In this document: piece after piece, positions 1 to 64,000 of the stretch
Layout: each line of letters opens with the position of its first letter
Position numbering within the stretch: the first letter of the stretch is position 1
Origin: Pigmentibacter sp. JX0631
GTDB lineage: Bacteria; Bdellovibrionota_B; Oligoflexia; Silvanigrellales; Silvanigrellaceae
Direction: 5' to 3'
Assembly (NCBI RefSeq): GCF_029873255.1
Contig: NZ_CP123622.1
Span: 3,261,001-3,325,000 of the forward strand
DNA: 64,000 nucleotides
Program-made: the position numbers and the translations under genes
The notes under the pieces: model-generated
Told to the model about the DNA's origin: nothing
Databases searched by the model: none
The model's input: only the letters and a program-made list of their open reading frames with translations

Positions 1-2237
1 CTAAGATATTGAAAGTAATGAAATTTCCAGATAACTCCTATGGTGCCGTTGTCCAAGGAGTAAAGCGTTTCAAAATAGTAAATTACGTTAATTCAGAAGC
101 GGAACATTTAGCAGCAGAAATTGAATATCTCGATGTAGATCAGCCTAATACTGATGAAGAGGCAAACATAGAGGTGATAGCTCTTGGAAAAGCTATGAAA
201 CAACTTGTGCAAAAAGCTATCAGTCTTTCTCCGAATATTCCAAATGAAGCTAATTTATTTATAGAAAATGTTCAGGATGCGGCCTATCTTGCTAATTTAA
301 TTATTCCATATTTAAGTATGGATTTTAAAAGTAAACAAGAATTACTAGAAACAGAAAATTTAGAGACTCGTCTCAGACAAATTCATGCGCTTCTTATTAG
401 AGAAATTGAAGTTTTAGAGATCTCCCAAAAAATTAATTCAGAAGTTAAATCTGAAATGGGAAAACAGCAAAGAAAGTATTTTTTAAAAGAACAAATGAAG
501 CTGTTACAAAAAGAATTAGGTGAAATGGATGGCAAGACTGGCGGATTAAATTCTAATGATCCTGCAGATTTAGTTGAAAAAATTAACAAAAGTAAAATGC
601 CTGATGAAACAAAAGATATTGCTCTTCGTGAAGTAGAAAGAATGAATATGATGCAGCCAGGTTCACCAGAATATATGGTAAGCCATACTTATGTATCATG
701 GCTGTTAGATATTCCTTGGCAAACTTTTTCGGAAGATGAAATAAATATCCAAAATGCAAAACAAGTTTTAGATAAAGATCATTATGGATTAGAAAAAGTA
801 AAAAAACGTATCTTAGAATTTCTTGCAGTTTGTGCTTTGAAAGACTCTTTAAAAGGACCAATTTTGTTATTTGTTGGGCCTCCTGGAGTGGGTAAAACAA
901 GCTTAGGAAAATCAATTGCAAAAGCATTAAATAGAAAATTTATTAGAATTGCTTTAGGTGGCGTAAGAGATGAAGCTGAAATAAGAGGCCATCGTAGAAC
1001 TTATATTGGTAGCATGCCTGGTAAAATAGCTGATGCTTTGAAAAAATCGGGAACGATGAATCCAGTTATTTTATTTGATGAAATTGATAAACTTGCAGCT
1101 GATGGAAGAGGAGATCCTTCCAGCGCATTGCTTGAGGTTCTGGATCCTGAACAAAATAATGTGTTTATGGATCACTATTTAAATGTTCCTTTAGATTTAA
1201 GTAAAGTTTTCTTTATTGCAACTGCTAATCAATTAGGTTCTATTCCAGCACCATTAAGAGACAGAATGGAAATTGTCGATTTAAGCAGCTATACTTTAGA
1301 TGAAAAAGAACATATTGCTTTCGATCACTTATTGCCACAGGTTATTTCTGAGCATGGAATGAGTGATTGGTTAAAATTAAATTTTTCTTCTGAAAATATG
1401 CGCTCTTTTATTCAAGGTTATACTCGAGAAGCGGGAGTTAGGCAATTAAAGCGTGAGCTTGCAGCAATTATCAGAGGATTAGCAAAAGAATGTGTCGAAA
1501 ATGGGTATAATAAAAGCAAAGAACCTTTTCAGAAAACTATAACTTCCGATTTTATTCGGAAATTAGTAGGGCCTACTCCTTTTAATGATAAAAAGAAACC
1601 GCATATTTTACCAGTTGGTGTTGCAACAGGATTAGCTTGGACGCCAAATGGGGGAGATGTGTTGTATATTGAAACAGCAACAAGTCAGCCTGGAACTGGA
1701 AAATTTGGTTTAACTGGTCAACTTGGTGATGTTATGAAAGAGTCTGTTCATACTGCATTTGCATTTATTCGCTCTAATGCAAAAATGTGTGGAATTTCAG
1801 CAAAAAATTTAACTAAACAAGATCTACATGTCCATTTTCCTGAAGGGGCAGTAAAAAAAGATGGTCCAAGTGCTGGTGTTGCAACTTTTCTTGCTATGGT
1901 TAGCTTGTTTAAAGGAAAACCAGTAGCTTCTGATTTAGCTATGACTGGAGAAATTTCACTGCGTGGAGATGTTTTGCCCGTCGGTGGAATCAAGGAAAAA
2001 GTATTAGCCGCACATCGCTATGGAATAAAAAAAGTATTAATTCCCGTTGATAATCAGCATGATCTTGAAGAAATTCCGATAAATATTTTAAACGAATTAA
2101 ACATTCAAACTGTCGGTAATTTAGATGAAGTATTAAAGATTGCTTTTGACCATAAAAAAGTACAAATTAATAAAAGAAAACCTAATAATAAAAATAAGGT
2201 TACAAGTAAAAGACGGAACAAAAATAATCAAAGATAA
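1..2237 (+). CDS. lon: ATP-dependent protease Lon, 5' end outside window
   Basis: Lon is the cytoplasmic AAA+ serine protease that degrades misfolded and regulatory proteins. The frame is open to the left edge and the first visible residues already match the Lon substrate-binding N domain, so the gene starts upstream; the TTG at 9 is not a real start. Counting from that TTG, the Walker A motif GPPGVGKT lies near residues 290-297, and the AAA+ module includes the sensor region around LLEVLDPEQN. The protease domain carries the catalytic dyad Ser621 (in KDGPSAG) and Lys664 (in GGIKEK), with the expected 43-residue spacing. The protein ends in an unusually basic, Asn/Lys/Arg-rich tail of about 25 residues. 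The cysteine desulfurase gene begins 19 bp after the stop, so the two may be co-transcribed. Identity is certain. Confidence 0.97.
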   Translation, partial: KILKVMKFPDNSYGAVVQGVKRFKIVNYVNSEAEHLAAEIEYLDVDQPNTDEEANIEVIALGKAMKQLVQKAISLSPNIPNEANLFIENVQDAAYLANLIIPYLSMDFKSKQELLETENLETRLRQIHALLIREIEVLEISQKINSEVKSEMGKQQRKYFLKEQMKLLQKELGEMDGKTGGLNSNDPADLVEKINKSKMPDETKDIALREVERMNMMQPGSPEYMVSHTYVSWLLDIPWQTFSEDEINIQNAKQVLDKDHYGLEKVKKRILEFLAVCALKDSLKGPILLFVGPPGVGKTSLGKSIAKALNRKFIRIALGGVRDEAEIRGHRRTYIGSMPGKIADALKKSGTMNPVILFDEIDKLAADGRGDPSSALLEVLDPEQNNVFMDHYLNVPLDLSKVFFIATANQLGSIPAPLRDRMEIVDLSSYTLDEKEHIAFDHLLPQVISEHGMSDWLKLNFSSENMRSFIQGYTREAGVRQLKRELAAIIRGLAKECVENGYNKSKEPFQKTITSDFIRKLVGPTPFNDKKKPHILPVGVATGLAWTPNGGDVLYIETATSQPGTGKFGLTGQLGDVMKESVHTAFAFIRSNAKMCGISAKNLTKQDLHVHFPEGAVKKDGPSAGVATFLAMVSLFKGKPVASDLAMTGEISLRGDVLPVGGIKEKVLAAHRYGIKKVLIPVDNQHDLEEIPINILNELNIQTVGNLDEVLKIAFDHKKVQINKRKPNNKNKVTSKRRNKNNQR

Positions 2238-2256
2238 TAAAGCAAGGTTAAATTCA

Positions 2257-3501
2257 GTGAAGCACATTTATTTAGATCATAATGCGACAAGTCCATCATC
2301 TGATGAACACTTGTCAAGCCTATTTTTGAAATTAAAAGATTCCATTGGAAATCCATCAAGCCCACATTCTAAAGGAAGAAACGCTTCAGTTTGTCTTACT
2401 GAAGCAAGAAAAGCGATAGCTAATTCCTTAAGCGTTGATGTTGGAGAAATAATTTTTTTATCTGGGGCAACAGAAGCTAATAATATAGCTACTATTGGTG
2501 TATTAAATTATACTAAAACTCCTATGCACTCGCAGCATGTAATTACTTCCTCAATTGAACATCCAGCTATTAAAGAACCAATACTTTTTTTAAAAAACTC
2601 GCAAAATTTGCAAGTAACTGAATTAAATGTTTCGTTTGATGGATTTATTCAAATTGAAGATATTATAAAAAATATTAAACCAGAAACAACGCTTTTAACA
2701 ATTATGGCAGCTAATAATGAAATTGGTACCATTCAGCCAGTTAAATTTATTGGAGATTATTTACATTATATGCGTTGGGGAATTGTAACCTCACAAACGG
2801 ATAAAGAGACTTTTGATTTATTAACTACAAATTATTTAAATTCTGAAATAACTAAAGAACATCTCCAAAAAATTCATTTCCACGTTGATGCTGTTCAAGC
2901 TTATGGAAAAATTGAATTAGAAAACTGGTTTTCTTTTGGTCATGATTCAGTTTCTATTTCAGGACATAAAGTTGGAAGTCTGCAAGGAATTGGAGCACTT
3001 TTTTTACGCCGTGGAAGAAAATATTTGCCATTAATTTTAGGTGGAGCGCAAGAAAAAAATAGACGAGCAGGAACAGAAAATTTGCCCGGAATTATTAGCT
3101 TTGGTTTAATCGCAAAAGACTTATATAGTGAGCATTGGAGAAATGAAAAAAGTTATATAACAAATTTGCGGGACACTCTTTTAACAGAACTTTCAAAACT
3201 TCCTAATATTGAACTAAACACACCAATTAATAATATATTGCCTAATACAGTAAATTTTTCTGTGCAAGGGAAAAAATTAAAGGGTGAAGATTTGTTGGTT
3301 GAATTAGATCTCCAAGGAATATGTGCTAGTTCTGGATCTGCATGCAGTAGTGGAGCAAATTTACCTTCAAAAGTAATTTTAGCTTTAGGGAAAGAAACAT
3401 CTCAAGCAAAAAATACAATTAGATTATCTTTAGCATATTCTAACACAAAAGAAGAAATAGAAAAAACACTTTCAATAATTAAAAATTATTTAAGTAATTG
3501 A
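2257..3501 (+). CDS. Cysteine desulfurase, NifS/IscS family
   Basis: This PLP enzyme takes sulfur from cysteine as a persulfide for Fe-S clusters and thio-modifications. I place the start at GTG 2257, preceded by AAGG at 2244-2247, because it yields MKHIYLDHNATSP, the canonical family N-terminus; an upstream in-frame extension to 2140 would overlap lon. The PLP lysine is K238 in SISGHK, and the mobile catalytic cysteine is C363 in SSGSACSSG. Between NNEIG and the HVDA motif there are 51 residues instead of about 22, so an insertion of roughly 29 residues sits near the active-site strand. No iscU, iscA or suf partner is adjacent, so whether it serves Fe-S assembly or tRNA thiolation cannot be told from context. 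Confidence 0.93.
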   Translation: MKHIYLDHNATSPSSDEHLSSLFLKLKDSIGNPSSPHSKGRNASVCLTEARKAIANSLSVDVGEIIFLSGATEANNIATIGVLNYTKTPMHSQHVITSSIEHPAIKEPILFLKNSQNLQVTELNVSFDGFIQIEDIIKNIKPETTLLTIMAANNEIGTIQPVKFIGDYLHYMRWGIVTSQTDKETFDLLTTNYLNSEITKEHLQKIHFHVDAVQAYGKIELENWFSFGHDSVSISGHKVGSLQGIGALFLRRGRKYLPLILGGAQEKNRRAGTENLPGIISFGLIAKDLYSEHWRNEKSYITNLRDTLLTELSKLPNIELNTPINNILPNTVNFSVQGKKLKGEDLLVELDLQGICASSGSACSSGANLPSKVILALGKETSQAKNTIRLSLAYSNTKEEIEKTLSIIKNYLSN

Positions 3502-3521
3502 TAACTAAGTTTTTATCAATT
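3496..3521. terminator. Weak hairpin between convergent genes
   Basis: A 9-bp perfect inverted repeat, AATTGATAA / TTATCAATT with an 8-nt loop, spans the stop codon of the cysteine desulfurase and reaches the end of the reverse aminotransferase. Its position between convergent genes suggests a bidirectional terminator, but the stem is AT-rich and there is no strong T-run. Confidence 0.35.
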
Positions 3522-4709
3522 TAATATTTGTTCCATTCTATCTAAAGCTACTTTAAATTTATTAGGATCGATACCTAACCCTAAACGAAATCCAAATCCT
3601 TTATTAATTAAAGAAAGTTTTATTTCTTTATAAAAAATATTATTTTGGAAATTAAATTTGCCAAATTCCATTGAAGATAAAGGTAGAACGAAAATTCCGT
3701 TGCTTAATAGCAATTCCATTTTGTTATTTAAAGCATTTTCATCGTCAATATTTTTTAAACCTAAGACTGTTACTAAACCTCCTTCAGGAGTTATTCCATA
3801 TAAAGTTTTTGAATGCACCAGGAATTGTTTTAAAGTTTCTCTGTTTATAAGCCATTCATTTTTTATCTTTTTAAATAAATTACTGTCTTGTTGAAGCAAT
3901 ACTTTATAAGATAGCCATTCAGAAAAAGGATTTACTGTATGTGTAGTATAATTCTTCTCATTTTGAATTGAATCTAATGCTTGTTTATTTCCTATGCACC
4001 ATCCAATACGTAAGCCAGGACATCCAAAACATTTAATAAAAGATCCTGTGATAAATATATTTTGCTTATTACAATAAAGACTATTACCAAGGATATTTTG
4101 TTCTGAAGATAAAAATCTATAATGTTCATCGCCAATTAAGTAACAATTATTTTTATTAGAGTAATGTACAATTTTTTCTAAAATTTCTTCAGAAAATACT
4201 AATCCAGTAGGGTTATGTGGGTTATTTATAATAATACAATCAGGATTTTCATTATCCAATATTGTCATCCATTCATTAATATCTAAAAATGGAACACCAT
4301 CTAGATTATAGCGAATAGGTAAGGGAATAATAAGAGCTCCCATAGCAGCAGGTATTTCATATAAAAGTTGAAAAGCAGGAATTGGAATAGCCACTTTCTT
4401 AGGTTTTAAATAGCGAAACAAAAGAAACAGTGCTTCACTTGTTCCTGTTGTGATTAAAACATTTTCTGTGGAAGTGGATGAATGCATATCTGCAACCAAT
4501 TTTCTTAAATCTTCTCGACCTCTATTTGGGCTGTCGAATAAAGGTAAATTCATAATTTCAGTAAAAGAACTATTTTCTGAATATCCGCTTTCCTCTAGAA
4601 GCTCTTTTACGGTTCGAGGTCTTCCTCCAGATTCTCCCATATTGAAAACGGCTTTATTTCGAAAAGACTCTAACCAGTCTTCCATAAAAAAAGGCCTTAG
4701 TGCTTTCAT
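3516..4709 (-). CDS. Class I/II PLP aminotransferase
   Basis: A fold-type I aminotransferase of 397 residues. The ATG at 4709 has AAGGAA upstream. The Asn-containing NNPHNPTG motif (PLP ring contact) is visible at about residues 161-168, and the Schiff-base lysine is K226 in TGSFIKCFG; a downstream GLRIGW segment supplies the phosphate-binding arginine. The N-terminus (a GESGGRP-type motif and PLFDSPNRGREDLR) resembles the group containing aminotransferases of unusual amino acids rather than AspC or HisC. The gene stands alone, convergent with the cysteine desulfurase and divergent from the lipoprotein operon. Substrate cannot be assigned from sequence. Confidence 0.85.
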   Translation of the reverse strand: MKALRPFFMEDWLESFRNKAVFNMGESGGRPRTVKELLEESGYSENSSFTEIMNLPLFDSPNRGREDLRKLVADMHSSTSTENVLITTGTSEALFLLFRYLKPKKVAIPIPAFQLLYEIPAAMGALIIPLPIRYNLDGVPFLDINEWMTILDNENPDCIIINNPHNPTGLVFSEEILEKIVHYSNKNNCYLIGDEHYRFLSSEQNILGNSLYCNKQNIFITGSFIKCFGCPGLRIGWCIGNKQALDSIQNEKNYTTHTVNPFSEWLSYKVLLQQDSNLFKKIKNEWLINRETLKQFLVHSKTLYGITPEGGLVTVLGLKNIDDENALNNKMELLLSNGIFVLPLSSMEFGKFNFQNNIFYKEIKLSLINKGFGFRLGLGIDPNKFKVALDRMEQILN

Positions 4710-4727
4710 CTTTATTTCCTTCTAATC

Positions 4728-4757
4728 TTGACTTCAATGTCGTGCCAGTCGCATTAT
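4728..4757 (+). promoter_or_regulatory. Candidate sigma70-type promoter for lipoprotein operon
   Basis: TTGACT at 4728-4733 and CATTAT at 4752-4757 are separated by 18 bp and lie 43 bp upstream of the GTG start at 4801, in the gap between divergent genes. The -10 match is imperfect (4 of 6), so the call is tentative. Confidence 0.35.
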
Positions 4758-4800
4758 ATTTAACGTATGTGTGGCCACTATTTTAATAAGGGTGTCTTTT

Positions 4801-5481
4801 GTGAAATTTCTTTTTTCTAGACTAAAACTTAAAAAAACAGGAACAAGTTTTTTTTACTATATTATATTTATATTTTTGTATACTGGATGTGTGCATAATC
4901 AAGCAGAAGTATTAAAACCAAGTAATATGTATGAGGATGAAAATTATCAACCTGTTTTGACAAAATGGAGTAAAAGTACAAATATTTATAAAGATTTAGA
5001 ATTGAAATTTAAGATAACCGCCGTACTAATATCTCCTGAAATGGAAGAAGCTTATAAAAATAGGATAGAATATATCTATGGTCCAAAAGCAAAAATCGAT
5101 GAAAAAATACTTCTAAAAAAAGATACTATCGCAGTTGTTCTTGATTTTTTTTCAAAACCAGACACTTTTTTTGAATTGAGTGATGAAGGATTATGGAAAA
5201 TTTCATTAAAAATAAATGATATCATTGTTCCTTCCCATGAAATTCATCCATATCGAAGAAAAGAAGGACTCAAGCCATTTTTTCCTTTGAGTTCATATTG
5301 GAGTAAGCATTACATTGTGTTATTTAAATTACCTTCTGAAGCGTTGAAAGGTTTGGAAGTAAAAGACTTATTTCTAAATGAGAAGAAAGAAAGTAAGGAA
5401 TTATCTAGTAATGAAGAAAACAAAATAACATTATCTATGCATTCTGCGGAAGCTCAAATAAAGTTTTCATGGAATAACTAG
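4801..5481 (+). CDS. Putative lipoprotein, unknown function
   Basis: A 226-residue exported protein of no recognised family. The GTG at 4801 is preferred over the GTG at 4771 because AAGGG lies 8-12 bp upstream and the resulting N-terminus is a proper type II signal: Lys/Arg-rich residues 7-12, a hydrophobic run of about 12 residues, then a lipobox ending in Cys30 (Y-T-G-C). The mature part is charged, predicted mixed alpha/beta, with no obvious catalytic motif. It leads a three-gene set with an SCP2-like protein and a short-chain dehydrogenase; the gaps are short, so they are probably co-transcribed. A periplasmic or outer-membrane location is inferred from the lipobox. Confidence 0.75.
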   Translation: MKFLFSRLKLKKTGTSFFYYIIFIFLYTGCVHNQAEVLKPSNMYEDENYQPVLTKWSKSTNIYKDLELKFKITAVLISPEMEEAYKNRIEYIYGPKAKIDEKILLKKDTIAVVLDFFSKPDTFFELSDEGLWKISLKINDIIVPSHEIHPYRRKEGLKPFFPLSSYWSKHYIVLFKLPSEALKGLEVKDLFLNEKKESKELSSNEENKITLSMHSAEAQIKFSWNN

Positions 5482-5512
5482 AGTGTCTTAATTTGTTTTG
5501 AAAGGTAATATT

Positions 5513-6022
5513 TTGGAAGCATCTCAAAAAAATGAAGTAGAAATTAATACAGATAAAAATTCGAATAAATTATGGGAAATTGCTGATATTTTTCGTGATT
5601 TAGTATGCAATGAATTAAGAAATTTGGAACCTTATGAAAGAATTTCATTGAAGGGTGATTACTTATTTAAAATTGATTCACTACCTAGATTTATAGTAAT
5701 GGTTGATGAAGAGGCTTCTTGGTCAGTTAGTATTGAACTTAGCAACAGAAATACAGAATTTAAATTTGTTACTGATTTCGGTTGTCCTTGGAATGTAACT
5801 GATGAAAATTTAATGAATGTTATTGAAGGTTCTTCTCGGACCACAATTTTAACAGATTCTGTTACTTTATATAAAATATTAACAGGAAATTTAAAAGCTC
5901 ATAAAGCTTTTATAACTGGTAAAGTAACTATTGCTGGAGATCTTGCTGCTTTTTTAAAAATGGTATCCTTATTAAAAAAAGGTGGAGTTAAATCTAAATA
6001 TGAATCAACTTTCCAAACATAA
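5513..6022 (+). CDS. SCP2 sterol-binding-like protein
   Basis: About 169 residues. The TTG at 5513 is chosen because AAAGG at 5501-5505 sits at good distance; an in-frame TTG at 5498 has no such site. The C-terminal half carries the SCP2/ubiquinone-biosynthesis-accessory-like pattern: a strand ending in FGCPWNVT, an alternating segment around TDSVTLYKILTGNLKAHKAFITGKVTIAGD, then a helix with LLKKGG. In SCP2 proteins the G-x-v-x-i-x-GD segment forms the end of the lipid-binding sheet. Its end overlaps the next gene by 23 bp, indicating translational coupling to the dehydrogenase. A lipid-carrier role is family knowledge; the ligand is unknown. Confidence 0.65.
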   Translation: MEASQKNEVEINTDKNSNKLWEIADIFRDLVCNELRNLEPYERISLKGDYLFKIDSLPRFIVMVDEEASWSVSIELSNRNTEFKFVTDFGCPWNVTDENLMNVIEGSSRTTILTDSVTLYKILTGNLKAHKAFITGKVTIAGDLAAFLKMVSLLKKGGVKSKYESTFQT

Positions 6023-6800
6023 TCAGACTGTTTTAATTACAGGTGCGTCTAGTGGTATAGGACTTGATTTCGCACATATCTTTGCAAAAGAAGGATATAG
6101 CCTTATTTTGGTTGCAAGAAGTGCTGATAAGCTTGAACGTTTAGCACAAGAAATTATTAAAAATTATTCCGTTGATTGTAAAGTTATTGCTTGCGATCTT
6201 GCAAAGCCAAATGCTGCAAAAGAAGTTCTTAATAAAACTAAATCCTTAGGGAAAATTGTTGATATATTAATCAATAATGCTGGTTTTGGTGTGTTGGGTA
6301 ATTTTCATGAAATCAATTCCAAAATACAAGCAGAAATGATTCAAGTGAATATTACAGCTCTAACTGAATTAACTCATTGTTATTTAAATGAAATGCTGTT
6401 AACAGGGAGTGGAAAAATTTTGAATGTTGCATCGACTGCAGCTTTTCAACCCGGACCTTTTATGTCTGTTTATTATGCAACAAAAGCTTTTGTACTATCG
6501 TTTAGTGAAGCTTTAGCAAACGAATTAAAAGATACAAATATTCAAGTTTCTGTTCTTTGCCCTGGTCCAACTTTAACAGGTTTTCAAGCAACTGCTAAAA
6601 TAGATGATTCTTCAAAAATATTTAATTCTAAGTTAGCTGCTGATTCACAAAGTGTTGCACAAGCAGGTTTTAGTGGTCTGATGAATAATGAAGTTTTAAT
6701 TATTCCAGGTGTTGTTAATAAAATAGGTGTTTGTTCTGTAAAATTTTTGCCTCGAAGTCTAGTCACAAATATCACTAGATGGTTGCAAGAAAAAAAGTAA
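6000..6800 (+). CDS. Short-chain dehydrogenase/reductase (SDR)
   Basis: A classical SDR of 266 residues starting at ATG 6000 inside the end of the SCP2-like gene. It has the cofactor motif TGASSGIG (14-21), the structural NNAG (92-95), Ser145 and the catalytic Y158xxxK162 in YYATK. Arg40 after the second beta strand (LVARSADKL) points to NADP(H) preference. The closest recognisable group is the DltE/YqjQ-like reductases acting on lipid or sugar carbonyls. Coupling to an SCP2-like protein hints at a lipid substrate, which is inference only. Confidence 0.88.
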   Translation: MNQLSKHNQTVLITGASSGIGLDFAHIFAKEGYSLILVARSADKLERLAQEIIKNYSVDCKVIACDLAKPNAAKEVLNKTKSLGKIVDILINNAGFGVLGNFHEINSKIQAEMIQVNITALTELTHCYLNEMLLTGSGKILNVASTAAFQPGPFMSVYYATKAFVLSFSEALANELKDTNIQVSVLCPGPTLTGFQATAKIDDSSKIFNSKLAADSQSVAQAGFSGLMNNEVLIIPGVVNKIGVCSVKFLPRSLVTNITRWLQEKK

Positions 6801-6806
6801 CATTTA

Positions 6807-7226
6807 CTATCTTCTTAATTTTTCCTTTTCTTCTAGGCTAAGTTGAAATCTTGTACGAGGAAGCTTCACATCTTGAATAGTTGATAAAGGAATTGATTCA
6901 AAGTCTGATTTTGTTCTTTTTCCAAAATCATATACTTCAGCAGCATTTTTGGATCTTGGAAAAGGGCTTTTTTCATCAACATTTAAAGCATTTTTTTGCT
7001 GCTTGGATGAAATACTTGCAGGTTCTGTTTTGCTATTTACTTGACCAAATAATTCTTGAGTTTTTGCTCTTAGTTTTAAAGTCATTTCAAATAAATCAAC
7101 TACTCTTTCAGAAATTTTTTCAATACTTTCATCTGTCAATAGTAATCCAAAACGGCCTTCTACAGCACTTTCCTGGATTATTTCTCTAATGGCCTGTGTA
7201 GTTGCAATTCTGAAAATTTGACTCAT
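6807..7226 (-). CDS. Uncharacterised 139-residue protein
   Basis: A plausible gene with a good AAAGGA site before ATG 7226, but no recognised family. Residues 1-60 are predicted helical and include a regular pattern (QAIREIIQESAVEGRFGLLLTDESIEKISERVVDLFEMT) compatible with a small helical DNA- or protein-binding domain. The rest is polar and low in complexity, rich in Lys, Ser and Glu, probably disordered. It is encoded opposite the SDR operon and divergent from the glycosylase gene. No function is proposed. Confidence 0.6.
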   Translation of the reverse strand: MSQIFRIATTQAIREIIQESAVEGRFGLLLTDESIEKISERVVDLFEMTLKLRAKTQELFGQVNSKTEPASISSKQQKNALNVDEKSPFPRSKNAAEVYDFGKRTKSDFESIPLSTIQDVKLPRTRFQLSLEEKEKLRR

Positions 7227-7349
7227 AAGTTTTCCTTTGATTATACAAGAGTTCTAAAGAGTATTATAGCGATTTTTTGAGGTAAAAGAGTTGCCAAATT
7301 TTTAATTAACTAAGAAAAATATACCTGTTAATTTTTTCAAGGAGAGAAA

Positions 7350-8165
7350 ATGCCAGAACTTGCTGAAGTACAGAATTTTGTAAACTCAATTAATAAAAAT
7401 TTTTTAGGGTTGTCCATTAGTGAGATTAAATTTCACAGGCATAACTTAAGGTATCCATTTGATATTGAAGAATTAAATAATATTTTTGCCCAGGGAGCAT
7501 CCTTCCAAAAGGTATTTCGAGAAGGCAAACAACTTGTGATAGAAACAACTCAAGGTGCAGTAAATATCAGTTTGGGAATGTCGGGTGCATTTAAAGCAAT
7601 AGAAAATAATCAAATTGAAAAGCATCAGCATGTCTCAATTTATTTTCGGAATGGTTCAGGTCTTGCTTATATTGATCCAAGAAGATTTGGATTTTGGAAA
7701 ATCCGTGACGCAAAATTAGAGGAATCAACTACTATTTGTGATCCGCTTGATCAATTAGCATTAAACGAAGTTTTTAAGAACAAAGGTATTGTGTTAAAAA
7801 ATAGAAGTATAAAAGAAATGCTAATGGATCAAAAAATAATTGGGGGTATTGGGAATATTTATGCTTTAGAAGCTCTCTTTTTAGCAAGAATATCTCCTTT
7901 TCGTGCCTGTTCGACAATAGAACCTAAAGAGTGGAAAATTCTAGCTAATCAAATACCAGTAATGCTAGAAAAAGCTATTGTACTTGGAGGATCAAGTATA
8001 GCTTCTTATCGCAGCTTTTCAGGCAATAAAGGCAGTTTCCAAGAGTTGCATCAAGTTTATGGTCGAGACGGACAAAAATGCTTAAGATTGAAGTGTAATG
8101 GGTTAATAGAAAGGCTTCCGCAGGGCGGAAGAAGCTCTTGGTTTTGCCCAATCTGCCAAAAGTAA
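7350..8165 (+). CDS. mutM: Formamidopyrimidine-DNA glycosylase (Fpg/MutM family)
   Basis: This bifunctional base-excision repair enzyme removes oxidised purines and cleaves the strand. A strong AAGGAGAG precedes ATG 7350. The N-terminus MPELAEV supplies the catalytic Pro2 and Glu3; K60 corresponds to the conserved hairpin lysine, DPRRFG is at 109-114, the helix-two-turn-helix GIGNIY at 166-171, and QGGR with R261 in the zinc finger. The C-terminal finger uses C244, C249, C266 and C269, so its first half is CX4C instead of the usual CX2C. At 271 residues it is normal length. A Nei-like specificity is less likely but not excluded. It is followed after 14 bp by the ManA-like gene. Confidence 0.9.
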   Translation: MPELAEVQNFVNSINKNFLGLSISEIKFHRHNLRYPFDIEELNNIFAQGASFQKVFREGKQLVIETTQGAVNISLGMSGAFKAIENNQIEKHQHVSIYFRNGSGLAYIDPRRFGFWKIRDAKLEESTTICDPLDQLALNEVFKNKGIVLKNRSIKEMLMDQKIIGGIGNIYALEALFLARISPFRACSTIEPKEWKILANQIPVMLEKAIVLGGSSIASYRSFSGNKGSFQELHQVYGRDGQKCLRLKCNGLIERLPQGGRSSWFCPICQK

Positions 8166-8179
8166 TTTGAGGGTTAGGT

Positions 8180-9697
8180 ATGAGTACAATAATAGAAACG
8201 TTAGGCAAGAATGGGGAAACAAAAAGCTCTATTTTTTATGTTAAAGAAAATATTATCAAACCTGAAGAATTCATTTCTGAAGTAAAACTATTTTTAGCAA
8301 AGCAAAACTCATATTTAGACGAGTTTATTTTGATTTTGCAACATAACTTTTACGCCCCTTGGAGACAAGAAGAAGAAAAAATTTGTATCTATTACTTATT
8401 TGAGAGGGAAAGGGAAAATAGCAGTTATTATGTCAGTTCAATTTATCCTTCAAATGTATTTTATACATTTAATGAGGGTTCTGTTGAAAGTTCTAAAAAA
8501 GGTAAGCTACTTCAAATCTGTAAAGTTACCATAACCGAATTTGAAGAAAAAAAATTATTCAAAGAATTGAAGCAAAATATTTTCATCAAAAATAAGAATA
8601 ATTGTTTCCAACCTGATAATTTATTTAAATTTATTCCTATCAATATCTTAAAACCTTGGGGACAAGAGATTTGGTTCACTGGAGTGGAAAAAAGGGGAGT
8701 TGCAAAAGTAATACCTGTAGATGGTGACATTTCAATTCCTATCCCATGGATCTTTCAAGCTCTTCCAAGTACTTTGTTAGGAAAACAATTTGAAGAAAGA
8801 CAACTTATTCTTGTTAAAATATTAGAACCTATTTCAGAGAAAGTTTATGGAGATTTATATTATGAACTACATACTGAAAAAAACGAAGTTTATGTTGTTA
8901 CTAAAATTAATTCTCCATCAGGGAAAATAAAATATGGAGTGAATCCAGAGAAGTTAAAAACATATACTAGTAAAAGTGTATTTAAAAAAGAATTACTTAC
9001 TGTGATTAAGGAATATGAAAATATCAGGAAAAAAATTGACGCATATTTTGATAATTTTCGAATTGCAGAAGGAATTTCTTTAAATGAACCTATTTTACCT
9101 AATAAAATAAAAGAATGGCAAAAGAAAATTCCATTGGAAGATGTGAATGAAGAAGAAGAAAAAAGAAAAAAAATGGATTCTTTTGCGGGCTATCTTGATT
9201 TAGATTTAGCAGACGTAATTCAAGTACCCATTTTAGTACCGCATGCCTTACAACATGGTGTAACTGTTGTTGAGTTTCAAACTCCTACCTATGAGCGGCT
9301 CATTTTAAGTTTTGCCCAAAAAGTCTTAACGCAAGAAAACTGGGATACAGATAAAGCTGTAGATATAATGCAACTAGCTACTCCTCAAAAAACAAATTTA
9401 AAAATTCTTAGCAAAGATGAGGTTTATACTGAAGAAGTTGTTTGTCATTTTAATGAATTTCGAGCAAGTAGAATAACATTGGAAGCGAATAAAAATGTAA
9501 ATTTACCTACAATAGAATTCTATAAAATATTATTTCACTTATCTGGTAAGTTGATAATTAATGTAAGTAAACTAAATGGTGAGAAAATTCGGCATGAAAT
9601 AGCTCCTGGCGAATGTATTTTTATCCCAGCTAATTTAGAATTTTCTTTACAAGCCTCAAATGAAAAGTGTATTTTATTAATGTGTATTCCTAACTAA
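8180..9697 (+). CDS. Mannose-6-phosphate isomerase-like cupin protein
   Basis: A 505-residue protein with features of class I phosphomannose isomerases: a KPWGQEIWF segment near residue 160, a strand LILVKILEP near 215, and a C-terminal cupin with PHALQHGVTVVEFQTPTYE and later a second cupin half ending in IAPGECIFIPANLEF. In bona fide ManA the metal ligands are Gln, His, Glu and His; here a His-rich PHALQH segment is present, but the classical SVQVHP segment is replaced (SEKVYGDLYYELH). It has about 150 extra N-terminal residues of unknown fold. It may interconvert sugar phosphates, or be a non-catalytic relative. It lies 14 bp downstream of the glycosylase gene, probably in the same transcript. 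Confidence 0.7.
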   Translation: MSTIIETLGKNGETKSSIFYVKENIIKPEEFISEVKLFLAKQNSYLDEFILILQHNFYAPWRQEEEKICIYYLFERERENSSYYVSSIYPSNVFYTFNEGSVESSKKGKLLQICKVTITEFEEKKLFKELKQNIFIKNKNNCFQPDNLFKFIPINILKPWGQEIWFTGVEKRGVAKVIPVDGDISIPIPWIFQALPSTLLGKQFEERQLILVKILEPISEKVYGDLYYELHTEKNEVYVVTKINSPSGKIKYGVNPEKLKTYTSKSVFKKELLTVIKEYENIRKKIDAYFDNFRIAEGISLNEPILPNKIKEWQKKIPLEDVNEEEEKRKKMDSFAGYLDLDLADVIQVPILVPHALQHGVTVVEFQTPTYERLILSFAQKVLTQENWDTDKAVDIMQLATPQKTNLKILSKDEVYTEEVVCHFNEFRASRITLEANKNVNLPTIEFYKILFHLSGKLIINVSKLNGEKIRHEIAPGECIFIPANLEFSLQASNEKCILLMCIPN

Positions 9698-9736
9698 CTA
9701 ACAATTTTTTGATAAAATTTAAGTTCATATAGCTTG

Positions 9737-9762
9737 TTCCGATACTTAAACGAATATCGGAA
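9737..9762. promoter_or_regulatory. 8-bp inverted repeat upstream of the phosphatase gene
   Basis: TTCCGATA and TATCGGAA are separated by 10 nt, in the gap after the ManA-like gene and 55 bp before the ATG at 9817. It has no T-run, so an operator or leader hairpin is more likely than a terminator. Confidence 0.4.
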
Positions 9763-9816
9763 TGAAGTAAATTGTATGTTTTTTTCTTTTTTGATTCATA
9801 CAATTTTGGAGATAGT

Positions 9817-11898
9817 ATGAAGTTAGCTCCTAAAATCATTATTTTGTTATTGGTAGTTACTTTTGGAGTTATGTCTATTTATAGTTTTTTTCAAGTAAAA
9901 AAGGCAGAAAAATCATTTAATGCGGATGCAGAATCAAATCATGTTCTATTACTATCTAATTCCCTTGGTTTTTTGTCAAAATCTCTTTGGGAGCTTGATA
10001 AAGATATTGCTGCACGTGGAATGAAACCTTTATTTGAAGCTGAAACAGTAATAAATATCCAAATATTTGATGCAGAAGGGCATTTTTTTTCAGGTTATCA
10101 GTACAAAATTGGAGCAGATAATAAAAAAGAATTAATTGAAGCAGAAGACAAAGGAAATGAAAAAGATTTTAAACCTAATGATTTACAAAAAGTGAAACGT
10201 AATTATGATTCAGTACCATCTAAAATGGTTTCTCAGATGCAAAATCTAGTCGATGGTTCGCATAGATTAATAGGCTCTTTATGGTGGAAAGAAACAGATT
10301 TATCAGAGCCAAAATTTCTCGGTTACGTTGTACTAAATTTTTCTACAGAATATATACAAAAACGACTCTTTGAACAAAAAATAAGTTTTATTCTTTTTAC
10401 AATTGCTTTGAGTTGTACTATTCTACTATTGACTTATGCTTTTTTAAAAAAACAGATAATAAATCCTATTCAATTACTTATGCAAGCGAGTCTAGACATA
10501 GCAAATGGGAAATTTACTAAAATTAAAAACAAATTTAGATATAATATTGGAAATGAAGAAGATGAAATTGATAAGTTAACTACTAACTTTAATTTCATGG
10601 TTGATAAAATAGAGCATAGTTTGTTAATGATAAAAGGGTTATCCGAAGCAGCTCAAGCGATAGTTAAATGTATGAATATAGAAGAGTCTGTGAAGATTTA
10701 TGAAAAATATTTGAGAGAACTTATTAAGTTAAATAAAGTTGAAGTTTGGTTGAATATTGAAAATGAAGCAATGAATAATCCAAAAGGGATTATTAGAATC
10801 TCAGATAAACTACAAAAAGAAAATTTAACTCCAATTTTACAAAAAGTACTTTCTAGTAAAGATTTAATTATTGAAAGTTCTCAATTATTTATTTCTGGAG
10901 ATTATATAAATAATTCAATTCTCTTATTTCCATTGTTAAATACAAAAAATATTTTAGTAGGTGTTGTTGAAATTTTCTTTCCTAAAAATATTACAGGATT
11001 ATCTCAAGAAAGTCTTGGAATATTAAGTACACTTAGTACTTCACTAATTACTGCAGTGGAAAATGAGTGGCATGTTATAAGAGAAAAAAACAGAGCTAAT
11101 TTAGAGAGAGATATTGAATTAGCAAGTGCGGTTCAAGATTCAATTATCTCAAAAAATTATCCTAATTCAAAAAATTTTGATTGTTCTATTTTCTTTAAAA
11201 CAGCCAGCCAATGTGGTGGTGACTGGTTTGGTATTTATGAAATTGATGAAAATAGAATTTTAGTTTTATTTGGAGATGTTACTGGGCATGGAACTCCTGC
11301 GGCTTTAATTACTGCAGTAACAAGAGGATCTGCCGACATGCTATTTCAATTTATAAAAATGGGGAATAATAGAATTAATAATGACTTCCCCTCCCAAGTT
11401 TTAAAATTTATCAATGAATGTATTGTTGATACAGGAAGACAAACCTATTTAATGACCATGGTAGCAGCATTAATAGATTTCAAAGAAAATAAAATTTATG
11501 CCTCTTCCGCTGGCCATACTCCACCGGCTATTGTAGATACAAATAAGGAAAAATCTGATGTAAAATATATTTATCCTGCAATGGGCTCAAGACTCGGATT
11601 TACTAAAGGTAGTGAATATGAAACAAAGGAATTTGATTTTTTACCCGGACAAAAAATAGTATTTTATACTGATGGAATTGTCGAAGGAGAGTCACCCCAA
11701 GCAAAAGAGTATGGGCTTAAAAACTTTAAAAAATCTATGGAATCTCATGGACAGTTAGACCCAATTGAATTTATAAAGAACGTAACCAATGATGCGTTCA
11801 AATATTTTGATGGTATTCCGCAAAAAGATGATATCGCTTTATTAGCAATTCGGTTTTTAAAATCATCGGATACAAAAGTGATAGCAGAAGTCGCTTAA
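9817..11898 (+). CDS. Membrane HAMP-GAF-like SpoIIE/PP2C serine phosphatase
   Basis: A 693-residue RsbU-type signalling phosphatase. ATG 9817 follows GGAG at 9808-9811; a further in-frame ATG at 9772 lacks a site. Order: transmembrane helix at about 7-25, an extracytoplasmic sensor region, transmembrane helix about 189-210, HAMP linker about 211-270 (IINPIQLLM...), a GAF-like region of low similarity, and a C-terminal SpoIIE domain with Asp469 in QCGGDW and GDVTGHGTPAAL, both metal-binding aspartate motifs. These enzymes normally dephosphorylate anti-sigma-factor antagonists in partner-switching. No STAS or anti-sigma kinase gene is adjacent, so its partner is elsewhere. It is probably monocistronic, bordered by a large gap downstream. 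Confidence 0.88.
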   Translation: MKLAPKIIILLLVVTFGVMSIYSFFQVKKAEKSFNADAESNHVLLLSNSLGFLSKSLWELDKDIAARGMKPLFEAETVINIQIFDAEGHFFSGYQYKIGADNKKELIEAEDKGNEKDFKPNDLQKVKRNYDSVPSKMVSQMQNLVDGSHRLIGSLWWKETDLSEPKFLGYVVLNFSTEYIQKRLFEQKISFILFTIALSCTILLLTYAFLKKQIINPIQLLMQASLDIANGKFTKIKNKFRYNIGNEEDEIDKLTTNFNFMVDKIEHSLLMIKGLSEAAQAIVKCMNIEESVKIYEKYLRELIKLNKVEVWLNIENEAMNNPKGIIRISDKLQKENLTPILQKVLSSKDLIIESSQLFISGDYINNSILLFPLLNTKNILVGVVEIFFPKNITGLSQESLGILSTLSTSLITAVENEWHVIREKNRANLERDIELASAVQDSIISKNYPNSKNFDCSIFFKTASQCGGDWFGIYEIDENRILVLFGDVTGHGTPAALITAVTRGSADMLFQFIKMGNNRINNDFPSQVLKFINECIVDTGRQTYLMTMVAALIDFKENKIYASSAGHTPPAIVDTNKEKSDVKYIYPAMGSRLGFTKGSEYETKEFDFLPGQKIVFYTDGIVEGESPQAKEYGLKNFKKSMESHGQLDPIEFIKNVTNDAFKYFDGIPQKDDIALLAIRFLKSSDTKVIAEVA

Positions 11899-11975
11899 TA
11901 AATATTTAACTTTTAAAAAATAATTTATTATTTTTTTTAAAATTTAAATTATATTTAAATTGGTAAAATAATGAA

Positions 11976-11992
11976 TGTCATATTTTAAGACA
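11976..11992. promoter_or_regulatory. TGTC-N9-GACA dyad, copy 1
   Basis: A 17-bp dyad with TGTC at 11976-11979 and GACA at 11989-11992, an AT-only spacer, and an A-run directly after it. It lies 78 bp beyond the phosphatase stop. Two further copies share arm sequence, spacing and the trailing A-run. Confidence 0.4.
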
Positions 11993-12110
11993 AAAATAGG
12001 AAAGCTAAAAGTTTTATTTTTTACTATAATTCAAAGTTTAATAACAATTTGTCATTTCTCTGTTAGTTATCTTTTGATATAAAAATATGATTTTTTGTAA
12101 TTTATAAAAT

Positions 12111-12127
12111 TGTCTTAATATTAGACA
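12111..12127. promoter_or_regulatory. TGTC-N9-GACA dyad, copy 2
   Basis: TGTC at 12111-12114 and GACA at 12124-12127, with a spacer containing the palindrome TAATATTA and AAAA following. It lies 135 bp after copy 1 in the same gap, and about 350 bp before lysA. Confidence 0.4.
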
Positions 12128-12182
12128 AAATTTTGTAAGATTGTCGCTTATTAGTTAGCAAGTAATAATATTTGTAATTAAA

Positions 12183-12279
12183 TGAGCTTCTTTTTCTCCT
12201 TTTATCCTACCGTTACATTTCTATTAAATAATTATTCCTTTATTTTTCAGTTAAATCCCACCTTAAAAAAAGAAGCTCA
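12183..12279. repeat. 13-bp inverted repeat enclosing 71 bp
   Basis: The 13-mer at 12183-12195 (TGAGCTTCTTTTT) is the exact reverse complement of 12267-12279 (AAAAAGAAGCTCA). The 71-bp interior is strongly strand-biased, pyrimidine-rich on the plus strand. No open reading frame fits. It could be a structured small RNA with closed ends or a remnant of a miniature mobile element; no flanking target duplication was seen. Confidence 0.45.
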
Positions 12280-12422
12280 AATTTATTAGTATAAACTATA
12301 TTTTATAAAACTTTTTTTTGTTTCCTAACTATTGCAAAAAAATTGCTAGAATTTAAAAATTACAGAATTGTAACATTAGGCTGGACTAATATTCACATGA
12401 GCTGATACAAATAAACAGTAAG

Positions 12423-12443
12423 AAGCCCATTAGTTTTGGGTTT
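12423..12443 (+). promoter_or_regulatory. Hairpin in the lysA leader
   Basis: AAGCCCA at 12423-12429 pairs with TGGGTTT at 12437-12443 around a 7-nt loop, 32 bp upstream of the lysA ATG. Only a short U-run follows, so it is a weak terminator or attenuator candidate. The region does not show the conserved elements of a lysine riboswitch. Confidence 0.35.
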
Positions 12444-12474
12444 TGACTGAAATAAGTTTTTATAAGGTACTAAA

Positions 12475-13830
12475 ATGCGACCATTTATCTCTTTGAAATC
12501 GATTGAAGAAAGAATAAACGGAAAAGGGCTCGAGATTGATGCCGTTCCTTTAGCGCAGATCCTTGATTTAGATAAAACCCCTGTTTATGTTACAAGCTTA
12601 AATGCAGTATCTCAAAGATTAAATAAATACAAAGAAGCACTTAGCATTCATTTTAAGCAAAACGAAATATTTTATGCAATGAAAGCTAATTTTGCAGCTC
12701 CAATCCTAAATACTGTCAGTAAAGAAAATTTTGGAATCGATATTGTTTCCATCGGAGAATGGCGAAAAGCTTTAGCTTCTGGAATTCATCCAAATAAAGT
12801 TTGCTTTGCTGGAGTTGGAAAAAAAGAATCAGAATGGAAAGAGGCAATATTAGGAGGTCTTGGTAATTTAAGTGTTGAGCATTTAACGGAATTAACTGAG
12901 ATACTAGACTTTCTTTCAGAAGAAAAAAAATTAAATTCTATTGCCCAAAAAAAACTTGTTGTTTCTTTACGCCTAAATCCAGCAGTTGAGGTAGATACTC
13001 ATCCACACTTAAAAACTGGAGCGTTAAATTCAAAATTTGGTGTATTATTTGAGCATTTTTGTAATTGGTTAAATGCGAAAAAAATGCAATTTAAAAATGA
13101 GGAGTTGTTTCTTAACTGGATAAATCCACTAAAAGGAATTCATGTTCATATAGGCTCACAATTAACTGAGAATTCAATTTTTCCTTTAGTAGCAAGGAAA
13201 GTGTTAGATTGTGCACAATTTATGTTTGAAAATAAAATATTTGTTCAACATATAGATTTTGGAGGAGGACTAGGTGTTGGACAAAATGGCGTGCCAGAAA
13301 ATGGGGAGGATATTTTCTCTCATGTCCATTTTGTATGTAATGCTTTTAAACAAGAGAGTAAAAAATATCCTAAATTGCTATCGATTTGGAACGATGATTT
13401 CTCTAATTTATTTGTTTGTATGGAACCAGGTAGAAGCATAGTTGCTAGCTCTACAATTTTTTTGACAAAAGTTCTTTATGAAAAAAGAAATTCTGTTGAA
13501 AATATATTTTGTTACGTAGATGGAGCAATGAATGATTTTCCAAGGCCAAGTATTTATGGAGCCGTTCATCATGCGGAGTTAGTAAATTACGATAATATGA
13601 ATTTGAGTAAAAACGATTTGAACATTTTTTCATGGAATATTGTTGGTCCTGTATGTGAAAGTGGTGATTTTTTAGCTAAAAATGCTTTGTTACCTCAGAT
13701 ACATAAAGGAGATGTAATAGCATTCTTTGAAGCAGGGGCGTACTGTCGATCAATGGCAAGTCAATATAATTTACGAGAATTACCTTCAGAAATATTTGTC
13801 AGAGATGGAAATATAACTGATATATTTTAG
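12475..13830 (+). CDS. lysA: Diaminopimelate decarboxylase
   Basis: LysA decarboxylates meso-diaminopimelate to L-lysine, the last step of lysine synthesis, on a fold-type III PLP scaffold. The ATG at 12475 follows AAGG at 12464-12467. The PLP lysine is K70 in FYAMKANF; the barrel continues with the ID-V-S-GEW segment, CFAGVGK, HVHIGSQ and a glycine-rich phosphate loop FGGGLGVG. The C-terminal domain supplies C394 in PVCESGDFLA and the EAGAYCRSMASQYN segment, where Tyr contacts substrate across the dimer. At 451 residues it is slightly longer than usual because of inserts around 175-210 and 285-305. A related arginine/ornithine decarboxylase is less likely because of the CESGD motif. Confidence 0.9.
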   Translation: MRPFISLKSIEERINGKGLEIDAVPLAQILDLDKTPVYVTSLNAVSQRLNKYKEALSIHFKQNEIFYAMKANFAAPILNTVSKENFGIDIVSIGEWRKALASGIHPNKVCFAGVGKKESEWKEAILGGLGNLSVEHLTELTEILDFLSEEKKLNSIAQKKLVVSLRLNPAVEVDTHPHLKTGALNSKFGVLFEHFCNWLNAKKMQFKNEELFLNWINPLKGIHVHIGSQLTENSIFPLVARKVLDCAQFMFENKIFVQHIDFGGGLGVGQNGVPENGEDIFSHVHFVCNAFKQESKKYPKLLSIWNDDFSNLFVCMEPGRSIVASSTIFLTKVLYEKRNSVENIFCYVDGAMNDFPRPSIYGAVHHAELVNYDNMNLSKNDLNIFSWNIVGPVCESGDFLAKNALLPQIHKGDVIAFFEAGAYCRSMASQYNLRELPSEIFVRDGNITDIF

Positions 13831-13856
13831 TAATTTATATTTAGTAAAATTTAAAT

Positions 13857-14870
13857 ATGGAAGTTGCAAGGATGCATAGTACTAGTCAATCTAGATTTAT
13901 TCAGAATAAAACTAATCTTCTTATAAGAGAAGAATATATTGGTAAAGAAATAATTGATCTTTTAAATTGGTTTATTATGTCTTTTAAAAGTGATAATACT
14001 CAGCAATCATATTCGAGAGATTTAGAAGAGTTTTTCTTGTTTGCGTTCAAAACGCTTAAAATTAAAATCACTTCATTGAAACAAATTACTGAAAGACTTG
14101 TTTTGTTATGGAAAGAAAGTTTAACGGAGTTTTCTATAGCTTCAATTGCAAGAAAGCTTTCCTCACTTTCTTCCTTATTAACATATGCTAGGAAAAAAGG
14201 TCTTATTGAATATAATATTTTAGAATTAATAAAAAAACCTAAGCTTGATAAAAAAGGCAAAACAAATATTTTAAAACAAGAAGAAGTCTTAAAACTTTTA
14301 GAATATTGTAAGAAGCAATATCAAATATCAAAGTGTAAAAAAAGTAGAACATATTGTGTTTGGAGACTCAGATATACAGTAATGTACACTTTATTTACAG
14401 TTGGTATGAGAGTGGAAGAATTGTGTGAATTAAAAATTAAGCATTTAGAAAAAATAGGTCAAAATTGGAAGCTCCATTTAACTACCAAAGGAGATCTTCC
14501 GCATTCACCATTTATCCATCAAAATACAGCACAAGTTTTGATAGAATACAAAAATGAGTTTCGCCAAGATGCTCACCCAGACGATTTCTTTTTTACAAGG
14601 TCCCAGTTGTCTAAAAATACAACAAAATTGAATCGGGCTTCTATTTTTGACATGGTGAAAGTTGCCGTTAAAGAATCAGGGATATTTAGAGACGTTAGTC
14701 CTCATAGTTTTAGGACTACCTTAGCTACATTGTTGCATTCAGAGGGTGTGCCTATAATCCAAATTCAAAACTTATTGAACCATAAATTAACCGCAACAAC
14801 TTCAATTTATATTAAGAAATCCAATGAGTTATCAGCTGCGGCGACAAGAAAAATTGGTTTTTTTGATTAA
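13857..14870 (+). CDS. Tyrosine recombinase, XerC/XerD-like
   Basis: A 337-residue site-specific recombinase 26 bp downstream of lysA. The N-terminal SAM-like core-binding domain spans about 30-125, and the catalytic domain has a complete set: R185 (GMRVEEL), K211 (TTKGD), H283 and R286 (HSFR), H309 (LLNHK) and nucleophile Y318 (SIYIKK). Length and architecture fit chromosomal Xer proteins, which resolve dimers at dif, better than phage integrases. However, no dif-like site or attachment repeats were found beside it, and the tail (about 20 residues after Tyr) is short. It may be one of the two Xer recombinases of this genome or an orphan. Confidence 0.85.
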   Translation: MEVARMHSTSQSRFIQNKTNLLIREEYIGKEIIDLLNWFIMSFKSDNTQQSYSRDLEEFFLFAFKTLKIKITSLKQITERLVLLWKESLTEFSIASIARKLSSLSSLLTYARKKGLIEYNILELIKKPKLDKKGKTNILKQEEVLKLLEYCKKQYQISKCKKSRTYCVWRLRYTVMYTLFTVGMRVEELCELKIKHLEKIGQNWKLHLTTKGDLPHSPFIHQNTAQVLIEYKNEFRQDAHPDDFFFTRSQLSKNTTKLNRASIFDMVKVAVKESGIFRDVSPHSFRTTLATLLHSEGVPIIQIQNLLNHKLTATTSIYIKKSNELSAAATRKIGFFD

Positions 14871-15012
14871 GTAAACAAAAATCCAAAAATATTCTAATTT
14901 TTCTTGGAATAATATTTCTTCTGGTTAAAAATATAATAAAACACTGTTAAATATATATAAAATTAAAATAATTATTAAAATTTTTTGTAAATAAAAAAAC
15001 AATAAATACTAG

Positions 15013-15025
15013 TGATAAATTATCA
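15013..15025. promoter_or_regulatory. 13-bp palindrome upstream of the LRR gene
   Basis: TGATAA-A-TTATCA is a perfect palindrome in the 275-bp gap between the recombinase and the leucine-rich-repeat gene. It lies 31 bp before the third TGTC-N9-GACA dyad. It could be an operator; AT-rich DNA makes such palindromes fairly common. Confidence 0.3.
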
Positions 15026-15055
15026 TAAATGAATATTCTTATTAATTTTAACTTA

Positions 15056-15072
15056 TGTCTATTTTGAAGACA
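15056..15072. promoter_or_regulatory. TGTC-N9-GACA dyad, copy 3
   Basis: TGTC at 15056-15059 and GACA at 15069-15072, followed by seven A residues in total. It lies 74 bp upstream of the LRR protein start, a promoter-proximal position. It matches the two copies near 12.0 kb in arms, spacing and flank. Confidence 0.4.
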
Positions 15073-15131
15073 AAAAAATTCCAGTTTGAATGAAAAAAGT
15101 GTTTAAAATACATTGAGGAGGAATTGTCTTT

Positions 15132-15167
15132 ATGAGGTCTCTTCAATGGGAAGAAACAATGTTTTAA
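15132..15167 (+). CDS. Possible 11-residue leader peptide overlapping the LRR gene
   Basis: ATG 15132 begins MRSLQWEETMF and is preceded by an unusually strong AGGAGG at 15116-15121 at a 10-nt gap, better than any site for the LRR gene itself. It stops at 15167, inside the LRR coding region. This could couple translation, or the strong site could simply serve the LRR start less directly. Coding status is uncertain. Confidence 0.3.
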   Translation: MRSLQWEETMF

Positions 15168-16156
15168 AAACTAAGAAAAAAGTATGCTTACTAAAAGCAG
15201 TTAGTTTTGTATTTTTATTCTTCCCTATTTATTCTTATGCAAGTAGCAAAGAGTTTTATTTATTTTTTTCTATAAATCATTTATTAAACGAGAAAGATAA
15301 CAAGCTTGAAATTATTCCTAGCAGAATAAAGCTTGGTAGTAGTTATGATAGTATGATATTAGCTGGTCAAGATAAAGTTTGTGATGAAATTTTATCCTTT
15401 TCAAATGATTATATCAGTATCAAAGATCCTGGCCTAAAATTAACAACTTATACTGAATGTAAAGTCTCTTTAATAAACAAAAAAAATAAAATTAGTGATG
15501 AAGTTACTTTTAAATTAAATAGAACTTTTACTTCATGGTGTTTATTAAAGGAACGAACTTCTGACGATATAAAATTAACAATTGACGCAGTATTAAATAC
15601 TGTCCAAGTTAAAGAATGCAATGACTTTGCTTTAAAACAAACTCTTTTTAATGCTAAAATGTTAAATTTGACTGGAAAAAAAATCGTTGATTTATCTCCA
15701 TTAAGTGGGTTAATAAATTTAAGGGCATTATGGCTTGATGACAATAAAATTTCCAAAATAGATCCTATCTCTTCACTAAGAAATTTAATAGTTTTAAGTT
15801 TGTCTAATAATTCCATTGAAAATATAAATAACATTAGTAATTTAAAAGAATTGCAATGGCTGTTCTTAAGTGCAAATAAAATAAGAGGAGTAGAAGAGTT
15901 AGCGACTTTAAAGAAGATAAAGGTCTTATCTATAAAAAATAATTTTATATTAAATCCAGCGCCGTTGTATAGTTTTCAAGCAAATACAATTATTCTACCA
16001 CAAGGCAATCCTTTTATTAAGGATACATGCTTGAAATATAGTACAATAGATGACAAAAATTCAGTGAAACAACTTAACTGGCTTGATAAAGTTTGTAAAT
16101 TTGAGCAACTAAATAAAAATGTAAGATATTTAAATTCTTCCTCTTCTAGTAAATAA
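15146..16156 (+). CDS. Secreted leucine-rich-repeat protein, internalin-like
   Basis: About 336 residues from ATG 15146, preceded by GAGG at 15134-15137. The N-terminus has Lys/Arg residues, a hydrophobic core and a likely signal peptidase I site after S-Y-A near residue 33. The middle (about 40-160) has conserved-looking cysteines but no recognised fold. From about 170 to 270 there are four to five LRR units of about 22 residues following the internalin pattern (L-x-x-L-x-L-x-x-N-x-I): for example LRALWLDDNKISKIDPI and LIVLSLSNNSIENI. Such repeats usually mediate protein binding. An upstream TTG start at 15113 is possible. Partner and process are unknown. Confidence 0.8.
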   Translation: MGRNNVLKTKKKVCLLKAVSFVFLFFPIYSYASSKEFYLFFSINHLLNEKDNKLEIIPSRIKLGSSYDSMILAGQDKVCDEILSFSNDYISIKDPGLKLTTYTECKVSLINKKNKISDEVTFKLNRTFTSWCLLKERTSDDIKLTIDAVLNTVQVKECNDFALKQTLFNAKMLNLTGKKIVDLSPLSGLINLRALWLDDNKISKIDPISSLRNLIVLSLSNNSIENINNISNLKELQWLFLSANKIRGVEELATLKKIKVLSIKNNFILNPAPLYSFQANTIILPQGNPFIKDTCLKYSTIDDKNSVKQLNWLDKVCKFEQLNKNVRYLNSSSSSK

Positions 16157-16170
16157 ATTTTAAAGCTAAA

Positions 16171-18051
16171 TTAATTATTCAAATCTATAGGAAGTCCTTC
16201 TTGCTGCATAATAAATAATGCGTTGGTAGTAGGGCAAGGTCCTTGTTTTAGTTTATAATCAAAAGCCAATTTATTATTTTCTATATGCTCTTTAAAGTGC
16301 ATGTTAACTAAGCGTTGATCTGTTTTTTGTATTTCAGCTAAAGCTAGATCATGCGTTGATATTAAGCCAAAAGATTGCTTGTTAAACAGATTTAAAATTA
16401 TATTTAAGCTTCCAATATATCTTTCCTTGTTATTTGTTCCCCTAAATATTTCATCAATTAAAAAGAAACCGGGTACCGCATTATTTTCTGCCAGTGAATC
16501 AAGTATAAATTTTAAACGTTTAACTTCTGCATAGAAATAGCTTGTCCCTTCTATTAAGGAGTCATCAATACGAATTGCACATAATATTCTCGAAGGCTTA
16601 ATGCCTAATTTTTTAGCAAATACTGGAGCCCCCATATTTGATAGTAAAATATTAACACCTAAAGTACGTAAAAAAGTACTTTTTCCTGCCATGTTACTTC
16701 CAGTTAAAAGAATTAATGGCGATTGTTCGGAAATGGTAATCGTATTAGTTATTCTATTTATTTCTGGGATAAAAGGATGACCAATATCTTCTATTATGAC
16801 GCTATTTTTTTCGATAGAGAGCCTTTCAGCTAAAGTAATAAATTTGCTTTCAGAGTTCTCAATTTTGAATCTTGCAAATGCACATAGTAAATCAAAAAGG
16901 TGTAATTCTTTTTCCCATTTTTCAATTTCAGCTTGCATATTTCTAATTCTTTTTTCAAGAAAAAAACATAATAAAGCATCAAAAGGTAAAAGAAGATGGA
17001 TTGTAATCCAGAAGATAACGTTACCTCTTAAATCTAATAAACTTAATAGAAAATTTAAATGTTTGATTTTTTTTAATGAGATAGTAGATAAAAATGAAAA
17101 TTCAAGAGTTTTAAAAAGCTGATTTTTATTTTTAAGATTTTCTGTTATAACTTCAATTTTCTTTGAAGAAATTAATATTTTATTTGCAATTTCGGTTACC
17201 GGCTGAAATAAATAAATACTTATTCCTAGGAAAAGTCCGTAAGTAAGTAATCCTTGTATTAGTGGATCAGAATTACCAGAATTTAAATATTTCATTAAAG
17301 ATGGGATTAAAATTGCAGCCCACATTAGTATACTAATTATTGTAAAAATAGAATAAAATAAGGATTTATTTTTTGATATTTCTGGTATTTTTTTATTATC
17401 TAAATCTTCACTTTTTGGAATACTACTAATGCTTAATTTAATTACTTCTAATCTACGAATTAGGGTAGGATCATTTACAAGTGCAGTTGCTTTAATAGTT
17501 CTTTCATTTATTTTTTCGATGGCTTCAGGTGCTATTCCTGCTAGCATTAATAAATTAAATAAATTAGTAGAACCTTCCTTAGTAGTGCATGTATCCAGTA
17601 ATTTAAATAACTGAGTATGAATATCCAAATCATGCGCATAAATGTGTCCATTTGGTACTTTTATAACCTCTTTGTGCCATGGAGAGACATAATTATCTAT
17701 AACTTTAAAATTTCTTTCTTTTCTAGCCTGTGATAATAAATAACTTATTTGAATAGCATTCCATTTTTTTTGGTTGGATTGTATTTTTTTATGAATCCAT
17801 GAAGTAACAATACAAAAAATTAAAAAAGAAAGTATAAGAAAAATATTAAATACAACTTTATCTTTATCAAAAATCCCAACTATAATAGCTAAAAATGCTA
17901 TAGTACTGATCAAACGAAAAATAGCCACTTTATTATCTAAAGATTTCAATCTGTTGTCATAAAAAATGGCTAATTTTTTGCCACTCTCATAGTTCTGATT
18001 ATATTCTTGTTTCTTTCGGCCAGACTCGACAAAACTCATTATCATTCTCAC
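16171..18051 (-). CDS. Membrane-anchored MutS-like ATPase
   Basis: A 626-residue protein with only the core and ATPase domain of MutS and no mismatch-recognition domain. The N-terminus has two hydrophobic helices (roughly 42-62 and 66-84), two more near 235-290, and another around 345-365, which are absent from MutS proper. The ATPase domain has Walker A GSNMAGKST (451-459), Walker B with D533-E534 (FFLIDEIFRGTN) and a switch histidine in STHDLAL. Starts GTG 18051, ATG 18045 and ATG 18039 are all possible; none has a strong ribosome binding site. A DNA-repair role is doubtful because of the membrane segments. It is convergent with the LRR gene. Function is not established. Confidence 0.8.
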   Translation of the reverse strand: MRMIMSFVESGRKKQEYNQNYESGKKLAIFYDNRLKSLDNKVAIFRLISTIAFLAIIVGIFDKDKVVFNIFLILSFLIFCIVTSWIHKKIQSNQKKWNAIQISYLLSQARKERNFKVIDNYVSPWHKEVIKVPNGHIYAHDLDIHTQLFKLLDTCTTKEGSTNLFNLLMLAGIAPEAIEKINERTIKATALVNDPTLIRRLEVIKLSISSIPKSEDLDNKKIPEISKNKSLFYSIFTIISILMWAAILIPSLMKYLNSGNSDPLIQGLLTYGLFLGISIYLFQPVTEIANKILISSKKIEVITENLKNKNQLFKTLEFSFLSTISLKKIKHLNFLLSLLDLRGNVIFWITIHLLLPFDALLCFFLEKRIRNMQAEIEKWEKELHLFDLLCAFARFKIENSESKFITLAERLSIEKNSVIIEDIGHPFIPEINRITNTITISEQSPLILLTGSNMAGKSTFLRTLGVNILLSNMGAPVFAKKLGIKPSRILCAIRIDDSLIEGTSYFYAEVKRLKFILDSLAENNAVPGFFLIDEIFRGTNNKERYIGSLNIILNLFNKQSFGLISTHDLALAEIQKTDQRLVNMHFKEHIENNKLAFDYKLKQGPCPTTNALFIMQQEGLPIDLNN

Positions 18052-18334
18052 TAGTTAGGTATATTATGGAACGGACATAGAACGCTAACATACCAATGAA
18101 AGAATTGCCAAGACCATAGATTAGGTAACAAGTGTCTAAATAATTACCATATATTTTTTTATTGTTTAAATTTTTATCAGCTCAAATTTTAATCTATTTG
18201 TAACGTTATATGATTTCAAGCTGTTATGCATGGCATGACTTTTGCTCATGGTTAAATATGCTTTATTTTAAAGCGTAGGAGTATGTTTTCTTAATTACTT
18301 GAAATGACTCCAAACGTTTGTTTAGAGGTTTTAA

Positions 18335-18808
18335 ATGAAATTATTTCTTGCATTAATCACTTTTATCTTAAGTTTAAATGTTTTAGCCGCAGAGCCTGCT
18401 AAATCACTTAAATCAAATAAAAGCCGTCAATTATCCAAAGAGCAAGTTGCTTATACTCTTGAAAAAGCAGGATTTCCAAGAGAAATAGTTCCAGTTGTTA
18501 CTTGTTTAGCAGAATATGAGTCGAATTTTAAGCCAACGGCTGTAAATCGTCACAACACAAATAATACTAAAGATCACGGTTTGTTACAAATAAACGACAT
18601 CTGGATGAAAGACTGTAATTTAAATGAAACTGATTTATATAATCCATTAAAAAATGCTAGATGTGCTTTGAAAATATATAAAACACAAGGTTTGACCGCA
18701 TGGGTTACTTACAATAAATTCAAGAAAACCTGTTTAGCTTACCAAATTCCTAATTATAACACTAAAAATATTGCTGAAATTATAGTTAGAAACAATGAAG
18801 TGATGTAA
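18335..18808 (+). CDS. Secreted lysozyme-like glycosidase (GH22/SLT superfamily)
   Basis: 157 residues starting with a type I signal peptide (about 1-19, cleavage at A-A-E), so it acts in the periplasm or outside on peptidoglycan. The catalytic acid is most likely E62 in CLAEYESNF. Downstream, D80 in KDHGLLQIN and the AWVTY segment at 122-126 follow the order of animal c-type lysozymes (ESxxN, STDYGxxQIN, AWVAW). Cysteines C57, C94, C110 and C133 could form two disulfides. VirB1-type lytic transglycosylases share ES...DxGLMQIN, so both assignments remain open. The preceding 283-bp gap probably holds its promoter. It stands alone. Confidence 0.75.
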   Translation: MKLFLALITFILSLNVLAAEPAKSLKSNKSRQLSKEQVAYTLEKAGFPREIVPVVTCLAEYESNFKPTAVNRHNTNNTKDHGLLQINDIWMKDCNLNETDLYNPLKNARCALKIYKTQGLTAWVTYNKFKKTCLAYQIPNYNTKNIAEIIVRNNEVM

Positions 18809-18912
18809 ATATATCATTGAAGAAGCAATTCTTTTCTTTGACCTACCTAAGTGACTTTCTCTGTAGTACAATACCCTATGAAAAATGTTGAACTTTTTGC
18901 ATGGGGAAAATT

Positions 18913-19269
18913 ATGAGAAAAAATGTAAGTTCTCTTCTTGCTGCTTTTTTAAGTTTTGTTTGTGTAGTTATTGGTTTAATTAAGTTACTTCCTCATTTTA
19001 ATAAAAACAATGAACTTGACCATACTTGGGTTGTTTTTGTTACCTTTGCATTTCCCTTAATGGTTTTTGTTTATGCCATAGCTGGAGCCAATGAGCAGGC
19101 TAAATCAGTGGCTCCTAATGGCTACGGTTTAGTATTATCTATTCCAACAATTATTGCCGCTGCTTATTTAGGTTCTTGGATTGCAGCTGTTTGTATGTTA
19201 CTTGTTACCATATTAATATTTGTCCAACTCCTTCAAGATTTAAAAGAAGAAGGTTCAAATCATCATTAA
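18913..19269 (+). CDS. Small multi-span membrane protein, unknown
   Basis: About 118 residues. The ATG at 18913 is chosen because GGGG at 18903-18906 serves it; an ATG at 18901 has no site. Four hydrophobic stretches are visible at about 7-25, 42-60, 70-92 and 92-110, with a short charged C-terminal tail (LKEEGSNHH). No residues suggest a transporter or enzyme. It precedes the HDOD-CheR pair by 138 bp, but co-transcription is not evident. Confidence 0.65.
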   Translation: MRKNVSSLLAAFLSFVCVVIGLIKLLPHFNKNNELDHTWVVFVTFAFPLMVFVYAIAGANEQAKSVAPNGYGLVLSIPTIIAAAYLGSWIAAVCMLLVTILIFVQLLQDLKEEGSNHH

Positions 19270-19407
19270 ATTTTATTTTCTTCTTTCCTTTCCTAATTAG
19301 TAAAGTTTTCCTAATCAATTTCTATTAATCAAACATTTTTGCAGTATTAGAAACTAAAATATTCAGACGATTAAAATCCAACACAATAATAGTGAGTGAG
19401 ATTTACT

Positions 19408-20256
19408 ATGAAGATGTTTTTGCCAGCAGATTTTAAATTGCCTGCAATGCCACAAGTAGCTCGAGAATGTTTAGTTTACTTATATAATCCTAATGCGGAT
19501 ACGGGAGTACTTGCTAAATCTCTATCTAGGGATATAGCTATTTCTGCTAGCATTTTAAAACTTGCAAACTCAAGTTTATTCTTACTTGGTAGAGGTTCTC
19601 CTACTAGCGATTTAAAAACTGCTATTTCTAGAATTGGACATGATAATTTAAGGCAAATTATGGTTCTTCAAGCTTTAGAAAGTACATTTGTTTTTAAAGA
19701 CTCACTTTCTTTTGAATTTAATAGTTTTATACGACATTGTTCTTTTGTAAGTTTACTTTGTTCAAATTTTGCAAAGAAAATAGCCCCCGATTTTGTCTCA
19801 GAAGTGCAGATGGCTGGATTAATGCATGATGTTGGATTAGCTTTAACAGCTAGTTTATTTAACGAAAATTTTACTCAAATGGCTAAGCATTGTCTTGAAA
19901 ATCAAATAGATTTTGCCGCAACAGAAAGTCAAATGGGATTAGAGCCTCACTCTAAACTGGGTTTTAGAGCTTTAGATAGTTGGGAAATTCCAGAAAAAGT
20001 TAAAATTTTAATTTCATATCATGATACTAGAAATATGGAATTAAGAAAAGAATTGCCAGTTGAAACTAATAAATTAATAGATATTTTAATTTTGTCAGAT
20101 GTCTTAGCGCACAGCTATGGTTTTGGATTTAAAGATTATAAAAGAGACACTAAAATTGAAATGTCAATGCTAAAGAGAATGGAACTAACTCCCGATACTG
20201 TCAAGGAAGTTGTAAAAAATGCACTAGAAACGGAATCAGCTATTCAGCCTTCCTAA
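19408..20256 (+). CDS. HDOD-domain signalling protein
   Basis: A 282-residue single HDOD domain protein. ATG 19408 is preferred over GTG 19396, with GTGAG upstream. HDOD domains resemble HD phosphohydrolases but usually lack metal-binding residues. Here the segment GLMHDVGLAL still contains a His-Asp pair, and a later ISYHDTRN a second one, so loss of catalysis is not certain. The N-terminal PAMPQVARECL motif and the AxxxLKLANSSLF segment are typical. The following CheR gene begins 18 bp after the stop, so the two are most likely co-transcribed and form a signalling pair. Confidence 0.85.
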   Translation: MKMFLPADFKLPAMPQVARECLVYLYNPNADTGVLAKSLSRDIAISASILKLANSSLFLLGRGSPTSDLKTAISRIGHDNLRQIMVLQALESTFVFKDSLSFEFNSFIRHCSFVSLLCSNFAKKIAPDFVSEVQMAGLMHDVGLALTASLFNENFTQMAKHCLENQIDFAATESQMGLEPHSKLGFRALDSWEIPEKVKILISYHDTRNMELRKELPVETNKLIDILILSDVLAHSYGFGFKDYKRDTKIEMSMLKRMELTPDTVKEVVKNALETESAIQPS

Positions 20257-20274
20257 GGGGTAAAGGAAACATCA

Positions 20275-21078
20275 ATGCCAATTGAGAATTTTAAGCCTGA
20301 AGAAAGAGAAAAAATATATGCTATGGCTGAAAATGTTACTGGAAATTGTCAGCAAGGAAGTTATCGTAGAGAAATCATTATTTCAAATGTTCTGCGGCGT
20401 GTTCAAGTAAAAAAAGCAGAAAGTCTTGATAAATATCTACAAGAAGCAATTTCAAACGATCAAGAATTTGCTCAATTACTAAGTGCATTTACTATTCACA
20501 CTACTGAGTGGTTCCGCGAAATGCCGCATTATAAAAAATTTGAAGCTTTATTAGCTGATCGTTTTAAAGGAATAAAAAAATTTCGGATGCAATCAGGTGG
20601 TTGTTCTACAGGAGAAGAAGTTTATTCTTTTTGCTTAGTATTAGAAGCTTTTCGCAATGCTCATCCAGGATTTGATTATGATTTCAAAGCTTTTGATATC
20701 GATCCTGTTTCAGTTGAAATGGCAAAAAAAGCAATATATCCAATGAAAGATTTTGTGAAAATAGCTCCAAATTATCAAAGTCATTTAAAAAAAATAGATA
20801 AAGAAGATACATTTGTTCCAGATCAAAACATCAAAGCTCGTTGTAACTTTTTTACTGATAATTTAGTAAAGTTACAAACTATGCAACCATGTTTTGAAGT
20901 GATTGTTTGTCGAAATGTTTTAATTTATTTTACACCTGATAAAGTAAAAGAAATAATTGGTAAATTAGTAATGCGAATTGTGAAAGGTGGTGTTTTAATC
21001 ATTGGTCATAGTGATAGCGTTGATCCTAAAGCATTTAATTTAAAATCATTGGGTAATTCCATGTATGAAAAGCTATAA
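20275..21078 (+). CDS. cheR: CheR-type protein-glutamate methyltransferase
   Basis: CheR transfers methyl groups from S-adenosylmethionine to glutamates of chemoreceptors. The 267-residue protein has the N-terminal all-helical domain (about 1-85) with TIHTTEWFRE, where the Arg contacts the receptor, followed by the SAM motif GCSTGEE (109-115), the FDIDPVSVEMA adenosine-binding strand and VIVCRNVLIYF. There is no receptor or CheB gene nearby. Pairing with an HDOD protein suggests it serves a local signalling pathway rather than bulk chemotaxis; this is inference. AAGGGGTAAAGG lies upstream of ATG 20275. Confidence 0.92.
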   Translation: MPIENFKPEEREKIYAMAENVTGNCQQGSYRREIIISNVLRRVQVKKAESLDKYLQEAISNDQEFAQLLSAFTIHTTEWFREMPHYKKFEALLADRFKGIKKFRMQSGGCSTGEEVYSFCLVLEAFRNAHPGFDYDFKAFDIDPVSVEMAKKAIYPMKDFVKIAPNYQSHLKKIDKEDTFVPDQNIKARCNFFTDNLVKLQTMQPCFEVIVCRNVLIYFTPDKVKEIIGKLVMRIVKGGVLIIGHSDSVDPKAFNLKSLGNSMYEKL

Positions 21079-21112
21079 ATTAGCTAAATTTTGCTAATCT
21101 TGTTTGTTTTTT
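21079..21112 (+). terminator. Rho-independent terminator after the HDOD-cheR operon
   Basis: ATTAGC (21079-21084) and GCTAAT (21093-21098) form a 6-bp stem with an 8-nt loop, followed by a T-rich tract, directly after the cheR stop. The stem is short, so efficiency may be modest. Confidence 0.55.
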
Positions 21113-22385
21113 AATCTGAATTGCTACGCCAATCTTGTTTAGTTATTAATCTTGCACCTCTTCCAAATGTGAGATAAGACCATATCCATTGACACAATAC
21201 AAAAAATTTATTTCGAAAACCAATTAAGTATAGGATATGAACAAAAAGCCAGGCGAGCCATGCAATTTTTCCACGCATTTTTATTCCTGAATATTCTGAT
21301 ATAGCCCTTCCTTTTCCAATAGTTGCCATAGTTCCTTTATCAAAATAAATAAAAGGTAAGAGATCTTTTTTATTAAGCGCTCTGCAAATATTTTTTGCTG
21401 TATGGATTCCTTGCTGAATAGCAACTGGAGCTAAACCGGGCAAAGGTTTATTAAATTTATCTTTGCAATGGCTTTGATCTCCTATCACAAAAATATATGG
21501 GTATTTTTTAATATTTAAAGAGTCTTCAACAATAACTCTACCTACTGAATCTAGGGGAGTATTTAAATATTTTCCAGTTTTTGAAGGTTGAACACCGGCA
21601 GCCCAGATGACTGTTTTAGCAGGAATTAATGTTTCACCTAACCAAACGCCATCTGCAGAAATTTTATCCACTCTTTTATTTAATATGATAGTAGCCCCAA
21701 TTTGTTCTAAGTCTTCTTTGGCTTTATTTGATAGTGTTTCAGAAAATGATGCTAGTATTCTTTGACCTGCTTCTATTAAAATAACTTTCGTTTTTTTAGG
21801 GTCTATTTTTTTGAATTCATTATTTAGGGTATGGTAAGCAATTTCACACAAAGATCCACTTAATTCGACACCAGTTGGTCCTCCTCCAACAACAATAAAG
21901 GTAAGATATTTCTCTTGATCCTTTTCACTATCCAATTGCTCAGCAATTTCAAATGCTGTTAATACACGACGTCTAATTTCAGTTGCTTGTTCAATAGTTT
22001 TCATACCAGGAGCAAATTGTTCCCATTCATTTCTCCCAAAATAACTATGACTGGCACCACAAGCTAGAACTAAATAATCAAATGATATTTTTTTAAATTC
22101 AGTTTCAATAAATTTTTCTTCAGGATTAATAGCAATGACTTCACCAAGATTGATTTCAATATTATCGTACTTTGCAAGAATTGATCTAATTGGTGAAGCA
22201 ATTTCGGCAGGGCTCAATCCTGCCATGGCAACTTGATATAAAAGTGGTTGAAATAGATGATAATTGTTTTTATCTAAAATTGTGATCCGAATTCCTGCTA
22301 AATTTCCTAATTTTTTTGCTGTATTAATTCCTGCAAAACCAGCACCAACAATGACTATGTGAGCAGAAGTGCTTTTATTTTTCAT
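21111..22385 (-). CDS. ndh: Type II NADH:quinone dehydrogenase (NDH-2)
   Basis: A single-subunit, non-proton-pumping FAD enzyme at the inner membrane that passes electrons from NADH to quinone. The 424-residue protein has the FAD motif GAGFAG near residue 14, a second Rossmann motif VVGGGPTGVELSG near 165 for NADH, and the quinone-site sequence GLAPVAIQQG. The C-terminal region is aromatic and amphipathic (WLAWLFVHILYLIGFR...), typical for membrane anchoring. AAGGAAC precedes ATG 22385. Together with the cbb3 oxidase this gives a short respiratory chain. A sulfide:quinone reductase is excluded by the lack of its cysteines. Confidence 0.92.
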   Translation of the reverse strand: MKNKSTSAHIVIVGAGFAGINTAKKLGNLAGIRITILDKNNYHLFQPLLYQVAMAGLSPAEIASPIRSILAKYDNIEINLGEVIAINPEEKFIETEFKKISFDYLVLACGASHSYFGRNEWEQFAPGMKTIEQATEIRRRVLTAFEIAEQLDSEKDQEKYLTFIVVGGGPTGVELSGSLCEIAYHTLNNEFKKIDPKKTKVILIEAGQRILASFSETLSNKAKEDLEQIGATIILNKRVDKISADGVWLGETLIPAKTVIWAAGVQPSKTGKYLNTPLDSVGRVIVEDSLNIKKYPYIFVIGDQSHCKDKFNKPLPGLAPVAIQQGIHTAKNICRALNKKDLLPFIYFDKGTMATIGKGRAISEYSGIKMRGKIAWLAWLFVHILYLIGFRNKFFVLCQWIWSYLTFGRGARLITKQDWRSNSD

Positions 22386-22452
22386 TTTTTGTTCCTTTTT
22401 TGTGCAGAATAAGATTTAACTGGCAAGCTGTTTTACTTCAGTTTGCTTTCAC

Positions 22453-22458
22453 TATAAT
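22453..22458 (+). promoter_or_regulatory. Candidate -10 element of tdk
   Basis: A perfect TATAAT at 22453-22458 lies 45 bp upstream of the tdk start in the divergent gap with ndh. A matching -35 hexamer was not convincing, so only the -10 is offered. Confidence 0.35.
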
Positions 22459-22502
22459 TTTATATTAGTCCAGATTTGGTTTTTATATTATCTGAGGTAA
22501 AA

Positions 22503-23072
22503 ATGACTTTGAAAAATGAAGTTGGATTTTTAGAAGTGATTTGCGGATGCATGTTTAGCGGCAAAACTGAAGAATTGCTTAGAGTTCTTAAAAGATCGCT
22601 CATCTCAAAGCAAAAAATTTTAGTTTTTAAGCATGCTTCAGATATTAGATATTCAACCCAAGAAATTTGTAGTCATAATGGACAAAAAATTTCAGCGCAT
22701 CTTATTGAAAACACAAGTGAGATTTTTAAATTTGATCTGTCTGATATTGATGTTGTCGGTATTGATGAAGTTCAGTTTTTTAATGCAAATGTTATTGAAG
22801 ATATTGAAAAATTATTAGCAAAAAAAATAAGAGTCGTAGTAGCTGGCTTGGATTTAGACTATCGAAAAAAACCTTTTGGTTATATGCCACAACTTTTAGC
22901 TATGGCTAATAAAATTACTAAATTAACTGCGATTTGTGCACAGTGTGGTAACGATGCTTTTTATAGTCAACGTTTAAATGATACTAAACAATTGGTGTTA
23001 GTTGGAGCGACTGATTATTATGAACCTAGATGTGCTTTGCACCATTACATCCCAGAAAATAATATTATTTAG
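22503..23072 (+). CDS. tdk: Thymidine kinase
   Basis: A type II thymidine kinase of 189 residues that phosphorylates thymidine to dTMP for nucleotide salvage. ATG 22503 follows GAGG at 22493-22496; upstream in-frame starts lack a site. The P-loop GCMFSGKTEE is at 15-24, the Walker B-like GIDEVQFF near 85, and the lasso region ends with a zinc-binding set: CAQC near 147 and a PRC-ALH segment near 180. All features of the E. coli-type enzyme are present. It is divergent from ndh and convergent with the DAHP synthase gene. Confidence 0.95.
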   Translation: MTLKNEVGFLEVICGCMFSGKTEELLRVLKRSLISKQKILVFKHASDIRYSTQEICSHNGQKISAHLIENTSEIFKFDLSDIDVVGIDEVQFFNANVIEDIEKLLAKKIRVVVAGLDLDYRKKPFGYMPQLLAMANKITKLTAICAQCGNDAFYSQRLNDTKQLVLVGATDYYEPRCALHHYIPENNII

Positions 23073-23081
23073 AAAAGAACT

Positions 23082-24290
23082 TTAATTAGAATAAAATATT
23101 GAGCAAAATTCTTTAATAAGTTGAATGCTTTGAGCTCTATTTAGACGAGGATCACAATAAGTTTCATAATTTAAATGTAAATCTTGTTCTTGTAAGTTAC
23201 ATTCCCCGCCTGTGCATTCAGTTACATCTTTATAAGTTAGTTCTAAATGAATTCCTGCTAAATTAGAGTTTATCTTTTTATGTATTTCAATAGTATTTTT
23301 TAATTCATTTAATATGTTATTAAAATTTCTTGTTTTATATCCTGATTCAGATTTATACGAATTTCCATGCATTGGGTCACTAATCCAAGTAACATTTAAT
23401 TGTTGTTTTTTAATAGCAAAAATAATTTCGAGTAAATTTTCTAAAGCAGGTGAATCACCAAATCTTGTTATTAAACTTATTTTCCCAGGGCAATTTCTAG
23501 GGTTCAAAATCCGAAGAAGTTCAACTACTTCAGTTGCTTTCGCATTAGGTCCAATTTTAATTCCTATATGATTTCCGATTCCTTTAAGAAATTCAACATG
23601 AGCACCATTTATTTCGCGAGTTCTTTCCCCCAACCAAAGAGTATGAGCAGAATAATTAAACCATTCGTTAGCAAAATTTGAATAGTGTGTTAGTGATGAT
23701 TCATAATGTAACAAAAGGGCTTCATGGGAATAAAATATATTACACTTTTTAATTCTATTAATCCATTCAGCAGTTTGTTTCGCCTTTTCATATGCAATAA
23801 TTAATCTTTTAGGATCTGGAGAACGTTCAATTTCTGAATAATGAATAGAATTTATAATATCACCACGATAGGATAATATCTTAGAATTATTTTTAAATTC
23901 AAATTGTTCAGTTCGTGGTTTGGCGTATTGTCCTGCAATTCTACCAATTAAAACTACTTTCTTTTTTAAATTTTCTTCAAGTATATTGCAAAGATATTCT
24001 AAATGAGAAATTCTATTTTTAACATCATCTAAATTACAACTTTCAAAAGTCTCTGCACAATCTCCTGCCTGCAAAATAAATATGTTACCTTTTTCTGCTT
24101 CTGAATAAAGATTTTTTAAATACATAATATCTTCATCAAAGACTATTTTTTCAGAGTTCTTTAAATAATTCATTGATTCTTTTAAAGATAATTCATTCTT
24201 GTAATAAGGAATTTGTTTTTGAAAACAAAGTTTCCAACTCTCAGGATGCCAGTTAGGAAAATAAAAATTTTCATTATTGATCGAAGTCAT
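23082..24290 (-). CDS. Class II DAHP synthase
   Basis: Catalyses condensation of phosphoenolpyruvate with erythrose 4-phosphate, the first step of the shikimate pathway. The 402-residue sequence is of the class II (plant-like) type: metal-binding C78 in LQAGDCAE, substrate motif KPRT at 124-127 in GQYAKPRTEQ, LSYRGDIIN, and a metal-binding EGD/GGECN-type C-terminal part with HLELTYKDVTECTGG. It is slightly shorter than plant enzymes because it lacks the N-terminal extension. AAAGG precedes ATG 24290. It lies 24 bp downstream of uppP on the same strand, probably in one transcript, though the two functions are unrelated. Confidence 0.92.
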   Translation of the reverse strand: MTSINNENFYFPNWHPESWKLCFQKQIPYYKNELSLKESMNYLKNSEKIVFDEDIMYLKNLYSEAEKGNIFILQAGDCAETFESCNLDDVKNRISHLEYLCNILEENLKKKVVLIGRIAGQYAKPRTEQFEFKNNSKILSYRGDIINSIHYSEIERSPDPKRLIIAYEKAKQTAEWINRIKKCNIFYSHEALLLHYESSLTHYSNFANEWFNYSAHTLWLGERTREINGAHVEFLKGIGNHIGIKIGPNAKATEVVELLRILNPRNCPGKISLITRFGDSPALENLLEIIFAIKKQQLNVTWISDPMHGNSYKSESGYKTRNFNNILNELKNTIEIHKKINSNLAGIHLELTYKDVTECTGGECNLQEQDLHLNYETYCDPRLNRAQSIQLIKEFCSIFYSN

Positions 24291-24314
24291 GAATTACCTT
24301 TTGATTAAAGAAAC

Positions 24315-25202
24315 TTATTGTATAAAATTGAATCCAGCACCTAAGATTAAAATAAATCCCAAAATTAATCTATACCAAGCAAAAATTAGAGTAGATCTCT
24401 TTTCTAAATATTTCATAAGTCCAAAAACAGCCAAAAATGCCGCGATAGAAGCTGTAATAATGCCAACAGTGAGAACACTCCAGCCATAGGTTGAAAGTCC
24501 TGCATTGTGCATTTCATGAATTTGTTTTAATCCTGCAGCAACAATAACTGGGACTCCTAAAATAAAAGAAAAAGCAGCAGCTGTTTCTCTTTTTAGACCT
24601 AAAAATAATCCGGCCGTAATGGTTGCTCCAGAACGTGAAACTCCTGGAATCAAAGCAGCTACTTGTGCTAGTCCAACAATTATGCAGTCTTTAAATGTTA
24701 GACGTTTAAAATCTCTTTCATGTTTACAAACTTTTTCTGCTATAATAAATAAAGCTCCCATAAAAATACATGCAGCTCCAATAACATACAAAGATCTTAA
24801 AGGTGAATTAGGAGAATTTAAAATAGATTTTAAAAGCAATCCCATCACACCTACAGGAATGGTTCCTATAATAATTCCAATCCCAAGTCTAAATTCAGTA
24901 GAAGAAAAATTTCGTGTTTTAATACTTTTTAATGTCCCCGAAAAGATATTCCAAATTTCTGTTCTGAAATAAATCATAACAGCAAAAAAACTTGCTAATT
25001 GCACAGCTCCTGTAAAAGGTGTTCCTGGATCTTGCCAACCTAGAAAAGCCGGTACTATTCGCAAATGCGCTGTACTACTTATCGGTAGTAATTCTGTTAT
25101 ACCTTGTACTATTCCTAGAATAATTATTTTAAAATATCCCAAATCAACAAATCCACAATCTATCAGATGTCCATGCACTGGAATAGGGCATGCAAGTGCC
25201 AT
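24315..25202 (-). CDS. uppP: Undecaprenyl-diphosphatase (UppP/BacA)
   Basis: An integral inner-membrane phosphatase that recycles undecaprenyl pyrophosphate for cell-wall synthesis. Both signature regions are present: a GITELLPISSTAH segment (34-46, with E37) and PGVSRSGAT (186-194), which hold the catalytic residues. About eight transmembrane helices are apparent. The 295-residue protein starts at ATG 25202 behind AAGGAG and has about 22 residues of N-terminal extension with two cysteines before the first helix, unusual for the family. It leads a probable two-gene transcript with DAHP synthase and is divergent from prfB. Confidence 0.92.
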   Translation of the reverse strand: MALACPIPVHGHLIDCGFVDLGYFKIIILGIVQGITELLPISSTAHLRIVPAFLGWQDPGTPFTGAVQLASFFAVMIYFRTEIWNIFSGTLKSIKTRNFSSTEFRLGIGIIIGTIPVGVMGLLLKSILNSPNSPLRSLYVIGAACIFMGALFIIAEKVCKHERDFKRLTFKDCIIVGLAQVAALIPGVSRSGATITAGLFLGLKRETAAAFSFILGVPVIVAAGLKQIHEMHNAGLSTYGWSVLTVGIITASIAAFLAVFGLMKYLEKRSTLIFAWYRLILGFILILGAGFNFIQ

Positions 25203-25261
25203 AATAATTCTCCTTTAGAAAAAGTTGCACAATAGAAATAGATACCATATCGTTCCTTGAA

Positions 25262-25276
25262 GGCCACAAAGTGGTC
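25262..25276 (+). promoter_or_regulatory. Small hairpin upstream of prfB
   Basis: GGCCAC (25262-25267) pairs with GTGGTC (25271-25276) around AAA, including one G-U pair. It precedes the terminator-like hairpin at 25294 by 18 nt, and the two may form a leader structure. Confidence 0.4.
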
Positions 25277-25293
25277 AGTATATTTTAATTAAG

Positions 25294-25329
25294 CCCGTCT
25301 TTTAATTTAAATTTGACGGGTTCTTTTTT
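25294..25329 (+). terminator. Terminator-like hairpin inside the prfB leader
   Basis: CCCGTC (25294-25299) and GACGGG (25315-25320) form a GC-rich 6-bp stem with a 15-nt AT loop, then T-rich 25321-25329. It reads in the plus direction, yet no plus-strand gene ends just upstream (uppP is transcribed away), so it could act as an attenuator for prfB rather than an ordinary gene-end terminator. Confidence 0.55.
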
Positions 25330-25359
25330 GGAATTAATTTTTTTTATGGAGATATGTAA

Positions 25360-26503
25360 ATGAGCGAAATTCAACGCACATTGCTTGGACAAATCCAAGA
25401 AAAGTTTGAACCTATTCGGAGGTATCTTTGACACTCCATTAAAAAGAAAACGAATTTTAGAAATTGAAGCTGAAAGTAATAGTGATCCTAATTTTTGGAA
25501 TGATAGAAGAAAATCTTCTACCCTCTTAAAAGAAAAGAAAAATTTAGAAGATGCCATCACATCATGCGAAACTTTAATTAAAAAATTTGCTGATACATTG
25601 GTTGCTATTGAATTTGGAGAAGAGGGTGACGAGCAATCCATTAAAGAAGCCGATGAATCTTTGCAAGATCTTACTTCAGAAGTAAATGAGCTAGAAACAA
25701 AACGTTTATTGTCAGGCGAAACTGATCGCAATAGCGCCATTTTAACAATTAATGCTGGAGCTGGTGGAACTGAAGCGTGCGATTGGGCGCAGATGATCCT
25801 GCGGATGATGCTAAGGTTTTGTGATAGAAAAAGATTTAAAGCTGAAGTTGTTGATGAACTAGAAGGTGATGGGGCAGGAATAAAAAATGCAACTGTTACT
25901 ATAGAAGGTGATTTTGCTTATGGCATTCTAAAGTCGGAAAACGGTGTGCATCGTCTGGTGCGTATTTCTCCCTTCGATTCCAATGCACGCAGGCACACAT
26001 CTTTTTGTTCCGTATATGTCAGTCCCATTATTGATGATGATATTCAAATAGATATCAAAGAAAGTGATTTGAAAGTTGATACTTATCGAGCAGGTGGTGC
26101 TGGAGGTCAGCATGTCAACAGAACGGATTCTGCTGTGCGTATGACGCACTTACCCACTGGAATTGTTGTGCAAAGCCAGCAACAAAGAAGCCAAATTCAA
26201 AATCGTGAAACATGTTTAAAACTTTTAAAAGCAAAACTGTATGAAGTTGAAATATCAAAAAGACAAGCGGAATCAAAAGCTATTGAAGAAGCAAAAATGG
26301 ATAATGCTTTTGGCTCACAAATTCGATCTTATGTATTACATCCTTATAAATTAGTAAAAGATGTAAGAACTCTGGCTCAAAGTAGTGATCCTAATACAGT
26401 TCTTGATGGTGATATTGAAGAGTTTTGTTTAGAGTATTTAAGGCAAAATGCTGCTGGTCAGTTTAAAGGTAAAGGTGGATCTGATGATTCAGATTCAATT
26501 TAA
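25360..26503 (+). CDS. prfB: Peptide chain release factor 2, with programmed +1 frameshift
   Basis: RF2 terminates translation at UGA and UAA. Translation starts at ATG 25360 behind GGAG, reads 23 codons and meets an in-frame TGA at 25429-25431. The site CGGAGGTATCTTTGAC places an internal Shine-Dalgarno-like GGAGG just before CTT TGA C, the same arrangement as the autoregulatory E. coli site. A +1 shift skips T25429 and continues at GAC 25430, giving 380 residues. The RF2 anticodon tripeptide SPF is at 203-205 and the catalytic GGQ at 248-250. Low RF2 would favour frameshifting and so raise RF2. It is followed after 14 bp by apt. Confidence 0.96.
25418..25432 (+). promoter_or_regulatory. RF2 programmed frameshift site
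   Basis: GGAGGTAT followed by CTT TGA C. The internal GGAGG at 25418-25422 sits 3 nt before the slippery CTT codon (25426-25428), and the in-frame TGA is followed by C, the weakest stop context. These match the known RF2 signal. Confidence 0.93.
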
Positions 26504-26517
26504 TATTTGAGGTTTAT

Positions 26518-27051
26518 ATGTCGTTGCAACAAGAATTAGAAGAAGTCATTTTAACAGTACCTGATTTCCCAAAAAAAGGAGTCAGCTTCAAAGATATCAA
26601 TCCTTTATTTAAAAATCCTGTTGTGATGAAAAAAGTTATTCAAGAAATGGCTATTTATGCAAAGGAAGTGAAAGCACAACATATCGTTGGAATTGAAAGT
26701 CGAGGGTTCTTTTTTGGTATTCCTTTGGCGCTAGAATTAAATATCCCTTTTGTTGCTGCCAGAAAAAAAGGTAAACTTCCAGGGGACGTTATTTCTCAAG
26801 AATATTTATTAGAATATGGAACTGATTGTATAGAAATTCAAAAAAATTCTATTCTCATAAATGAAAAATATCTCATTGTGGATGACGTAATTGCTACTGG
26901 GGGTACTGCAAAAGCTACAGCTGAAATAATTAAAAAAGGTGGAGCTGAAGTTTGCGGTTTTTCTTTCCTGATTGAGTTATTATTTTTAAATGGAAAAAAT
27001 TTAATTTTACCAAGTAGTTCAAACATTCAAAGTTTATTAAAATATTCTTAA
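26518..27051 (+). CDS. apt: Adenine phosphoribosyltransferase
   Basis: Converts adenine and PRPP to AMP in purine salvage. The 177-residue protein has the PRPP-binding VDDVIATGGT (121-130), the adenine-binding RGFFFG segment (62-67), and the flexible loop ARKKGKLPG (81-89) that closes over the active site. Start ATG 26518 follows GAGG. It is close behind prfB, likely in the same operon, and its stop overlaps the convergent response regulator by four bases. Confidence 0.95.
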   Translation: MSLQQELEEVILTVPDFPKKGVSFKDINPLFKNPVVMKKVIQEMAIYAKEVKAQHIVGIESRGFFFGIPLALELNIPFVAARKKGKLPGDVISQEYLLEYGTDCIEIQKNSILINEKYLIVDDVIATGGTAKATAEIIKKGGAEVCGFSFLIELLFLNGKNLILPSSSNIQSLLKYS

Positions 27052-27422
27052 TTAAAGTATTTCACTAATTCTTTTAAAATATCTTCCATTTCAAAAGGCT
27101 TTTCAAATATTTTTTTGATGTTTAGTTCTTTTTCTTTACTAGAATCTAATTCATTTTGACCTGAACAAATAAATAAAATGGGCTTTTCTTTTTTTAGTGT
27201 TAATAGATCTTTTGCAAGGGATATGCCATCCCCTTTGGGCATTTTTACATCGGAAATTACACAATGAATTTTTTCATTTTGGACAATTTTAAATGCGTCT
27301 TTCCCATTATCTGCTTCAAAGATTTTCGCTTTTGTTTTTAAAGTAATCAATTCGCTTAATACTTCTCTCATCAATTCATCATCGTCAACTATCAAAATAT
27401 TAATGTGATTTAAATTTAACAA
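27048..27422 (-). CDS. Single-domain response regulator
   Basis: A stand-alone receiver domain of 124 residues with no output domain. It starts at TTG 27422 behind AAAGGAG. The acidic pocket DDD (13-15), phosphoacceptor D58 in VISDVKMP, S87 and K108 in FEKPF are all present, so it should be phosphorylatable. It lies 18 bp after the histidine kinase gene, its likely phosphodonor. Without an output domain it may act by protein binding or as a phosphate shuttle or sink, as CheY does. Its 3' end overlaps apt by four bases. Confidence 0.9.
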   Translation of the reverse strand: MLNLNHINILIVDDDELMREVLSELITLKTKAKIFEADNGKDAFKIVQNEKIHCVISDVKMPKGDGISLAKDLLTLKKEKPILFICSGQNELDSSKEKELNIKKIFEKPFEMEDILKELVKYFN

Positions 27423-27440
27423 AGTAACTCCTTTTCATTG

Positions 27441-29573
27441 CTAATATACACTGGGTAATTCAATTATAAATGTCGTATTTTTGTTGGAACGGTCATAATA
27501 TAGTTTTCCATTGTGCATTTCTATTATTCTTTTTGAAATACTTAAGCCTAAGCCAGTTCCCTTACCGACTTGTTTTGTAGTGAAAAAAGGGTTCATAAGT
27601 TTGTCTATTATATTTTCTGGAATACCGTTTCCACTATCTGTAAATTGAAGAATTAAAGTATTTTCTTTTTTTGTAACAGTTATATTTATCCATTTTTCTG
27701 CATAATTATTAATAGCATCTATTGAATTATTAATTAAGTTAAGAAAAACTTGGCATAATTCAGCTTCTTTGCCAAAAGTAAATAAATTCTCACTGGTTTG
27801 AATGCTTAATTGTATACCGTTGTTTGTAATTTTTTCTTGACATAAATCTAAAGAAGATTGAAGAATATTATTTAAAGAAATTTTGTCATAGTTATCTTTC
27901 TCTGAATTTCTTGTATACATTTTTAAGCTTTTTACTATGCGTGCAATTTTTTGGGTTGTTGCTTCAATTTTTGTGATATCACTTACTAATTTATCAATTT
28001 CTAAATTATTTTCAGTAAGTTTATTTTTAATTGAATAAGATTTCATGATTATAACAGATAAAGGAGTATTTATTTCGTGAGCTATATTTGCAGCCATTTC
28101 TCCTAATTGTGAAAATTTTGATGTATACAGCATCTGTTCTTTTTGCTCATTTATTATTTTTTGAATTTCAATTTCATGGGTTAAATCTTCTGCTGTAAAT
28201 AAATAGCCAATTATATTTTCAAACTGGTCGTAAATTGAAGATACAAGAACTTTTACAAAGAATTTTTCTCCATCTTTTCTAACAAAAGTAGATTGAGAAA
28301 TGTTTTGTTTTTTTACATTTAAAATAAAATACTCAAAAGAATTTAGTTTTTTATCTGAAACAATAGCAAGGTTTGTCTGATCATTTTTTTTATCTGAAGA
28401 TAGTAGAATTTCAGAATTTTTTCCATGATATTGATTTGCTATTTTCTCTAATTCATCTTTATCATAAAAAATTAATGGAGATTCTTTTCCAATAACATCT
28501 GTTGACTTATATTGAAGAGAATTTTCAGCAGATTTATTAAAAGATAATATTTTACCTGCATTGTCAGTTGAAATAATTAAATAGTTGGAAGAGTTAATGA
28601 CTCCTTTAAACCAAGATTCCTTTTGATAAAGCATTTTGTTTTTTAAAACAATTAGATTAATAAATTTATTAGTGGAATATATAATAATAATATTAATTAT
28701 TATATATAAAAGAACTAAAAGATATATGTAACTCATTACTTTACTGGTATTTGCGGTGAGTATTATTTTCCAATTATAACCACCTATTTTTTTTGTTACT
28801 TGGTAACTATTTTTATATAATATGCTTTCAGATATATATTTAGAAAATCCACCAGTATAAATAAGATCTGATTTATCAAATTCAATCTGTATTTTTACAT
28901 TGTTTGGTAATTTATTGTCTAATTCTTGAAGAAACTTATCCAATACAATCGTAGTAAAAGCCCATCCTTTTAAAAAATATCTTGGATTTTTCCCTTTTGG
29001 ATCAAAAATTGGTAGTAAAGCGTAAAAACCTAAGCTTTTTTCATATTGTTGGGATAGATTAACTGGTCTTGTTAACGTAAACTCATTTTTTAACGCGGCT
29101 GTCAACGCAGCTTCTTTGCGAAAATTGTCATAAGAAATATCTAGCCATTTTAAATCAAGATTTGCATCAGGTGGTTCTACCAATTCTATAATCATGTGTT
29201 CATCTGTTTTTACTTTTGGATAAATTTCTGAAATTTTATTTTCTTTGATGTAACTTTGTAAGTCTTTATCATATATAAGCCTGATAAAACCTATGCCCAG
29301 TGAACCTTTAAAATTTTTTTTAAAATCTATTGTATTAGTATAAAGTTCAAAATCTTCATTACTTATATTGTTTTTAATACTATATATTCCTTGAATATTT
29401 TTTAAATTAATATTATACTTAGATAACGTCATAGTTATCGATTCAGATATATCTTTTGTTAATTCTTTAACTATTAGCTCTTCAGAACGGATATATTTTA
29501 AATAAAAATTATAAAAAATAACTGTATTAATTATTATACCAATTGATAAAGATATGGATTTAATAGGAGACAT
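27441..29573 (-). CDS. CHASE-PAS sensor histidine kinase
   Basis: A 710-residue inner-membrane kinase. Order: transmembrane helix about 7-25, periplasmic CHASE domain about 55-240 (typical LGIGFIRLIYD pattern), transmembrane helix about 275-300, a PAS domain about 325-445 (IISTDNAGKILSFNKSAENSL), a HisKA region with H499 in AHEINTPL, and a HATPase with GSGNGIPE-like N-box and GKGTGLGLS. CHASE domains usually sense small extracellular ligands such as peptides or cytokinin-like compounds; the ligand here is unknown. It is co-transcribed with the adjacent receiver. AGG precedes ATG 29573. Confidence 0.92.
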   Translation of the reverse strand: MSPIKSISLSIGIIINTVIFYNFYLKYIRSEELIVKELTKDISESITMTLSKYNINLKNIQGIYSIKNNISNEDFELYTNTIDFKKNFKGSLGIGFIRLIYDKDLQSYIKENKISEIYPKVKTDEHMIIELVEPPDANLDLKWLDISYDNFRKEAALTAALKNEFTLTRPVNLSQQYEKSLGFYALLPIFDPKGKNPRYFLKGWAFTTIVLDKFLQELDNKLPNNVKIQIEFDKSDLIYTGGFSKYISESILYKNSYQVTKKIGGYNWKIILTANTSKVMSYIYLLVLLYIIINIIIIYSTNKFINLIVLKNKMLYQKESWFKGVINSSNYLIISTDNAGKILSFNKSAENSLQYKSTDVIGKESPLIFYDKDELEKIANQYHGKNSEILLSSDKKNDQTNLAIVSDKKLNSFEYFILNVKKQNISQSTFVRKDGEKFFVKVLVSSIYDQFENIIGYLFTAEDLTHEIEIQKIINEQKEQMLYTSKFSQLGEMAANIAHEINTPLSVIIMKSYSIKNKLTENNLEIDKLVSDITKIEATTQKIARIVKSLKMYTRNSEKDNYDKISLNNILQSSLDLCQEKITNNGIQLSIQTSENLFTFGKEAELCQVFLNLINNSIDAINNYAEKWINITVTKKENTLILQFTDSGNGIPENIIDKLMNPFFTTKQVGKGTGLGLSISKRIIEMHNGKLYYDRSNKNTTFIIELPSVY

Positions 29574-29706
29574 TTTTTACCTGCAAAGATTATTTTGTAT
29601 TTTAGGATTAAAAACACTATTTTGTCAATTTTAGTAAAATGTATTTGTGGGAAAATTTTTCATTTTATAAAAAAATTAAAAAAATGTAACTAATTAAATT
29701 TTTGAA

Positions 29707-29721
29707 TGAGAATAATTTTCA
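29707..29721. promoter_or_regulatory. Fur-like box upstream of ccoNO
   Basis: TGAGAATAATTTTCA matches the 7-1-7 Fur consensus TGATAATNATTATCA at 13 of 15 positions, with the two deviations symmetrical. It lies 148 bp upstream of the ccoNO start. Iron control of an iron-rich oxidase would make sense, but AT-rich sequence gives chance matches. Confidence 0.35.
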
Positions 29722-29774
29722 ATATTAATGTCAAAAAACCGCCATTTATGATTATAATTTAGCAAAAAAATACA

Positions 29775-29794
29775 GCATTTATTCTTGTAAATGC
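29775..29794. promoter_or_regulatory. 7-bp inverted repeat upstream of ccoNO
   Basis: GCATTTA (29775-29781) and TAAATGC (29788-29794) flank a 6-nt loop, 75 bp before the ccoNO start. It has no FNR-type TTGAT-N4-ATCAA spacing. An operator for another regulator is possible. Confidence 0.35.
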
Positions 29795-29868
29795 ATACCA
29801 TTTTATGAAATATTTATGCTTGATTTGTGCTTTATTGTTTTTTCTTAAAATTGCACACGGAGTGATGA

Positions 29869-32013
29869 ATGAGTTTGGAAAAGTTTCGCTATGATGATGG
29901 CATAGTAAAAAAATTCATAGCAGCAATGCTAATTTGGGGTATTGTTGGGATGTTGGTTGGAGTCATAATTGCCATCCAATTATTTTATAGACCTTTTAAC
30001 TTTGATTTGCCTTGGTTAACTTTTGGACGCTTACGGCCATTGCATACCAACGCTGTTATTTTTGCATTCTGTTTAAATGGTGTCTTTGCTGGAATTTATC
30101 ATTCTTCTCAACGTCTTTTAAAAACAAGAATGTTTAGTGATATTCTGTCAAATATTCATTTTTGGGGTTGGCAATTAATTATTGTTCTTGCTGCTATTAC
30201 TCTTCCTTTGGGATTATCTACATCCAAGGAGTACGCTGAGTTGGAATGGCCTATTGCAATTTTGATTGCGTTAATTTGGGTCATTTTTGCAATTAATTTC
30301 TTTCTCACAATAGCGATTAGAAGAGAAAAAATTCTTTATGTTTCAATTTGGTTTTATATTGCAACAATAATTACAGTTGCTCTACTTCATATAGTAAATC
30401 ATATTTCTTTACCTGTAACTTTCTTAAAAAGTTATAGTGCTTTTTCTGGAGTTAGAGATGCGTTAGTTCAGTGGTGGTATGGGCACAATGCTGTTGCGTT
30501 TGTCCTTACAACCCCATTTTTGGGGCTAGGTTATTACTATGTACCCAAATTAGTAAATAGACCTATATATTCTTATCGTTTATCTATTATTCATTTTTGG
30601 TCGCTTATTTTTATCTATATGTGGGCAGGCCCACACCACTTACAGTACACTGCACTTCCTGAATGGATTCAATCCCTTGGAGTAGTTTTTTCTGTAATGT
30701 TAATAGCTCCTTCTTGGGGTGGCGCAATTAATTTTATTTTAACAATAAAATCTGCGTGGAAAGAAATTAAATCACATCCATCCACTAAATTTTTATTGGC
30801 TGGCGCTATTTTTTATCTATGTGCAACTTTAGAAGGACCTATACTTTCATTTAAATCTGTAAACAGAGTTATGCACTATACGGATTGGATTATAGGACAT
30901 GTGCATGTGGGTGCTTTAGGATGGAATGGTTATATTCTATTTGCTATGCTTTACTGGCTAGTTCCATCTATTTATAAAACTGAATTGCAATATAAAAAAT
31001 TGGCGAACGCTCACTTTTGGATCTCTTTTATAGGAATTCTTATTTATTGTATTCCTATGTATATCGCTGGGGCAATGCTTGGTTTTATGCGGGAAAGTGT
31101 TACCGATAATGTGTTAACTTATCCAAATTTCATGGAAATGGTAAACAAAATTCTACCATATTATCAAATAAGAGCCATTGGTGGAACTCTGTATTTAGTT
31201 GGAATTATAATTGGTACATATGTAATTTATAAAACAATAAGAAAAGCTGGAAAAGTTCCAGATACTTTAGCAGAAGCGCATAGTTTCTCAACGATTGAAC
31301 ATAAAAAAACTGTATATGGAACGGTGCAAAAAGCAGCCGAAAATTTAGGGCTTGTCATGGGAATGCTTACTCTTATTGCTGTTTCCATTGGTGGTATTGT
31401 GCAAATTCTTCCCTTACTAATTAATCATTCTACAGAAGAAAAAATTGTAACTTTAAAACCATATACTCCTTTAGAAATTGAAGGCCGTGATATTTATATT
31501 CGAGAAGGATGTAATAATTGTCATTCACAAATGATCAGAACTTTTAAAGAAGAAGAAATGCGCTATGGACCATATTCCCGTGCAGGTGAATTTGAGTATG
31601 ACTTTCCACATCTTTGGGGATCAAAGACAACTGGACCAGATCTACAAAAGTTAGGAAAAAAATACGGAGATATTTGGCACTATAAACATATGGATGATCC
31701 AACTAGTATGACTCCAAATAGTACTATGCCAAAATATGATTGGCTACTAAAAGATCGTTTAGATACATCATACACGATTGATAAATTAAAAGTTATGGCA
31801 AAATTGGGAGTACCATATACTCAAGAAGATATTAATAATGCTGAATCAAACTTAAAGAAGCAAGCTGAAAAAATAGCTACTGGTCTTCAAGAGCAAGGAA
31901 TCAACGCTAATAAAAATGCTGAAATAATTGCCTTAATTGCTTACTTGCAAAGATTAGGAATTGATGGACGCGAAGCATTAGAACCTTCGACTAAAAAAAC
32001 TGAGGGGAAATAA
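29869..32013 (+). CDS. ccoNO: cbb3 cytochrome c oxidase, fused subunits I and II (CcoN-CcoO)
   Basis: The catalytic core of the high-affinity terminal oxidase. Residues about 1-490 are CcoN: about twelve or more transmembrane helices with haem and copper histidines in PLHTNAVIFAF, WWYGHNAVAF, WAGPHHLQYT and the GHVHVGALGWNG segment. Residues about 510-714 are CcoO: a membrane anchor, then a periplasmic cytochrome c domain with C548-x-x-C551-H552 and a methionine ligand segment STMPKYDW. Separate ccoN and ccoO genes are the usual proteobacterial arrangement; fused genes occur in Bacteroidota and some Bdellovibrionota. Start ATG 29869 follows GGAG. The ccoQ-like gene overlaps its stop (TAATG). 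Confidence 0.95.
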   Translation: MSLEKFRYDDGIVKKFIAAMLIWGIVGMLVGVIIAIQLFYRPFNFDLPWLTFGRLRPLHTNAVIFAFCLNGVFAGIYHSSQRLLKTRMFSDILSNIHFWGWQLIIVLAAITLPLGLSTSKEYAELEWPIAILIALIWVIFAINFFLTIAIRREKILYVSIWFYIATIITVALLHIVNHISLPVTFLKSYSAFSGVRDALVQWWYGHNAVAFVLTTPFLGLGYYYVPKLVNRPIYSYRLSIIHFWSLIFIYMWAGPHHLQYTALPEWIQSLGVVFSVMLIAPSWGGAINFILTIKSAWKEIKSHPSTKFLLAGAIFYLCATLEGPILSFKSVNRVMHYTDWIIGHVHVGALGWNGYILFAMLYWLVPSIYKTELQYKKLANAHFWISFIGILIYCIPMYIAGAMLGFMRESVTDNVLTYPNFMEMVNKILPYYQIRAIGGTLYLVGIIIGTYVIYKTIRKAGKVPDTLAEAHSFSTIEHKKTVYGTVQKAAENLGLVMGMLTLIAVSIGGIVQILPLLINHSTEEKIVTLKPYTPLEIEGRDIYIREGCNNCHSQMIRTFKEEEMRYGPYSRAGEFEYDFPHLWGSKTTGPDLQKLGKKYGDIWHYKHMDDPTSMTPNSTMPKYDWLLKDRLDTSYTIDKLKVMAKLGVPYTQEDINNAESNLKKQAEKIATGLQEQGINANKNAEIIALIAYLQRLGIDGREALEPSTKKTEGK

Positions 32014-32171
32014 TGCTGAGTGAATTAGCTTCAGATCATGGTGAAATTATTGTTACGATTGGAGTCTTTTTTGTAACCTTTATATTATTTATTTTTTGGT
32101 TAATTTGGTCAAATGTAGTTAGTAAAAGTTATATTAAGCATTGTGAGGATATGACAAAAAATGACGAATGA
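32013..32171 (+). CDS. ccoQ: CcoQ/FixQ-like small cbb3 subunit
   Basis: A 52-residue ORF whose ATG overlaps the ccoNO stop by one base (TAATG) and whose end overlaps ccoP by 11 bp, a tight translational-coupling arrangement in the position expected for CcoQ. GGGGAAA at 32004-32010 is a good ribosome binding site. It has one transmembrane helix (about 12-32, rich in Phe, Val and Ile) followed by a short basic and polar tail. CcoQ stabilises the CcoP-core interaction. The small size makes sequence-based proof weak, but position supports it. Confidence 0.75.
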   Translation: MLSELASDHGEIIVTIGVFFVTFILFIFWLIWSNVVSKSYIKHCEDMTKNDE

Positions 32172-32736
32172 TAATAATAAAAACGAAAATGAGAAAAATA
32201 ATAAGCTTTTAGATCATGATTTTGATGGGATTAAAGAATATGACAATCCAACGCCAATTTGGTTTCAAATATTATTTTATGGAACGATCATATTTTCAGC
32301 AATTTATTTATTTTACTATCACATTTATAAAAACGGACATCCGTTAAAAGATGAATATCTTGCTTCTGTTGGGCAAAATAATACCAATGCAAACAATGGA
32401 AGTGGAGATTTTAATTATGCCCAAAATATAACAAATAAAGAAATGATAGAGCTTGGAAAACAAGCTTATGCTACAAATTGTGCATCATGTCATGGTTTAA
32501 AAGGTGAAGGTGGAGTTGGTCCTAACTTAACAGACAATTATTGGATAGTAGATAATACATATTCAGCAGTTGAGAAAGTCATAGATATTGGAGTTCCTGA
32601 AAAGGGAATGCCAGGTTGGAAAACAATACTTGGTGATAAAAAAGTTAAAGCTTTAGTGATCTACATAGCAAGTATTCAAGGAACTAATCCCCCAAATCCA
32701 AAAAAACCTGAAGGAAAAGAAGGTAAGTTACATTAA
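32161..32736 (+). CDS. ccoP: cbb3 oxidase subunit III (CcoP), mono-haem form
   Basis: The electron-entry subunit of the cbb3 oxidase. The 191-residue protein has an N-terminal charged segment, a CcoP-type transmembrane helix about 34-54 (PTPIWFQILFYG...), and one cytochrome c domain with C107-A-S-C110-H111 and the methionine ligand in KGMPGW. Typical proteobacterial CcoP is about 300 residues with two haem c groups; here only one haem domain is present, as in some other phyla. The C-terminus is Pro/Lys/Gly-rich. It overlaps the ccoQ-like gene and its last bases overlap the reverse TauE/SafE-like gene by four. Confidence 0.9.
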   Translation: MTNDNNKNENEKNNKLLDHDFDGIKEYDNPTPIWFQILFYGTIIFSAIYLFYYHIYKNGHPLKDEYLASVGQNNTNANNGSGDFNYAQNITNKEMIELGKQAYATNCASCHGLKGEGGVGPNLTDNYWIVDNTYSAVEKVIDIGVPEKGMPGWKTILGDKKVKALVIYIASIQGTNPPNPKKPEGKEGKLH

Positions 32737-33404
32737 TGGCATTCCACTTCTGTTCCATTAGTGTTCTGAATTTTATTTTCACTTGAGTGGAAGTATCCTC
32801 CTCTTAATAATGCAATGAAAGCAATGATGCATAAAATAAATACAGTAAAATATTTGTAAAAATTTGGATTTCTTTTTGAAAATAAAAGAATTAATCCTTT
32901 GCTTCCAATTAAAATGGGTGAAGTTGCGCAGGCAAAAGCCAGCATCCCAGCAGCACTTAACCATGGATTTGCAAAAGTAGCGCTCATCAATATGGCGCTA
33001 TATAAAAATCCACAAGGGAGTAAAGCTGTTATAATACCTAAAGTAGCAGCTTGGGACAGTGGAGAATATCTGTTTATGAAAATTACAATTTTTTGTGCTT
33101 TATTTGTAAAAATATTTATAGGTTTAAGAAGAAAAAAAATTTGGATAAAGCAAATGGTTACAACAATAAGAGCAATTTTTTTTGCAGAAAGATTAAAAAA
33201 ATCTTTCAATAAAAAAGTTCCTAAATATCCAGAAATAAGTCCAATTATGGTATAACTTATTCCTCTGCTGACAAAGTATTGCCAAGTTTTTTTTTGGCAT
33301 GATGCAACTAATGGAGAACACATGCCTAAACAATGAAGAGATCCTGAAAAACCAAAAGCTGCAATTGATATCATAGGGACAAAAATGTTTACAAAATTAT
33401 TCAT
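32733..33404 (-). CDS. Sulfite exporter TauE/SafE-like membrane protein of the cco locus
   Basis: About 224 residues from ATG 33404, behind CTGGAG; an upstream in-frame ATG at 33524 would overlap ccoI by 140 bp. Six transmembrane helices are visible. The N-terminal SGSLHCLGMCSP segment and the PCGFLYSAIL motif mark the DsbD/UreH-like subgroup usually found in cbb3 clusters, where it is proposed to take part in copper handling or oxidase maturation. The Cys-x-x-x-Met-Cys and Pro-Cys residues could bind copper. Its opposite orientation inside the cco locus is unusual. The C-terminus has HSSENK and ends in a Cys-His pair. Confidence 0.8.
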   Translation of the reverse strand: MNNFVNIFVPMISIAAFGFSGSLHCLGMCSPLVASCQKKTWQYFVSRGISYTIIGLISGYLGTFLLKDFFNLSAKKIALIVVTICFIQIFFLLKPINIFTNKAQKIVIFINRYSPLSQAATLGIITALLPCGFLYSAILMSATFANPWLSAAGMLAFACATSPILIGSKGLILLFSKRNPNFYKYFTVFILCIIAFIALLRGGYFHSSENKIQNTNGTEVECH

Positions 33405-35835
33405 AAAAAAAGACTCCAGTAATAACGAGAACAAGAATATTGTAACACAAAATTTATCTGCAAAGGAAGTCTTATGTTTGAATGAGTTTGAAGATAAATG
33501 TATGCACTGTAAAAAAAAATTCATAAAAATAAAATTAAATCAAATATTTTGTTGCAAAGGTTGTGCAGGAGTTTATCAATTTTTAATTTCAAATGATTTG
33601 CAAAAATATTATGAAATAATGAAAAAAGTTGGAGAAAGTCCATCTTCCGCTGAAGAGTATTCATTATCTCACTACAATATTTATGAAGACGAAAATATAA
33701 ATACGATATTTAAATTTGATAAAAATACTTGGGGATTTTTTGTACCAGAAATAAAGTGCGCTGCATGCATTTGGTTAATAGAAAAATCACTTGGAAAGAT
33801 TGAAGAAATAGAAAATATTAATATTAATTTGCTTGAAAAAACAGTTACTTTTGTAAATATAAAGAATTCAGCAAGTAATCTTAAAAATGCGGCAATGTTA
33901 TTGACTAAAATTGGCTATAATCCTCTCCCTCTTCCTTTTTTATCTTCAAAACAATTTAGATCAAAATATGAAAAGGAAAGATTAAAAGATATAGGAATTT
34001 CTGGATTTGCATTTGGAAATGTAATGATTTTTGCAGCAAGTTCTTATTTTGGAAAATTTTTTGGTATTGATGAGAAAATTAATACGGTATTTATATTAAT
34101 TAGTATGATTATCTCTTTACCTGCAACTTTTTACGCAGGAAGAAGTTTTTTTCTAAATTCCTTTCAGGCATTAAAAAATAAAAAAATACATATAGACACA
34201 ACAATTTCATTTGCATTAATTATAACTTTAGGAATTAGTGTCTATGAAACTTTTTTAAATACAACTAGAGTGTATTTTGATACTATAACTGGCTTAGTTT
34301 TTCTCCTTTTAGTAGGTAGATATTTTCATGAAAAAGCAATCCATAAAGCCAAAGAGCTTGGTGAATCAATGAAAAATATATTACCAATTGAAGCATTCTC
34401 TATAAATAAAGGGGATCAAGTTTTAATTCCTAAAGGATCAATATTTTTAGCAGATGGCATTATATTAGAAGGAGAAACTGAAGTTAATCAATCTTCATTA
34501 ACAGGTGAAGAAATGCCAGTGGTTAAAAAGGAAAATGATTTTGTAATAGCTGGTTCACAAAATATTCTAAATCCTGTTAAAATATTGGCGCAAAAAACAG
34601 GTAATGAAACATGGATTTCAAGTTTAGAAACATTAATTTGTCAAGCAAAAAATAATAAATCAAATGTCGAAACATTAATAGAAAAAATATTACCTATTTT
34701 TACTTTATCAATTATCTTTATTTCTGTACTATCTTTTTTGTATTGGATATTTATTTCTTTTGAAAAAGCTTTAGATGTATTGGTTGCTATACTAGTAATT
34801 TCTTGTCCTTGTGCATTAGCTCTGGCAACCCCATTGCTAATGTCTTCAACTCTAAAAGTATTTTGGAAAATTGGGGCAATTGTTAAGACGCAAAATGCAA
34901 TTGAAACTTTGCCAGAAATAGATACCGTTATCTTTGATAAGACTGGAACTTTAACAAGTGGCGAATTAAAAGTTCTTGAAATAGAATTTTTAAATTTAAA
35001 GGTTAGTGATGAAATAAGAACTGAAGTTCTTTCAGCATTTTATTCACTAGCAAAGCAATCTGTCCATTTAGTATCAAAAGCAATAGTTAATTATTTCCAA
35101 ATGGAAAAATTCCTGTCTGTTGACTTAAAAAATGTAAATGAACTAGCTGGGCGAGGAATAGTTGGGAATTTAAACAATGGAATTGAAATTAAGATTGGAA
35201 ATTTAAAATTTGTAAAACCAGAAGTGCAAGATACAGAAAAAAGATTTTGTGTTTATGGTAAATATGAAAATGTTTATGTGAAATTTTTAATTTCAGAGCA
35301 AATTAAAAATGGCGCTAAAGAATTAATAGATTATTTGTTTTTGAATAAAATATCTTGTTACATCTTATCAGGTGATAAAGCCTCATCAGTACAAAAAATT
35401 GCAGATGGATTAGGAATTAATCACTCACATTGTTATTCAGAGCAATTGCCAGACGAAAAATTAAAAATTTTAGAAGGTTTTCAGTATTCTGGAAAAAAAG
35501 TTTTAGCTCTTGGGGATGGGGTCAATGATGCTGCAATGTTAGCAAAAGCGCATGTTGGAATTGCTTCGCATGGTGGAACAGATGTTGCATTGCACTGTGC
35601 AGATATTTTTCTTCGTAAACCGAATTTGTTTTTAGTAAAAAATATATTTGAAATAAGCAAAAGCACAAAAAGGACGTTAAAAATTTTAATTTTGGTTAGC
35701 TTAGTTTATAATTTTGTTGCAATATTGTTTGCAGTTTTTGGCTTTGTTGATCCTCTTTTTGCGGCTTTATTCATGCCTATATCATCACTTTCTGTGTTTT
35801 TAATTGTTTATTTTAGAAAGGCCCATATAGCATGA
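33385..35835 (+). CDS. ccoI: Copper P1B-type ATPase for cbb3 assembly (CcoI)
   Basis: An inner-membrane Cu+ pump that supplies copper to the cbb3 oxidase. The 816-residue sequence shows an N-terminal metal-binding CMHC / CCKGC pair, an HMA domain with C125-A-A-C128, eight transmembrane helices, the ion channel motif S-C474-P-C476, phosphorylation motif D518KTGT and GDGVNDAAM. Starting at ATG 33385 it overlaps the divergent TauE/SafE-like start by 20 bp; TTG 33478, with AAGGAAG upstream, is an alternative start giving 785 residues. ccoS follows with a four-base ATGA overlap. Confidence 0.93.
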   Translation: MFTKLFIKKDSSNNENKNIVTQNLSAKEVLCLNEFEDKCMHCKKKFIKIKLNQIFCCKGCAGVYQFLISNDLQKYYEIMKKVGESPSSAEEYSLSHYNIYEDENINTIFKFDKNTWGFFVPEIKCAACIWLIEKSLGKIEEIENININLLEKTVTFVNIKNSASNLKNAAMLLTKIGYNPLPLPFLSSKQFRSKYEKERLKDIGISGFAFGNVMIFAASSYFGKFFGIDEKINTVFILISMIISLPATFYAGRSFFLNSFQALKNKKIHIDTTISFALIITLGISVYETFLNTTRVYFDTITGLVFLLLVGRYFHEKAIHKAKELGESMKNILPIEAFSINKGDQVLIPKGSIFLADGIILEGETEVNQSSLTGEEMPVVKKENDFVIAGSQNILNPVKILAQKTGNETWISSLETLICQAKNNKSNVETLIEKILPIFTLSIIFISVLSFLYWIFISFEKALDVLVAILVISCPCALALATPLLMSSTLKVFWKIGAIVKTQNAIETLPEIDTVIFDKTGTLTSGELKVLEIEFLNLKVSDEIRTEVLSAFYSLAKQSVHLVSKAIVNYFQMEKFLSVDLKNVNELAGRGIVGNLNNGIEIKIGNLKFVKPEVQDTEKRFCVYGKYENVYVKFLISEQIKNGAKELIDYLFLNKISCYILSGDKASSVQKIADGLGINHSHCYSEQLPDEKLKILEGFQYSGKKVLALGDGVNDAAMLAKAHVGIASHGGTDVALHCADIFLRKPNLFLVKNIFEISKSTKRTLKILILVSLVYNFVAILFAVFGFVDPLFAALFMPISSLSVFLIVYFRKAHIA

Positions 35836-36026
35836 GCGTTGTCATTTATTTAGCAATTTTTATGATATTTGTTGGTGCATTTTTTCTGGTTATTTTTTTA
35901 TTTGCCGTAAAAAATGGTCAATTTGATGATTTAGAGTCTCCTGCACATAAAATTTTACTTGATGATGATATCGAAGAAGCGGATAAAAAACAGGTCATCC
36001 AAAAATCAGATAAAAAACATGAGTAA
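35832..36026 (+). CDS. ccoS: cbb3 oxidase maturation protein CcoS
   Basis: A 64-residue single-span membrane protein needed for haem and copper insertion in CcoN. Residues about 3-27 form the helix, followed by the family motif G-Q-F-DDLESPAHKIL (33-47), which is strongly conserved. It overlaps the ccoI stop by four bases (ATGA), so it is translated with it. The tail is acidic then Lys-rich. Confidence 0.9.
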   Translation: MSVVIYLAIFMIFVGAFFLVIFLFAVKNGQFDDLESPAHKILLDDDIEEADKKQVIQKSDKKHE

Positions 36027-36080
36027 TTATAGTAAGTTAATAACTAGTTGAAAATATCTTGTTTTTCTTTTTTAACTATG

Positions 36081-36123
36081 CGAGAAGTCATTAATGCAAA
36101 TAAATTGCATTAATGACTTCTCG
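36081..36123 (+). promoter_or_regulatory. Perfect 19-bp inverted repeat adjoining the CobW ribosome binding site
   Basis: The 19-mer at 36081-36099 (CGAGAAGTCATTAATGCAA) is exactly reverse-complementary to 36105-36123, with a 5-nt loop ATAAA. Its right edge touches GGAG (36123-36126), the ribosome binding site of the CobW-like gene at 36133. No T-run follows. It could be a metal-responsive operator or an RNA hairpin controlling translation. Confidence 0.7.
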
Positions 36124-36132
36124 GAGCATCTT

Positions 36133-37185
36133 ATGGAAAATACTATTAAAAAAATTCCTGTGACACTTTTGTCTGGCTTTTTAGGTTCAGGAAAAACAAC
36201 CTTACTAAAGCAAATTCTTACAAATAAAAATAATTTAAAAGTTGCAGTAATTGTAAATGATATGGCTGAATCGAACATTGATGCCATGCTGATTCATACT
36301 GGTGAAACAAAATTGCTTAGAAAAGAAGAAACTTTAGTTGAAATGAGCAACGGTTGTATCTGCTGCACTTTGCGTGAAGACTTGCTTATTGAAATCATGA
36401 AACTGGCTAAAGAAGATAAATATGATCAAATTATTATTGAGTCTACTGGAATATCAGAACCTTTGCCTGTGGCAGAAACATTTACATTTAAAGATGAAAA
36501 TGGAGTATCATTATCTGATTTTGCATATTTAGATGCCTGTATTACAGTTGTAGATGCAAAAAATTTTCTAGAAGAATATTGCCGCTCACAAAGCCTTTTT
36601 TCTAGACAATTAACTGAAGTTGAAGATGAAAGAAATATTTCAAATTTATTAGCAGATCAAGTAGAGTTTTCCAATATAATTTTAGTTAATAAGGTAGATT
36701 TGGTGTCTGATGATGAAGAAAAAGAACTGATCTCAATCTTAAAGCAAATGAATACTAAAGCAAAGTTATATTCTACAACTAATTGTGAAATATCATTAGA
36801 TAAAATATTGCAAACAAATTTATTTAATATTTCTGAAGCAGAAGAAAATGAAAATTGGTTGTTAGAAGATAGAGGTAGCCATAATCCTGAAACTTTAGAA
36901 TATGGAATTTCAAGTTTTGTTTATAAAAATGCTAAACCTTTTGCAAAAGAAAAATTTTGGCAATTTATTGAAAAAGAAACTGATTCAATTTTACGTTCAA
37001 AAGGATTTGTTTGGTTTAATGATACACATGAATCGATCCATTTTTGGTCTCAAGCTGGAGCTTCATGTTCTATTGAAGAATATCCTGCTGATGAGCTAGA
37101 AAGGTACCAAGAAATTGTATTTATAGGACAAAATTTAGATCATAAAGAAATGATACAAAAATTAGATGCTTGTATTGCGTTATAG
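36133..37185 (+). CDS. CobW/COG0523-family metal-associated GTPase
   Basis: A G3E GTPase of 350 residues from ATG 36133 (upstream in-frame ATG 36094 lies in the hairpin). It has the P-loop GFLGSGKT (15-22), the metal-binding CICC motif (75-78) in SNGCICCTLRED, Walker B-like ESTGISEPLPV, the NKVD specificity motif and a C-terminal CobW_C domain (KGFVWFNDTHESIHFWSQAG). Family members act as zinc or other metal chaperones, often under Zur control. The large palindrome upstream fits metal regulation, but which metal is unknown. It is separate from the cco genes and is not a cobalamin-pathway context. Confidence 0.9.
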   Translation: MENTIKKIPVTLLSGFLGSGKTTLLKQILTNKNNLKVAVIVNDMAESNIDAMLIHTGETKLLRKEETLVEMSNGCICCTLREDLLIEIMKLAKEDKYDQIIIESTGISEPLPVAETFTFKDENGVSLSDFAYLDACITVVDAKNFLEEYCRSQSLFSRQLTEVEDERNISNLLADQVEFSNIILVNKVDLVSDDEEKELISILKQMNTKAKLYSTTNCEISLDKILQTNLFNISEAEENENWLLEDRGSHNPETLEYGISSFVYKNAKPFAKEKFWQFIEKETDSILRSKGFVWFNDTHESIHFWSQAGASCSIEEYPADELERYQEIVFIGQNLDHKEMIQKLDACIAL

Positions 37186-37266
37186 TTGCTAACTATAATT
37201 CATTTGTAATAAAAAAAATTTTATAATAAGATGAATTTGTTTTGTAATTTTTTGATGGACTAAAAA

Positions 37267-38148
37267 ATGTACGAACTTTTAAAGGTTTATTATAATATGC
37301 AATTTAATAAAATTCATCTCGAATTATTTTGGGCATTCGCAATTAATGTTTTTTTCTCAGTAATTTCTATTGTAGTTATTTATTTTTTAACAAAATGGTT
37401 CATTTATTTTGTTAAAAAAACAAACGAAAAAGTACAGAAAATAGATCCTACATTACTCCCTATTACTCTCACTGTAATAAAGTATGCCTCTTTTGTAGTT
37501 TGCGTTCTTGTCATTTTAAATATTTTTGGGGCAAATACGAATGGGATCATTGCTTTTTTGGGTGCAGCAGGCGTTGGTGTCGCTTTGGCATTGAAAGAAA
37601 CTTTACAAAATATTGCTTCTGGAATTATGTTAATTTTTTTAAGACCTTTTCAAGTTAACGATTATATAGAATCAAACACAAATATTGGAACAGTCCAAGA
37701 AATAAATTTATTTACTACTACATTAAAAACTCCAGATGGACTATTTCTCTTTGTTCCAAATAGTCTTTTATGGAATTCTTCGATAAAGAACTTTACCAGA
37801 AATGGTACAAGACGTTTGGATATCAATGTTAGTATTTCGTATGAAAGCGATGCCGAAAAAGCAAGAGAAATTATTCTTAATTTAACTAGATTAGATGGCA
37901 GGATTCTAAAAGAACCATCACCTATTATAGTTATTACTGCTTTGAATGAAAGTGCAGTAAATGTTATGTTAAGATGCTGGGTCTTAATTGATAATTATTG
38001 GGATGTAAATTATTACTTATATAAAACAATCAAGACTAATTTTGAAGAGCAGGGAATTTCAATTCCTTATCCACAACGTAACGTGAATTTAAAAATTCTG
38101 CACGACCCGACCGAACTAGTGAAGTTAAGTAATCAAGCAAATAAATAA
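37267..38148 (+). CDS. MscS-family mechanosensitive channel
   Basis: Opens under membrane tension to release solutes in osmotic downshock. The 293-residue protein has three transmembrane helices (about 18-45, 68-92, 96-118), the last being the Gly/Ala-packed pore helix GAAGVGVALALKETLQNIASG, followed by the LRPFQVNDYIE loop, the beta domain and the C-terminal mixed domain (GTVQEINLFTTTL). Length and order match small MscS of E. coli. ATG 37267 lacks a strong ribosome binding site. It is convergent with the lipase gene, only one base apart. Confidence 0.93.
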   Translation: MYELLKVYYNMQFNKIHLELFWAFAINVFFSVISIVVIYFLTKWFIYFVKKTNEKVQKIDPTLLPITLTVIKYASFVVCVLVILNIFGANTNGIIAFLGAAGVGVALALKETLQNIASGIMLIFLRPFQVNDYIESNTNIGTVQEINLFTTTLKTPDGLFLFVPNSLLWNSSIKNFTRNGTRRLDINVSISYESDAEKAREIILNLTRLDGRILKEPSPIIVITALNESAVNVMLRCWVLIDNYWDVNYYLYKTIKTNFEEQGISIPYPQRNVNLKILHDPTELVKLSNQANK

Positions 38149-38149
38149 T

Positions 38150-39349
38150 TTATAAATTATATAGCAAGTTAAGATGATTTTCGTAAATGTCTTTTACTGA
38201 TTGATAAGTTTTTCTAAAAGTAGGGAAAGTACCTATAATATCTATGTGATTCCATGTGTCTTTAACACCCAGATAGTTCCAAATACCTGAAGTAACTCCT
38301 TCTTTGTCAGAAAAATAAATTTGTTTTTGCTGAAATGGGCCTTGCATACTTATAGTATTTACCATTCCATCATTATCTAACCAATTTTCATCTATATTAA
38401 TTTTACCGGCAATATTTTGAGTAAAACAACCAATTGCTGCTGTTGGTAAATCTAAAATATTAAAAAATGAATATTTGCAATTGTTAAAAGGATTAGTAAT
38501 ATGTGTTGATTTAGTACCTAAAGCAAAATAATAAACATTAGAATATATTTTTTCTGTTTCATTAAATTCTAAAGCACCTTCAGGACTTAAATCCCATTTA
38601 CTAATATCTTTTGTACTAAATGCTTTTGAATTAAGAACTTTATTAAAATAATTGGAAAAAGATTCATGCCTATCTCTAGATAATCCCCAATGATCGAGTT
38701 TAAAGTCATAAAAAGAATTTTGGGTAATTCCAACTGCTGCGCTAAAAAAAGAAAAAAGAGTTTGGAGAGTTGGGACAAAGACATCTAAGATATTTGTTAG
38801 AGAAGTTCCATTATTAGGGGTTGAAATTGTTGTTAAACTAAATACCCAATCTTTGTTTCCAGAAAAAAGTTCATTTCTATTAGCTTGAAAAGTACTTACT
38901 TCCTCAGGTGAACCTTCTTTCAATAGTTTAAGAAAAACTCGAATGGTTTGCCCACCTTGACTATGCCCTAACAAATGTATTTTATGAGTCTCATCCCAAT
39001 TTGCCAAAAGTGGGGTTTGATAACATTTCCCATATCTAGCATGTCCAAATTTTTTAGAATGATACTCTCCATAATCAGCACATGTTCCTTTAAGTTGAGC
39101 ATATAATTCAATGGCTCTATCATAATTAGAACTTAATGGCCCAACAGAAGCACTTACTACATGAAAATCTTTTGTTTTTAAATCTTCTTGCAAATCATTT
39201 AATCCACCCCAATAGTAGAATCCTTTCATTTCTTGTCGACCCCAACCTGTTAGACCATGAACAAAAACTACGGGTAGATGATTTTTTGCAAAACATTTGT
39301 TTTGGATAAAAAAAGATAAAAGCAGTAAATAGACAAAAAAACGTTCCAT
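38150..39349 (-). CDS. Secreted lipase (staphylococcal/Geobacillus type)
   Basis: A 399-residue alpha/beta hydrolase. ATG 39349 is chosen because GAGGG lies upstream and it opens with a signal peptide (about 1-21, ending KCFA). The sequence shows the oxyanion start PVVFVHGLTGWGRQEM, a nucleophile elbow GHSQGG and later DNDGMVNTISMQ carrying the acid and loop residues. The WGG-and-GTCADYG segments and the GHxRYGKCYQ stretch match the zinc/calcium-stabilised lid region of Geobacillus lipases (family I.5). It probably hydrolyses extracellular triacylglycerols. It is monocistronic. Confidence 0.85.
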   Translation of the reverse strand: MERFFVYLLLLSFFIQNKCFAKNHLPVVFVHGLTGWGRQEMKGFYYWGGLNDLQEDLKTKDFHVVSASVGPLSSNYDRAIELYAQLKGTCADYGEYHSKKFGHARYGKCYQTPLLANWDETHKIHLLGHSQGGQTIRVFLKLLKEGSPEEVSTFQANRNELFSGNKDWVFSLTTISTPNNGTSLTNILDVFVPTLQTLFSFFSAAVGITQNSFYDFKLDHWGLSRDRHESFSNYFNKVLNSKAFSTKDISKWDLSPEGALEFNETEKIYSNVYYFALGTKSTHITNPFNNCKYSFFNILDLPTAAIGCFTQNIAGKINIDENWLDNDGMVNTISMQGPFQQKQIYFSDKEGVTSGIWNYLGVKDTWNHIDIIGTFPTFRKTYQSVKDIYENHLNLLYNL

Positions 39350-39865
39350 ATAGCTTCCCTCTAAAATGAATCCTCTTTGCAAGGAGAGTTTTAGTCATTA
39401 TTGTGAAAAAATTGTATCATTACAGTATCTTGAATATTTTTGTGTTTCAAGAATGGAAAATTAATATTTTTTGTTTTTTTCAAGCTCAGATAGATTTCCT
39501 GTTATTTCAATAAAACTTTGCTTATTTTTATTTTTGCTCCTTTTAATTTTTTTTGTAATTGAATATTTTTAAAGTTATTTAAAAAAATATAATTTCTTTT
39601 TGTTTAATAAGAATGTATTAAAAAAATATTTTTATTTGTATTAAGAAATTTTAGAAATGAAACAGGAATAAAAATTTTTTCAAAATTAAATAAAATATAA
39701 AACATCTCAGTTTTCCAGTTCAACTTTTTTGTGCCCTACATATTTGTCAAATATTTTTCATTTGGTTAAATCTTTTCCCAATAGATCTTGAATATTCAAT
39801 ATGTCTTTGCCAGAATAAAACTTAGGTTACTTACTTAAATACTTTTTTTTAAAGGAAAATTGATT
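39350..39865. other. 516-bp non-coding AT-rich gap
   Basis: Between the divergent lipase and VOC genes. It contains several A and T homopolymer runs and no open reading frame with a ribosome binding site. No long inverted repeat or TGTC-N9-GACA dyad was seen. It presumably holds both promoters. Confidence 0.65.
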
Positions 39866-40411
39866 ATGGATCCTCGCCCTGCTCGTATGCCATGGCTTTC
39901 TCCTTATCTTGCAGTAAGAAATCTAGAAAGAACGGCTGATTTTTATACAAAAGCGTTTGGTTTTAAAGTAAAAGGAATGAAGGACCAACATGGGAATATT
40001 AACCATATAAATGTTTTTCACAAGAATACAGTCATTTGTATGTTGCATCCAGAAAATGCGATGGGAAGTCCTGCAAGAGCGCCTGCATCTTTAAATATTA
40101 CAGCTTCGCAATCGTTTTATGTTTTTGTTGATAATGTAGACAAAATATACGAAAAAGCAGTTGCTAGTGGTTGCAGAAGTACTGTTTCACCAGAAGATTT
40201 TTACTGGGGAGACAGAATGTGTACTGTAATTGATTTAGATGGATATTCATGGTCATTTGCTAAAGAAATAAAGAAGCCAAAAGCTAAAGCAAAAAAGAAA
40301 AAAGCGACGACAGCTAAGAAAAAGAAAACTTCTAGCAAAAAAAGCCCTGCAAAATCTACGAAGAAAAAAGTTACAAAGAAAAAAGTAACGAAGAGAAAAA
40401 CAAAAAAGTAA
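39866..40411 (+). CDS. Glyoxalase/VOC-superfamily protein with histone H1-like tail
   Basis: 181 residues from ATG 39866 behind AAAGG. Residues about 8-135 form a VOC (glyoxalase/bleomycin resistance) fold: LSPYLAVRNLERTADFYTKAFGF, then FYVFVDNVDKIYEKAVASGC and YWGDRMCTVIDLDGYSWSFA, close to the PhnB/YycE-like group. The last 40-45 residues are almost entirely Lys, Ala, Thr and Ser, with KKK clusters like bacterial histone H1-like tails. The enzyme substrate is unknown. The tail suggests nucleic-acid or polyanion binding, which is inference. Confidence 0.8.
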   Translation: MDPRPARMPWLSPYLAVRNLERTADFYTKAFGFKVKGMKDQHGNINHINVFHKNTVICMLHPENAMGSPARAPASLNITASQSFYVFVDNVDKIYEKAVASGCRSTVSPEDFYWGDRMCTVIDLDGYSWSFAKEIKKPKAKAKKKKATTAKKKKTSSKKSPAKSTKKKVTKKKVTKRKTKK

Positions 40412-40416
40412 CTTAA

Positions 40417-41298
40417 TTAAGAAAATTGTTTTTTTCTTAAGAATTGGTAACGTGATTCAAAAAGATTACTTAATTGAAATGGACTTAGTTTATTAAATTG
40501 TTTAAACCATTCTTGTGCATTAAATTGAGCAGGAAAGTTTGGGATGTTTTTAAAAGATTTTTTCTCAAAATGATATTTAAAGCCACCATGTGTAATTTCT
40601 TTTCCAGATTTTTGATCAAATGTTAGAACAACACAAGTAACTTCATTACAATCACAATCTGGATTTACGCAATATAAATCATCTAAAGCAAAAACTTGTT
40701 TTTCATGAAAACGCTCAATAGCGCCTGCGTATGGAAAAATTGCTTGGAAAGGAACTAATGATGCTTTCTTTTGTTTAGGTGGAATTTTTTCTTCCCAGTT
40801 TGAATCAGCTAAGTTTGGGATAAAACTGATAAAAGGCTGTTTCAAATGTGGATTAAGGTTCCCATGTGCTAATTTTTCAAAAGTGGATTTAAATTCTGCT
40901 TTTTCTTTTTCTGTTAACTTTACTATTTCACTATCAGAAACATTTATATTTCCATTGCCCTTAGCATCTAAGGTCGTTTGTAATGAGCGGCAATCGAGAA
41001 TTTCAGTTAAATTAAGGTTAAAAATGTCAAATTTTAAAGTCAAACCAAGTATTTTTGCATTTTCGTTAGACTCATCTCCCTTTAAACTTGCTAAAAGCTT
41101 TGCTCTGAACTGATTTCTAAATGGGGTCAGTTTTACAACCAAAGTGCATTCTTTTGCTGCATTATAGGCATCATCTTTAGTTTCAACCTGTTTTTGAAGC
41201 ATTAAGACAGATTCAACCGAAAAATATTGTTCATTCCAGTAAAGTCTATTCGCTTCGTTAGCCTCTAAATTTAATTGCATATAATATGGTTGTTGCAT
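40417..41298 (-). CDS. Uncharacterised protein with a cysteine cluster
   Basis: A 293-residue cytoplasmic protein with no recognised family. It begins at ATG 41298 behind AGGAG. The most striking part is CVNPDCDCNEVTC around residues 210-222, which could bind a metal or an Fe-S cluster. The N-terminal part is a mixed alpha/beta region with acidic stretches, and the C-terminal 40 residues are helical (AQEWFKQFNKLSPFQLSNLFESR). It is convergent with the VOC gene and lies on the same strand as the following dioxygenase-like gene, 42 bp upstream of it. Confidence 0.65.
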   Translation of the reverse strand: MQQPYYMQLNLEANEANRLYWNEQYFSVESVLMLQKQVETKDDAYNAAKECTLVVKLTPFRNQFRAKLLASLKGDESNENAKILGLTLKFDIFNLNLTEILDCRSLQTTLDAKGNGNINVSDSEIVKLTEKEKAEFKSTFEKLAHGNLNPHLKQPFISFIPNLADSNWEEKIPPKQKKASLVPFQAIFPYAGAIERFHEKQVFALDDLYCVNPDCDCNEVTCVVLTFDQKSGKEITHGGFKYHFEKKSFKNIPNFPAQFNAQEWFKQFNKLSPFQLSNLFESRYQFLRKKQFS

Positions 41299-41340
41299 GC
41301 TGTGAGCTCCTAATTAACACAAAATCATGGATTAACAAAA

Positions 41341-42144
41341 TTAAATCCTTTGAGCAAGTTGCCTTAACATAAAGCTCCGCATGGACATAGAACTATTCTG
41401 GAATTTTTCATATAAAAATTCAATCTGGTCTGTATCAGATTCTAAACCTATAATGTATAAAAGTGGGATGAAATGTTCTTCTGTTGGAACGGAAAGTTTA
41501 GCATTTTTGCCAAATATTCTTCTATATTTTATGATAGTATTATGGTCTTTATTTTCTAACGCACTTTTAATTTTTTCATCAAAAGAAGTTGCCCATTCAG
41601 GACTAGGTGCCGAAATGTCTTGAGAAAATGAGAAAAATGAATGGACGATGTTCCCACTGCCTATAAATAAAATTTTTTCATTTCTGAAAGGTCTTAAAAT
41701 TTTTCCAATTTCATAATGCTGATTTAGTTTCAAATCTAAATTTTGGCTAATAAGAACTACAGGAATATCAGCTGATGGAAATAAATGAATTAAAATACTC
41801 CATGCGCCATGATCTATTCCTCTTTTTTCATCTAATATGGGAGCAAAATCTTTTAATTCATTTTTTAATCGCTCTGCTAAATCAGGATTTCCTGGTGGAG
41901 AGTAAACAACATTGGAAAGCTCACTAGGGAAGCCTGAAAAATCATAGATAGTTTTTAATTTATGTGAATGAGAAATAAATAAACCTTCAGTTCTCCAATG
42001 CGCAGAAAAACAAACAATAGAACTTATGTTATTTTTTAATGAATTTCCAATTTCATTTAATTTAATAGAAAAATCACTTTTTTCAATTGCATTCATAGGG
42101 CTTCCATGCGCTATAAATAAACAAGGAGTGTTTTCATTTTGCAT
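41341..42144 (-). CDS. Extradiol-dioxygenase-like protein (YgiD/DODA family)
   Basis: A 267-residue class III extradiol ring-cleavage dioxygenase homologue. Metal-ligand segments AHGSPMNA (about 13-20), SAHW (about 47-50) and a third near IDHGAWS match the YgiD/4,5-DOPA-dioxygenase group. The segment GNIVHSF supplies a conserved His used in catalysis. E. coli YgiD can open L-DOPA, but the physiological substrate here is not evident. Start ATG 42144 follows AAAGG. It is divergent from the SCO1 gene. Confidence 0.88.
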   Translation of the reverse strand: MQNENTPCLFIAHGSPMNAIEKSDFSIKLNEIGNSLKNNISSIVCFSAHWRTEGLFISHSHKLKTIYDFSGFPSELSNVVYSPPGNPDLAERLKNELKDFAPILDEKRGIDHGAWSILIHLFPSADIPVVLISQNLDLKLNQHYEIGKILRPFRNEKILFIGSGNIVHSFFSFSQDISAPSPEWATSFDEKIKSALENKDHNTIIKYRRIFGKNAKLSVPTEEHFIPLLYIIGLESDTDQIEFLYEKFQNSSMSMRSFMLRQLAQRI

Positions 42145-42267
42145 TTTTTATCCTTTTAAGTAATTTTAAATAAAGAGATTTTATCAGAAATAAAGAAGAA
42201 TAAACTTGCAATAATTTGACATATTAAATAATCACAGAATTGTATTATTTGTCATATCGAGGATCGT

Positions 42268-43131
42268 ATGGATAAAAAAATTTATCTTCTAGGAATTATT
42301 TCTTTATTAAGTGCAGTAGAATTTAAAAGTTATTCGCAAAGTATATTTCAAAATCCTGATAAAAATAGAAGTTTACCGCCGGTTGATCTTGTTCCTGAAG
42401 CAAATAAAGGAGTAACAATAAAAGAACAACTTGGGAAAAAAATTGATTTAAATATAAAATTTATTGATCAAAATGGAAATCCTAGAACACTAAAAAATTT
42501 GACCGAGAAAGGCAAACCAATTTTATTAACTCTAAACTACTATAGATGCGTTAGTTTATGTAGCGTACAGCTATTAAATTTGGCAAAAACATTAAAGGAA
42601 TTAAATTGGCCAGTAGGGAAAGACTTTACAGTTTTAACAGTAAGTTTTGATCCTAAAGATACTTATCATGATGCAAAAAAGAAACAAATTGAATATCTAG
42701 ATAAATTAGGTCAAGATCATGCTGAATGGAATTTTTTTGTTGGCGATAGTAAAAGTATTGAGACGATTACTAAAGATGTAGGATTTTATTATAAGTTCAT
42801 TCCTGAAAATAATGAGTATTCACATACTGCAGCAATTTTTTTTATAGCGCCAGATGGAACAATTACTCGTTACGTTTATGGAATTTCTTATAAAGTAAAT
42901 GATGTGAAGTTTTCTTTAATGGATGCGTCGCAAGGAAAAATTGGCTCAACTACTGACAGATTTCTTTTATTTTGTTGTTACTATGATCCTAATGCAGGCG
43001 CATACACCGGGTTTGCTATGGGTTTTATGCGAGTTGTTGGAATTTGTATGATATCTTTTTTACTTATATTAATTTTTGTATATTATAGAAAAAGAAAGTA
43101 TAATTTAATAAAAATGAATTATAAGGAATAA
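42268..43131 (+). CDS. SCO1/SenC-family copper chaperone
   Basis: A 287-residue membrane-anchored periplasmic thioredoxin-fold protein. The N-terminal hydrophobic segment is short (about 5-16), and a clear C-terminal transmembrane helix lies at about 252-277, followed by a basic tail. The copper-binding set is complete: C94 and C98 in YYRCVSLC, and H186 in SHTAAIFF. Such proteins deliver copper to the CuA site of aa3 oxidases or to cbb3 oxidases. The cco genes lie about 6 kb upstream. It is followed after two bases by the pirin gene. Confidence 0.9.
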   Translation: MDKKIYLLGIISLLSAVEFKSYSQSIFQNPDKNRSLPPVDLVPEANKGVTIKEQLGKKIDLNIKFIDQNGNPRTLKNLTEKGKPILLTLNYYRCVSLCSVQLLNLAKTLKELNWPVGKDFTVLTVSFDPKDTYHDAKKKQIEYLDKLGQDHAEWNFFVGDSKSIETITKDVGFYYKFIPENNEYSHTAAIFFIAPDGTITRYVYGISYKVNDVKFSLMDASQGKIGSTTDRFLLFCCYYDPNAGAYTGFAMGFMRVVGICMISFLLILIFVYYRKRKYNLIKMNYKE

Positions 43132-43133
43132 TT

Positions 43134-43832
43134 ATGTTTGAAATTAGAAAAAGTAAAGATAGAGGTTCTGCAAATTATGATTGGCTAAATACAAAATTTA
43201 CTTTTTCTTTTAATGGTTATTATGATCCAAAATTCTTGGGTTTCCGTTCTTTAAAAGTAATAAATGAAGATTTTATTAAAGGTGCAGGAGGATTTCCTTT
43301 TCATGAGCATAAAAATATGGAAATTATTACATATTTAGTTAAGGGTATATTAGAACATAAAGATACTTTAGGAAATAGTGCCACTATATCTTCAGGTGAA
43401 GTGCAATTAATGAGTGCTGGTACAGGAATTAAACATAGTGAATTTAATCATTCAAAATCTGATGATGTGCATCTCCTCCAAATTTGGATAGAACCTAATG
43501 AGTTTGATCAAACTCCTTTTTATCAGCAAAAAAATTTTAGTAATACGAAAGATAAGTTTCTTTTACTGGCTTCACCTAATGGAGAAAGAAATTCTTTGAT
43601 AGTAAAACAAGATGTAAAGTTATATCGTTCAATCCTTTTTAAAGAAGAAAATGTATCATATAAATTAAAGAAAGATAGGCATGCTTGGATTCAATTGATT
43701 TCTGGCGAATTGCTAATTAATGATACTGTAACTTTAAACATGGGTGATGGACTCGCTATAACAGAAGGTGATATTTTAAATTTTAAGGGAAATGAATTGG
43801 ATAATCATTTTTTAATTTTTGATTTACAATAA
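43134..43832 (+). CDS. Pirin-family bicupin
   Basis: A 232-residue pirin/YhaK-like protein, starting two bases after the SCO1 stop with AAGGAA upstream. The first cupin shows the metal-binding GFPFHEHKNMEIITYLVKG segment and a VQLMSAGTGIKHSEFN segment with a second His; the second cupin is degenerate. Some pirins oxidise flavonols (quercetinase), others act as redox regulators. Pairing with SCO1 is probably positional and does not indicate function. Confidence 0.9.
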   Translation: MFEIRKSKDRGSANYDWLNTKFTFSFNGYYDPKFLGFRSLKVINEDFIKGAGGFPFHEHKNMEIITYLVKGILEHKDTLGNSATISSGEVQLMSAGTGIKHSEFNHSKSDDVHLLQIWIEPNEFDQTPFYQQKNFSNTKDKFLLLASPNGERNSLIVKQDVKLYRSILFKEENVSYKLKKDRHAWIQLISGELLINDTVTLNMGDGLAITEGDILNFKGNELDNHFLIFDLQ

Positions 43833-43846
43833 CTAGTTTATTTTCT

Positions 43847-44854
43847 TTAAAAAGTTAATACTATTTTTCCAATTGTTTTTCCTGTTTTTAACAGATCGTG
43901 CGATTGTTCTAATGTTTCTTCTGAAATAGTTCCTAAATCATTTGCAATTGTTGTTTTTATTGTCTTTGTATCTATAAGTTGTGATATTTTATTTAAAATA
44001 TGGTGCTGCTTAATCATATCTTCAGTTTCATAAAGAGAGTGAGTGAACATTAATTCCCAAGAAAATGTTAATGATTTTCCTTTTAATTTCATCAAATCAA
44101 ACTTATTTTCTGGATCATCAATTGCAACGATTTTTCCAAATGGTTTCATATTATCCGAAATTTGATCAAAATATTGTTCTGTTCCATTAATAAAAAAAGA
44201 ATAATCAACTTCATTAATGCCTAGTGCTGTTAATTGCGGCAAAAAGTTTTTTGTGTGATCAATAGTAAAATCTGCTCCTAGTGATTTTACCCAGGCTATT
44301 GATTCAGATCTTGAAGCCGTTGCTATTACAATACAATTTGTCAGTTTCTTTAGAAGCTGAATGGCCATTGAACCGACACCACCAGCAGCACCAATTAATA
44401 AAATTTTCTTAGGTTTAGTGCTTTTATCTTCAGATATTTTTAATTGTTCAAATAATGCTTCAAAGGCAGTTAAAGAAGTTAAAGGAACAGCCGCAGCCTC
44501 CTTGAAAGAAAGACTTTGTGGCATATATCCAACAATTCTTTCATCAACAACATGATATTCAGCATTTGCACCTTGACGATTCAATGCTCCTGCATAAAAA
44601 ACTTTATCGCCAACTTTAAAATTTTTAACATTCTTTCCAACATTTTCAACAACCCCAGCAACATCCCAGCCAATAATATTTTGTTCGGGCATATCTTTTT
44701 TCCAAAGTGCTATTTTGTAGTCAGCTGGATTAACAGAAATTGCTGCTACTTTTACAAGAATATCTTGGTCTTTTAAATCAGGCATTGGCAATTCTACTTT
44801 TGAAAATTGGATCTTTTCTGTTGAGGGATTATAGAAAGGTCTAAAAGCAAACAT
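43847..44854 (-). CDS. Zinc-type alcohol dehydrogenase-like quinone reductase
   Basis: A 335-residue MDR-superfamily oxidoreductase. It lacks the catalytic and structural zinc cysteines, has an N-terminal GroES-like domain (VAAISVNPADYKI, GWDVAGVVENVG) and a Rossmann domain with ILLIGAAGGVGSMAIQLLK. The group includes NADPH:quinone reductase and zinc-binding-dehydrogenase YogA-like enzymes. Start ATG 44854 follows AAGGAG. It is divergently transcribed from a LysR regulator that is a likely controller. Confidence 0.88.
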   Translation of the reverse strand: MFAFRPFYNPSTEKIQFSKVELPMPDLKDQDILVKVAAISVNPADYKIALWKKDMPEQNIIGWDVAGVVENVGKNVKNFKVGDKVFYAGALNRQGANAEYHVVDERIVGYMPQSLSFKEAAAVPLTSLTAFEALFEQLKISEDKSTKPKKILLIGAAGGVGSMAIQLLKKLTNCIVIATASRSESIAWVKSLGADFTIDHTKNFLPQLTALGINEVDYSFFINGTEQYFDQISDNMKPFGKIVAIDDPENKFDLMKLKGKSLTFSWELMFTHSLYETEDMIKQHHILNKISQLIDTKTIKTTIANDLGTISEETLEQSHDLLKTGKTIGKIVLTF

Positions 44855-44940
44855 AGATTTCTCCTTAAAAATTTAATCTATTTTCATCTCTCTGAATGTA
44901 ACACTTGTAATTTAGTTATCAATAAAGTAGTTTATTAACA

Positions 44941-44965
44941 TATTGTTTATATTTTATTAACAATA
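44941..44965. promoter_or_regulatory. LysR-type T-N11-A site in the lysR leader
   Basis: TATTGTT and AACAATA form 7-bp arms around an 11-nt spacer, matching the T-N11-A architecture of LysR boxes. It ends 10 bp before ATG 44976, overlapping the lysR ribosome binding site, so autoregulation by occlusion is possible. It lies between the regulator and the divergent reductase. Confidence 0.5.
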
Positions 44966-44975
44966 GGAAAAATCT

Positions 44976-45869
44976 ATGAAAATCAATAATTTAGATGAGA
45001 TAAGAGCTTTTGTGCTCCTTTACCAAGAAAAAAGTTATACAAAAGTTGCTGCTAAATTAAAAATATCTAAGGCTGCTTTATCTAATAAAATAAAAACATT
45101 AGAGGAAAATATTCATTTTTCATTATTTCACCGCAGTACAAGAATTGTTACTGCAACTCAAGAAGCAGAAAATTTTTATTCCCATGCTTTAAAAATATTG
45201 GATTATGTAAAAGAGCTGGAGTTATCGTATTCAGATATAAAAAAAATGGAAGGTAAAATACACTTAACATGTTCAAACTCAATTGCAGTTAGTTTTTTAG
45301 GGAAAGTTATTCCTGAGTTTATGCAATTGTATAAAGATATAAGTATTGAACTAACAGTTACAGATAGTTATTTAGATTTACTTGAAAATAATATTGATCT
45401 GGCTATCCGAATAGGAAATTTACCTTCATCTTCATTGGTTGGAAAAAAAATGGGAACAAATAAATTAATTTTTGCATGTTCTCCTGAATACTTGTCAGTT
45501 AATTCTTTACCTACCAGTTTAGATGGGTTAAATAAACATAAAATAGCTTATTTAGATATTCATGAAAAATTACAATTTGTTAAATCTAAAATCAAATTAA
45601 CTAGTTTAAAATGTAAACGTGATTTAAAAACGAATTATTCAAATGTAATTAATCAATATGGGGTAAATGGAGGTGGAATAATCGTGCGATCTTTTTGGGA
45701 TATAAAAGATTATCTTTCACAAAGAAAACTAATTGAAATTAAATTTGATGATTTTTTAGAAGATTATGGAAATATTTGGCTACTAACGACAAATAGCCGG
45801 TATGAAAATTTAAGAATAAAAACTTTATTTCAATTTATATTAGAAAAGTGGAAATTTTACAATAATTAA
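44976..45869 (+). CDS. LysR-type transcriptional regulator
   Basis: A 297-residue LTTR with an N-terminal winged helix-turn-helix (3-62; SYTKVAAKLKISKAALSNKI is the recognition-helix region) and a C-terminal periplasmic-binding-like effector domain (from about 90). It is divergent from the quinone reductase gene, the usual target arrangement. Its terminator region overlaps the argG stop by four bases. The inducer is unknown. Confidence 0.92.
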   Translation: MKINNLDEIRAFVLLYQEKSYTKVAAKLKISKAALSNKIKTLEENIHFSLFHRSTRIVTATQEAENFYSHALKILDYVKELELSYSDIKKMEGKIHLTCSNSIAVSFLGKVIPEFMQLYKDISIELTVTDSYLDLLENNIDLAIRIGNLPSSSLVGKKMGTNKLIFACSPEYLSVNSLPTSLDGLNKHKIAYLDIHEKLQFVKSKIKLTSLKCKRDLKTNYSNVINQYGVNGGGIIVRSFWDIKDYLSQRKLIEIKFDDFLEDYGNIWLLTTNSRYENLRIKTLFQFILEKWKFYNN

Positions 45870-47107
45870 GCTTTAAATTGTTCACGAAGCATAGTTTTAT
45901 TAATTGAAAAATTATTTTCATTTAACATCGTTTGGATTTTTATAGGAAGACCCAGAAGATTAATAAATCCTTCAGCTTCACTTTGATTGTAGCATTCATC
46001 TTTTTCAAAAGTAGCAAAATTCTTATTAAATAAACTTTTATTAGATTCACAGCCTGCAAAAATGCAATGCCCTTTATATAATTTAAGTTTTATAATTCCT
46101 GACACATTCTGTTGTGTATAATCAAAAAAAGAATCTAATGCTTCTCTTATTGGTGTGAACCAAAAACCATCATATATAATTTTAGCATAATCCATTGATA
46201 GTTTGTGTTTCATTTGAATTAGCATTTTATCTAAACAAATACTTTCAAGCTTTTCATGAGCCGAGTACAGAATAGTTCCTCCAGGAGTTTCATAAACACC
46301 ACGTGATTTCATTCCAATTAATCTATTTTCTATAAGATCTATCACACCTATCCCATGTTTACTTCCTAGTTTATTTAATTCTTCTAGAATTAGAATTGGG
46401 GATAAATTTATACCATTTAAAGCTACAGGAATTCCTTGATGAAATTCAATATCAATGAATTCAGGAAAATTTTCAGTTTCTTCTAATTTAGAACACATTT
46501 CATAAAAATTTGCATTATGTTCACTTTGTATTTCTTCCAGATCACCTCCCTCATGAGAAACATACCAGATATTTTTATCTATCGAATATGGCACTTCTTT
46601 TGTAGCAGTAATGGGAATTGATCTTTGTTTTGCAAATTCTATTGCTTCACTTCTTGAAGAAATAGCCCATTTTCTCCATGGAGCAATTATATTTATTTTT
46701 GAGTCAAAAGCTTTGATTGCAAGTTCAAACCTGACTTGGTCGTTGCCTTTACCTGTAGCTCCGTGACATATGGCAGTTCCATTTTCAAGTTTAGCAATTT
46801 CAACTAGTTTTTTTGCAATTAAGGGTCTTGAAATCGTTCCAAGCAAGTAATGGTTTTCATATTTAGCTCCTGATTTTACAAGTTTCCATAAATATTCAGT
46901 AATAAACTCATTTTGCACATCTAGAATATAAGCTTTTGAAGCTCCTGATGTTATCGCTTTTTGTTTTATTCCCTGTATTTCATCAAGACCTTGTCCTAAA
47001 TTACATGTAACTGTAATTACTTCACAATTATAATTTTCTAACAACCAATGAATCATAATTGAGGTATCTAAACCTCCTGAATAACCAAGTATAATTTTTT
47101 GCTGCAT
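45866..47107 (-). CDS. argG: Argininosuccinate synthase
   Basis: Ligates citrulline and aspartate with ATP, a step of arginine synthesis. The 413-residue sequence has the pyrophosphatase loop GYSGGLDTS near residue 8, then NLGQG, the GATGKGNDQVRFE segment for citrulline/aspartate and RGVYETPGGTIL. ATG 47107 is chosen because AAGGG lies 10-14 bp upstream; an in-frame ATG at 47158 would start inside the ARG boxes. No other arg gene is adjacent. The promoter region carries two ARG boxes, so it is probably repressed by an ArgR-type regulator when arginine is abundant. Its stop overlaps that of the convergent LysR gene. Confidence 0.95.
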   Translation of the reverse strand: MQQKIILGYSGGLDTSIMIHWLLENYNCEVITVTCNLGQGLDEIQGIKQKAITSGASKAYILDVQNEFITEYLWKLVKSGAKYENHYLLGTISRPLIAKKLVEIAKLENGTAICHGATGKGNDQVRFELAIKAFDSKINIIAPWRKWAISSRSEAIEFAKQRSIPITATKEVPYSIDKNIWYVSHEGGDLEEIQSEHNANFYEMCSKLEETENFPEFIDIEFHQGIPVALNGINLSPILILEELNKLGSKHGIGVIDLIENRLIGMKSRGVYETPGGTILYSAHEKLESICLDKMLIQMKHKLSMDYAKIIYDGFWFTPIREALDSFFDYTQQNVSGIIKLKLYKGHCIFAGCESNKSLFNKNFATFEKDECYNQSEAEGFINLLGLPIKIQTMLNENNFSINKTMLREQFKA

Positions 47108-47122
47108 TTTTATATCCCTTAA

Positions 47123-47159
47123 ATTGAATAAATATTCAAAAAATGAATATTTATTCAAT
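47123..47159 (-). promoter_or_regulatory. Tandem ARG boxes upstream of argG
   Basis: Two elements fit the ArgR core TGAATWWWWATTCA perfectly: TGAATAAATATTCA (47125-47138) and TGAATATTTATTCA (47144-47157). The whole is also a 16-bp-arm inverted repeat with a 5-nt loop. Boxes lie 16 bp upstream of the argG start and centre-to-centre distance is 19 bp, slightly shorter than in E. coli (about 20-21). Confidence 0.75.
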
Positions 47160-47207
47160 ATGTGAGATTTTTAAAATTTGCAAGTGTGTTTTTCATTAAG
47201 TATAAAA

Positions 47208-47738
47208 TTACTTAAAATAATAACAATCTGCCGGTGATGTGCTAGTTACAGGGCATAGTGTTAAAACATCATTTGATTTTGTATAGTTGTAATTACTTTT
47301 AAAGAGAACGGCATGGCAAATTGCCACCGATTTTGCACTTTTCAGAACTTTTGTTGCTGCAACTGGATCTTCAAAATAAAAGGTACGAAAGATATTAACA
47401 AAGTCTTCAACTGAAAGAATGCTTTTCGAGATGTTTTTTATACTTCCAGATCCTTGATTTCCTACAATATCTGCAGAAATTGCGCACACAGTTCTGTCAT
47501 AACTTGTAACAGATGCAATAATGGCAAAGGTTTCGCTGTAATTAAAATCATTTTTTGAAAGATTTAATTCAATTACGCCCGTGTTAATTTTTTTTCCAGT
47601 ATCTTTGTTAAATGAAGTATCCCAAATACTGAAAAGGTTTTTACCTTGATTCTCATCTTTATTCTCAGATTTCCCACAAGAAATTGTCAGAAAAGAAATA
47701 ATAACAAAACAAATAAACTTAGAAATTTTATCTACCAT
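47208..47738 (-). CDS. Putative small lipoprotein
   Basis: A 176-residue exported protein with no recognised domain. A type II signal ends at C21 (LTISC), so it should be lipidated. The mature part starts with a charged Lys/Asn/Glu linker, then a globular region with cysteines near residues 98, 142, 159 and 169. ATG 47738 has only a weak GGG upstream. It lies alone, upstream of argG on the same strand. Confidence 0.65.
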   Translation of the reverse strand: MVDKISKFICFVIISFLTISCGKSENKDENQGKNLFSIWDTSFNKDTGKKINTGVIELNLSKNDFNYSETFAIIASVTSYDRTVCAISADIVGNQGSGSIKNISKSILSVEDFVNIFRTFYFEDPVAATKVLKSAKSVAICHAVLFKSNYNYTKSNDVLTLCPVTSTSPADCYYFK

Positions 47739-47994
47739 AATTTAACCCAAACTTATTCTCAAAAACAAATAAAAATAAGTTAAAAATAAAGCAAAAATCT
47801 TTTAATAAAATAGCATATTATATTGTTTTTATCAATATATAAAAATTAAATTTATATTAATAAAATTAAATAGTTATTGATGGTTAAAAGTTCGGTTTTA
47901 TACTTGATAGCTAAGTCTCAAGATAATTAAGATTTTTAGAGAAATGATTTAACATTTTGTTATTGTTAATAAAAATATATACATAGTAATTATT

Positions 47995-48534
47995 TTAATG
48001 CAAATAGGAATTAATATATAATAAAATATTCAAGTCAAAGTTATTATTTAAATTTTCTTTAAGAATAGTTTCTTTAACAGGAACAACTCGTAACATTAAA
48101 CTAGGCTCATAGATAGCTTCATCTCTGAAAATATCTAATTCATAATAACCCCGAGCAAGATCTTTTTTATTTACTACTAAAGGTATCCAGGGAGAAAATT
48201 TATCTTTTGCTGCTTGCAAAAAATGGTAATCACTTCCAAAATTGTTAACACACATTTCTTGAAAATTTTGAATTTTTTGGTCAGCATTTAATTCTGTTAC
48301 TTCTAAATATCGAATAATCCATGTATGATATCTTCCTAATCCTTTATGAATTTTATATTTTGTTTCTTTATAGACCCCAGATATAGGGATATAATTTTGT
48401 GATGAGTCTTTTAGCCATTTCCAATCTTTCTTACTATTTGCACAATAAATGTAGTAATTATTATGTGAGAAAGCTTTACTAAATATAAATAACGAATAAA
48501 TAAAAATAAAAGTAGCAATTAGTTTTGGATGCAT
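47995..48534 (-). CDS. Exported uncharacterised protein
   Basis: 179 residues with an N-terminal signal peptide (hydrophobic about 6-21, likely cleavage near FSKAFS-H). The rest shows aromatic and charged segments (GRYHTWIIRYLEV, FSPWIPLVV) but no family signature and only two cysteines. AGGA precedes ATG 48534. It sits between the lipoprotein gene and smc; no operon structure is implied. Confidence 0.6.
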   Translation of the reverse strand: MHPKLIATFIFIYSLFIFSKAFSHNNYYIYCANSKKDWKWLKDSSQNYIPISGVYKETKYKIHKGLGRYHTWIIRYLEVTELNADQKIQNFQEMCVNNFGSDYHFLQAAKDKFSPWIPLVVNKKDLARGYYELDIFRDEAIYEPSLMLRVVPVKETILKENLNNNFDLNILLYINSYLH

Positions 48535-48685
48535 TTTATTCCTGCGTTTTTAAATTTTAATTTGCTTATTAACAATTATTTGCTAAATAAAATTCTAAAA
48601 TATAAAATTAAACTTATTCTAAATTAAAATTGTTTTCAACTTTTTTAAAGAATTTTATTAAGGGAATTTAGAAATCTAGTAAAAA

Positions 48686-51600
48686 TCAGGGATTTAAGGA
48701 TTGTATTTCTGTCTCGCCAATTGTTATAGATGCCCCTGAACGGACAGCGGTTTTTTGTTTTTTCCGTAAATGAGGAGGAACATCACTTAAATCAACAGAT
48801 ACTAATTTAGAAACTCCTGGTTCACTCATGGATATACCATAAATTGTATCTAAAACTTCCATTGTTCTCCGGTTATGTGTAATGACAACGAACTGAAATT
48901 CATCACTTAAAGCTTCTAGAACAGCATTGAATCTACCAACGTTGGCTTCATCCAAAGGAGCATCGACTTCATCAAGGAAACAGAACGGTGCGGGTGTTGT
49001 TTTTAATAAACTAAAAATCAAAGAAATAGCAGTTAAAGCCTTTTCCCCACCACTAAACAAACTCATATTTTGCATTTTCTTTCCGGGAAGACGAACTAAA
49101 ATTTCAACTCCTGTATTTAGTAAATCATCTTCTTTTAACATATGAAGCTCACCATAACCGTTAGGGAATAGTACTGGGAAGATTTTTTGGAACTCGACAT
49201 TCACTTTATCAAAAATTTCTTTAAATCTATTTTTTGTATTTTCTTCAATTTCAGTAATGGACAAATAAAGTTCTTGCATTGATCTTTCAATATCTTCTTT
49301 TTGAGTAACAAGAAAATTTAACCTCTCAGAAACATCCTTAAATTCTTCTAATGCTCTTTCATTAACAGGTCCGAGATCAAGAATTGCTTGTTGAAGTTCT
49401 TTGATTCTACTTTCAAGAATATTTCTTGAATTTTGATCGCTATTCGTTTCTGAAGGTAGATCTTTTATTGACAAAGAAAATTTTTCATTTGCTTCACGAA
49501 CAGCAGTGTCAATTATTGTTTCATATCTTGCTAATTCCAACATTTTTTCGTTAATAAATTTTTGTTTAGATGCTGCATTATCTTTTTGCGACTTTAATTT
49601 GCTTTCATAAACTCTCAGTTCTTCTGATATTTCACTTTCTTCTTGAACTAAATATTCCAACTTATCTTCTAAAATTTTTACTTGTTTTTGATAATTTACT
49701 ATTTCAATATTAAGATTTTCAAATTCATCTTCTGCATCAGAAATAGCAGATTCTAATTCATCTATTTGACGAATAAAGGAATCAACTTTCTGCTGCATTC
49801 TTTTTAACTGATAAACCATTTCATCATAGTATTTTCGATTATTTGCTTGTCTCTCAGTAATAACTGCTCTTTCAGATTTTTTATTCTGCAATTGAGTAGT
49901 TATTTCATCTTTTATTTCTTTTTTTTCAGAAAACTCTAATTCAAAATCATTTAAATTTTGTTGCAATAATTTTAATTCATCATCAAGTCTATCTAATTGA
50001 TTCTGATTTTTTGCAAATGATTCTTTTGCTTCTGAAATTTCTAAGTTTAATCGTTGTTTTTCCTCTGAAAATCTTGAAATATTTTCATCAATATGTCTTA
50101 ACTGAAGATCAAAATTATCTAATTGACTAGATAACTTTAAAGATTCTACCTTTTCTTTTTCCAAAACACTCGCAAGTTCATTAAATTTAAATTCGATTTT
50201 TTTCTTACTTTCATTCAATGAATATAAAGTACCTTCTGCTGATGCAAGCTGTTCCTGAATTTTTTCTTTTAAAATTAATGATTCAGAGTGATCCCTTCTC
50301 CGTTGCAGAATTCCTTGTGAAGCTCCTTCTTTTATAATTCCACAAGAAAAGCCTTGCACTCCATTTGATATTGCTCCTCTTTCAGTAATGAAAATGAAAT
50401 GTTGATTATTATTTGCAATTTTTTTAGCTTTTAATAAAAGCCATTCATCTTGGCATATGAATATTCTTTCAAAAATTCTTTTTGTTGCCGGTATTTTATA
50501 GTTTTCCAACCTATCACCAACACATCTAATACCATTAATGCTTAAAATATTTTGCTTATCATTTTCTTCACTTTGGCTTAAAGGTAAAATTAGATCTTTA
50601 ACAAGTAAATTTACTTTTGAAATTGAGTACTCTTCTACTTTATCTATAATTTCTATTAAATCATCTGTGTTTTCAAGAATAGCTGATTGAAAAAGAAATG
50701 GCATATGGTTTTCTAAAATAGATTCGTCTTCCTTATGCAGAGAAACTGAATCAAATAAATATCCAGAAATTTTTGTACTTAGTTTTTCTTTAAGTGATAG
50801 TATTCCATCAGATAAACCGCTATCAGACTCAACTAAATCTTTTAAAATGTTTACTTTACTTGTCACTTCTAAATGATTTTGTTTTATTATTTCACGGTCT
50901 TTGTTTGCTTGATCATATTTTAATTTAACTTTTTCTAATTCCGTTTCTAATGAATTTCTATTTGAGACGACTTCATCTAACCCTAATGATAGTTTACTTA
51001 AATTTTCAGCAATTGTTTTTCTATCTGCCGCTATTTGACCCTTGGATTCTAAAGCAATTAAATGATTTTCTGTTACTTTTTGAATCTGACTATTATATTT
51101 ACTAATAGTGTCAAGCAAACTTTCATTTCGAGCTCTTAAAGAATTTTTGCTTGATTCAATAGCGCGTATTTCTGATCGATACTCATCACCACGCATTCTC
51201 TCTACTTGAATTGTTTCGTCAATCTCTTCTAACTTTTCTTCTAAATTTTCTTTTTCAAGATCAATTTTTCGCAATTGCGTACTTAGTGCTTCTATTTCAA
51301 GCATTATTGAAGATTGTTTTGCTTCTTCTAATTTTAAATTATTCTGCTCGTCAATTAATTCTTTTTTTACTTTTTCTTTTTGTAAAATTCTTTCGTCATG
51401 CCTTTTTTTGTAATTTTCTCTTCTTTCTTCATACTTTGTCAATGCAATTTTTTGATCATCTAATGTGTTTTCAGTAGATTTTATTTGTTGAGTTAGTTCC
51501 AATTGATTTGATTTAAGATCATTAGCTGCAACTTCCCATTCACTAGCTTCGATAGTAGCTTGTTGTATTTCAGTCGATCTGCTATCAACTTCTTTTTTAA

Positions 51601-52339
51601 CTTTATTAGCAATACTGCGATAAAAACCAATATGATTTTTAATAAGTTCAATTTCTTTGTCTTTTAATTCAGATGAAAGATTTAATTTAAGTGAAGCTTT
51701 TTCTACTTGTTCTGATAGAGATTCTTTTTGTCTAATTAATTCACCTTCAATTTCAGCTAAATTTTTCATTCTATCTTGAGTAGAAAGCAGCCTTTTTTCG
51801 GCTTCTTTTCTTCTCACTTTAAACATTGTAATTCCAGCAGTTTCCTCTAATATTTCTCTAAGATCTTCTGGTGATGCTTGAATTATTCTATCACGTTTAT
51901 CTTGTTGGATTATAGCATAACTTTTAGAACCTAGACCTATGGAAAGTAAAAAATCAACTATATCTTTTAATCGACATGGCTCACGATTCATGAAATATTC
52001 TCGTTCACCACTTCGATTAATTCTTCTACCAATAGAAATTTCAGGTAAGTGCATATATTCAGCTGGACAATGCAATCCATCATTTGCAAAAATTAAGGTA
52101 ACTTCTGCTAAACTTAATGGTTTTCGATCTTGCGAACCTGAAAATATAATATCAGTTGGATCATCAGCGCGTAAACTTTTAGCGGTTTGTTCTCCCATTA
52201 CCCAACGCACAGCATCGATGATATTCGATTTACCAGAGCCATTTGGTCCAATAACACCTGTAATTCCATCATGATATTGAATGTTAACTCTATCAGCAAA
52301 ACTTTTAAAGCCAGATATATGTATCGATTTTAGTTTCAT
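48686..52339 (-). CDS. smc: Chromosome segregation ATPase SMC
   Basis: The core of the bacterial condensin that organises and segregates the chromosome. The 1217-residue protein has the N-terminal Walker A GPNGSGKSN (32-40), two long coiled-coil arms (about 170-500 and 690-1030), a hinge between them (about 505-680), and the C-terminal ABC signature SLFSGGEKALTAISLIF followed by Walker B with FLDEVDAPLDE. The usual length is about 1150-1200. AAGGAT precedes ATG 52339. scpA and scpB are not adjacent. The stop codon is followed by a 151-bp gap to the unrelated exported protein gene. Confidence 0.96.
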   Translation of the reverse strand: MKLKSIHISGFKSFADRVNIQYHDGITGVIGPNGSGKSNIIDAVRWVMGEQTAKSLRADDPTDIIFSGSQDRKPLSLAEVTLIFANDGLHCPAEYMHLPEISIGRRINRSGEREYFMNREPCRLKDIVDFLLSIGLGSKSYAIIQQDKRDRIIQASPEDLREILEETAGITMFKVRRKEAEKRLLSTQDRMKNLAEIEGELIRQKESLSEQVEKASLKLNLSSELKDKEIELIKNHIGFYRSIANKVKKEVDSRSTEIQQATIEASEWEVAANDLKSNQLELTQQIKSTENTLDDQKIALTKYEERRENYKKRHDERILQKEKVKKELIDEQNNLKLEEAKQSSIMLEIEALSTQLRKIDLEKENLEEKLEEIDETIQVERMRGDEYRSEIRAIESSKNSLRARNESLLDTISKYNSQIQKVTENHLIALESKGQIAADRKTIAENLSKLSLGLDEVVSNRNSLETELEKVKLKYDQANKDREIIKQNHLEVTSKVNILKDLVESDSGLSDGILSLKEKLSTKISGYLFDSVSLHKEDESILENHMPFLFQSAILENTDDLIEIIDKVEEYSISKVNLLVKDLILPLSQSEENDKQNILSINGIRCVGDRLENYKIPATKRIFERIFICQDEWLLLKAKKIANNNQHFIFITERGAISNGVQGFSCGIIKEGASQGILQRRRDHSESLILKEKIQEQLASAEGTLYSLNESKKKIEFKFNELASVLEKEKVESLKLSSQLDNFDLQLRHIDENISRFSEEKQRLNLEISEAKESFAKNQNQLDRLDDELKLLQQNLNDFELEFSEKKEIKDEITTQLQNKKSERAVITERQANNRKYYDEMVYQLKRMQQKVDSFIRQIDELESAISDAEDEFENLNIEIVNYQKQVKILEDKLEYLVQEESEISEELRVYESKLKSQKDNAASKQKFINEKMLELARYETIIDTAVREANEKFSLSIKDLPSETNSDQNSRNILESRIKELQQAILDLGPVNERALEEFKDVSERLNFLVTQKEDIERSMQELYLSITEIEENTKNRFKEIFDKVNVEFQKIFPVLFPNGYGELHMLKEDDLLNTGVEILVRLPGKKMQNMSLFSGGEKALTAISLIFSLLKTTPAPFCFLDEVDAPLDEANVGRFNAVLEALSDEFQFVVITHNRRTMEVLDTIYGISMSEPGVSKLVSVDLSDVPPHLRKKQKTAVRSGASITIGETEIQSLNP

Positions 52340-52768
52340 ATTATCCTTATAGATATTAATGATCTACAATAGTTAAATTTTTTGACTAAAAAAACAGCAA
52401 AAAAACACAAATCAGTCTATAAAATAGATAGATTCGCAACCTTTGATCAAGAAAGATCAGCTATTGATAATCTAAAATTCAAATTTTACAAACTAATTTC
52501 ACTATCTCTAACTTACAACATCTGCCTTGATTTACAAATGTTTGAAATTTGGACTTATTTTTGATTTTGGAGAGGAAGAATAAAGAGTGGAATGAATGGA
52601 TAGTCTAGTAATTTGTTTATTTATAAGACAATAATTTAATATACATTTGATATTATTTACTAAAATTTTAAAAAACACACTTGTAAATTTGCATCAACAT
52701 CTATTTTAAGTGTAATAAATTTAAGTCTGATTATTAAAATGTTTCTAATAGGGAAGGGGAATCTTTCA
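52340..52768. other. 429-bp gap between smc and pdxJ
   Basis: The divergent genes smc and pdxJ frame this AT-rich gap. A 60-codon frame at 52382-52564 has a TTG start without a ribosome binding site and no similarity that I recognise. No convincing palindromes were seen. It most likely holds two promoters. Confidence 0.6.
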
Positions 52769-53479
52769 ATGGCAACTCTAGGAGTTAATATAGATCACGT
52801 CGCTACTCTGCGCCAACAAAGAGGCACAAAATATCCAGATCCTGTTGAGGCAGCTTTCATAGTCCAAAATGCAGGAGCTGATCAGCTTACTGTTCATTTG
52901 CGTGAAGATAGGAGGCATATCCAAGAGCGAGACATAAAACTATTGAAAGAGATCCTTCAAATTCCGCTAAACTTAGAAATTGGAAATACACATGAAATGA
53001 TAGATTTCGCCTGTTTCATTAAACCTTTTATGGTAACATTAGTACCGGAAAAAAGGGAAGAAAAAACAACTGAAGGTGGTCTTAATTTAGAGGAATATTT
53101 TGATCAATTAAAAGAATCTATTAATTTGTTACAGATGAATTCCATTCCTGTTAGTTTATTTATTGAACCTAGTTTAAAAGATATTACTTTAACAAAAAAT
53201 TTAGGTGCGAAAATGATTGAACTACACACAGGGAAGTACGCTGATAGTGAAGGACTTGAAGCTCAGAGAGAATATGAAAAAATTGTTGCAGCTACTGAAT
53301 TTGCTTTAGAAAATAAAATTCAAGTTCATGCAGGACATGGGCTGAATTATCAAAATGCACAAAAAATTGCAAAAATTAAAGGTATTTCTGATTTAAATAT
53401 TGGCCACAGTATTGTTTCCTATGCTTTATTTGTAGGTCTTGAAAAAGCTGTTCGAGAAATGAAGAAATTAATATCATAA
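52769..53479 (+). CDS. pdxJ: Pyridoxine 5'-phosphate synthase
   Basis: Closes the ring of vitamin B6 from 1-deoxyxylulose 5-phosphate and the PdxA product. The 236-residue TIM barrel opens with the family signature LGVNIDHVATLRQQRGTKYPDPVEAA and shows QLTVHLREDRRHIQERD, TLVPEKR and GHGLNYQN phosphate-binding segments. ATG 52769 follows AGGGGA at 52754-52759. It precedes the leucine degradation block by 36 bp and may be co-transcribed with it, although the functions differ. Confidence 0.95.
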   Translation: MATLGVNIDHVATLRQQRGTKYPDPVEAAFIVQNAGADQLTVHLREDRRHIQERDIKLLKEILQIPLNLEIGNTHEMIDFACFIKPFMVTLVPEKREEKTTEGGLNLEEYFDQLKESINLLQMNSIPVSLFIEPSLKDITLTKNLGAKMIELHTGKYADSEGLEAQREYEKIVAATEFALENKIQVHAGHGLNYQNAQKIAKIKGISDLNIGHSIVSYALFVGLEKAVREMKKLIS

Positions 53480-53515
53480 TATAAATAGGATCTTCTTAAT
53501 TAAATAGGAATAAAA

Positions 53516-55123
53516 ATGACTTTTATAAAAAGCCAAATATCGGTTGTTTCAGAAGATTATAAACAAAATTATAAACAAAATTTGTTGATATGTGAGCAAT
53601 TGTCAGAGCTGCAAAATAAAATAAAAATGGGTGGTGGAGAAAAAGCAAGAGAACGACATCAAAGTCAAGAAAAAATGTTTGTTAGAGATAGAGTATCGAC
53701 AATTTGTGATCCGGGCTCACCCTTTTTAGAAACTGGACTTCTAGCAGCCCATGAAGTCTACGAGGATTCTGTTCCTGGTGCAGGAGTGGTAACAGGAATA
53801 GGAAAAATCTCTGGCAAAATGTGTATGATTATAGCAAATGATGCAACAGTAAAAGGTGGAACATATTATCCTCTAACAGTAAAGAAACATCTCAGAGCAC
53901 AAGAAATAGCATTAGAAAATAAATTACCATGTGTTTATTTAGTTGATAGTGGAGGAGCCTTTTTACCATTACAAGCTGAAGTTTTTCCAGACAAAGAACA
54001 TTTTGGAAGAATATTTTATAATCAAGCATTAATGAGTTCGCAAGGGATACCACAAATTGCTGCTGTTATGGGATCGTGTACAGCAGGTGGAGCATATGTT
54101 CCTGCAATGAGCGATCAAACAATTATTGTAAATAAAACTGGAACAATTTTTCTTGGAGGACCTCCATTAGTTAAAGCTGCCACAGGAGAAGATGTAACAG
54201 CTGAATTTTTAGGTGGTGCAAAAGTTCATACAGAAATGAGTGGAGTAGCAGATCACTTTGCAGAAAATGATGAACACGCTATTTCGTTAATTAAAAATAT
54301 TATTTCTCATTTAAATAATAAAAAACAAGCTAATATTTCATTAAAAACTGGAGAAGAACCTTTTTATGATCCAACTGAAATATTAGGAATATGGCCAAAA
54401 GATTTAAGGCGCCAAATAAATATTAAAGAAATTATTGCAAGAATTGTCGATGGCAGTCGTTTTTTTGAGTTTAAAGAAAAGTATGCCACAACAATAGTTA
54501 CAGGTTTTGCGCATATTGAAGGAATTCCTTGTGGGATTATTGCAAATAATGGAGTATTATTCAGTGAAAGTGCTTTAAAAGTAACACACTTTATTGAATT
54601 GTGTACCAAGGATAAAATTCCGATAGTGTTTTTACAAAATATTACTGGCTTTATGGTAGGTTCCCAATATGAAAGATCTGGAATTGCAAAAGATGGAGCT
54701 AAAATGGTGCACGCAGTTGCAACAGCTAAAGTTCCAAAAATTACTTTTTTATTGGGTGGATCATACGGAGCTGGAAATTATGGAATGTGTGGCAGAGCCT
54801 ATTCACCAAGATTTTTATGGACATGGCCAACAAGTCGAATTTCGGTAATGGGTGGAGAACAAGCCGCTCAAGTTATGGTAACAGTGAAAAGAGAACAACT
54901 TGCTCGAGAAAATAAAGCATTTTCATCAGAACAAGTTGAAGAAATTTCTCAACCTATTCGATCAAAATATGAAAAAGAAGGACACCCCTATTTTGCATCA
55001 GCTCGCTTATGGGATGATGGTGTCGTTGATTTACGTTTAACACGATCCGTTTTAGCTGCAAGTTTAGCTACCACATTAAATGCACCTATTGAAGATACTC
55101 AAACTGGCGTATTTAGAATGTAA
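53516..55123 (+). CDS. liuB: Methylcrotonyl-CoA carboxylase beta subunit
   Basis: Carboxyltransferase half of 3-methylcrotonyl-CoA carboxylase, which uses biotin-carried CO2 in leucine/isovalerate breakdown. The 535-residue sequence contains two crotonase-like carboxyltransferase domains with the MCC hallmarks [46 protein letters not shown] and [13 protein letters not shown]. Similarity to geranyl-CoA carboxylase subunit (AtuC) cannot be ruled out, but the gene set favours MCC. It starts at ATG 53516 and is followed by the AtuA-like gene. Confidence 0.9.
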
Positions 55124-55154
55124 TTATTTAAATTATTTCTTTGGAGTTTGAATT

Positions 55155-57056
55155 ATGTCAAAAAAAGAATTTATAAGAATTGCTAACGCCGGTGGATATT
55201 GGGGAGATGATCCTTATGCTTTACGTAGGCAAGTTTTTGGTGAATTAAAATTAGATTATATTTCAATAGATTTTCTTGCTGAAATTACAATGAGTATTTT
55301 GCAAAAACAAAGATCTAAAGATCCACAAGCTGGATATGCGAGAGATTTCATTGTAGCTTTAGAGCCTTTGTTAGAAGAATGTTTAAATAGGAAAATAAAA
55401 ATTATTACGAATGCTGGAGGTGTGAATCCAAAAGCATGTGCTGAAGCACTTTTTACTTTAGCCCGAAAAAAGAATGTTAATTTAAAAGTTTCAGTAATTG
55501 ATGGTGATGACATTTTAAGCGCAATTCCCAGTTTAAGAAAATCGGGAGTTGAGTTTAAAAACATGGAAACAGCAGAACTATTTAACAATTATGCTGATAA
55601 AGTTTTGTGTGCAAATGTTTACTTTGGAGCTTTACCAGTTGCTGAAGCCCTAAAAAGCGATCCAGATATTGTTCTTTGCGGAAGAGTAACCGATACTGGC
55701 ATTACTTTAGGCGCTATGATGCATGAGTTTAAATGGAAAGTTTCAGATTATGATAAGCTCGCGCATGGCATTGTTGCTGGCCATATTATTGAATGTGGTG
55801 CTCAAGCTTCAGGAGGAAACTTTACAGATTGGCAGAAGGTTCCAAGTTTTATTGATATTGGATTTCCAATTGTTGAATGTTACGAAGATGGTTCCTTTTA
55901 TGTAACTAAACATCCCAATACTGGTGGTTATATTAGTTGTCAAACAATCCGTGAACAACTTTTGTATGAAATGGGTTCTCCCCAAAGTTATATTACACCC
56001 GATGTTATAGCTGATTTTTCATCTATTCAAATTGCTACAAATTCTCCTGAAAGAGTTAAAGTAACAGGAATTAAAGGCAGAAAACCTACCGATTTGTTAA
56101 AGGTAAGTATTGCTTATGAAGAAGGTTATAAATGCTCCGGTTCAATAATTATTTCCGGTCCTGATGTAAGAGCAAAAGCAGAAATGTTTGCACGAGTATT
56201 TTGGCTAAGATTAGAAAGTGAATTAAAAAAAGCAGGTTTTCAATCAACAGTTGATTTTAAAAATACTGAATATGTTGGAGATGATAGTACACATAAAGGG
56301 ATGTTAAAAAAGCATGATGCAATAGAAATTTTATTAAGACTAACTGTCAGAGATCACAATAAAGATAAATTAAATGTTTTCAGAAAATTGTTACCAAGTT
56401 TGATATTAAGTGGTCCAGCTGGAGTTGCTGTAACTGGAGGTGCTCCCACAATCTCTGATATTGTAAGTTATTGGCCAGCGTTAATTCCCCAAGAATGTGC
56501 ATTGCCAAATATTAGGACCTTTGAACAAAAGAAAAATGATGAAAAATCAATTCAAATCCAAGAAGTTCTGCAACTGGAATGGCCTATTACAAAAGGTACA
56601 GCCGAAATAGAAAATCCTCCCCATGATCCTTGGAGCCCAAGTTTAGTTAGTATTATGGCAACTTCTCGTCCAATAAAAGTATGTTTAATGGAAATTGCGC
56701 ATGCTAGAAGTGGTGATAAAGGTGATACCGTAAATATTGGATTAATAGGAAGAAGTCCTGAGTGTTATGTATGGTTAAGAGAAAATATAACAGCTGAAAA
56801 AGTGAATGATTGGTTTCATAGTTTATGTAAAGGAAACGTAACAAGATATTTAGTTCCCAATCTTTGGGCTCTAAATTTTTTACTAGAACAATCATTGGGT
56901 GGTGGCGGAACAAAAAGTTTACAAATCGATGCTCAGGGTAAAACTTTTAGTCAAGCTTTATTAAGATGTGAAGTCGATATTCCTGAATCCTTACTTGCAA
57001 CTATTCAACCTGAAAACAGATCTTGTGCAGGTGAACTTGTAAGAAGGAATGCATAA
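55155..57056 (+). CDS. AtuA-like protein (DUF1446 family)
   Basis: A 633-residue protein of the AtuA/DUF1446 family named from the acyclic terpene utilisation locus; its reaction is not established. Features: N-terminal RIANAGGYWGDDPYALRRQV, GRVTDTGITLGAMMHEF near 185, a Gly-rich segment ECGAQASGGNFTDW, and a C-terminal region (from about 515) with ARSGDKGDTVNIGLIG and LGGGGTKSLQID. This C-terminal part is a separate module in some organisms. It lies inside a contiguous MCC/hydratase cluster, and the hydratase begins on its stop codon (TAATG), so it probably takes part in the same pathway. Confidence 0.85.
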   Translation: MSKKEFIRIANAGGYWGDDPYALRRQVFGELKLDYISIDFLAEITMSILQKQRSKDPQAGYARDFIVALEPLLEECLNRKIKIITNAGGVNPKACAEALFTLARKKNVNLKVSVIDGDDILSAIPSLRKSGVEFKNMETAELFNNYADKVLCANVYFGALPVAEALKSDPDIVLCGRVTDTGITLGAMMHEFKWKVSDYDKLAHGIVAGHIIECGAQASGGNFTDWQKVPSFIDIGFPIVECYEDGSFYVTKHPNTGGYISCQTIREQLLYEMGSPQSYITPDVIADFSSIQIATNSPERVKVTGIKGRKPTDLLKVSIAYEEGYKCSGSIIISGPDVRAKAEMFARVFWLRLESELKKAGFQSTVDFKNTEYVGDDSTHKGMLKKHDAIEILLRLTVRDHNKDKLNVFRKLLPSLILSGPAGVAVTGGAPTISDIVSYWPALIPQECALPNIRTFEQKKNDEKSIQIQEVLQLEWPITKGTAEIENPPHDPWSPSLVSIMATSRPIKVCLMEIAHARSGDKGDTVNIGLIGRSPECYVWLRENITAEKVNDWFHSLCKGNVTRYLVPNLWALNFLLEQSLGGGGTKSLQIDAQGKTFSQALLRCEVDIPESLLATIQPENRSCAGELVRRNA

Positions 57057-57877
57057 TGGAAGATATTTTTTATGCTGGAAATTCAATTAAAGTAATAAAT
57101 GCCGAATTTGGTGTGAAAAAATTAATACTGAATAGACCTGATATTAGAAATGCTTTTAATGAAGAAATGATAAATGAAATAATTTATGTTCTAAAAGAAT
57201 TAAAAGATATTAAAAATATTTATGAAATGCGTTTACTTACTATCGAAGGTACAGGAAAAGTATTTTGTGCTGGAGCTGACTTAAATTATATGCGATCTTT
57301 GGCGGACAAAAGTCATGAAGAAAATCTTTTAGATGCAAAAAATCTTGCAAAAATGTTTTATGAAATAGTAAATTTTCCTACACCAGTTATCAGTTTTGTA
57401 CATGGCGCAGCTATTGGTGGAGGGTTTGGACTCGTTGCTTGCTCAGATTACGTCCTAACTACTGAAGAAACAGTTTTAGCTACATCAGAAGTCTTGCTTG
57501 GGATTGTCCCAGGAGTTATTAGTCCTTACATTATAAGAAAGATAGGTGTTGCCTTTGCTTCACCTATTCTACTCTCAGGAAAAAAACAATCAGCGGATGA
57601 ATGTTTAAAAATTGGTTTAATTCATAAAGTAACAAAAAAAGAAAATATAGAAAACGAAAAACAGGAAATACTTCAGCATTTTCTTCAAGCAGCTCCTAGT
57701 GCAGCCAGAATTACCAAAGAATTAATCAAAAATAGTTATCCGTTACCTAATCAAGTACAAATTGATTTTACAATTGAAAAAATTGCTGTTGCTAGGTCTA
57801 GTTCTGAAGGAAAAGCAGGATTAACGGCTTTTTTTGAGAAAAAAAATCCTTCTTGGTGCGATGGGATGCAAAAATGA
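57056..57877 (+). CDS. liuC: Methylglutaconyl-CoA hydratase (enoyl-CoA hydratase family)
   Basis: Hydrates 3-methylglutaconyl-CoA to HMG-CoA. The 273-residue crotonase shows FCAGADLNYM, the pattern of AUH/LiuC hydratases, an oxyanion-hole glycine segment GAAIGGGFGLVACSD, and the catalytic TSEVLLGIVPGVISPYIIRKIG. The ATG overlaps the AtuA-like stop by one base. A general fatty-acid hydratase is less likely because of the AGADLN motif and the position between the two MCC subunit genes. Confidence 0.88.
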   Translation: MEDIFYAGNSIKVINAEFGVKKLILNRPDIRNAFNEEMINEIIYVLKELKDIKNIYEMRLLTIEGTGKVFCAGADLNYMRSLADKSHEENLLDAKNLAKMFYEIVNFPTPVISFVHGAAIGGGFGLVACSDYVLTTEETVLATSEVLLGIVPGVISPYIIRKIGVAFASPILLSGKKQSADECLKIGLIHKVTKKENIENEKQEILQHFLQAAPSAARITKELIKNSYPLPNQVQIDFTIEKIAVARSSSEGKAGLTAFFEKKNPSWCDGMQK

Positions 57878-59898
57878 AAAAACTGGTTATTGCAAATAGA
57901 GGCGAAATTGCTAGAAGAATTTTTAGAGCAGCAAAGCAAAGAAATTATTCCGTGGCAGTCATTAGTACTGAAGAAGATTCTGATTCATTAGTTTGTAAAG
58001 AAGCTGACTGTATTCTTTTTGTATCAAGTTTTTTGAATGCAACTGAAATTGTAAATGCTGCTAAAAAATGGGGAGCAGATTTATTACACCCTGGCTATGG
58101 TTTTCTCTCTGAAAATTCTAAGTTTGCTGAACAAGTTGAACTTGCTGGAATTGCTTTTGTTGGACCGACTCCGCAAAATATGTATGCTATGGGAAGTAAA
58201 GAATCAGCAAAAAATATGGCAAAAAAATGTGGTGTCCCGACATTAAATGCTTTGTTGTCAGAAGATTTAAGTAAATTATCTCCATCTGAGTGGCAAAATG
58301 AATTAAAACACAGAAATATTTTTTCTCCATTTTTAGTTAAAGCAAGTGGAGGTGGTGGCGGTCGAGGCATGCGAATTGTTGATGATGTTCTCGAATTGCC
58401 AAATGCTATCAAAAGAGCTTCTGAAGAAGCAAAAGCAGCATTTAATGATGGAACAGTCTTTATAGAACGTTACCTAACTGCTCCGAGACATATTGAAATT
58501 CAAGTGTTTGGAGATGGAAAAGGTGGTGGCGTTTTTTTTGGTGAAAGAGAATGTTCTTTACAGAGAAGACATCAAAAAGTAATGGAAGAAGCGCCTTCTA
58601 CCCATGTTAATAAAGAATTAAGAGAAAAAATGGGAAGAGCATCATTATCGTTAGTTAAGGAAACTAAATATCGTGGTGCAGGTACTTTAGAATTTTTATT
58701 AGATGAAAATTCTAATTTTTATTTTTTAGAGATGAATACTCGTTTGCAAGTTGAACATCCTGTGACAGAAAATGCTTATCAAATAGATCTCGTGCATGCA
58801 CAATTCGATTTAGCAGAGGGTGTTTGGCCTGAGCAATTTCCTAATCCAAATGAATTTCATTTACTAGATCCAAAGCAAGTTTCAATTGAAGCGCGCATTT
58901 TAGCTGAAGATCCCAGAAATCAATTTTTACCAACTCCTGGTAGAATTAAACTCTATATTGAACCAGAATCTTCTGGAGTGAGAGTAGATTCTGGAATCAT
59001 TGAAGGTGCTAGAATAAATTCAAATTATGATTCCATGATTTCTAAATTAATTGTTACTGCTCCAAATCGAGCTTTAGCAATAGAAAAAATGTCTGCTGCT
59101 TTAGAAAATTATGTTATCTTAGGCTGCACAACTAATTTACCTTTCCTCCAAAATATAGTTCGGCATCCCGATTTTTTGGTAGGGAATGAATCCACGCATT
59201 GGATAGCTAAAGAGCTAGATCTATTAAATCAAAAAATAATACCAAATTGTTTAATTGAACTCGTAACTTCAAAAAAATTTAGAGAATTATTAGTTAATAT
59301 TTTAAACGGAGAAATCAAGCAATCAAAAATAAACAATGCATTTAGTAATCAGGCAAAATGCTTACCAAATTTAAAAGGTTTATCTGCCGAAAAAGAATTT
59401 AGTGATTTCAAAATTATAAGAGAACCTGAAAATAATAAATTTTATCTTCTTGGAAATTCTATTGATTCTTTGCTTTCTTCAATAAAAGAAGTTAAAAACT
59501 CCTATTCCTTCAATTTAAAAAAACTTATTTTTAATTCAAATTATACTAAACAAAATAGAATACCATTTTATGCAAAAAGACTTAATTCTGAAGTAATCCA
59601 AATTAATTTTTTTGGTGAATATTTAAATATAAAATGTCCTTTTTATGAACTTAGTATCGTTAATAAAAATCATACTGGTAGTGGCGAAATTTGTGCTCCT
59701 ATGGCAGGTAAAGTAATTGAGGTTCTTATCAAAGAAGGACAACTGGTTGAAGCTGGTCAAGTTCTTTTTATTGTTGAGTCAATGAAGATGCAATTGGAAG
59801 TAAAGGCATCAGGAAATGGTAAAGTAACAAATGTTTTAGTTGAACAGGGGAAAATTTTATCAGGAACAGATATTATGGCTATGATAGCATTAGACTAA
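57874..59898 (+). CDS. liuD: Methylcrotonyl-CoA carboxylase alpha subunit (biotin carboxylase/BCCP)
   Basis: Carboxylates its own biotin, the ATP-dependent half of MCC. ATG 57874 overlaps the preceding stop (ATGA). The 674-residue protein has biotin carboxylase domains with the ATP-grasp GGGGGRGMR segment (about 160), EMNTRLQVEHPVTE near 285, a poorly conserved middle region, and a C-terminal biotinyl domain with K638 in VESMKMQLEV. ESMKM replaces the more common EAMKM. It makes a complex with the LiuB-like subunit. Confidence 0.92.
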   Translation: MKKLVIANRGEIARRIFRAAKQRNYSVAVISTEEDSDSLVCKEADCILFVSSFLNATEIVNAAKKWGADLLHPGYGFLSENSKFAEQVELAGIAFVGPTPQNMYAMGSKESAKNMAKKCGVPTLNALLSEDLSKLSPSEWQNELKHRNIFSPFLVKASGGGGGRGMRIVDDVLELPNAIKRASEEAKAAFNDGTVFIERYLTAPRHIEIQVFGDGKGGGVFFGERECSLQRRHQKVMEEAPSTHVNKELREKMGRASLSLVKETKYRGAGTLEFLLDENSNFYFLEMNTRLQVEHPVTENAYQIDLVHAQFDLAEGVWPEQFPNPNEFHLLDPKQVSIEARILAEDPRNQFLPTPGRIKLYIEPESSGVRVDSGIIEGARINSNYDSMISKLIVTAPNRALAIEKMSAALENYVILGCTTNLPFLQNIVRHPDFLVGNESTHWIAKELDLLNQKIIPNCLIELVTSKKFRELLVNILNGEIKQSKINNAFSNQAKCLPNLKGLSAEKEFSDFKIIREPENNKFYLLGNSIDSLLSSIKEVKNSYSFNLKKLIFNSNYTKQNRIPFYAKRLNSEVIQINFFGEYLNIKCPFYELSIVNKNHTGSGEICAPMAGKVIEVLIKEGQLVEAGQVLFIVESMKMQLEVKASGNGKVTNVLVEQGKILSGTDIMAMIALD

Positions 59899-59921
59899 CT
59901 ATAAGCTGTTTCATTTTTGAA

Positions 59922-59943
59922 TTTTCATTTATTATCATGAAAA
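59922..59943. promoter_or_regulatory. 7-bp inverted repeat upstream of the acyl-CoA dehydrogenase
   Basis: TTTTCAT and ATGAAAA flank an 8-nt loop in the 100-bp gap between liuD and the dehydrogenase gene, the only substantial gap in the pathway block. It could be an operator for a separate promoter, or a weak hairpin. Confidence 0.3.
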
Positions 59944-59998
59944 CATCAAAAGACCATTTTTGAATGAAATCCAATTTTAGTTGAAGGAAACCAAAATT

Positions 59999-61150
59999 AT
60001 GACAACCTATCATAACAATGCACAAGAGATTCGAGAAGTTATACAAACTGTTAGAGCTTTTGCCGCAAAAGAGCTGGCTCCTTATGCAGATGAACTGGAT
60101 AGAGAAGAAAGACTCGCGCCTGGGATTTTTAGGCGATTAGGAGAATTGGGAATTTTAGGGCTTACTTGTCCCGAAGAATTTGGGGGAGCTAAACTTGGAG
60201 CTGTATCAGTAGTCGCTGTTATGGAAGAACTTAGTTATGCTTGTCCAGGTACATGTCTAAGTTATTTAGCGCATTCTCTTTTATTTGTGCATAATCTCTC
60301 GCAAAATGGTTCTCCCGAACAGCTCGTTCGCTATCTACCTAACTGTATTTCTGGGGAAATGATTGGCGGAATGGCAATGACTGAGCCAGGAGCAGGCTCC
60401 GATGCAATAGGATTACAAACTAGGGCAGTAAAAAAAGAAGATCACTATGTTTTGAATGGTTCTAAAATGTTTATTACTAATGGCCCTATAGCAGATGTTT
60501 TTCTTGTTTATGCAAGAACTAGTGAAGATAGAATGGGGCTTTCAACCTTCATAGTAGAACGAGGATTTCCTGGTTTTTCTGTTGGTAAAAAACTTTCAAA
60601 AATGGGAATGAGGGCAAGTCCAACTGGAGAATTGGTTTTCAAAGATTGTATAGTTCCAGTTGAAAACCTTATTGGTGAAGAAGGTTCGTCTGTTAAACAT
60701 ATGATGAAGAACTTAGACATAGAGAGGGTTGGATTAGGAGCTATGTCTCTAGGTATAGCCAGAGCCTGCTTAGATCATTCCTTGAAGTACGCGCAAGAGC
60801 GTCAACAATTTTCGGAAAATATTATTAACTTTCAAGCAATTAGTGAGAAAATAGCAAATATGTATATCGGCTATCGGGCGGCAAGAGCATTTATGTATGA
60901 GGCAGCTCAGGTGATAGAAGAAGGTCGGAGAGCAAATCAGGAAGCTGCTGCTGCAAAAGTATTTGCCTCAGAAATGGCTACAAAAGTTGCTTTAGATGCT
61001 ATTCAAGTTTTAGGTGGCTATGGTTATATTCGTGAATTTCCTGTTGAGAGACTTATGCGAGATGCGAAGTTGTTAGAAATTGGTGGAGGAACTAGCGAAA
61101 TTTTGCGAAACATTATTGTTAAAGAATTTGTTCGTAAAAGTGGCAAATAA
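59999..61150 (+). CDS. liuA: Isovaleryl-CoA dehydrogenase
   Basis: FAD enzyme that oxidises isovaleryl-CoA to 3-methylcrotonyl-CoA. The 383-residue protein starts at ATG 59999 behind AAGGAA. It has GMAMTEPGAGSD for flavin/substrate and the C-terminal LGGYGYIREFPVERLMRDAKL. The catalytic base position is diagnostic: Glu242 in NLDIERV corresponds to E254 of human isovaleryl-CoA dehydrogenase, while the alternative Glu of medium-chain enzymes is Gly (EIGGGTSE). This supports isovaleryl over straight-chain substrates and links it to the MCC genes just upstream. Confidence 0.92.
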   Translation: MTTYHNNAQEIREVIQTVRAFAAKELAPYADELDREERLAPGIFRRLGELGILGLTCPEEFGGAKLGAVSVVAVMEELSYACPGTCLSYLAHSLLFVHNLSQNGSPEQLVRYLPNCISGEMIGGMAMTEPGAGSDAIGLQTRAVKKEDHYVLNGSKMFITNGPIADVFLVYARTSEDRMGLSTFIVERGFPGFSVGKKLSKMGMRASPTGELVFKDCIVPVENLIGEEGSSVKHMMKNLDIERVGLGAMSLGIARACLDHSLKYAQERQQFSENIINFQAISEKIANMYIGYRAARAFMYEAAQVIEEGRRANQEAAAAKVFASEMATKVALDAIQVLGGYGYIREFPVERLMRDAKLLEIGGGTSEILRNIIVKEFVRKSGK

Positions 61151-61200
61151 GCATTTTTTAAATTCGATCTAGTGTTGAAAGTTTTTTTGCAAATGCCTAC

Positions 61201-61222
61201 AATCTACTAATCGGAGTAGATT
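61201..61222 (+). promoter_or_regulatory. Hairpin enclosing a GGAG site before the phosphatase gene
   Basis: AATCTACT (61201-61208) and AGTAGATT (61215-61222) form a perfect 8-bp stem. The GGAG at 61213-61216 lies partly in the loop and partly in the right arm, so the ribosome binding site would be masked. It precedes the starts at 61226 and 61230. Confidence 0.45.
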
Positions 61223-61229
61223 AAAATGA

Positions 61230-62192
61230 ATGTTGAGTTCATTTAATTTGGGAGTATATGATTTGCAGGATAGTTCAAATAACTTAATTATAAAAAGTTT
61301 AGCCCCTTCATCGGATAGGCTTCCACTTTTTATCGTAGGCGATGTGCATGGTTGCGCTCGCGAGCTTTTTGAACTTATCGAAGCCGCCAAAAAGCATATT
61401 TCTAAATTTCAGCTTATTCTTGTTGGTGATTTGTTTACAAAAGGCCCAGATCCAGTTGGAATTTATGAAATTATTCAAGAATATGGGGCTCTTTGTATAA
61501 AAGGGAATCACGATTGGGCATTATGGTCAACTATCCAGCAAGCTCAAAAAAGAAGTTTTCACACCTTAGCAGAACATACGAAACAGACCTTACATTTAAT
61601 TCGCTACCATAAAAGAGCAATTTTTGATTTATTATGTTCATTACCACATGCTTATGTTTCAACAGTGGTTTCGCAATTGAAGCGCAACGAATGGGAAAGA
61701 GAATATCCATTAATTATAGTACATGCAGGTCTTGATGCAACTAAAGGATTATTAGGTTCTTCTGAAAGAATGTTGTTAACTGCCCGTTATGTTAAATGGG
61801 ATACTAAAGGAAATGAAAAAAAACTAACTGTGGTTCCTGCAGGTTATCGTTCTGAAGTACTAAATCAGGCAAGCCAAAATACTCAGAATCAAAAATCAGC
61901 AATAAGTATCGACAAAGAAAAAGAGCGTTTTCGTTGGCATGAACTTCATCAAGGGCCAGCATTAATTGTCTTTGGCCATGATGCCAAACAAGGTCTTTTT
62001 CGAAAGACATTACCTTCTGGAAGACCAATCTGTGTTGGAATTGATACAGGTTGTACTTATGGTAACAGTTTGACTGGTTATTTTCCAGAAATTGATCTTG
62101 CTGTTCAGGTTCGGGCTCAAAGGAAATATTTTGATATTAAAAAAAATATTATTCTACTCAAACCTCATCAAACAAAATTAGTTACGGTTTGA
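61230..62192 (+). CDS. Calcineurin-like metallophosphatase (PP2A/ApaH-type)
   Basis: A 320-residue metallophosphoesterase with the classical motif series: GDVHGC (about 37-42), VGDLFTKGPDP (about 70-80), GNHD (about 93-96), IIVHAGL and VFGHD. This pattern is that of serine/threonine phosphatases PrpA/B and ApaH-type diadenosine tetraphosphatases; the intervening sequence is not specific. Start ATG 61230 is uncertain, as TTG 61263 has a better-placed GGGAG (61250-61254). It lies between leucine catabolism and the ligase gene, 80 bp downstream of liuA. Confidence 0.85.
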   Translation: MLSSFNLGVYDLQDSSNNLIIKSLAPSSDRLPLFIVGDVHGCARELFELIEAAKKHISKFQLILVGDLFTKGPDPVGIYEIIQEYGALCIKGNHDWALWSTIQQAQKRSFHTLAEHTKQTLHLIRYHKRAIFDLLCSLPHAYVSTVVSQLKRNEWEREYPLIIVHAGLDATKGLLGSSERMLLTARYVKWDTKGNEKKLTVVPAGYRSEVLNQASQNTQNQKSAISIDKEKERFRWHELHQGPALIVFGHDAKQGLFRKTLPSGRPICVGIDTGCTYGNSLTGYFPEIDLAVQVRAQRKYFDIKKNIILLKPHQTKLVTV

Positions 62193-62214
62193 ATTGAAAT
62201 AGAATGGATTCTTT

Positions 62215-64000
62215 ATGAATAATGTTGTTTCTGAAACGAAAAATAATGTAACAAGTGATGTCCCAAATATTTATCTAGGAAGTGAACTTTTTCTAGATTT
62301 ATTATTAAAACAATCTGTAAAAATAAATTATGTTACTATTAGAACATATTGCAATGGTGCTTGGCATCAACTTTCAGGAAAAGATTTCTGTTCGCACGTT
62401 GGAAGAGCTGTTGAATATTGGACCAATTTGTTACCTATAGAAAGTAGAGAATACGGACAAAGTGTTATTTTAATAGGTCGAAATACTTATAATTCTTTTG
62501 TAGCAATGTTTGGAGCGATTTTAGCAGGTCTTGATGTTATGTGTGCTCCCTCGCAGATGTCGAAAAGCGATTTAAAATGGTGCTTAAATTATTTTAAAGG
62601 AATTGTAATTGCATCTGATATTGATGAATTAACTCCGCAATTAAATGGTTTTTCTGTTCCTGTTTTAAATATTTCATCTGCTGCATGGATGCCGCAGGAT
62701 AAACATCCAGAACCAAAAATTCTTTCAATATATAGAGAATATAAAATAAAGAAACCGGAAAATAATCAGGATTACTTGCAAGGAGAAGGTGATCTAAAAA
62801 TTCAAAAAACACCTCATTCAGTTGTTCCTGAAGATTCGCCTTGGAGAAATGTCAAACCAGGACGTTTTTCTTTTGTTTCCTTTGGTCATGATGGGTTTCA
62901 AAAACCAGAAACTCTATTACCTGATGCATTAGTAACCACGGCACAAAATTTTATAATTCATGCTGAATTTCCAAAACAAATATTTTGGAAAAGTATGGAA
63001 TTGATGATGCCTAGTAATCCTTTTGCGCATTTAAGTCGTTTTTGTGCAATGTTGAAAAATGGAATTATTGGCTTTCCTAATCCAAGTACTGATTGGGAAA
63101 CTAATTTAAGAATTTTAAGACCAAGTTATCTTTTTGGTAGTTCAAATGAATTAGAACAGCTCTGTTCCTTTATTGATATTGTAACAAAAAGATCTAATCA
63201 TCTTCCAAGATTTCAGGTAAGCGAAAAAATAGATAAAATTCAAAATTTACTGTCATCTAATAAAGCTATGAAAATTCCTGAAGGAATTTTTGATTTGTTA
63301 AAATCTTCTTTGCGTAAAACCTCCAGAATTATTTCTGGACATTCTTTTTTGAAAGAGGCGGTTGAAGATTTACGATTTGTGGTGCACGGTTTAGCATCTG
63401 CACAAGAAACATATGTAAAGACGCTCGAAAAATTGGGAATACCTGTTATTGAATCATACGGAACAACTCACGCAGCCGGTATGTTATCAAGCAATCTTTA
63501 TCATGCAGCACATTATAAAGTCATTGGCACACCTTTACCACATGTAAATTTCCGCTTAGCAGCGCATTCTACTTTAGAATATAGACTTTCAAGTTCTGTT
63601 TTTGAAAATGCAGGTAAGTGGGAAGAAACTGGTGATGTTGCCCAAATGACTCCATTTGGATTTATTATCACTGGTAGAAAAAAGCATTTGTTTGTAACTT
63701 TAGGAGGAACAGTTGTTTCTCCTGTTAGGTTAGAACAATTATTAAAAGAAGATGATATAATTTCTGATGCTTGTGTTATTGGTGACAAAATGCCATACCT
63801 ATCTGCATTGATTGTTTTGAATCACAACGCTCTGGCTGATTATCGAGCGACTCCAGAGAAAATAAAAGATCATGTACAATCAATTGTAAATAAAGTTAAT
63901 GAATCTTTGCCTAGAAATGTAACGTTAAAAAAGTTTTATATTTTAGAAAAACCTTTTACTGAAGCTAGTGGTGAAAAATTAACAAATGGAGAAATAAACC
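62215..64000 (+). CDS. Divergent AMP-dependent acyl-CoA ligase, 3' end outside window
   Basis: An ANL-superfamily protein open to the right edge (at least 595 residues). It starts at ATG 62215, 22 bp after the phosphatase stop. Typical later motifs are present: GDVAQMTPFGF (A7), ITGRKKHLFVTLGGTVVSP (A8/A9), as in FadD-like long-chain ligases. However, the A3 phosphate-binding loop (normally TSGTTG-PKG) reads VSFGHDGFQKPE near 220-232, and the A5 YGxTE motif reads YGTTH at 415-419, so His replaces the magnesium-coordinating Glu. It may have changed or lost adenylating activity. The missing end includes the A10 lysine. Confidence 0.82.
   Translation, partial: MNNVVSETKNNVTSDVPNIYLGSELFLDLLLKQSVKINYVTIRTYCNGAWHQLSGKDFCSHVGRAVEYWTNLLPIESREYGQSVILIGRNTYNSFVAMFGAILAGLDVMCAPSQMSKSDLKWCLNYFKGIVIASDIDELTPQLNGFSVPVLNISSAAWMPQDKHPEPKILSIYREYKIKKPENNQDYLQGEGDLKIQKTPHSVVPEDSPWRNVKPGRFSFVSFGHDGFQKPETLLPDALVTTAQNFIIHAEFPKQIFWKSMELMMPSNPFAHLSRFCAMLKNGIIGFPNPSTDWETNLRILRPSYLFGSSNELEQLCSFIDIVTKRSNHLPRFQVSEKIDKIQNLLSSNKAMKIPEGIFDLLKSSLRKTSRIISGHSFLKEAVEDLRFVVHGLASAQETYVKTLEKLGIPVIESYGTTHAAGMLSSNLYHAAHYKVIGTPLPHVNFRLAAHSTLEYRLSSSVFENAGKWEETGDVAQMTPFGFIITGRKKHLFVTLGGTVVSPVRLEQLLKEDDIISDACVIGDKMPYLSALIVLNHNALADYRATPEKIKDHVQSIVNKVNESLPRNVTLKKFYILEKPFTEASGEKLTNGEIN

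Follow-up and report, generated by a model that had tools for sequence, protein, structure and literature searches.

Why should a palindrome with long perfect arms end on the ribosome binding site of a metal-chaperone gene, and does it act on DNA, as an operator, or in RNA, as a hairpin? The question arises at one locus of a 64-kb window (the whole stretch of DNA analysed here, 64,000 nucleotides), where the following features are arranged in order.

35832..36026, + strand: ccoS (FixS), the upstream neighbour (PF03597), whose stop codon lies 54 nt before the palindrome
36048..36076, + strand: possible promoter of the COG0523 gene (TTGAAA 36048-36053, 17 nt, TTTAAC 36071-36076)
36081..36123, unstranded: 43-bp palindrome with 19-bp perfect arms (36081-36099 and 36105-36123) and loop ATAAA
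36091..36113, unstranded: predicted full Zur box, about 23 bp (the core plus four symmetric positions per side), its extent taken from the symmetry of 27 boxes from named genomes
36095..36109, unstranded: core of the predicted Zur box, TGCAA-N5-TTGCA (TGCAAATAAATTGCA), an exact match at G000:C1:3297095-3297109
36123..36126, + strand: Shine-Dalgarno-like GGAG, read from the sequence, its first G the final base of the 3' arm
36133..37185, + strand: ZigA-like COG0523 metal-chaperone GTPase of 350 aa, a predicted Zur target (PF02492 and PF07683 over cut-off)

The palindrome and its gene

The two arms are 100% complementary over 19 bp and enclose a loop of 5 nt. An earlier note on this DNA had described a perfect palindrome with 19-bp arms at the ribosome binding site of a CobW-type gene, and the sequence bears this out, the last G of the 3' arm also being the first G of the GGAG, which sits 6 nt ahead of the ATG at 36133. 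Of the extent then given, 36081-36133, the start stands and the end does not; the repeat stops at 36123, and position 36133 already belongs to the start codon, as its A. The further claim, that every other perfect inverted repeat in the window is shorter, holds for loops up to 8. The runner-up, at 47123-47159, has 16-bp arms and a 5-nt loop, is AT-rich, and is followed by no T-run on the + strand. From base composition, 3e-5 repeats like that at 36081-36123 are expected per 64 kb, and 19-bp arms were attained in one of 200 simulated windows (order-1 Markov). A dispersed repeat or mobile palindrome was considered and rejected, as a search of the genome returned the site itself, once per strand, and weak matches with E of at least 0.18. 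Folding as an RNA hairpin is predicted from either strand (z -8.6 and -9.2). Neither strand has a T-run beside the palindrome, in agreement with the earlier note; no intrinsic terminator (stem then T-run) was called in 35700-37400, and the Rfam covariance models gave no match to the window at gathering score.

The gene that follows encodes a protein for which ZigA is the best-scoring NCBIfam model (NF038288), at 454 bits and so below the equivalog cut-off of 600 bits, and it is therefore named ZigA-like. Upstream on the same strand lie ccoI and ccoS, and an mscS-type gene lies downstream. CcoN and CcoO (COX1 and FixO domains) are fused in a single 714-aa ORF at 29869-32013 of the window. An alternative, in-frame start at the ATG at 36094, inside the palindrome, would add 13 aa and is open in the relative G002 too; it was not adopted, since the extra residues fall outside the conserved protein. 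A promoter is proposed at 36048-36076 because the segment 36048-36080 matches that of G002 at every base except one. The match of TTTAAC to a -10 element is weak, and a consensus promoter scan did not call TTGAAA-17-TTTAAC; if it is a promoter, transcription would possibly start at or just within the palindrome.

A Zur-type box at the centre

The core at the palindrome centre has ten exact sites in G000, the source genome, against none in a reversed control. Eight of the ten fall within ORFs at least 80 aa long, which leaves the palindrome 36081-36123 and the zur/zrgA promoter described below, with the qualification that the ORF script also places the palindrome site in an ORF, through a mechanical start codon within the palindrome. 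With one mismatch allowed, the counts rise to 56 sites and five in the control, which leaves room for a larger regulon or a looser motif than the one given here. The patterns AATGCAA-N(0-12)-TTGCATT and AATGCAANNNNNTTGCATT with two mismatches were too loose and were replaced by the exact core; for AATGCAANNNNNTTGCATT with two mismatches, G000 gave 67 sites and the reversed control 12.

The same core is also present ahead of COG0523 genes from several phyla. A survey of up to 300 bp before the COG0523 genes at 79 of 80 named loci (23,700 bases) found 15 exact boxes and 12 with one mismatch, spread over 20 loci, and none in the reversed control. Locus L132, with fewer than 60 bases upstream, was left out, and a false palindrome produced by masked N in L158 was ignored. 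A second group of COG0523 loci carries GTTAT-type boxes. In a Verrucomicrobiia genome (L116), a 40-bp palindrome is made of two mirrored Zur-type boxes at -85 to -45 from the COG0523 gene.

Closer relatives were compared across eight genomes of the genus, G000 included. An orthologue of the COG0523 gene, at 59% identity or more, is present in five of them (G000, G002, G004, G005, G006); G003 and G007 hold only a 36% paralogue, and G001, which is 72% complete, holds none. The earlier note had named absence of the palindrome from close relatives with the same gene as evidence against its idea. A TGCAA-N5-TTGCA palindrome is in fact found before the orthologue in all five genomes that have the gene, and the ten fixed core positions are invariant in the long-palindrome box of each. 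In G002 the palindrome is 43 bp, with the centre base its sole imperfection. It extends to 63 bp in G005 and 37 bp in G006, and in G004 is an imperfect 41 bp (16/18 arm pairs); each of these three carries a second box before the gene. Upstream of the paralogous COG0523 gene (36-38% identity), no exact box was found in seven genus loci (L028, L029, L037-L041), a single one-mismatch box occurring in L038. Sixteen further family and class loci gave exact boxes in three (L023, L024 and L026, two of them twice) and a one-mismatch box in one (L019).

The regulator beside the second site

Fur-family proteins number three in each of G000, G002, G004, G005 and G006, two in G003 and G007, and none in G001, as counted in the genus search. 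In all five genomes with the orthologue, an exact box adjoins the gene for the third of these proteins, between it and a divergent zrgA. Across the box from the regulator, zrgA is followed by an ABC ATPase gene, again in five of five (PF10986 for G000), and znuA, present in all eight genomes of the genus, is some 2.7 kb away from the box in these five. In G000 (L201 1037-6716; G000:C1 about 220.0-225.7 kb), the Zur-like gene is divergent from zrgA-ABC-FtsX-znuA-znuC-znuB, so that zinc uptake genes of the ZrgA and ZnuABC types apparently form a single operon. No exact box occurs at the znuA loci of G003 and G007. These two near-complete genomes have kept znuA but lack both the Zur-like protein and the orthologue of the COG0523 gene.

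The third Fur-family protein scores over cut-off for PF01475, and its top three PDB matches are 7dh7 (deposited as a Fur-family regulator, which we take to be a Xanthomonas Zur), M. tuberculosis FurB and E. coli Zur. For alignment, H77, C88, H96 and E111 together with four structural Cys were taken as the zinc ligands of E. coli Zur; the residues aligned to them (structural Cys4; regulatory His/Cys/His/Glu) are invariant in all five regulators. Against the NCBIfam Zur equivalog, NF008646, the regulator reaches 38.8 bits, with a cut-off of 167, and it scores slightly better to the NCBIfam Fur and PerR models. For both of these reasons its zinc role is read from genomic context, and the protein is called Zur-like.

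An operator for another Fur-family regulator, Fur or PerR-like, would fit the presence of three such proteins in the genome and the slightly closer match of the third to the Fur and PerR models than to Zur, but the box is found at the znu/zrg zinc operon and at a ZigA-like gene, and the third protein, encoded beside the box, is missing along with the orthologue from G003 and G007. This assignment is thus given very little credence. Rather, the palindrome centre very probably serves as the operator for Zur, the Fur-family repressor that senses zinc and is encoded near 220 kb of G000:C1. The earlier note's suggestion of a Zur-like operator gains support from recurrence of the box at the zur/zrgA-znuACB promoter and before the orthologue in five of five genus genomes, and the half-sites that it singled out do recur at that divergent promoter of the same genome.

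Zn-Zur would, when zinc is plentiful, occupy the box at 36091-36113, which lies on or directly behind the presumed promoter, and so block transcription of the gene for the ZigA-like zinc chaperone. When zinc is scarce, Zur would leave, and the COG0523 gene would be expressed along with zrgA-znuACB, whose promoter has the same box. The box, its partners, their co-occurrence and the covariation described below are computed quantities, and from them we infer binding, repression and promoter position.

A predicted motif of the same build is on record for Desulfovibrio znuABC-zur operons, where the available text of a 2004 study gives the ZUR consensus as ATGCAACNNNGTTGCAT (PMC545781). As here, that motif has the half-site TGCAA/TTGCA, a 5-bp centre and ATG..CAT outside, and its targets are alike in comprising zinc uptake and zur itself; the present site differs in its A/T rich centre and in extending to a 43-bp palindrome (PMC545781). 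A chaperone gene behind a predicted Zur site is likewise described for Zur-regulated COG0523 genes, although the published COG0523 Zur profiles were trained on Firmicutes and alpha-, beta- and gammaproteobacteria, and the present lineage is not among the groups named in the available portions of those papers (PMC2770081, PMC6103462). A search of the literature returned no description of this site.

Long arms that change together

The arms reach well beyond the box. The 27 boxes taken from named genomes are more symmetric than background over about four flanking positions, giving about 23 bp in all, and none of the 27 has 10 or more of 14 symmetric flanking pairs, a value reached at 0.2% of random window positions. 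One box of each of the five genus genes has 14, 14, 14, 11 and 11 of the 14 pairs symmetric, against 3-5/14 for the second genus boxes and 1-8/14 for the zur boxes. The roughly ten extra pairs per side thus appear unnecessary for the box, and the other Zur boxes of the same genomes do without them.

Arm sequence is far from fixed. Between G000 and G005, eight of 11 flanking positions differ per arm, both arms together, and eight of 11 flanking pairs also differ between G000 and G006. Within the COG0523 gene, 42 of 90 fourfold sites differ between G000 and G002, yet in the arms just one of 14 flanking pairs does, altered on both sides. This freedom bears on whether the arms provide additional contacts for Zur, with at least two dimers lying side by side over 40-60 bp for tighter repression. 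Such an arrangement has precedent, since two dimers of E. coli Zur bind at znuABC and the Zur of Streptomyces forms oligomers, as stated in the available text of PMC6103462. The free change of arm sequence weakens it, however, the eight of 11 differing pairs being hard to reconcile with sequence-specific contacts, and the zur/znu boxes and second boxes lack long arms; extra dimers are accordingly judged quite improbable.

Change in the arms is coupled. In the alignment of five sequences, restricted to the 18 pairs in register in all of them (pairs farther out in the longer arms of G005 and of G000/G002 being left out), 95.6% of the 90 cells pair, with no G-U. Two of the four unpaired cells are in G004 beside the core, and two are at the outer edge of the stem. 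Ten of the 18 stem pairs have changed on both sides and none on one side only. Of 500 shuffles, 0 to 3 equalled the paired and double-change values, and pairing reached at most 40% when the partner was shifted along; the count of further pair types is unexceptional, reached by 223 of 500 shuffles. These statistics come from a small set of five related sequences, with shuffle controls that leave the relatedness in. Because the changes are double-sided, with none one-sided and no G-U pairs, the arms seem to have been kept equal to one another rather than held under a constraint on RNA alone.

A hairpin in RNA that adjusts translation was the earlier note's other suggestion. The same alignment bears on the proposal that the palindrome works mainly as a hairpin at the mRNA 5' end, where it would stabilise the transcript or restrict the entry of ribosomes, the Zur box falling in its stem only by overlap. 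A strong hairpin is predicted in all five genomes (z -8.6, -8.7, -10.9, -5.3 and -5.8), its stem covaries, and in G000 and G002 the palindrome abuts the ribosome binding site. The distance to the start codon nevertheless varies, from 9 nt in G000 and G002 to about 55 in G005, 67 in G004 and 100 in G006, and this variability, with the lack of any G-U pair in 90 cells, weakens the proposal; the core is also a DNA-binding box found at promoters that have no long hairpin. A primary role in the mRNA is thus considered unlikely.

Distances on the other side invite a further explanation, in which the hairpin terminates or insulates the upstream gene and keeps its read-through from the Zur-controlled one. 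The palindrome begins about 21-23 nt past the upstream stop codon in G004, G005 and G006, and TTTTTT follows it in G006. G000, G002, G004 and G005, by contrast, have no T-run, no terminator was called in the window, and the palindrome accompanies the COG0523 gene although the upstream neighbours vary (ccoS; a 587/588-aa protein; a trypsin-like protein). As a general account this is doubtful; termination is plausible, from the sequence, mainly for G006, which has the T-run.

Origin of the arms

The arms would, in our preferred account, be a genus-specific extension around the Zur operator that evolves together and is most likely kept perfect by template switching during replication. Such switching has been proposed, in the available text of a study of RNA genes, to restore stems by double changes in a single event (PMC8794818). 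The hairpins treated there resemble those described here in their long perfect stems and their double changes without one-sided intermediates; they differ in lying in RNA genes, the present one surrounding a predicted DNA operator, where the mechanism is read from sequence pattern (PMC8794818). Template switching requires no function for the arms. Selection for a hairpin that shields the COG0523 gene from read-through possibly helps to keep them, and a mixed cause is possible.

That template switching caused the arms we infer with much less certainty than the Zur operator itself. The fuller picture, in which a long palindrome grew from the operator and its halves evolve in concert, arm-to-arm copying letting the flanks drift between species yet mirror each other around a fixed Zur box, is offered tentatively, as an idea that may well prove wrong.

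Implications

With this assignment the lineage gains a predicted zinc regulon, consisting of a box, a regulator and two promoters. Judged by sequence, the operator appears to be a further case of a known box type, counted as known because a Zur motif of the same build had already been predicted in Desulfovibrio in 2004, and the long, jointly evolving palindrome appears to be a genus-level variation absent from the other boxes examined. The locus also touches a general question, namely whether compensatory changes must always point to selection on RNA structure or may instead reflect a mutation process at palindromic operators. If the tentative account of the arms is true, hairpins can be generated and preserved at operators acting as hot spots, and covariation found in promoter DNA does not by itself imply a functional RNA structure.
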